Below, piece after piece: positions 1-21,007 of a stretch of DNA of 21,007 nt. Position 1 is the stretch's first letter, and the number at the start of each line of letters is the position of its first letter. This stretch comes from a virus, in IMG/VR virus record IMGVR_UViG_3300045994_000058, positions 1-21,007 of that record. One strand, given 5' to 3'. The notes beneath the pieces were generated by a model. It saw nothing but the letters and a program-made list of their open reading frames with translations. It did no database searches and was not told the origin of the DNA. The position numbers and the translations under genes were made by a program.

Positions 1-2
1 TC

Positions 3-194
3 CATGCATATTTTAGTATTGAAATTGATCCAGTATCAAAAAGACTTTGGAGTGAAGATTATTTTTTCACGCAAAAATGTAGGGCTATTGGTATTAAAGT
101 TTGGATGTATCCATTCATTAATTGCACCCATACCGGAACATATACATTTCAAGGAAATTTAGCTACTATTGCAAATCATCTTGGGGAAATTTAA
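3..194 (+). CDS. C-terminal end of a glycosyltransferase-like phage protein (5' end outside window)
   Basis: An open frame enters from the left edge and stops at 192-194, giving 63 visible residues. The visible part has a pattern (RLWSEDYFFTQKCRAIGIKVWM, then PFINCTHTGTY) like the C-terminus of phage GT-A-fold nucleotide-sugar transferases: an SEDY acidic motif, then an I-K-V-W strand, then a His-containing turn before the end. Enzymes of this type in T4-like phages transfer sugars to DNA bases or surface polymers, but the substrate cannot be told from this fragment. The stop codon overlaps the stop codon of the antisense endonuclease gene that follows. Family assignment is from motif memory only and is moderate; the reading frame itself is clear. 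Confidence 0.5.
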   Translation, partial: HAYFSIEIDPVSKRLWSEDYFFTQKCRAIGIKVWMYPFINCTHTGTYTFQGNLATIANHLGEI

Positions 195-1192
195 TCTCTA
201 TTGATTTTATAACCAGTCCAACCTTTATGTTGTGGTTTTGTTCCACCTAGAACATGAATTATACATTGATAATATAAATTATTGTTTTTACAAAATTCTT
301 TAATATTATATAATTCATGTTCTAGTCCAATAGGATCTATTAGAATAGCTTTAGGATCTTGAATAACTTCAAAATACACCAATTCATTATTATATAATAT
401 TTGTAGTTTTCTGGTCATGTTCCAGTATACATTAGATAACTTTATATTATTATCTAAACAAAATTGAGTTAAGTTTCTTTCTATTTGAATCGATCCATCT
501 TGGTGTATTATTTTAAATTTTTTGGTATATCCAGCAATTCCTGTTCTATGGTTAGATTCTCCAGTATTATTTCTCATTTTATTTAAATGTTCTTCTGTAT
601 GATGTCCACCTAAAAATCCAGAATCTTTACCAAAAGCGGGATTTCCTGAACCTATCATAGTATTTTTTTGTGTTTCAGCTTTATTTAATAAAAATTCTAT
701 ACCCTCTTCAGATTGATAATAAGTCAACATTTGGTTCGATACTCTTTCTTTAGATTCTGTAGTTTTGTTATGGGAATATTCAGACATATATTTTCTAGCT
801 ATTTCAAATAATCTAGAATTAAAATATTTGTTTTCATATTTACCCATCTTAGCTAAAGCAGAACTTACTTTGTAAATATATGTTTTATCTTTAATCATCA
901 TAGGAAGTAGAACATGAACAATGAAATGTTCTCTCGCTGATAGATGTACTAAATTATCTAAATCCGATGAATCACCCTTAACAAACCCATCTGGACCTTT
1001 TCTTACTCTATTAATGAATAAAGCTTCTGGTACTATATGATGACACTCAGAATATCCTAGAATTTTAATTGCTTGGGGTTTTGTTGATGCTCTTGATATA
1101 GCATTACTTATGATATTAACATACCATTTGGTATATTTATTTTCGTGTGATATTTCTTTAATTTTTTCAATATAAATATTTTTGCTGGTCAT
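191..1192 (-). CDS. Free-standing HNH homing endonuclease with NUMOD-type repeats
   Basis: The 333-residue protein carries an HNH core: Cys-His-His at 50-52 followed by IVPEAL, Asn 80 in DLDNLVHL, and His 89 and His 93 in AREHFIVHVL. A NUMOD3-like segment around 183-215 (GNPAFGKDSGF, HHTEEHLNKM) and a C-terminal NUMOD1-like segment (FCKNNNL, HKGWTGY) would bind DNA. Such enzymes cut an allele lacking the gene so that repair copies the gene in. It lies antisense between two sense genes, its stop codon overlapping the end of the upstream one by 4 nt. Its N-terminus (MTSKNIYI) and upstream region match those of the two GIY-YIG genes at 12857 and 14600, although the nuclease domain is unrelated. 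A TATAAATA late promoter and a leader hairpin precede it; AGGA before the ATG fits this start. Confidence 0.85.
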   Translation of the reverse strand: MTSKNIYIEKIKEISHENKYTKWYVNIISNAISRASTKPQAIKILGYSECHHIVPEALFINRVRKGPDGFVKGDSSDLDNLVHLSAREHFIVHVLLPMMIKDKTYIYKVSSALAKMGKYENKYFNSRLFEIARKYMSEYSHNKTTESKERVSNQMLTYYQSEEGIEFLLNKAETQKNTMIGSGNPAFGKDSGFLGGHHTEEHLNKMRNNTGESNHRTGIAGYTKKFKIIHQDGSIQIERNLTQFCLDNNIKLSNVYWNMTRKLQILYNNELVYFEVIQDPKAILIDPIGLEHELYNIKEFCKNNNLYYQCIIHVLGGTKPQHKGWTGYKINRD

Positions 1193-1226
1193 GGTTATTC
1201 CTGTAATAATTAGTAGAATGACTAGA

Positions 1227-1256
1227 TTAGGCAGAAAGTGAGATTTCGTGGCCTAT
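1227..1256 (-). promoter_or_regulatory. Leader hairpin of the HNH endonuclease mRNA
   Basis: Read on the minus strand from 1256: outer stem AGGC/GCCT (1254-1251 with 1232-1229), a 3-nt CAC left bulge, inner stem GAAA/TTTC, 6-nt loop TCTCAC, and a single T on the right side. It starts at the start point expected from the TATAAATA box 6 nt upstream. The hairpin at 13831-13860 has the same plan with compensating changes in both stems (AGGT/ACCT and GGAA/TTCC), which supports an RNA structure. Its function is not known; mRNA stabilisation or protein binding are inferences. Confidence 0.6.
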
Positions 1257-1261
1257 CTAAA

Positions 1262-1269
1262 TATTTATA
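1262..1269 (-). promoter_or_regulatory. T4-type late promoter for the antisense HNH gene
   Basis: The plus strand reads TATTTATA, which is TATAAATA on the minus strand, the T4 late -10 consensus recognised by gp55-type sigma. It lies about 70 nt upstream of the endonuclease ATG. The same box sits at the same place before the HEGs at 12857 and 14600. Twelve bases separate it from the -35 box of the divergent sigma70-like promoter. Confidence 0.7.
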
Positions 1270-1281
1270 AGAATAAAATAC

Positions 1282-1310
1282 TTGACAAAAATGAAATCTA
1301 GTAGTATACT
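1282..1310 (+). promoter_or_regulatory. Sigma70-like promoter for the vWA/dNMP kinase operon
   Basis: TTGACA at 1282-1287 and TATACT at 1305-1310 are separated by 17 bp, a near-consensus host-type promoter expected to act early. It drives the vWA gene starting 33 nt further on. It is back to back with the late promoter of the antisense endonuclease. Confidence 0.8.
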
Positions 1311-1342
1311 GATATAACTTTTAAACCCTGTAGGATTATAAT

Positions 1343-1918
1343 ATGAAAACTGAGATTGTATGTGTTATTGATAGATCTGGCTCTATGGCTAATATTGCAA
1401 CAGATGCTGTTGGTGGATATAATAGTTTTATTGCTGAACAAAAATCGATTCCTGGTGATGCTAAATTAAGTTTGGTATTATTTGATGACCGATATGATGT
1501 TATCCATGACCGAATTGATTTGAAAGATGTTCCTGAATTGACTATGCAAGTATTCGCACCAAGAGGAATGACTGCATTAAATGATGCTTTAGGAAAATCT
1601 ATTACACATTTGGGTAAAGAATTAAGTAAAAACCAAGAACTAGTAGATAAGGTTATTTTTGTTATTTTGACTGATGGTGGTGAGAATTCTAGTTTAGAGT
1701 ATAGTCAAGCAGCGGTTGCTGATATGATTAAACATCAAACTGAGGTATATTCATGGGAATTCATTTTTCTTGCAGCAAATCAGGATGCGTTTCAAACTGG
1801 TGCTGGATATAATATTAGCGCACAAAATACTTCTAATTTTGCTGCTACTGGTGTTGGTACTAGAAGAGCTTATAGTGCTATGAGTGGTATGACATCTTCG
1901 TTTAGGTCTGGTAAGTAA
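1343..1918 (+). CDS. von Willebrand factor A (MIDAS) domain protein
   Basis: A 191-residue single-domain vWA protein. The metal-ion-dependent adhesion site is complete: DRSGSM at 10-15, a Thr in PRGMTALNDAL near 77, and the acidic TDGGENSS near 111. The N-terminal strand TEIVCVIDRSGSM and the hydrophobic strand VIFVILTDGG fit the Rossmann-like fold. vWA proteins of this size occur in many T4-like phages; they bind metal-dependent partners but their phage role is unknown. There is no signal peptide, so it should be cytoplasmic. AGGA 11 nt upstream of the ATG is a good RBS. The next gene begins 1 nt after its stop codon, so the two are co-transcribed. Confidence 0.85.
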   Translation: MKTEIVCVIDRSGSMANIATDAVGGYNSFIAEQKSIPGDAKLSLVLFDDRYDVIHDRIDLKDVPELTMQVFAPRGMTALNDALGKSITHLGKELSKNQELVDKVIFVILTDGGENSSLEYSQAAVADMIKHQTEVYSWEFIFLAANQDAFQTGAGYNISAQNTSNFAATGVGTRRAYSAMSGMTSSFRSGK

Positions 1919-1919
1919 A

Positions 1920-3302
1920 ATGTTAATTGGAATTTGTGGTAGAAAGTCTTCTGGTAAATCTACAGTTACAGATTATTTAGAGAATTTAGGTTTTAAAAAA
2001 ATATCATTTGCAGCAAAACTCAAAGAATATGTTTCTGTGATATATAATGTACCAGTAGAATATTTTTATGATACTTATAAAAAAGAAATGGTGTTGGATA
2101 TTCCATTAGTTTGGAATATCCAACACACTATACATTTATCTAATATATGTAATGAAACAATACCACATTATTCAGATTACGTATTCAATACATATAGAGA
2201 AGCATTACAAATAATAGGGACAGATATTTTAAGAAAATTCGATATAAATTTTCATATTAAAAAATTAGTAGAAAATCTAAACTCAGAAGATAATTATTGT
2301 TTTGATGATTGTAGATTTTCCAATGAAAAAATATTTTTAGAAAATTATGGGGCGCATTTTATTTTTATTATGAGGCCTAATAACATGGAATATTCTAATC
2401 ATATTAGTGAGGTTGAATTAAATTGGAGTATTTTTGATAATGTTATTTTAAATAATAAATCTAAATCCACTCTATTAAGCCGAATATATTCATATATTAA
2501 TTATGGTATATCTGCATATAAACCTCCTGTAGATAGAGATACTTTGGTACATTTACTGCAAAAATACAATTATAATACTACTTTAGTATCTAATTGTATA
2601 AATAGAAGTCGTGATAGTGTTGTTTGGTGGACTAAAAATTATTTAATAGATTTACATAAGGGGCATTGTAAATATATATATGATGATACTAAATTTATTG
2701 TTGCTAATAAAGAATCATCATATTATGCTGGATTGATATCTGCTGATGGTTGTGTAAAACTTAGTGGAAAATCAAAAAGTTGTTATGTTGTAGAACTTTA
2801 TTCTAATGATAAAATACTTATAGAAGGGTTTAAGGGATTTTTAAATTCCGATAAACCTATATATGAAAAGATAGATAAAACTAACGGGAATATTAATTAT
2901 CAATTTGCGTGTAATTCTCAATATATAATTGAAAATTTAAAATTGTGGAATATTAAACCAAGAAAAAGTTGTAATAATATGATACCAGATATAATTAGAT
3001 ATGATGATAAATTATTAAATTATTGGTTATTAGGTCTTATAGATGGTGATGGTAGTATTTTTTATATAAAACAATCTAATAATATAGGAATTTCATGCGC
3101 AGCATCTGAAGATGTTATAGATTTTTTACTGGATAAATATAAACATATCGGATTAAAAAAATATACAGAAAAAAATATACCTGGATTATATAAGTTTTCA
3201 GTTACTGGAATTAAAGCGGTAAAATTATATCATGAAATATATGATGGTACTATAGGATTGTCTAGAAAATGGGACAAATTCGCAGAATATTTATCTAGAT
3301 AA
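1920..3302 (+). CDS. dNMP kinase (T4 gp1-like) fused to a C-terminal LAGLIDADG homing endonuclease
   Basis: A single 460-residue frame with two parts. Residues 1-195 look like a complete deoxynucleoside monophosphate kinase of the T4 gp1 type: P-loop GRKSSGKS at 7-14, CFDDCRF near 127-133, IFIMRPN near 148, and the terminal HISEVEL...VILNN pattern. Kinases of this family make dNDPs for phage DNA synthesis. Residues 203-245 look like a helix-turn-helix linker. Residues 262-460 form a LAGLIDADG endonuclease with two motifs, YAGLISADG (269-277) and LLGLIDGDG (370-378), about 100 residues apart as in monomeric two-repeat enzymes; an acidic residue is present in each. No intein splice motifs are present, so this is a stable fusion. 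T4 gp1 alone is about 240 aa. The RBS is weak, suggesting coupling to the vWA gene 1 nt upstream. Confidence 0.85.
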   Translation: MLIGICGRKSSGKSTVTDYLENLGFKKISFAAKLKEYVSVIYNVPVEYFYDTYKKEMVLDIPLVWNIQHTIHLSNICNETIPHYSDYVFNTYREALQIIGTDILRKFDINFHIKKLVENLNSEDNYCFDDCRFSNEKIFLENYGAHFIFIMRPNNMEYSNHISEVELNWSIFDNVILNNKSKSTLLSRIYSYINYGISAYKPPVDRDTLVHLLQKYNYNTTLVSNCINRSRDSVVWWTKNYLIDLHKGHCKYIYDDTKFIVANKESSYYAGLISADGCVKLSGKSKSCYVVELYSNDKILIEGFKGFLNSDKPIYEKIDKTNGNINYQFACNSQYIIENLKLWNIKPRKSCNNMIPDIIRYDDKLLNYWLLGLIDGDGSIFYIKQSNNIGISCAASEDVIDFLLDKYKHIGLKKYTEKNIPGLYKFSVTGIKAVKLYHEIYDGTIGLSRKWDKFAEYLSR

Positions 3303-3317
3303 TAAAGGAGATTATTA

Positions 3318-3638
3318 ATGGATTCTAGTAAAAAAGAAAGAATATATATTGGTCTTGATGTTCCTGTTGGTTGGGATACTTGTTTGTCGATGCAACCTAT
3401 TATTGAGGGTGAGATTTTAGGTGATAGATGGTCTTGGCATAGAAGCGTTCCAGAAATTCCATCACCATTGTTTGAATTTGATCCAATATTAGGTCATAGA
3501 GAACCATATCCATCAGAAGTTCAGCAATATAGAAGATATTTTCCCGGATATGCTTGGTTATATAATCCATATACCGGAGAACTCAGAGATCCAAGAGATA
3601 TTGCTTCAGATGTTTATGGTCATTTAATACAAAAATGA
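3318..3638 (+). CDS. Hypothetical protein, 106 aa
   Basis: Not recognised. The protein is rich in Trp, Tyr, Pro and Arg (for example GDRWSWHRS and FPGYAWLYNPYTGE), with no membrane segment or signal peptide, and looks like a small folded soluble domain. AAGGAG 8 nt before the ATG is the best ribosome-binding site in the neighbourhood, which supports the start. It is 15 nt downstream of the kinase fusion and overlaps the next frame by ATGA, so it belongs to the same operon. Confidence 0.7.
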   Translation: MDSSKKERIYIGLDVPVGWDTCLSMQPIIEGEILGDRWSWHRSVPEIPSPLFEFDPILGHREPYPSEVQQYRRYFPGYAWLYNPYTGELRDPRDIASDVYGHLIQK

Positions 3639-3825
3639 TAACTAGTGAAGAAGCTGATAACTTAAAAAAGACCTTATTACCATTGTGAATCTTGTAATTG
3701 TAGAGATATAAAAAATAAGATACCAGATGCAAAACTCTTTTGGGCTAATCCTAGAAAATATTTAAAAACCTTGTCCAAAATGTGGTAGTGATGATTTTGG
3801 AATTAATAGAATTAATGGAATTTAA
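3635..3825 (+). pseudogene. Zinc-ribbon protein gene broken by two frameshifts in A runs
   Basis: The ATG overlaps the previous stop (ATGA). Reading gives MITSEEADNLKK and then goes out of frame. Dropping one base near 3671 (in the AAAAAAGACC stretch) and one near 3768 (in TTAAAAACC) restores a continuous frame of about 62 codons containing two Cys pairs, CESCNC and CPKCGSDDF, as in small zinc ribbons, and ending at TAA 3823-3825. As written, the first frame stops after 17 codons. Both lesions are single extra A/homopolymer positions, so either the gene is decaying, or it needs slippage, or the assembly has homopolymer errors. The zinc-ribbon reading is clear; function is unknown. Confidence 0.6.
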
Positions 3826-3828
3826 AAC

Positions 3829-3856
3829 TTGACAAAGACAGAAATTGTGTTATACT
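3829..3856 (+). promoter_or_regulatory. Sigma70-like promoter
   Basis: TTGACA at 3829-3834 and TATACT at 3851-3856 with a 16-bp spacer, 33 nt before the ATG at 3889. The AAAACTTGACA core is shared with the promoters at 4658 and 15920. Confidence 0.75.
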
Positions 3857-3888
3857 AATCACATATTAAATAACTAGGAAATTATATT

Positions 3889-4038
3889 ATGAGTGCTAAT
3901 AAAAAATTGAATTCAAACCTAACTAAAAATGGTAAAGTACGATTGGGTACTCTTAGCGTTTCTGCTCTAATTAAATTGTCAGAAACTTGTACCAAAAAAT
4001 TGAAAGATAAAATTAATAATCGATTGAAATTGATGTGA
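3889..4038 (+). CDS. Small conserved-looking basic protein, 49 aa
   Basis: ATG 3889 with an AGGA about 10 nt upstream, directly behind a strong promoter, starts a 49-residue Lys-rich frame. It includes a compact motif, VRLGTLSVSALIKLSE, followed by a basic helix ending at TGA 4036-4038. I do not recognise a family with certainty; small proteins with a similar GKVRLGTLSV motif occur in T4-like phages of aquatic hosts. The following broken HNH gene begins at its stop, so the endonuclease was probably inserted just behind it. Cytoplasmic; function unknown. Confidence 0.55.
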   Translation: MSANKKLNSNLTKNGKVRLGTLSVSALIKLSETCTKKLKDKINNRLKLM

Positions 4039-4531
4039 AAGTACCAAAATTAGAACATTCATTTTTGGATTATAATAGAATATATTTAGTTTCTTCTCAA
4101 GGAAGAAGAACTATTATTTTATATAGAAGTCCTACTGATAGATTAAGTATGAGTTTAGCAAGATATGTAATGTCTGTCTGTGTCTGTCTGTGTATGTTGG
4201 TAGATTATTAACTTCAAATGAAGAAGTTGATCATAGAAATAATATATGGGATGATGATAGGTTAGATAATTATCAAATATTGACTCTTAAGCAACATAAA
4301 GATAAAATTGCTAAATATAAAGGAAAACTTATGGTTGAATATGAGTGTCCGATCTGTTCTACTATATTTACAAAGAGATTTGGGTGTTCACATTATATAC
4401 AACATAATAAATCAAAGACTTGTTCTAAATCTTGTAGTTATGTTATTAATATGAAACATATGAAAAATCATCCTAATCCTATAATAGAATTAAGACGATA
4501 TGTCTTTCATACTATAAAATATTGGTATTAG
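4035..4531 (+). pseudogene. HNH homing endonuclease gene, frameshifted at a TCTG repeat
   Basis: The first part (from about GTG 4035) reads KVPKLEHSFLDYNRIYLV, then SSQGRRTIILYRSP, then SMSLARYVMS. The second part, in another frame, reads YVGRLLTSNEEVDHRNN, then DDDRLDNYQILT. Together they are the typical HNH homing endonuclease layout with EEVDH...N...LQ/YQILT. A C-terminal Cys4 knuckle (CPIC and CSKSC) follows. The frames are separated at 4170-4192 by a repeat of TGTCTGTCTG. A gain of one 4-base unit, or loss of two, would restore one reading frame. As written the product stops at the end of the repeat region, so the gene is broken or switched off. There is no good RBS for the first part; it overlaps the stop of the preceding gene. 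Confidence 0.7.
4171..4190 (+). repeat. Perfect tandem duplication of a 10-mer (TGTCTGTCTG x2)
   Basis: The 10-base unit, itself two TCTG-type tetramers, occurs twice head to tail inside the HNH gene, exactly at the point where the reading frame changes. Such short repeats expand and contract by replication slippage. Confidence 0.85.
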
Positions 4532-4534
4532 TTA

Positions 4535-4646
4535 ACAATTAAAGAGCATTTATTGCACAATTATCATAATAGGCAATGAACCCTACTCATAATAGGAATT
4601 ATCCAGATTCGATCTCTGGGTTGTGCAATAAATGCTCTTTAATTGT
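4535..4646. repeat. 26-bp perfect inverted repeat enclosing a tRNA
   Basis: Arms at 4535-4560 and 4621-4646 are perfect reverse complements over 26 bp. The inner 6-7 bp are the tRNA acceptor stem; the outer 20 bp (ACAATTAAAGAGCATTTATT on the left) continue the helix outside the tRNA. The transcript would fold as a tRNA on top of a 20-bp extra stem. Transcription termination, processing or mobility roles are possible; none is shown by the sequence. Confidence 0.9.
4555..4627 (+). tRNA. tRNA with CAT anticodon (Met, or Ile2 if lysidine-modified)
   Basis: A 73-nt cloverleaf: acceptor GCACAAT/GTTGTGC (one T-G wobble), D stem TCAT/ATGA, anticodon stem CCCTA/TAGGA with a terminal C-A mismatch, loop CTCATAA with anticodon CAT at 4588-4590, T arm CCAGA-TTCGATC-TCTGG, discriminator A. 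CCA is not encoded. The G1-C72 pair argues against an initiator. A loop of this sequence occurs in both elongator tRNA-Met and the AUA-reading tRNA-Ile2, and I cannot separate these. It sits inside a long perfect inverted repeat. Confidence 0.8.
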
Positions 4647-4657
4647 AAATATAAAAC

Positions 4658-4686
4658 TTGACATATTAAAATATATACTGTATAAT
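4658..4686 (+). promoter_or_regulatory. Sigma70-like promoter for the tRNA-like gene and sliding clamp
   Basis: TTGACA 4658-4663 and TATAAT 4681-4686 with a 17-bp spacer, full consensus in both boxes. It lies 17 nt before the tRNA-like sequence and 112 nt before the clamp ATG. Confidence 0.8.
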
Positions 4687-4702
4687 ATGTCTTGTAGTTA
4701 AT

Positions 4703-4774
4703 TGTTCCTTCGTATAGTGATTAGTACACGCCAGTCAAAGTGGCGCAGTAGTTTGAGTCTACTAGGAACTTCCA
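4703..4774 (+). tRNA. Degenerate tRNA-like gene (apparent anticodon CAA, Leu)
   Basis: The sequence has acceptor GTTCCT/AGGAAC, a D arm GTAT-AGTGATTA-GTAC, an anticodon arm CGCCA-GTCAAAG-TGGCG, a T arm AGTAG-TTTGAGT-CTACT and an encoded CCA end at 4772-4774. Taken literally U33 is followed by CAA (Leu). The variable region is only about 1 nt, position 32 is G and T-loop C56 is T, all abnormal; a genuine tRNA-Leu has a long variable arm. It may be a decayed tRNA or a tRNA mimic in the leader of the clamp gene. Confidence 0.5.
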
Positions 4775-4798
4775 TTTTTATAATGAAAAGAGAGATAA

Positions 4799-5485
4799 AT
4801 GAAAATTTCACAAGAAACAAATGCGATTTTAAAGAATTTTAGTCAAATCAACCAAGGTATTCTCTTCAAGAAAGGTAGCGTTATTTCTACTATTTCTTCA
4901 CAAAAGAATATTCTTGCTGAAGCTACTATTCAAGAAATTATTCCTCAAGATTTTAGTATCTATGATTTGAATAATTTCTTATCAGTAACCTCTCTGTTTA
5001 AAGATGGTTCTGAGCTTGACTTTGATGACAAACATGTTATTATTAAAGGCGTAGGTGGTAGATCTAAGATTAAATATAGATTTACAGATTCTTCAATGAT
5101 TGTTGTTGCACCAGAAAAGAGGCCAAATCTTCCTACAGTAGATATTAAATTTACTCTATCTAAAGAAGATTTTGATTGGATTATTAAGACATCTAATGTT
5201 CTGAATTCTCCTAACATTTCAGTTGAAAGTGATGGTGAAACAATTTCTTTGGTTGCATTTGATGAAAAAGATGATTCTGCTCATACTAATGCATTAACGA
5301 TTTCTGATGCAGATCCTGATGGTAAGATTTTTAAGATGATCTTTAAATCTGAAAATCTGAAAGTATTATCTGATAATTATTATATTGAGATTAGTTCTAA
5401 AGGTCTTTCTACTTGGACTTCAACTACTCAAGAAATTAAATATTGGATTACTACAGAATTTAGTTCTACTTTTGGGGTGGGTTAA
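4799..5485 (+). CDS. 45: DNA polymerase sliding clamp (T4 gp45-like)
   Basis: The 228-residue protein matches T4 gp45 in length (228 aa) and pattern: MKISQETNAILKNFSQIN against MKLSKDTTALLKNFATIN of T4, then AEATIQEIIP and FSIYDLNNFLSV, and further on MIVVAPEKRPNLP. Gp45 is a homotrimeric ring loaded by gp44/62 that tethers the polymerase and, in T4, also activates late transcription with gp33 and gp55. It is first in the classical 45-44-62-regA-43 series, although here it is separated from 44 by tRNAs and small genes. A GAGAG RBS lies before the ATG. It is transcribed from the promoter at 4658 through the tRNA-like leader. Confidence 0.95.
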   Translation: MKISQETNAILKNFSQINQGILFKKGSVISTISSQKNILAEATIQEIIPQDFSIYDLNNFLSVTSLFKDGSELDFDDKHVIIKGVGGRSKIKYRFTDSSMIVVAPEKRPNLPTVDIKFTLSKEDFDWIIKTSNVLNSPNISVESDGETISLVAFDEKDDSAHTNALTISDADPDGKIFKMIFKSENLKVLSDNYYIEISSKGLSTWTSTTQEIKYWITTEFSSTFGVG

Positions 5486-5486
5486 T

Positions 5487-5681
5487 ATGAAAAATGTTGG
5501 ATTGATTGGTACTTTAATGTTATTTTGTGTTATCATTGCTTGTATCGTTGGATATGGTAAAAATGTCTATAAATTAGCTAATTGTGATTTTGCATCACCT
5601 TATAAATGCGAAGTGATTCATGCAGTAGGTATCATTCCCGTTGTTGGTGTATTTACTGGTTATATGGATTTCGGTCAATAA
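5487..5681 (+). CDS. Small membrane protein, 64 aa, conserved in T4-like phages
   Basis: The ATG at 5487 follows the clamp stop codon closely, with a G-rich stretch GGGGTGGG as RBS; an upstream in-frame ATG at 5385 lies inside the clamp gene and is unlikely. Residues 4-22 (VGLIGTLMLFCVIIACIVG) form a transmembrane or signal-anchor segment. A characteristic soluble motif follows, NVYKLANCDFASPYKCEVIHAVG, then IIPVVGVFTGYMDFG. I know this KL-CDF-PYK-E-IHA-G pattern as a recurring hypothetical protein of T4-like phages; no function is known. Two Cys residues are about 10 apart and could form a disulfide if that part is periplasmic. Confidence 0.75.
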   Translation: MKNVGLIGTLMLFCVIIACIVGYGKNVYKLANCDFASPYKCEVIHAVGIIPVVGVFTGYMDFGQ

Positions 5682-5687
5682 AGATTG

Positions 5688-5695
5688 TATAAATA
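5688..5695 (+). promoter_or_regulatory. T4-type late promoter ahead of the tRNA cluster
   Basis: A perfect TATAAATA on the plus strand. The expected start point, 6 nt downstream (about 5701), falls at the base of a 7-bp hairpin (5699-5722). It would drive tRNAs Asn, Pro and Glu. Confidence 0.5.
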
Positions 5696-5698
5696 AAA

Positions 5699-5722
5699 TA
5701 TAGGCAATACTAAAAGCCTATA
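5699..5722 (+). other. 5' hairpin of the tRNA-cluster transcript
   Basis: TATAGGC (5699-5705) and GCCTATA (5716-5722) form a 7-bp stem with a 10-nt loop. There is no T run, so it is not a normal terminator. Its place at the predicted late start mirrors the hairpins at the start of the endonuclease leaders. Confidence 0.45.
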
Positions 5723-5759
5723 AGGATTATGGATTCATAGTCGAAGATAGTAAGATTAT

Positions 5760-5834
5760 TCCCAAGTAGCTCAGTGGTAGAGCCGAGTACTGTTAATACT
5801 CTGGTCGGAAGTTCGAAACTTTCCTTGGGAGCCA
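5760..5834 (+). tRNA. tRNA-Asn (GTT)
   Basis: Standard cloverleaf: acceptor TCCCAAG/CTTGGGA, D arm GCTC-AGTGGTA-GAGC, anticodon arm GAGTA-CTGTTAA-TACTC with GTT, T arm GGAAG-TTCGAAA-CTTTC (one pair weak), discriminator G, encoded CCA. First of three closely spaced tRNAs. Confidence 0.9.
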
Positions 5835-5839
5835 GTTTT

Positions 5840-5915
5840 CTCTCCATAGTGTAGTCTGGTAACACAATACGTTTGGGGCGTATTATCCTCTGTTCAAACC
5901 AGAGTGGGGAGACCA
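5840..5915 (+). tRNA. tRNA-Pro (TGG)
   Basis: Cloverleaf: acceptor CTCTCCA/TGGGGAG with one wobble, D stem GTGT/ACAC, anticodon arm ATACG-TTTGGGG-CGTAT with TGG at 5874-5876, T arm CTCTG-TTCAAAC-CAGAG, discriminator A, encoded CCA. It begins 5 nt after tRNA-Asn. Confidence 0.9.
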
Positions 5916-5925
5916 ATTTTGTAAG

Positions 5926-5997
5926 GTTCCTATCGTCTAGTGGTTAGGATATTGGACTTTCAATCCGATAACACGGGTTCAAATCCCGTTGGGAACA
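5926..5997 (+). tRNA. tRNA-Glu (TTC)
   Basis: Cloverleaf: acceptor GTTCCTA/TGGGAAC, D arm with GTCTAGTGGTTAGGAT, anticodon arm TTGGA-CTTTCAA-TCCGA with TTC at 5959-5961, T arm ACGGG-TTCAAAT-CCCGT, discriminator A. CCA is not encoded (CAA follows), unlike its two neighbours. Its first half resembles the degenerate tRNA-like gene at 4703. Confidence 0.92.
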
Positions 5998-6011
5998 CAA
6001 CAAATTAAATT

Positions 6012-6033
6012 TATAGTGTATAATTACACTGTA
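6012..6033 (+). other. Hairpin after the tRNA cluster
   Basis: TATAGTGTA and TACACTGTA pair over 9 bp (one T-G) with loop TAAT. There is no T run behind it, so it may be a processing signal or a weak terminator. A second, longer-loop stem, CTTTGTA/TACAAAG, is at 6059-6085. The rest of 6034-6141 shows no clear promoter consensus or gene. Confidence 0.4.
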
Positions 6034-6141
6034 AGAAACAGTTTTGAAGTATCTGTAGCTTTGTATTATCTGTATACGTACAAAGTAGTTATTATATAAA
6101 GTAAATAATTTTTTATAATGAAACACAAGTGAGGATTTAAA

Positions 6142-6429
6142 ATGTCAAAAGTAGTAAGCATTGAAACAGTATTTGGAACATTGGATGCAGATCATCTGGA
6201 TACCTTGAGAAATGGTATTAAGGAAATGTCTGTAGTATTATCTAAGATGGATGGTCTTAAAGAACAATTGAAAGAAATTGTTGATAATGTTGTTGATGAA
6301 ACAAAAATCCCTAAGAAGATTGTAAATCGTATTGGTAAAGTATATCACAAGAATACTTATGCTACTGTTGTGGTTGAAGATTCAGAATTTCAATCGTTGT
6401 ATTCAACTGTATTAGAAGTTGCTGAATAA
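6142..6429 (+). CDS. dsbA: DsbA-like double-stranded DNA-binding protein
   Basis: A 95-residue protein whose C-terminal half aligns by eye with T4 DsbA (89 aa): IPKKIVNRIGKVYHKNTYA against VDGKMFNRLLALYHKDNRD, then a short acidic segment and LYSTVLE against LYDTVFS. T4 DsbA binds double-stranded DNA near late promoters and enhances late transcription with gp55, gp33 and gp45. That job fits the TATAAATA late boxes seen in this window. A GAGG ribosome-binding site lies 9 nt before the ATG. It is followed 2 nt later by a small gene. The N-terminal half is less conserved, so the assignment rests mainly on the NR-YHK core and length. Confidence 0.7.
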   Translation: MSKVVSIETVFGTLDADHLDTLRNGIKEMSVVLSKMDGLKEQLKEIVDNVVDETKIPKKIVNRIGKVYHKNTYATVVVEDSEFQSLYSTVLEVAE

Positions 6430-6431
6430 TT

Positions 6432-6683
6432 ATGGATATTTATATGAATAATGCAGAACCAGAAATTTCGGATTCAATTTCTAAGGATATTTTGATATTT
6501 AATGTTGAAATTGGTAATCTTCCTAAGTTGAAAGCAGAGAAATATCTTAAAGAAATTTCTGATAATCTTAAGAGTGTTATTACAGATAGAAAGTTATTGG
6601 TGTTTCCTATGAGAAATGGTATCAAATCCGTTATTATAGATTCTTTGTCATTATCGAAACCTAAAGCACCACCTACTTGGTAA
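6432..6683 (+). CDS. Small conserved phage protein, 83 aa
   Basis: ILIFNVEIGNLPKLKAEKYLKEI, followed by a strand ending LLVFPMRNG, is a pattern I know from small hypothetical proteins of T4-like phages (GNLP, AE-Y, then a beta strand with RNG). A beta-alpha-beta fold of about 80 residues is likely. The ATG follows the dsbA-like stop by 2 nt and a second in-frame ATG is at residue 5, so the exact start is open. No membrane segment. Function unknown. Confidence 0.65.
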   Translation: MDIYMNNAEPEISDSISKDILIFNVEIGNLPKLKAEKYLKEISDNLKSVITDRKLLVFPMRNGIKSVIIDSLSLSKPKAPPTW

Positions 6684-6688
6684 TTTGA

Positions 6689-6826
6689 TTGTATATAAGA
6701 ACTAGTATTGAAAACTTTGATCAAGAAATTGGTGAACGCATTTCATTTGATGATGCTAGAGATAAAATCTGGCAACTAGAAGGTTATCTGTTAAAAGAAA
6801 CTTTATACAGAGAGTCTTTGAGATAA
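6689..6826 (+). CDS. Short conserved-looking frame without a normal start, 46 codons
   Basis: The frame reads SIENFDQEIGERISFDDARD, then KIWQLEGYLLKE, and stops at 6824-6826. The motif GERISFDDARDKIWQLEGYL looks like a real, selected helix-rich mini-protein, and the natural start would be expected just before ENFDQE, where the codon is ATT rather than ATG. The only standard alternative is TTG at 6689, without a visible Shine-Dalgarno. It may use a rare start, be expressed by coupling to the gene ending at 6683, or have lost its start. Confidence 0.45.
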   Translation: MYIRTSIENFDQEIGERISFDDARDKIWQLEGYLLKETLYRESLR

Positions 6827-6838
6827 TAAAAAGGTTTT

Positions 6839-6916
6839 GTTAGTATAGCACTAGTCGGACATAGAACCGTGTATTGAGATATCTATTGCTTTAAAATGCT
6901 CCTATGTTATACTAAC
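6839..6916 (+). promoter_or_regulatory. Sigma70-like promoter of gene 44 within an inverted repeat
   Basis: TTGCTT 6886-6891 and TATACT 6908-6913, 16-bp spacer, lie 33 nt before the gp44 ATG. GTTAGTATA at 6839-6847 is the exact reverse complement of 6908-6916, which covers the -10 box. An inner pair, ACATAG/CTATGT (6859-6864 with 6902-6907), lies inside. The repeat may be an operator or the DNA of a structured RNA from upstream transcription. Confidence 0.55.
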
Positions 6917-6946
6917 ATTCTATTTAACATTGAGATTTAATATATT

Positions 6947-7885
6947 ATGAAAAAAGAACATTTTCTTTTTACTGAAAAATTTAGACCAACAACAGTACAG
7001 GAATGTATTGTTGCTCCACATATCAAAGAAGCATTTCAAGAATATGTAAACAGAAAAGAAATTCCAAATCTATTATTATCTGGTAATCCAGGATGTGGTA
7101 AAACAGGAATTGCTGTTGCTGCATGTAAAGAAATTGGTTTGGATTATCTATTCATCAATACATCAACTGATAATGGTATTGATATTTTAAGAAACAAAAT
7201 TACTAATTATGCTACTTCTGTATCACTTTCTGGTGGTAGAAAAGTAATTATAATGGACGAATTTGACGGTTCTAGTCCTAATATGCAAGCTGGATTGAAA
7301 AGTTGTATTGAATCATTTTCCAATAATTGCACATTTATTTTCACATGTAATCATAAGAATAAGATCATTGAACCTATTCATTCTAGATGTGCGGTTTTTG
7401 AATTTTCGGTTTCTAATAAGAAAGAAAAACAAAAACTGATGGGACAATTCTTTAAAAGAGTTTGTTGGATTCTAGAACAAGAAAATATCGAATATAATAA
7501 AGAAGTAGTATCTCAAGTACTTATTAAATATTTTCCAGATAATAGGAGAGTTTTAAATGAATTACAACGATATGCAACATCAGGTAAAATTGATGCTGGT
7601 TTGTTATCAGAATCTTCGTCTGGAAATCTTGATGATTTAGTTGGGTTTATTAAAGAAAAGAGTATTAAAGACATTAGGATTTGGTTAACATCAGAAAATA
7701 TTGATCCATCCACATTCTATAGAGCAATTTACAATAAAATGTATGATCTATTGAATCCTAATTATGTTCCTGAATTTATAATTATTATTGGTCGATATCA
7801 ATATCAAAACGCTTTTGTAGCCGATTCAGAGTTAAATACATTAGCATTTCTTACTGAAGTATTATGTAATGCGGAGTTCAAATAG
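6947..7885 (+). CDS. 44: Clamp loader large subunit, AAA+ ATPase (T4 gp44-like)
   Basis: 312 residues against 319 in T4 gp44. Walker A GNPGCGKT is at 46-53, Walker B VIIMDEFD at 100-107, sensor 1 FTCNH near 132-136 and the arginine-finger SRC at 146-148. The start EKFRPTTVQECI is typical of clamp loaders (EKYRP), and the C-terminal collar region ends with the LA-L--LCNAEFK pattern. With gp62 it forms a 4:1 complex that opens and loads gp45 using ATP. It shares one base with the following gp62 gene, as expected for translational coupling of the two subunits. RBS is weak. Confidence 0.95.
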   Translation: MKKEHFLFTEKFRPTTVQECIVAPHIKEAFQEYVNRKEIPNLLLSGNPGCGKTGIAVAACKEIGLDYLFINTSTDNGIDILRNKITNYATSVSLSGGRKVIIMDEFDGSSPNMQAGLKSCIESFSNNCTFIFTCNHKNKIIEPIHSRCAVFEFSVSNKKEKQKLMGQFFKRVCWILEQENIEYNKEVVSQVLIKYFPDNRRVLNELQRYATSGKIDAGLLSESSSGNLDDLVGFIKEKSIKDIRIWLTSENIDPSTFYRAIYNKMYDLLNPNYVPEFIIIIGRYQYQNAFVADSELNTLAFLTEVLCNAEFK

Positions 7886-8268
7886 TGGACTTATTTGGTG
7901 AACTTCTTCCATCGTTATTACAGACTAAAAATTATCTGATAGATGATGATAATGAAAAGGAATATACACCTTATGTCGTTAACAGATCCTTATCGAACCA
8001 TGTAGATTGTTTGTTATATGCTAATGAAATGAATAACTATCCGCATTTGGATAAGAAAATGCAATATGATTATTATTATCATTCATTGCCAGCTAAAAAA
8101 AGGCCATATCAAAAATGGTTAAAATACACTGAAGCATCTGATATAACATTGGTCAAAGAATTTTATGGGTTCTCTTTAGATAAAGCTAAAGAGGCAATTA
8201 GAATTTTAACTAAAGAACAGATATTAGAAATCAAAGAATTGTCGAATAAAGGCGGTACTAGTAAGTAA
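7885..8268 (+). CDS. 62: Clamp loader small subunit (T4 gp62-like)
   Basis: 127 residues, shorter than T4 gp62 (187). The recognisable segment is YDYYYHSLPAKKRPYQKWLK, corresponding to the FNYLMAAVPRGKRYGKWAK region of T4 gp62, plus the gene position directly behind gene 44. The start is GTG at 7885, overlapping the gp44 stop (TAGTG), with GGAG upstream. Gp62 is the non-ATPase subunit of the loader, needed for the gp44 assembly to function. The shorter C-terminus is typical of the compact gp62 versions in aquatic T4-like phages. Confidence 0.88.
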   Translation: MDLFGELLPSLLQTKNYLIDDDNEKEYTPYVVNRSLSNHVDCLLYANEMNNYPHLDKKMQYDYYYHSLPAKKRPYQKWLKYTEASDITLVKEFYGFSLDKAKEAIRILTKEQILEIKELSNKGGTSK

Positions 8269-8277
8269 TTTCTTACA

Positions 8278-8285
8278 TATAAATA
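8278..8285 (+). promoter_or_regulatory. T4-type late promoter before regA
   Basis: A perfect TATAAATA, 40 nt before the regA ATG, in the 57-nt gap after gp62. No hairpin is evident at its expected start. Confidence 0.45.
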
Positions 8286-8325
8286 TATTAAAGAGTATTT
8301 TGAATTTAATATATATGGATGATTT

Positions 8326-8730
8326 ATGAACGATGATATTTTTAATGGGTATGGGGTAGAGATTTACATAGAAGAAAATAATTTTCTTAAAATTAAAGAA
8401 ACTTTAACTAGGATTGGGGTATTATCCAAAAAAGATAAAACATTATACCAGAGTGTCCATTTGCTACACAAACAAGGTAGATATGTTATTATACATTTTA
8501 AGGAGTTATTTGCTTTAGATAATAAAGAAAGTGATATATCAGATAATGATATAGGAAGGAGAAATACAATAGCTAAACTGTTGGAAGATTGGGGTTTATT
8601 GGAAATTCCATATCCAGAAGATTGTGAAGATATATTTGTTCCTATTTCAGATTTAAAAATTATATCACATAAAAATAAATCTGAATATAAGTTGGTTTCT
8701 AAGTACAACATTGGTAAATTTAAATTATAA
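8326..8730 (+). CDS. regA: Translational repressor RegA
   Basis: 134 residues against 122 in T4. FLKIKETLTRIGVLSKKDKTLYQSVHLLHKQGRY matches FLKVKETLTRMGIANNKDKVLYQSCHILQKKGLY of T4 in spaced segments; IHFKELFALD, NTIAKLLEDWGLLEIPYP and the terminal YKLVSKYNIGKFKL also match. RegA binds the ribosome-binding regions of many early mRNAs and represses their translation, including gp44, gp45 and gp62 in T4. It has an extra N-terminal segment of about 10 residues and a short insert compared with T4. The gene keeps its T4 position between 62 and 43. Confidence 0.95.
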   Translation: MNDDIFNGYGVEIYIEENNFLKIKETLTRIGVLSKKDKTLYQSVHLLHKQGRYVIIHFKELFALDNKESDISDNDIGRRNTIAKLLEDWGLLEIPYPEDCEDIFVPISDLKIISHKNKSEYKLVSKYNIGKFKL

Positions 8731-8743
8731 AATGAGGTAGTAA

Positions 8744-9529
8744 ATGTGTGATTTTGAATTAAATAATCAAATCAAAGGGTTGCAATCTAGGTTGTCACAA
8801 GCAGAGAGTGATATTTCGGCAACATATGCTGGTATTTCTCAATTGGTTTTAGAATTAGCATCAAATCAATATACAGCATTATCAGTTGCGCCATCAGCTG
8901 TAATTTACAACTTGCAACCATTTGGAATGCAGTTAGTTAGGCAGCTGTTGCAAAGTTTGATACCACCAGAATTGCAAAATACAATGAAGATGCTTACAAT
9001 GTTATCTGCAGCTAGTATTGATGCTGCTGCTGCTAACATTGTAGATGCTGCTGCTGCAATGGCTGTTGGTGCTGTTAATAATGGTATAGATCAAGTCAAT
9101 GCTGCTGCAATGGATACAATTTTTGCCACAACACAAGCTATTGCAGCATTGGATACTACTTTTGCTGCTAATATACACGCATTAACTACACCAGTAAATC
9201 AGTTAAATTATAGAAGTGTAGCTCAAACATCATTTGATAATGCATATAATGCTTGGTATGAAGCTACAACTACTAATATTGGTAACTTGACTGCACCTGC
9301 TATTAATGCATTAAATCTTGCTAGATTAAAAGCTCAACGGGCATTAGCTATGATTGATGCTGGAATTGGTGCTGCTTTTCTTGGGGCTGATGGAGCCTTA
9401 TCTGGAGTATATGGTACTGTTAATGACATTAATAAAGCACTACATGAAGTTAATGGTGTTTTAGGATTTATAACTACACAAAATGATATTACTAGTTGCA
9501 AATCTTTGTCTTTGCAATTAGGTAAATAA
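8744..9529 (+). CDS. Ala-rich helical protein of unknown function, 261 aa
   Basis: Not recognised with certainty. The protein is dominated by Ala, Asn, Thr and Leu with long amphipathic helices (for example LSAASIDAAAANIVDAAAAM), no enzymatic motif, and only two Cys, at 2 and near 251. It resembles proteins listed as virion structural proteins in T4-like cyanophages, but I base that on composition and context only. A GAGGTA ribosome-binding site precedes the ATG. Its GCT-rich codon use differs from neighbours because of the Ala content. It lies between regA and hsp20 in the same direction, 13 nt after regA. Confidence 0.6.
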   Translation: MCDFELNNQIKGLQSRLSQAESDISATYAGISQLVLELASNQYTALSVAPSAVIYNLQPFGMQLVRQLLQSLIPPELQNTMKMLTMLSAASIDAAAANIVDAAAAMAVGAVNNGIDQVNAAAMDTIFATTQAIAALDTTFAANIHALTTPVNQLNYRSVAQTSFDNAYNAWYEATTTNIGNLTAPAINALNLARLKAQRALAMIDAGIGAAFLGADGALSGVYGTVNDINKALHEVNGVLGFITTQNDITSCKSLSLQLGK

Positions 9530-9543
9530 AAAAGGAAATAATT

Positions 9544-9981
9544 ATGTCACCACAAGAAGAATATGCTACAAAACACAATAGTTTTAACTTTAAACAAAAT
9601 TACAGAATGATTGGTTTTGAAGATTTAATCAAGACTCTTTCGGAATTGGAAAAACCAACTACAGGGTTTCCACCTTATAATATTGTAAAAATAACAGATA
9701 CTAAATTTAAAATTGTATTGGCAGTTGCTGGATTCTCTAAACGCGATATTAGAGTAACATTGCATAGTGGTAATCTATTAGTAGAAGGCAGCATTGATCA
9801 AAATTCTCCGGTAGTAGATTATCTCTATAAAGGAATTGCTGAACGAGATTTTAAAAGAGAATTTACTGTATCTGCTACCGTAGAAGTTTCTAAGGTGTTT
9901 TTGGAGGATGGTCTTTTATCTATTATTTTAGATAATATCATTCCAGAATCTGCTAAATTAAAAGTCTTTGAAATAGAATAA
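9544..9981 (+). CDS. hsp20: Small heat-shock protein, Hsp20/IbpA family
   Basis: 145 residues containing one alpha-crystallin domain: PPYNIVKITDTKFKIVLAVAG, then FSKRDIRVTLHSGNLLVEG, then IAERDFKREFTV and the closing DGLLSIIL corresponding to the A-x-x-x-n-G-v-L signature. The last part lacks a long C-terminal tail but has a terminal I-x-V/I-like KVFEIE. These chaperones hold unfolded proteins in an ATP-independent way; phage copies are common in T4-like phages of cyanobacteria and other aquatic bacteria and probably help virion assembly. AAGGAAA gives a good RBS. A terminator follows at 10054, closing this operon. Confidence 0.93.
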   Translation: MSPQEEYATKHNSFNFKQNYRMIGFEDLIKTLSELEKPTTGFPPYNIVKITDTKFKIVLAVAGFSKRDIRVTLHSGNLLVEGSIDQNSPVVDYLYKGIAERDFKREFTVSATVEVSKVFLEDGLLSIILDNIIPESAKLKVFEIE

Positions 9982-10053
9982 AACAGAATAAAATATAAAA
10001 TTGCTGGACACGATTTTATATAATAAGGAATTCATATATTCCCTGCACACATT

Positions 10054-10079
10054 AATACCTCTTAATTGAGGTATTTTTT
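10054..10079 (+). terminator. Rho-independent terminator after hsp20
   Basis: AATACCTC (10054-10061), loop TTAATT, GAGGTATT (10068-10075), followed by T4 to give a TTTTTT tail. An additional short stem GGAAT/ATTCC lies at 10028-10043. It separates the hsp20 operon from the promoter at 10082. Confidence 0.85.
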
Positions 10080-10081
10080 GC

Positions 10082-10110
10082 TTGACAGAATACATTTATG
10101 GTGATATAAT
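10082..10110 (+). promoter_or_regulatory. Sigma70-like promoter
   Basis: TTGACA 10082-10087, TATAAT 10105-10110, spacer 17 bp: full consensus, directly behind the terminator and 30 nt before the ATG at 10141. Confidence 0.85.
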
Positions 10111-10140
10111 AGATTTTTATTACTTTATTAAGGTATTCTT

Positions 10141-10410
10141 ATGTCATATTCTAGATGGTCAAATTCATCTTGGTATAGTTTTTGGAGTTCAGCATCAGAT
10201 CCAGATGATATAAATGAACAGACTCTTTGTTTATGGTTAGGTCATGAACAAAATTTAGATTTTTCTTATTCTGATCTTTTAGATTTTAATGAATCTAGTA
10301 TGAGATTTAATTATCCTGGAATTTCCGATGATGATATTAAATCAGGATTGGAACTAATTAGAATCTTCATTGAAGATGTTAATGAAGATTTCGATAGGGA
10401 TAAAAAATGA
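10141..10410 (+). CDS. Small acidic protein, 89 aa
   Basis: Starts MSYSRWSNSSWYSFWSSAS, aromatic and Ser-rich, followed by a strongly acidic helical part (DDDIKSGLELIRIFIEDVNEDFDRD). I recall SRWS-S-WY-FW starts in hypothetical proteins of T4-like phages but know no function. AGGT lies 9 nt upstream of the ATG. It overlaps the dCMP deaminase gene by 4 nt (ATGA), so they are co-translated. Confidence 0.65.
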   Translation: MSYSRWSNSSWYSFWSSASDPDDINEQTLCLWLGHEQNLDFSYSDLLDFNESSMRFNYPGISDDDIKSGLELIRIFIEDVNEDFDRDKK

Positions 10411-10904
10411 AAGAGAAATATATAAAATATTTTATGGATGTTGCTGAATTAACTGCTAACTTATCAAATGCTGTTAAATTAAAAGTGGGAACTGTTATTG
10501 TAAAGGATGATCGTATAATTAGTTGTGGATACAATTCTACTCCGGCTAGTTGGGATAATTCTTGTGAAATTCAAGTAGATATAACTAATGCTGAGTTTAG
10601 AAAATTATCCAGTATAGAACAAACGGAATATCGTTTTGTATCTAATATGATAGAAGAATGTTGGGCAAAACTAAAAACTCATGATCATGTAATACATTCA
10701 GAAGCAAATGCGCTGTCTAGATTAGCAAAATCTACTGAAAGTGGTGTTGATTCGATATTATTCTGCACCCATGCTCCATGTATTCAATGCAGCAAATCTA
10801 TTTATAGTTCTGGAATAAAAACTGTATATTATAAGAATGTGTACAAAACAACTGATGGTATTGATTTTTTAATTAAATGTGGAATAGAGGTAATAAAAGT
10901 GTGA
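10407..10904 (+). CDS. cd: dCMP deaminase
   Basis: 165 residues of the zinc-dependent cytidine/deoxycytidylate deaminase family. HSEANALSRL gives the metal-binding His 97 and catalytic Glu 99, and APCIQCSKSI gives the Cys 125 and Cys 128 ligands. A substrate-side GYNSTP motif is at 41-46. It converts dCMP to dUMP, feeding thymidylate synthesis, and is standard in T4-like phages. It lies in an operon with the small gene before it (4-nt overlap) and the gene after it (start inside its stop region). Length and motif spacing fit the T4 Cd/ComEB group. Confidence 0.93.
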   Translation: MKEKYIKYFMDVAELTANLSNAVKLKVGTVIVKDDRIISCGYNSTPASWDNSCEIQVDITNAEFRKLSSIEQTEYRFVSNMIEECWAKLKTHDHVIHSEANALSRLAKSTESGVDSILFCTHAPCIQCSKSIYSSGIKTVYYKNVYKTTDGIDFLIKCGIEVIKV

Positions 10905-11344
10905 AGAAATATATTAGTAATAGAATTCAAGATTTAAAATTTTTGTGGCAATATTTAACCTTTGAATATACAAAGGTGTGTTATGAAAATAATATTAGCC
11001 AATTAGATAAATTATTATATCTAAATTTCTCTAAGTTTGAATATCTGGTTGATACCTATGATCCATTAACAAATGTTTCTGAAACTGAAAAATTATATTC
11101 TTGGTGGAAAGCTAGAGATTCTAGAGAAGAACCTTTCGAACATTATAATGGTTTTATTGCAACATTAAGTGATGATAAAGCATCTAAATTTTATTTTTCT
11201 GAAATTTGGAAACTAGAAAATAATAATATTTACAATGAAGTTCAATTACACCTAAAGAGATCTAGAGAATTAGAATCTAAGTATTTCTTTGAAGATAAGG
11301 AAATGTTGCATCGGGTTATTGATTTAATGATTAGTTATGATTAA
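10901..11344 (+). CDS. Hypothetical helical protein, 147 aa
   Basis: Not recognised. A charged, Tyr/Trp-rich protein (IQDLKFLWQYLTFEYTKV, LYSWWKARDSREEPFEHYNG) without Cys clusters or membrane segments, probably all-helical. I choose GTG 10901, which overlaps the dCMP deaminase stop (GTGTGA) and has GAGGTAA about 12 nt upstream; an in-frame ATG at 10877 would add eight residues. It overlaps the next small frame by 8 nt. Confidence 0.6.
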   Translation: MKKYISNRIQDLKFLWQYLTFEYTKVCYENNISQLDKLLYLNFSKFEYLVDTYDPLTNVSETEKLYSWWKARDSREEPFEHYNGFIATLSDDKASKFYFSEIWKLENNNIYNEVQLHLKRSRELESKYFFEDKEMLHRVIDLMISYD

Positions 11345-11513
11345 CCAAAAAATCATATATGAATATGAAGAGATAAAATATTCACTTGATGGTGATAATT
11401 CTAGAGCTTATATGTTAAGAGATTTGCAGTTACTTCAAAAACAAGTCTACAATCAGTATAGGTTTCTTGACAATAAAGATTTAATGTGTTATAATAAGTT
11501 TCAACAAATGTGA
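11337..11513 (+). CDS. Small hypothetical protein, 58 aa
   Basis: ATG 11337 overlaps the end of the preceding gene by 8 nt and opens a 58-codon frame: MINQKIIYEYEEIKYSL, then AYMLRDLQLLQKQVYNQY, predicted to be a short helical hairpin or coiled coil. The frame ends 8 nt before the next gene, filling an otherwise empty gap, which is the main argument for a real gene. A sigma70-like promoter for the next gene lies inside its 3' end. Function unknown. Confidence 0.5.
   Translation: MINQKIIYEYEEIKYSLDGDNSRAYMLRDLQLLQKQVYNQYRFLDNKDLMCYNKFQQM
11467..11495 (+). promoter_or_regulatory. Sigma70-like promoter ahead of the polymerase operon
   Basis: TTGACA 11467-11472, TATAAT 11490-11495, spacer 17 bp, inside the 3' end of the small upstream frame and 26 nt before ATG 11522. 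It would drive the 119-aa gene and polymerase piece A. Confidence 0.75.
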
Positions 11514-11521
11514 GGTAACAA

Positions 11522-11881
11522 ATGGCTAATATTAAAATGTTAAGACTCTCCACTGGAGAGAATGTGTTGTGTGAAATCGTATCTGAACATCATGATGATG
11601 GAGTATTCTCTAATTCTTCTGACTGTGTTTATTCAGACCATATTAAAGTTTCAAATGCTGTTGAATTGAGTATTGTTCCAAATCCACAAGATAGAAGCCA
11701 AATGTCTTATGGGTTTCTACCATTTCCGCAATATGCAGCACCTAAATCTGAAGATTTGGTTACTATTATGGTTAGTCATATTGTATTCTGTTTAGAACCA
11801 GATGCTCAATTTCTAGAACAATATAATGCAATTTTCAATAAGATTATAGTTCCAGAATCAAGAATTATTCTAGGAAAATGA
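11522..11881 (+). CDS. Conserved hypothetical protein upstream of polymerase, Sm-like start
   Basis: 119 residues. IKMLRLSTGENVLCEIVSEHHD resembles the first two strands of an Sm/Lsm-like barrel (V-L-x-tGe-v-i-x-e-v), a pattern I know in hypothetical proteins next to the polymerase gene of T4-like cyanophages. The C-terminal part, LVTIMVSHIVFCLEPDAQFLEQY, then FNKIIVPESRIILG, is also typical of that group. RNA binding is only a guess from the fold resemblance. RBS GAGGT is 9 nt upstream, and the end overlaps the polymerase ATG by 4 nt (ATGA), so expression is coupled to polymerase piece A. Confidence 0.65.
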   Translation: MANIKMLRLSTGENVLCEIVSEHHDDGVFSNSSDCVYSDHIKVSNAVELSIVPNPQDRSQMSYGFLPFPQYAAPKSEDLVTIMVSHIVFCLEPDAQFLEQYNAIFNKIIVPESRIILGK

Positions 11882-12867
11882 GTACCTTCTACACAAATGT
11901 TAAAGTTATAAATGATAATATATGTTATCGTGGTATAGAAAATGGATTACCTGTAAAATTTAAATGTAAATATAGTCCTAAAGTTTATATAAAATCTAAT
12001 AAAGAATCTTTATTGAAAACTTTAGAAGGAGATAATGTAGTAGAATTAAAATTTGGTGTTGGTATAAATGAAACCAAAGACCTAATCAAGCAGTATTCTG
12101 AAGTAGATAATTTTGAGATATTAGGTGATATTGGGTTTGATACTCAATATATATCAGATAAATTCAAAGGTGTGGTAGATTTTGATATTGATAAAATATC
12201 TATTCATATATGCGATATTGAAACTTCGACAGAACTTGGTGGATTTCCAAATGCGTTATTAGCAGAAGAAGAAATACTGTTGATTTCTATGTTGGATATT
12301 AGAACACAATTAGTTACAGTATTTACTGCTAGACCATATAATGGAAAATCATTAGAAAATGTTACTATTATCTTATGTGAGGATGAAAAATCTTTATTAA
12401 GACATTTCATTGATTATTGGAATAGAGTTGCTGTAGATGTTGTTAGTGGGTGGCGCAGCAATACATTTGATATACCATTTATTATCAATAGAATCTCTAG
12501 AATTCTTGGTGATAGTTGTGCTAAAGAATTATCACCTTGGGGGATGATAACTAGCAAATCAATTAAAGGTAAATTTGGTAAAGAAGAAACTACTTATGAT
12601 ATTGCTGGTGTAGCATGTATCGATATGCTAGATTTATATAAAAAATATACATATGTCGTTAGAGAAAATTATACTTTAGATTTTATATCTCAAGAAGAAC
12701 TTGGTGAGGGTAAATTAAAAAATCCATTCTCCACATTTAAAGAATTTTACAGTGGAGAATGTGATATATATAAATTAGATCCTAATGAAACAGACGAACT
12801 TAGACAACTAGCTTACCGTAGAACTATATTAAAAACAGAATTGGTCAAGAGGGGTATTAAGTTGTGA
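11878..12867 (+). CDS. 43A: DNA polymerase gp43, piece A: N-terminal and exonuclease domain (Exo I, Exo II)
   Basis: 329 residues covering the first third of a T4-type family B polymerase. Exo [10 protein letters not shown] has Asp 113 and Glu 115; Exo [19 protein letters not shown] has Asp 198; the [17 protein letters not shown] segment matches T4 YSIDGVSILDYLDLYKKFA. Conservation ends near 293 ([12 protein letters not shown]), and a charged 36-residue tail with no counterpart in T4 follows ([20 protein letters not shown]), ending at TGA 12865-12867. Exo III and the whole polymerase domain are on other pieces. The stop of the antisense GIY-YIG gene lies within the last codons (11-nt overlap). 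The tail may pair with the extra head of piece B, as proposed for split T4-like NrdA. Confidence 0.93.
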
Positions 12868-13795
12868 TGAATTCCCATCCAACTGCAGTAAATCTAGGCA
12901 ATTTTGCTTGTGGTAGATTACGGTAATTTGGTGGTTTTATTTTACCTTTGTTTCTATATTCATACATTATAATATATGTTAGACCATGTTCTTCTGCAAA
13001 TTCTCTAGGTAGAAATATATCATCATAGACTACACCAGTAGGAGAAATTGTAGTATATGTGAACGTGGATTTTTTGTTTTTATTCATTGATATTATACTT
13101 TCTTTTTTGTGTATATATCCGGTCATACCATGAGCTGTATGACCGTTCTTTGTCCAATGATTATCACTCTGTTTTATTTTTGTATTATCTGATACTGCAG
13201 GTCTTTCTAATGTACTTCTATAAGCTCCAGCACATAAAATAGAACAACATTTTACTCTATCTAGTTTTGTTGTAAATAAACAATTGCACGATAAACATAT
13301 CTTTTCTATTAACGGATTTCTTGGTTTACCTACTTTGTTTGTATTTCCACATGATTTAGAACAATTTATTTGATTTTTTGCGCTCGATCCAACCGTAAAC
13401 TCTTTATTACAATTTTTACATATTTTTGTATATAGAATTTTTTGTGATGGAGGTCTGATAGAGGTATTGCCCTCACCACCATCCGTTTGATTTAATAATA
13501 TTCCAGTAGAGTCTATTTTCTTACCAAACCATCGAATTAATCTGCGTTCTATAGCACATGCTCCTACATTAGTTAAATTAGATTCTAATACTATAATATA
13601 GAACTTATCTTTAGGTACAGACACTGTTGTATGTTTTTTATACAATCTATTATTTTTACCTTTTCCAATATAATATGGTGTTCCTGCTTTTGCTGTTTTA
13701 GAATCTTTAGATCTAATATAAGCATATACATAATAATCTTCTGGATTTTTGTTTGAATATGAATTTTGTTGAGTATAAATATTTTTGCTGGACAT
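12857..13795 (-). CDS. GIY-YIG homing endonuclease splitting polymerase pieces A and B
   Basis: 312 residues, antisense to the polymerase. The GIY-YIG domain has YVYAYI at 22-27, PYYIGKG at 40-46, Arg 50, the catalytic-type Glu 83 in [11 protein letters not shown] and NQTDGGEG at 102-109. Two Cys4 knuckles follow (CKNCNKEF...CSKSC at 126-149 and CLSCNCLF...CSILC at 167-188), then a DNA-binding C-terminus ending AVGWEF. Its first eight codons and its promoter/leader match those of the HNH gene at 191 and the GIY-YIG gene at 14600. Expression should be late from the TATAAATA at 13866. AAGGA before the ATG supports the start. Its insertion explains why the polymerase is divided here. Confidence 0.88.
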
Positions 13796-13830
13796 AACGA
13801 TTCCTTGTAATTGTTGTAAGAATGTTTAGA

Positions 13831-13860
13831 ATAGGTAGGAAGTGAGATTCCGTGACCTAT
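13831..13860 (-). promoter_or_regulatory. Leader hairpin of the GIY-YIG mRNA (A/B junction)
   Basis: On the minus strand, starting at 13860 (the predicted late start): stem ATAGGT/ACCTAT, 3-nt CAC, inner stem GGAA/TTCC, loop TCTCAC, single T. Both stems covary with those at 1227-1256, while the CAC bulge and TCTCAC loop are identical. Confidence 0.65.
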
Positions 13861-13865
13861 ACCTT

Positions 13866-13873
13866 TATTTATA
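13866..13873 (-). promoter_or_regulatory. T4-type late promoter for the GIY-YIG gene at 12857
   Basis: TATAAATA on the minus strand, 71 nt before the ATG; the expected start at 13860 is the first base of the leader hairpin. Twelve bases separate it from the divergent -35 box. Confidence 0.7.
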
Positions 13874-13885
13874 TAAATTTAATTC

Positions 13886-13913
13886 TTGACTTATTCTATT
13901 TCTGTGTTATACT
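13886..13913 (+). promoter_or_regulatory. Sigma70-like promoter for polymerase piece B
   Basis: TTGACT 13886-13891 and TATACT 13908-13913, spacer 16 bp, 30 nt before ATG 13943. It gives the severed second part of the polymerase its own early transcription. Confidence 0.8.
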
Positions 13914-13942
13914 GTATTTTTATTATTTATAGGTAAAAATAT

Positions 13943-14605
13943 ATGACGTTTAGCAGTATGTCAAATGAAGAGTTATTATTAGAATATAATAAAATAGATT
14001 TCATAATAAAAGAGAAATGTTGGGATAAGTATTTAGAATATAACACCATAGATGTAAAGCGTGTTGCTCAATTAGAAGATAAATTAAAACTAATTGAATT
14101 GTGTTTGACTATGGCATATCTTGCTAAGATTAATTATAATGAAGTATATTCTCAGATAAAAATGTGGGATACTATTATTTATAATTATTTAAAAGATAAA
14201 AATATTGTAATCCCTAAAAAATCTCATAGTACAAAATCTGATAAATTTGAGGGGGCTTATGTAAAAGAACCAAATCCTGGGTTATATGAATGGATAGTTA
14301 GTTTTGATGCAGCATCACTATATCCTAGTATTATTCAAGGTTGGAATATTTCTCCAGAAACTTACATAGGTATGTCTAATACACCTATAATCGTTGACAA
14401 ATTGATAAACAAAGAGTATACTAATTTATCTAATGAATATTGTACTGCTGCTAGTGGTGCTATGTATTCTAAAGATAAGCCAGGATTAATGCCAGATTTA
14501 GTTGATTTATATATGGCTAAACGGGTTATAGCAAAAAATCTAATGAAAGATAATGAAAGAGAATTAGAATTATTAAAAAAAGAGTTAAAATTTAGAGGGT
14601 TATAA
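13943..14605 (+). CDS. 43B: DNA polymerase gp43, piece B: Exo III and palm motif A
   Basis: 220 residues. Conservation begins at about 26: WDKYLEYNTIDVKRVAQLED holds Exo III (Tyr 33, Asp 37; T4 has YNIIDVESV). YSQIKMWDTIIYNYL matches T4 MSPIKTWDAIIFNSL, and FDAASLYPSIIQGWNISPET (121-140) is motif A with Asp 122. GAMYSKDKPGLMPDL leads into the fingers. The first 25 residues (MSNEELLLEYNKIDFIIKEK) have no T4 counterpart and look like a charged helix supplied at the insertion. The piece stops at 14603-14605 in the fingers helices after ELELLKKELKFRGL, overlapping by 6 nt the stop of the next antisense HEG. AGGT 9 nt before the ATG is the RBS. Confidence 0.93.
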   Translation: MTFSSMSNEELLLEYNKIDFIIKEKCWDKYLEYNTIDVKRVAQLEDKLKLIELCLTMAYLAKINYNEVYSQIKMWDTIIYNYLKDKNIVIPKKSHSTKSDKFEGAYVKEPNPGLYEWIVSFDAASLYPSIIQGWNISPETYIGMSNTPIIVDKLINKEYTNLSNEYCTAASGAMYSKDKPGLMPDLVDLYMAKRVIAKNLMKDNERELELLKKELKFRGL

Positions 14606-15820
14606 TACCCATTCATATCCTTCAATTATAAGATTATGTACAATTGAAGGGTTTATTTTTGATAATTCGTAATATTTAAATCCTATATCTGCAACATTTT
14701 TCCCTAAAAAATTATTTTTTAACCATATATTTTTAGTACGATTACGTATTACTTTATTATCGCATAATTGTACTATTCCACCTGTTCCTAAATATTGTTT
14801 TAATATTTTGTCTGAATATGACATTTTTAATCCAGTAGGAGAATTGATACATAATAAATATTTTGCTGAATTAGAAACCTCAAATTTTGATATATTTTTA
14901 ATATTTATCCAACGTCCTGTTTTAAATTCTTCTAATATATTATATATCTTACACTTACCTTTAAATGGATTTTCATTTGCCCCAAAATTTAGTCTACCTT
15001 TAATATAATTGTCTGGTATATCTTCGTGTGCATATATTCTAATCTGTTCATTTGTTAATGGATTATGATAATATATAAGATTTAACATTCTTTTACCAAC
15101 GGTTTCTTTAAATTCATCAGATACCCCTAATATAAATCCAATAGGCATATCTTCATCTAACTTTAAAAATTTGCGTTCATTAGTAATTTTATTATAACAA
15201 TGAAATCTATTAGACAACTTATCTTTAGTTTTATTTTTAGATTCTTGGGTTCTAAGTTTTCCAATAAATATTAATATATTATTAGAAATTAATTCATCAT
15301 AATTGTCAATATTTTTATTAACTCTAATATTTTTATTTAATCTAGTATCATAAACCATTACCGTATTTGTATTTCTATCACTTATAGCTTGTTTAAATTT
15401 GGTAGAATATTTATTATTTAACCCAAAATTAATTCTCGATACACTCATTTTGTTTCTAGTTATTGCCGAATGAACTTTACCCCACATATGATGTAGATCT
15501 CCATTTAAAGCACCATCTAAACCATTTTCAAGCTTCAGATTTACCCACTCTTTGGATTCTACTATATTATTATTGGATGAAAATTTTAGAGCATATTCAA
15601 CTAAAGATTCTTTGTCTGCGAATAATTGATACCAGATAGTTTCTACGAATTGAGTACCATGTTTTTTAATGTGACGTTTCCAATATTTACCAGAACCAAG
15701 ATATTTAACTGGATCTTTTTTGGTTGTTTTACCAAAATATTTTAATTTAGTAATCGAATGTTGTTTGATGTAAAGATATGTTGGTATAAAATCTAAAGTA
15801 TAAATATTTTTGCTGGACAT
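14600..15820 (-). CDS. GIY-YIG homing endonuclease (NUMOD3-bearing) splitting polymerase pieces B and C
   Basis: 406 residues, antisense. A divergent GIY-YIG domain: TYLYIKQ at 14-20, LKYFGKT at 26-32, then LGSGKYWKRHIKKHG at 41-55, Glu 75 and ENGLDGA near 98-104. HHMWGKVHSAITRNKM (110-125) is a NUMOD3-type DNA-binding motif, followed by further repeats and a C-terminus ending EGYEWVL. It is related to the partial gene at 20505 (shared KYFGKT, GSGKYWKR, ENGLDG), but from a different GIY-YIG branch than the gene at 12857. Its N-terminal MSSKNIYT and upstream module are shared with HEGs at 191 and 12857. No clear RBS is visible before the ATG, so translation may be weak or controlled by the leader. 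Confidence 0.85.
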   Translation of the reverse strand: MSSKNIYTLDFIPTYLYIKQHSITKLKYFGKTTKKDPVKYLGSGKYWKRHIKKHGTQFVETIWYQLFADKESLVEYALKFSSNNNIVESKEWVNLKLENGLDGALNGDLHHMWGKVHSAITRNKMSVSRINFGLNNKYSTKFKQAISDRNTNTVMVYDTRLNKNIRVNKNIDNYDELISNNILIFIGKLRTQESKNKTKDKLSNRFHCYNKITNERKFLKLDEDMPIGFILGVSDEFKETVGKRMLNLIYYHNPLTNEQIRIYAHEDIPDNYIKGRLNFGANENPFKGKCKIYNILEEFKTGRWINIKNISKFEVSNSAKYLLCINSPTGLKMSYSDKILKQYLGTGGIVQLCDNKVIRNRTKNIWLKNNFLGKNVADIGFKYYELSKINPSIVHNLIIEGYEWVL

Positions 15821-15852
15821 TATTAGTTTATTTAATAGTAGAAATGTTTAGT

Positions 15853-15889
15853 GCTTCTGGGTACGCCAATACCGCGAGAAGCTTTTTTT
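15853..15889. terminator. Hairpin in the third HEG leader; has the form of a plus-strand rho-independent terminator
   Basis: Plus strand: GCTTCT (15853-15858), G, GGTA, loop CGCCAA, TACC, GCG, AGAAGC (15877-15882), then seven Ts. It is therefore a good terminator for plus-strand transcripts arriving from the left. On the minus strand it lies 13 nt inside the HEG leader and has exactly the geometry of the hairpins at 1227 and 13831 (3-nt bulge, 4-bp inner stem, 6-nt loop, 1-nt bulge), with entirely different stem sequences. Confidence 0.7.
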
Positions 15890-15900
15890 GTTGCTATTAG

Positions 15901-15908
15901 TATTTATA
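15901..15908 (-). promoter_or_regulatory. T4-type late promoter for the GIY-YIG gene at 14600
   Basis: TATAAATA on the minus strand; eleven bases separate it from the divergent -35 box at 15920. Expected start about 15895, giving a leader of about 75 nt. Confidence 0.7.
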
Positions 15909-15919
15909 CAAATTAAAAC

Positions 15920-15948
15920 TTGACAAAATCTAAATCTAATGCTATACT
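15920..15948 (+). promoter_or_regulatory. Sigma70-like promoter for polymerase piece C
   Basis: TTGACA 15920-15925 and TATACT 15943-15948, spacer 17 bp, 27 nt before ATG 15976. It re-starts transcription downstream of the terminator-like hairpin at 15853-15889. Confidence 0.8.
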
Positions 15949-15975
15949 ATATATTCATTTATAAGAGGGTTATAT

Positions 15976-17042
15976 ATGTATAAAAATTATTCTGATAAAG
16001 AATTACTAGATTTAAAGCATAAATTAGAAAATAATATATCTAAATATGATAATGCTCAAATGGCAGTAAAGATTGCTATGAATTCGCTAGACTAATATGG
16101 CGCTTTTATTGGTAACAATAATCGAATAACTCTGTGAATTTGGTGGAACTCCAGACCGGACAATACCAAGCCAAGCCAAAATATTTGGAAGGTTTAACGA
16201 CTATTTGTGGAAACAAAGTACACTCAAGTGAGTGGAAGCTCAGAGGTTCCTATAATTTAGGAATGTGATATAGTCTGATCTTTATGGGAACATAAAGCAG
16301 CTTATTTAATAAGCGGGGTAGAATTAACGAATCTATTTGAACAATTATATGATATGGCGCACTCGGAAATGCTCATTTTAGATATTTTAAATTGGAAAAT
16401 GCTAGAGCAATCACATTAACTGGACAATATATAATTAAATCGGTAGAGTATGGCGTAAATAACGATCTCAACAACTTATTTGGTATCAAAGATACTTGGG
16501 GTATCTACATGGATACTGACTCCATATATTTATCTTTAAAATCAATGGTTTATAAATTTTATAAAGATGTTAGTCAAGATAAATTAGTAGATATTATTGC
16601 AAAAATATGTAAAGATAAAATATCTCCTATTATTAATAAACATTGTATTGAATTGCAAGATTATACAAATAACTATAGAAAGAGTATTGTGTTTAAAATT
16701 GAAGTAATTGCTAAAAATGGGGTATTTTGTTGCCATCCTAATACAAATGTTATAATTGATGGGATTTGTATTAATATACAAGATTTATATGATAAATCTA
16801 TTGGTGGTATAGTAGATTCTGTTATATTAAGTTTTGATAAAATCTCTAATGTGTTTGAACTTGATATTGTAGAAGAAGTATTAAGAAGAGAATATTCTGG
16901 AGACATGTATGAATTTTATTTAGAAAATGGGGAAATATTAAAAGTTACAGAAAATCATATTATCTATGTTAATAGGAATGGTGTTATTAAAGAAGTTGCA
17001 GCTAAAGATGTGTTGGAGTCTGATGAATTTATTACTATATGA
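15976..17042 (+). CDS. 43C: DNA polymerase gp43, piece C: motifs B and C, with group I intron, ending in an N-intein
   Basis: Coding parts are 15976-16088 and 16352-17042, joined across a group I intron. The spliced 267-codon product begins MYKNYSDKELLDLKHKLEN (fingers helix, partly extra), then KYDNAQMAVKIAMNSLYGALGNAHFRY. That is motif B, with the intron after the second base of Leu 38 (T4: NSLYGALGNIHFRY). Motif C YMDTDSIYLSL has DTDS at 92-95. The extein ends at Phe 163 in AKNGVF; from Cys 164 (16728) the remaining 104 residues are an N-intein half, ending at TGA. Without RNA splicing the frame stops at TAA 16093-16095. GAGGGT 9 nt before the ATG is the RBS. No catalytic motif is lost across the pieces. 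Confidence 0.92.
16089..16351 (+). ncRNA. Group I intron, ORF-less, in polymerase motif B
   Basis: Exon ends CGCT, pairing with internal guide GGCG (16099-16102) to form P1 with a U-G pair at the splice site. The R element TTTAACGACTA (16193-16203) and the S element GATATAGTCT (16267-16276) give P7 as GACTAT/ATAGTC. A P9-type hairpin GCTTAT-TTA-ATAAGC is at 16300-16314. The intron ends with G 16351; the following exon begins ATATGGCGCACTC. Joining 16088 to 16352 restores NSLYGALGN exactly. ATAT before the guide can pair with exon ATAT as P10. At about 263 nt it carries no endonuclease gene, so mobility would depend on another one. Confidence 0.9.
16728..17039 (+). other. N-terminal half of a split intein
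   Basis: 104 residues from Cys 1: block A CCHPNTNVIIDG (Cys at 1, Thr at 6, Val at 8), and block B GDMYEFYLENGEILKVTENH with the T-x-x-H motif (TENH) near 74-77. It ends shortly after VLESDEFITI at TGA. Length matches known split N-inteins. I place Cys 1 at the first of two Cys codons because this puts Thr at position 6 and makes the spliced extein NGVF-CAKKRY the same length as T4 GGFWKAKKRY. Confidence 0.9.
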
Positions 17043-18396
17043 AATAAAAGAGTTATTATTAGATTTTGATGAACTCCCAAAATCTAGGCAGTTAAAGCAA
17101 CTAAATCCTGTATTATATGCAGATTTGCTTGAATTAATGCAAATATATAACTATGAATCCACTAGATTAGTTGCGTATTTAATTATGTATGATATATACC
17201 CAGAAATGTATGGAGTATGTTCTATTTGTAAAGTTAAATATTTATTACGAATTGATGCGAATCATAAACTTTCTATAGTATGTTCTCATTCATGTGAACT
17301 AAAGCGTAGACATTTAGATCCTGCTTATATTTTAAATATAAAAACTAAATCTATGCATACAAAAGATAATACTATAATTGATGGTCTTAATGCACACCAA
17401 AGAGGTTCTAATAAAGCAGCTATCACTACAAAATTACGATATACTAAAGATGAAATATCTTCTTATTTATCTTTAGGGGTAAAGAACCATAGTGAATATA
17501 ACATACATATACCAAGACGAGTTAGAATAATTCGGGTATTAGAATATTTTGGGGTTAGTCGTAGTATTATTCTATATTTTAAATTAATTAATTTAAAATT
17601 GTCATATCTGAATTATATAAAAAGAATACAGAAAATATGTAAATATATATCATATCATATTCCAGATATTGAATTATTAAAAAAAATATATTTTGTTATT
17701 AATAATATAACTGTGGAGAAAGTTTGTCCGATATGTAATATAAAATTTAAAACCATTACATTTATCTCTGAATTTGAATATAAAATAAAATATGGTGTAT
17801 TTTGTGGTGCTAGTTGTAGACAAAAACATAATATGACATCACAGAGAAAGTTAGATCTATCAGTACGAATGAATAAATTATATGAAGATCTAGAAGAACA
17901 TAACAAAACCTCTATACACTCTATTGAATCGTGGAAAACTCGTGATTCATCTGAATGGGTGTCTAAATATTTAACTACACTAGGTGAAGAAGGTAAGAAA
18001 AAAAGAACAAAATCTGCATTAAATACTAAATTAGAAAGAGGTCATATATCTGTTATAAATCCTGATAATAATACTGAATATAGAAAGTATAAAAATAATG
18101 TTATATCATTAACTAGAAAGTTGGATTTAAGTTCATTAGATAATATATTAGATAGAGGTAAAAAAACATACCATTTAGATCATATATTCCCAACTTCTAG
18201 AGGATTTTCTTTTAATATACCAGACTATTTAATTGCACATATTGACAATGTTAGACTTATATGGCATAATGATAATAGAAAAAAATCCGCAACTATAATA
18301 GAAGTTCCGAAGCATATTTTATTATATTTACAAGAAACTAATGAAGATAATTATAGGTTAATTTTAAATGAAATTATTAAAAATACAAAAATATAA
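17023..18396 (+). CDS. Free-standing HNH homing endonuclease gene between the intein halves
   Basis: 457 residues from ATG 17023, which has GGAG 4 nt upstream; in-frame ATGs at 17008 and 16966 lie deeper in the intein and lack it. The HNH domain is near 383-422: YHLDHIFPTSRGF, then IDNVRLIWHNDNRKKS, with DH, N and H in order. Two Cys4 knuckles precede it (CSICKVKYLL...CSHSC and CPICNIKFKT...CGASC), probably DNA-binding. The start overlaps the N-intein end by 20 nt and the end overlaps the C-intein start by 29 nt, each in a different frame, so all three frames are translationally coupled. It replaces the endonuclease domain of a normal intein with a separate protein, as in the fractured-gene split inteins described from environmental phage sequence. 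Confidence 0.88.
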   Translation: MNLLLYEIKELLLDFDELPKSRQLKQLNPVLYADLLELMQIYNYESTRLVAYLIMYDIYPEMYGVCSICKVKYLLRIDANHKLSIVCSHSCELKRRHLDPAYILNIKTKSMHTKDNTIIDGLNAHQRGSNKAAITTKLRYTKDEISSYLSLGVKNHSEYNIHIPRRVRIIRVLEYFGVSRSIILYFKLINLKLSYLNYIKRIQKICKYISYHIPDIELLKKIYFVINNITVEKVCPICNIKFKTITFISEFEYKIKYGVFCGASCRQKHNMTSQRKLDLSVRMNKLYEDLEEHNKTSIHSIESWKTRDSSEWVSKYLTTLGEEGKKKRTKSALNTKLERGHISVINPDNNTEYRKYKNNVISLTRKLDLSSLDNILDRGKKTYHLDHIFPTSRGFSFNIPDYLIAHIDNVRLIWHNDNRKKSATIIEVPKHILLYLQETNEDNYRLILNEIIKNTKI

Positions 18397-18472
18397 ATAT
18401 GAAGGTTTTGTTTATGATTTAGTAGTAGCAAAGAATAAGAATTTTGTTGCAGATAGCGTTGTTATTCATAAT
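18368..18472 (+). other. C-terminal half of a split intein
   Basis: 35 residues from ATG 18368: KIQKYKYEGFVYDLVVAKNK, then NFVADSVVIHN, followed by Cys of the extein (18473-18475). Block F is VYDLVVAKNKNFVAD and block G is VVIHN with the penultimate His, terminal Asn and Cys +1. The block F position that is usually His (NHNF) is Lys here (NKNF). Length is typical of a split C-intein. Confidence 0.92.
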
Positions 18473-19075
18473 TGCGCTAAAAAACGATATTTCATGAATG
18501 TTCTTGATAATGAGGGTGTTAGATATGCTACACCTAAACTAAAAGTTATGGGTCTAGAAGTTGTGAAATCATCTACTCCTGGAGTTATTAGGAAAACTTT
18601 AAAGGCCGCATTGAGTATTATCTTAGATGAAGGTGAAGCAAAAATTCAGGATTATATTTTGAAATGTCAATCTGAGTTCTCTAAATTTTCAATCGAAGAA
18701 ATTTCATTTCCAAGAGGTGTTAATGGTTTAAGTAAATATAATGATTCGGTTACTATATATTCTAAAGGAACACCAATCCATACTAAAGGTTCTTTATTAT
18801 ACAATGATAAATTATTAGAACTTGGATTAGAAAACAAATATCCATTAATTGGTGAAGGAGATAAAGTAAAATATACATATCTGAGAGAACCAAATCCGAT
18901 GAAAAATATGGTAATATCATATCCTACAGAATTACCAGTAGAATTTGGATTACATAAATACGTAGATTTTAATATGCAATTTGAAAAATCCTTTTTAGCA
19001 CCACTTAGAAATATTCTGGATGCTATAGGATGGAAAACTGAAAAATCAACATCAATCGAAGACTTTTTTAACTAA
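18368..19075 (+). CDS. 43D: DNA polymerase gp43, piece D: C-intein plus thumb and clamp-binding tail
   Basis: 235 residues: C-intein 1-35, extein 36-235. The extein starts CAKKRYFMNVLDNEGVRYATPKLKVMGLEVVKSSTP, matching the T4 KAKKRYALNVYDMEDKRFAEPHLKIMGMETQQSSTP region (viewed as segments), the family B KKRY motif and thumb. It ends LRNILDAIGWK...SIEDFFN, comparable with T4 C-terminal LDFLFG, which binds the gp45 clamp. Trans-splicing with piece C would give a 363-residue polymerase chain. The start overlaps the HNH gene end by 29 nt; only a weak TAGG precedes the ATG, so translation probably depends on coupling. The methyltransferase gene begins 2 nt after its stop. Confidence 0.93.
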   Translation: MKLLKIQKYKYEGFVYDLVVAKNKNFVADSVVIHNCAKKRYFMNVLDNEGVRYATPKLKVMGLEVVKSSTPGVIRKTLKAALSIILDEGEAKIQDYILKCQSEFSKFSIEEISFPRGVNGLSKYNDSVTIYSKGTPIHTKGSLLYNDKLLELGLENKYPLIGEGDKVKYTYLREPNPMKNMVISYPTELPVEFGLHKYVDFNMQFEKSFLAPLRNILDAIGWKTEKSTSIEDFFN

Positions 19076-19077
19076 AT

Positions 19078-20151
19078 ATGACTAAACATAAATTCCCATA
19101 TAATTGGACACTAGAAGATTCTAAATTTACTAAAGATAAAGGTACTGTATTTTCTTGTTTTGCTTGTGGTGGTGGTTCTACTATGGGATATAAATTAGCA
19201 GGATTTGATGTTATTGGATGTAATGAAATTGATCCTAGAATGGCAGAAATATATAAAGAAAATCATAATCCAAAATATTTATATATCGAACCCATTCAAA
19301 CATTTAAACTTAGAGAAGATTTACCTGAAGAATTATATAATTTAGACATATTAGATGGATCGCCACCCTGTTCGAATTTCTCTATGGTAGGTAATAGGGA
19401 GAAAGATTGGGGGAAACTTAAGAAATTTGCTGAAGGTCAAGCTACTCAAGTATTAGATACTCTATTTTTTGATTTTATAGATTTAGCTAAAAATCTACAA
19501 CCAAAAGTTGTTATTGCAGAAAATGTAAAAGGTTTGTTGTTAGGTAATGCTAAATCTTATGTTGATAAAATATTAATTGAATTTGATAAAGCAGGATATT
19601 ATGTTCAATATAAATTATTAGATGCTTCTGATATGGGAGTTCCTCAACGCAGAGAAAGAGTATTTTTTATTGCATTCCGGAAAGATCTAGCTAAAGACTT
19701 TTTAGTGCAATTAAACTTATTTGATGAGATTCCTTTATTAACATTAGATTTTAATGAGCCTAAAATATTATTTAATGAAATTAAAAATAATTTACCTAGA
19801 ACATCTTTATCTACCAAATATATTGAATATTGGGAATGGTGTATTAAAAACGATAAGGCATGTTTAGCATCATATTCCGAATTCAAGTACAATAAAAGAC
19901 TTGCATTTAGTTATCAGATAGTATATAATGATACAGTATGTTATACTTTAACATCAAGTAAATCTCTTATTGTAGAAACTGGACCAGGATTTATAAATGA
20001 CTTAGAAATAAAATTAGTATCATCATTCCCCACAGATTATAATTTCTTATCAAGAAACGTACAATATGTTTGTGGGATGTCTGTACCACCAGTTATGGTT
20101 GCTAATATTGCAACTAATATATACCAACAATGGTTAAGTAAACTTAAATAG
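19078..20151 (+). CDS. DNA (cytosine-5) methyltransferase
   Basis: 357 residues of the C5-MTase family with motifs in canonical order: I FACGGGSTMG (28-37) for SAM, IV DGSPPCSNFS with catalytic Cys 98, VI AENVKG (147-152), VIII PQRRERVFFIAF (189-200), a short target-recognition region, and X near 330 (CGMSVPPVMVANIATNI). All key residues are present, so it should be active; the target sequence cannot be read. It is unaccompanied by a restriction gene, so host-restriction evasion or DNA marking is likely. It is 2 nt downstream of polymerase piece D and in the same direction. A GIY-YIG gene follows after one further gene. Confidence 0.93.
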   Translation: MTKHKFPYNWTLEDSKFTKDKGTVFSCFACGGGSTMGYKLAGFDVIGCNEIDPRMAEIYKENHNPKYLYIEPIQTFKLREDLPEELYNLDILDGSPPCSNFSMVGNREKDWGKLKKFAEGQATQVLDTLFFDFIDLAKNLQPKVVIAENVKGLLLGNAKSYVDKILIEFDKAGYYVQYKLLDASDMGVPQRRERVFFIAFRKDLAKDFLVQLNLFDEIPLLTLDFNEPKILFNEIKNNLPRTSLSTKYIEYWEWCIKNDKACLASYSEFKYNKRLAFSYQIVYNDTVCYTLTSSKSLIVETGPGFINDLEIKLVSSFPTDYNFLSRNVQYVCGMSVPPVMVANIATNIYQQWLSKLK

Positions 20152-20160
20152 GAAAATATA

Positions 20161-20508
20161 ATGACAAAAGAAAATGATTGTGTAAATGATTGTGACAAAA
20201 TTGAAAACTTCGCAATGTTCAATAGTCCAACAGTAGCTATTACTTTGTTAAAACATGAATGTGTAGATAATGGTGTGATGTATAATGTTTGTCTTGATTA
20301 TATTTTATCAGATGATCCATTACAAGTAATTTCTCATACTACAGATCTATATTCTAATTATCCATTAGAGCTTATCGCAGAAGCATCTGTAATTGGATCT
20401 ATGTATAATAATTTGTTGGATAATGTTAGAGTTATTGATCTAGAAACTGGTGAAGAATCTGATGAAGTCTATTCTCTTGATGAAGTTCTTGAAGATTGGG
20501 ATCTTTAA
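20161..20508 (+). CDS. Hypothetical acidic protein, 115 aa
   Basis: Not recognised. A strongly acidic protein, with an Asp/Glu-rich C-terminus (LETGEESDEVYSLDEVLEDW) and a helical centre (LELIAEASVIGSMYNNLLDNV); no membrane segment or metal site. AGGAAA 7 nt before the ATG and 9 nt after the methyltransferase support co-expression. Its stop overlaps the antisense endonuclease stop by 4 nt (TTAA), the same arrangement as at 191-194. Confidence 0.65.
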   Translation: MTKENDCVNDCDKIENFAMFNSPTVAITLLKHECVDNGVMYNVCLDYILSDDPLQVISHTTDLYSNYPLELIAEASVIGSMYNNLLDNVRVIDLETGEESDEVYSLDEVLEDWDL

Positions 20509-21007
20509 TCTATATTATATAATAGATATAATTGTATAATTAGTAACCATAAATATTTACAATTATTGAAATGGTATCTTAGCATATTACATTTTCCTGT
20601 TGTATTGCAATATGGACACGTTGTTGATGGTGTTTTTGATTTAGTATAAGACATCTTCTTTTTGGATTCTATTGTTTGTGTTTTACCAAACATACCATTT
20701 CTAGATCCTTGGGATGCTTTTGTTATATTTAATCTACCTTGTTCGGATTTTTTATGGCCTAAATCTGAACCACCATCTAAACCATTTTCTACTTTTAGAT
20801 TAGCCCAACCTTTAGAATTAACTATATCCCAATGTTCGGATATTAATAATGCATACTCTGATATCAATAATTTATTAGTAAATGGTTCAGATATCCATAT
20901 TGTATTAATATATTCTATACCATATTTTTTAATATAGCGTTTCCAATATTTACCAGATCCCATATAGGATGTTGGATCTTTAATTGTTTTACCAAAATAT
21001 TTCATCC
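20505..21007 (-). CDS. GIY-YIG homing endonuclease, N-terminus outside window
   Basis: At least 167 residues on the minus strand; the frame is open to the window end and lacks its GIY half. Visible parts are KYFGKTIKDPTSYMGSGKYW (YIG side), KRYIKKYG, a Glu in SEYALLISEH, ENGLDGGSD, then the NUMOD3-type GMFGKTQTIESKKKM and a terminal zinc knuckle CPYCNTTGKCNMLRYHFNNC. It is a close relative of the gene at 14600 and is about half its length, ending soon after the zinc knuckle with a hydrophobic tail (LWLLIIQLYLLYNID) that looks like a read-through into foreign sequence. Whether it has the MSSKNIYT module cannot be seen. Confidence 0.85.
   Translation of the reverse strand, partial: MKYFGKTIKDPTSYMGSGKYWKRYIKKYGIEYINTIWISEPFTNKLLISEYALLISEHWDIVNSKGWANLKVENGLDGGSDLGHKKSEQGRLNITKASQGSRNGMFGKTQTIESKKKMSYTKSKTPSTTCPYCNTTGKCNMLRYHFNNCKYLWLLIIQLYLLYNID

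Follow-up and report, generated by a model that had tools for sequence, protein, structure and literature searches.

The window analyzed here is a 21,007-base stretch of an uncultured virus record that encodes T4-type replication genes: a sliding clamp, a clamp loader, a dCMP deaminase, and a split DNA polymerase. Positions 1920 to 3302 (+ strand) form one uninterrupted reading frame, with an ATG start and a TAA stop, encoding a 460-aa protein in which a kinase and a LAGLIDADG domain are joined in frame, as the original prediction had claimed from the nucleotide sequence. The gene lies between one for a von Willebrand factor A domain protein (1343 to 1918, + strand) and one for a 106-aa protein without assigned function (3318 to 3638, + strand).

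The N-terminal domain (residues 1 to 195; positions 1920 to 2504, + strand) was assigned by sequence and by fold. It matches the Pfam DNMK family PF21448 (E = 2.7e-17; 63.6 bits against a curated cutoff of 27.1) as far as position 229 of 232, the dNMP kinase family PHROG 139 over residues 1 to 194 (1.6e-37), and the T4 gp1 structure 1dek, in which residues 131 to 236 of 241 correspond to residues 92 to 191 of the fusion. Because the 1dek match extends to position 236 of 241, the kinase is complete to its C terminus. A P-loop, GRKSSGKS, occupies residues 7 to 14, and the conserved kinase residues R93, Q97, T101, D129, D130, R132, E136, H161, and E164 are all present. This half is a predicted deoxynucleotide monophosphate kinase of the gp1 type, complete and with its family residues in place. 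T4 gp1 has the same fold, P-loop, and family residues, but is a protein of 241 aa with no endonuclease.

The C-terminal half matches Pfam LAGLIDADG_3 (1.2e-8) and the endonuclease family PHROG 4645 (2.6e-24, residues 251 to 456). Its first repeat (residues 264 to 343; positions 2709 to 2948, + strand) carries the motif YAGLISADG at residues 269 to 277 (positions 2724 to 2750) with catalytic Asp D276, and its second (residues 363 to 440; positions 3006 to 3239, + strand) carries LLGLIDGDG at residues 370 to 378 (positions 3027 to 3053) with D377; both motifs are exactly where they had been placed. An AlphaFold2 model of the fusion (pLDDT 89.9, pTM 0.84) comprises the kinase fold (1 to 196), short helices (206 to 240), and two alpha-beta-beta-alpha-beta-beta-alpha repeats (264 to 343 and 363 to 440). 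The top solved-structure matches to this model were I-Tsp061I (2dch, 1.1e-8), the T4 dNMP kinase, and I-AniI (1p8k, 8e-8). With both catalytic Asp and a two-repeat fold, this half is a predicted two-motif, monomeric LAGLIDADG endonuclease, and the claim that both domains look intact agrees with the conserved active-site residues and the confident fold. The linker (residues 196 to 249; positions 2505 to 2666, + strand) was correctly described as helix-turn-helix-like: the model has three short helices at 206 to 240. Helix-turn-helix domains adjoin the nuclease in other phage LAGLIDADG proteins too, and among the longest of those we found no fusions to enzymes, just helix-turn-helix extensions or a second LAGLIDADG unit.

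Divergent Fusions Form One Kinase Clade

Alignment-based scans of IMG/VR for other kinase-LAGLIDADG fusions found five (L020, L021, L102, L155, and L158), so that full-length fusions with both catalytic Asp are present in six divergent phages, the window included. The five are 31 to 41% identical to the window protein and come from other samples, with locus GC contents of 28 to 64%; in five of the six the GC content of the fused gene is below that of its flanks. The fused members sit in unrelated phages at unrelated loci and thus give no sign of recent homing at one conserved site, and their family may be old and passed on largely by vertical descent. A seventh member, L154, has the same order of domains, but two in-frame stops interrupt it at the junction; its endonuclease frame is otherwise intact, and stops between the halves occur in this member only. 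Over these seven members, kinase identities covary with endonuclease identities (r = 0.67, exact Mantel p = 0.009), as if the two halves had been inherited together.

Scans of viral contigs with single proteins (P0001; the kinase half alone) found no relative, and a megablast search for relatives of L158 found none. A scan of genome contigs gave 15 kinases, none of them fused, and no plasmid covered 80% of the fusion. Among 50,697 phage records none covered 80% of it, and none of the isolates in that set carried the fusion in full. Among named proteins, those closest to the endonuclease half, at 25 to 32% identity, are I-MsaII and its kin, which are intron-encoded in recA of Staphylococcus Twort-like phages; the free-standing endonuclease of the crAss-like phage cr6_1, whose gene starts near the fusion junction; and the endonucleases of Lak phages. 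None of these is fused to a kinase. Searches of the open-access literature found no kinase-endonuclease fusion. Endonuclease-driven allele replacement in phages is already known; what we did not find described earlier is a homing endonuclease that a metabolic enzyme carries permanently as one of its domains.

In trees of the kinase domain, all 25 tailed kinases, together with two to three untailed ones, fall on one side of a branch supported by an SH-aLRT of 97 in a 99-row tree and by 96/98 in a more careful 64-row tree, with 71 and 37 unfused rows, respectively, on the opposite side; these member counts are not frequencies, because the scans used clade members as queries. The clade is consistent with a single old fusion, after which, most simply, the endonuclease was lost several times. 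Deep branches within it are weakly supported, and relationships inside the clade are only partly resolved.

The Endonuclease Decays and the Kinase Is Kept

Several members of the clade carry a damaged endonuclease. The catalytic Asp of motif 1 is replaced by Ala in L160, by Asn in L103, L104, and L164, and by Ser in L163; L160 is also truncated just past motif 2, L103 and L104 are likewise shortened, and L161 is without the second LAGLIDADG repeat. A further group has remnant tails of 78 to 103 residues (about 90 aa), on contigs of up to 387 kb. Most of the short tails terminate in NP[LFY]-I-[IV]-E-[ND]-L-K, which corresponds to the end of the first LAGLIDADG repeat. All 11 fused or damaged proteins that were compared retain R93, Q97, D129, D130, R132, E136, H161, and E164 of the kinase.

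A profile of intact endonucleases matched the tails of L160 (2e-36), L103 (1e-12), L164 (5e-9), L176 (6e-8), L163 (3e-7), L161 (3e-6), L174 (5e-6), and L178 (2e-5), scores reached by none of 1,000 shuffles. The short tails of L174, L176, and L178 match at one shared position and stop there; others match more weakly, among them L105, L166, L171, L172, L179, and L108. The match is borderline for L175 (first profile), L179, and L105, and the L177 tail scored no better than shuffles, and therefore these four are called remnants mainly by their tree position and ending. In a model of L176 (pLDDT 80), the tail is an alpha-beta-alpha-beta-alpha unit of lower confidence, like a reduced single repeat. 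In a structure library, a 308-aa predicted viral dNMP kinase (A0A8S5RY72, Myoviridae sp. ctNQV2) aligned with the fusion model over 366 columns and is probably a further kinase that ends in a remnant tail.

Within the clade, judged by sequence comparison, the endonuclease thus ranges from intact through catalytically dead to a remnant of about 90 aa, and the active site of the kinase is kept. The fusion had been proposed to be stable, which holds for the family, with one clade and several divergent intact members, and fails for a permanently useful endonuclease, which has decayed in several members that keep the kinase. Homing endonucleases in general are described as free to decay after fixation (PMC13405050).

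The Whole Kinase Gene Is Exchanged Relative to a Close Relative

One contig, IMGVR_UViG_3300045743_000086 (L002), is collinear with the window at a DNA identity of about 85 to 94%, and its counterparts of the flanking proteins are 89% (von Willebrand factor A domain protein) and 82% (106-aa protein) identical at the protein level. Between these genes, positions 1928 to 3332 of the window have no DNA similarity to L002 by blastn, and similarity is present on either side, at 89.9% over 1277 to 1927 and at 85.0% over 3333 to 3632. The edges of the swapped segment lie a few bases in from the kinase start codon and at codon 5 to 6 of the next gene. At the same locus, L002 has an unfused kinase of 206 aa that is only 28% identical to the window kinase and belongs to a separate, distant clade (support 100/99 in the 64-row tree); grouping the two kinases together was rejected (AU p = 1e-6). 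An unfused kinase was thus present in a close relative, as had been looked for, but it is not the unfused form of the window kinase. Scanning for more relatives of the neighboring 106-aa protein returned the L002 contig only.

The comparison establishes, at the level of sequence, that the window and L002 differ by the exchange of one whole kinase gene for a distant one, the window's carrying an endonuclease. As the reason for the fusion it points less to the securing of early expression, which had been proposed, than to kinase and endonuclease moving as one unit that replaced a resident unfused kinase gene. The window rather than L002 appears to hold the newcomer, judging from base composition: the kinase half of the window gene has 23% GC against 28 to 35% in its non-endonuclease neighbors, and the L002 kinase, at 30%, is similar to its neighbors. 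Presence and absence accompanied by local sequence replacement at one locus, a property of intronless homing elements, is seen here in one genome pair. The endonuclease has no reading frame of its own, such as a free-standing homing element has.

A Candidate Homing Cassette That Needs No Splicing

We think it rather probable that the fusion gene is a homing cassette that works without splicing, in which a complete dNMP kinase would carry a LAGLIDADG homing endonuclease at its C-terminal end. The domain architecture, the kinship of the members, the swap, and the decay can be read from the sequences, whereas we infer DNA cleavage, its target, a cut that drives the swap, the direction of the swap, homing, and kinase activity. 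The steps may be ordered as follows. During coinfection, the endonuclease would cut a related phage genome at or near a kinase gene lacking the endonuclease, its choice of target possibly guided in part by the helix-turn-helix-like linker. Resection of the break would reach homologous flanks and the donor would serve as repair template, such that the resident kinase gene would be wholly replaced by the fused gene, whose kinase domain would supply the lost function. Because the incoming kinase would replace the function destroyed, no intron or intein would be needed to spare the target gene. After fixation, the endonuclease would be free to decay and the kinase would be kept. We regard as evenly balanced the more detailed proposition that the endonuclease forms a lasting C-terminal part of the protein that the target gene itself encodes, homes by whole-gene replacement, and later persists as a single-repeat remnant in very large phage lineages.

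The T4 endonucleases SegF, SegG, and SegE cut a coinfecting relative, and repair copies the endonuclease gene and its flanks, replacing the relative's alleles (PMC2988022, PMC2993671). This intronless homing, which converts flanking sequence and leads to marker exclusion (PMC2988022, PMC2993671), resembles what we propose for the fusion. SegF (next to gene 56), SegG, SegE, and MobE also resemble it in placing an endonuclease gene beside a gene of nucleotide or DNA metabolism and in being unequally present in close relatives. However, the T4 Seg and Mob endonucleases have ORFs to themselves and belong to the GIY-YIG or HNH families, whereas here a LAGLIDADG endonuclease forms the C-terminal part of the metabolic enzyme itself, in one polypeptide, and would take the entire metabolic gene along. 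Inteins and LAGLIDADG endonucleases encoded in group I introns likewise lie in frame with a host gene whose function is preserved, but the fusion has no splicing element and its endonuclease stays as a permanent C-terminal domain. If true, this would be another solution for a homing endonuclease beside a useful gene, splicing-free and with the target replaced by a working copy, and it would help to explain swaps of phage nucleotide-metabolism genes for distant homologs at conserved loci. The series of intact, dead, and remnant forms in one gene family would make the life cycle of an endonuclease traceable while its carrier stays under selection.

A serious but clearly less probable explanation is that a LAGLIDADG domain was fused once and has since been coinherited as a passenger, at most occasionally active, the swap between the window and L002 being ordinary recombination. 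Phage genes recombine freely, a single swap was seen, in one pair of genomes, and its pattern could also come from such recombination; the many clade members with a dead endonuclease fit this explanation as well. However, six divergent members keep both motifs and their catalytic Asp, features that drift should have removed, as it did in the sisters L160 and L163/L164; the window protein models as a confident two-repeat fold, and the swap boundaries coincide with gene edges.

It is more doubtful still that the protein is a useful bifunctional enzyme, whether its endonuclease cuts competitor or host DNA and its kinase recycles the nucleotides, or its LAGLIDADG domain is a DNA-binding regulator. 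LAGLIDADG enzymes cut rarely and at specific sites, without freeing mononucleotides. The endonuclease has also been lost repeatedly from proteins that keep the kinase, and such frequent separation of the halves implies that the pair is not needed together and makes bifunctionality less likely. On the other side, the phage homing endonuclease PhiPA3 gp210 can serve competition (PMC11620839) and the LAGLIDADG relative WhiA acts as a regulator (PMC3781837), and the many remnants that keep one helix-strand unit with its conserved ending hint at a retained structural role in those proteins.

An intein, or an intron ORF read through from an upstream exon with the downstream part overlooked, is a very improbable description of the locus, common as LAGLIDADG proteins are in inteins and introns and although the polymerase of the same phage contains an intein. 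It is contradicted by a kinase that is complete before the junction, leaving no kinase exon missing, and by a protein that ends with the endonuclease, with the next gene following directly, as it does in L002. In agreement with the predicted absence of intein splice junctions, the fusion has no intein family match, no N- and C-terminal splicing blocks, and no downstream extein, and there is no Rfam group I intron match in the window at E values up to 1. An assembly or sequencing artefact joining two genes, conceivable for a metagenomic contig and given the in-frame stops of L154, has a negligible probability and is contradicted by the five other divergent contigs of differing GC content and sample origin, whose same end-to-end fusion excludes a stop-removing sequencing error, the outcome named beforehand as fatal to the original prediction.

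Other Endonuclease-Like Genes and Features of the Window

Much of the genome difference between the window and L002 is located at endonuclease genes. Positions 196 to 1276 of the window are an insert of about 1.08 kb that encodes a homing endonuclease (PHROG 655, - strand) and for which L002 has a clean empty site, and further HNH-like ORFs occur in one of the two relatives at different places (4190 to 4531 in the window; 6013 to 6582 in L002). Three free-standing endonuclease-like genes of different families, with start codons at 1192, 13795, and 15820, lie on the - strand, antisense to phage genes. They share their first ~21 coding bases, ATG[T/A]CCAGCAAAAATATTTATA, and a T4-late-promoter-like TATAAATA lies 70 to 81 bases upstream of each, as if all three were expressed from one shared leader.

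The DNA polymerase gene (PHROG 262; 11878 to 19075) is in four coding pieces, with antisense endonuclease-like genes in two of the gaps; Rfam recognized no group I intron in this region. The last break (16392 to 19075) is an intein, by its N-terminal (TIGR01445, 2e-9) and C-terminal (TIGR01443, 3e-5) matches, with the two halves in separate reading frames flanking a 476-codon ORF of another frame (16966 to 18396, PHROG 5104), an arrangement that may represent a split intein whose halves are separated by an endonuclease gene. The window also encodes a DNA cytosine-5 methyltransferase (19078 to 20151; TIGR00675, 4e-37) and an Hsp20 small heat-shock protein (9544 to 9981; PHROG 432).
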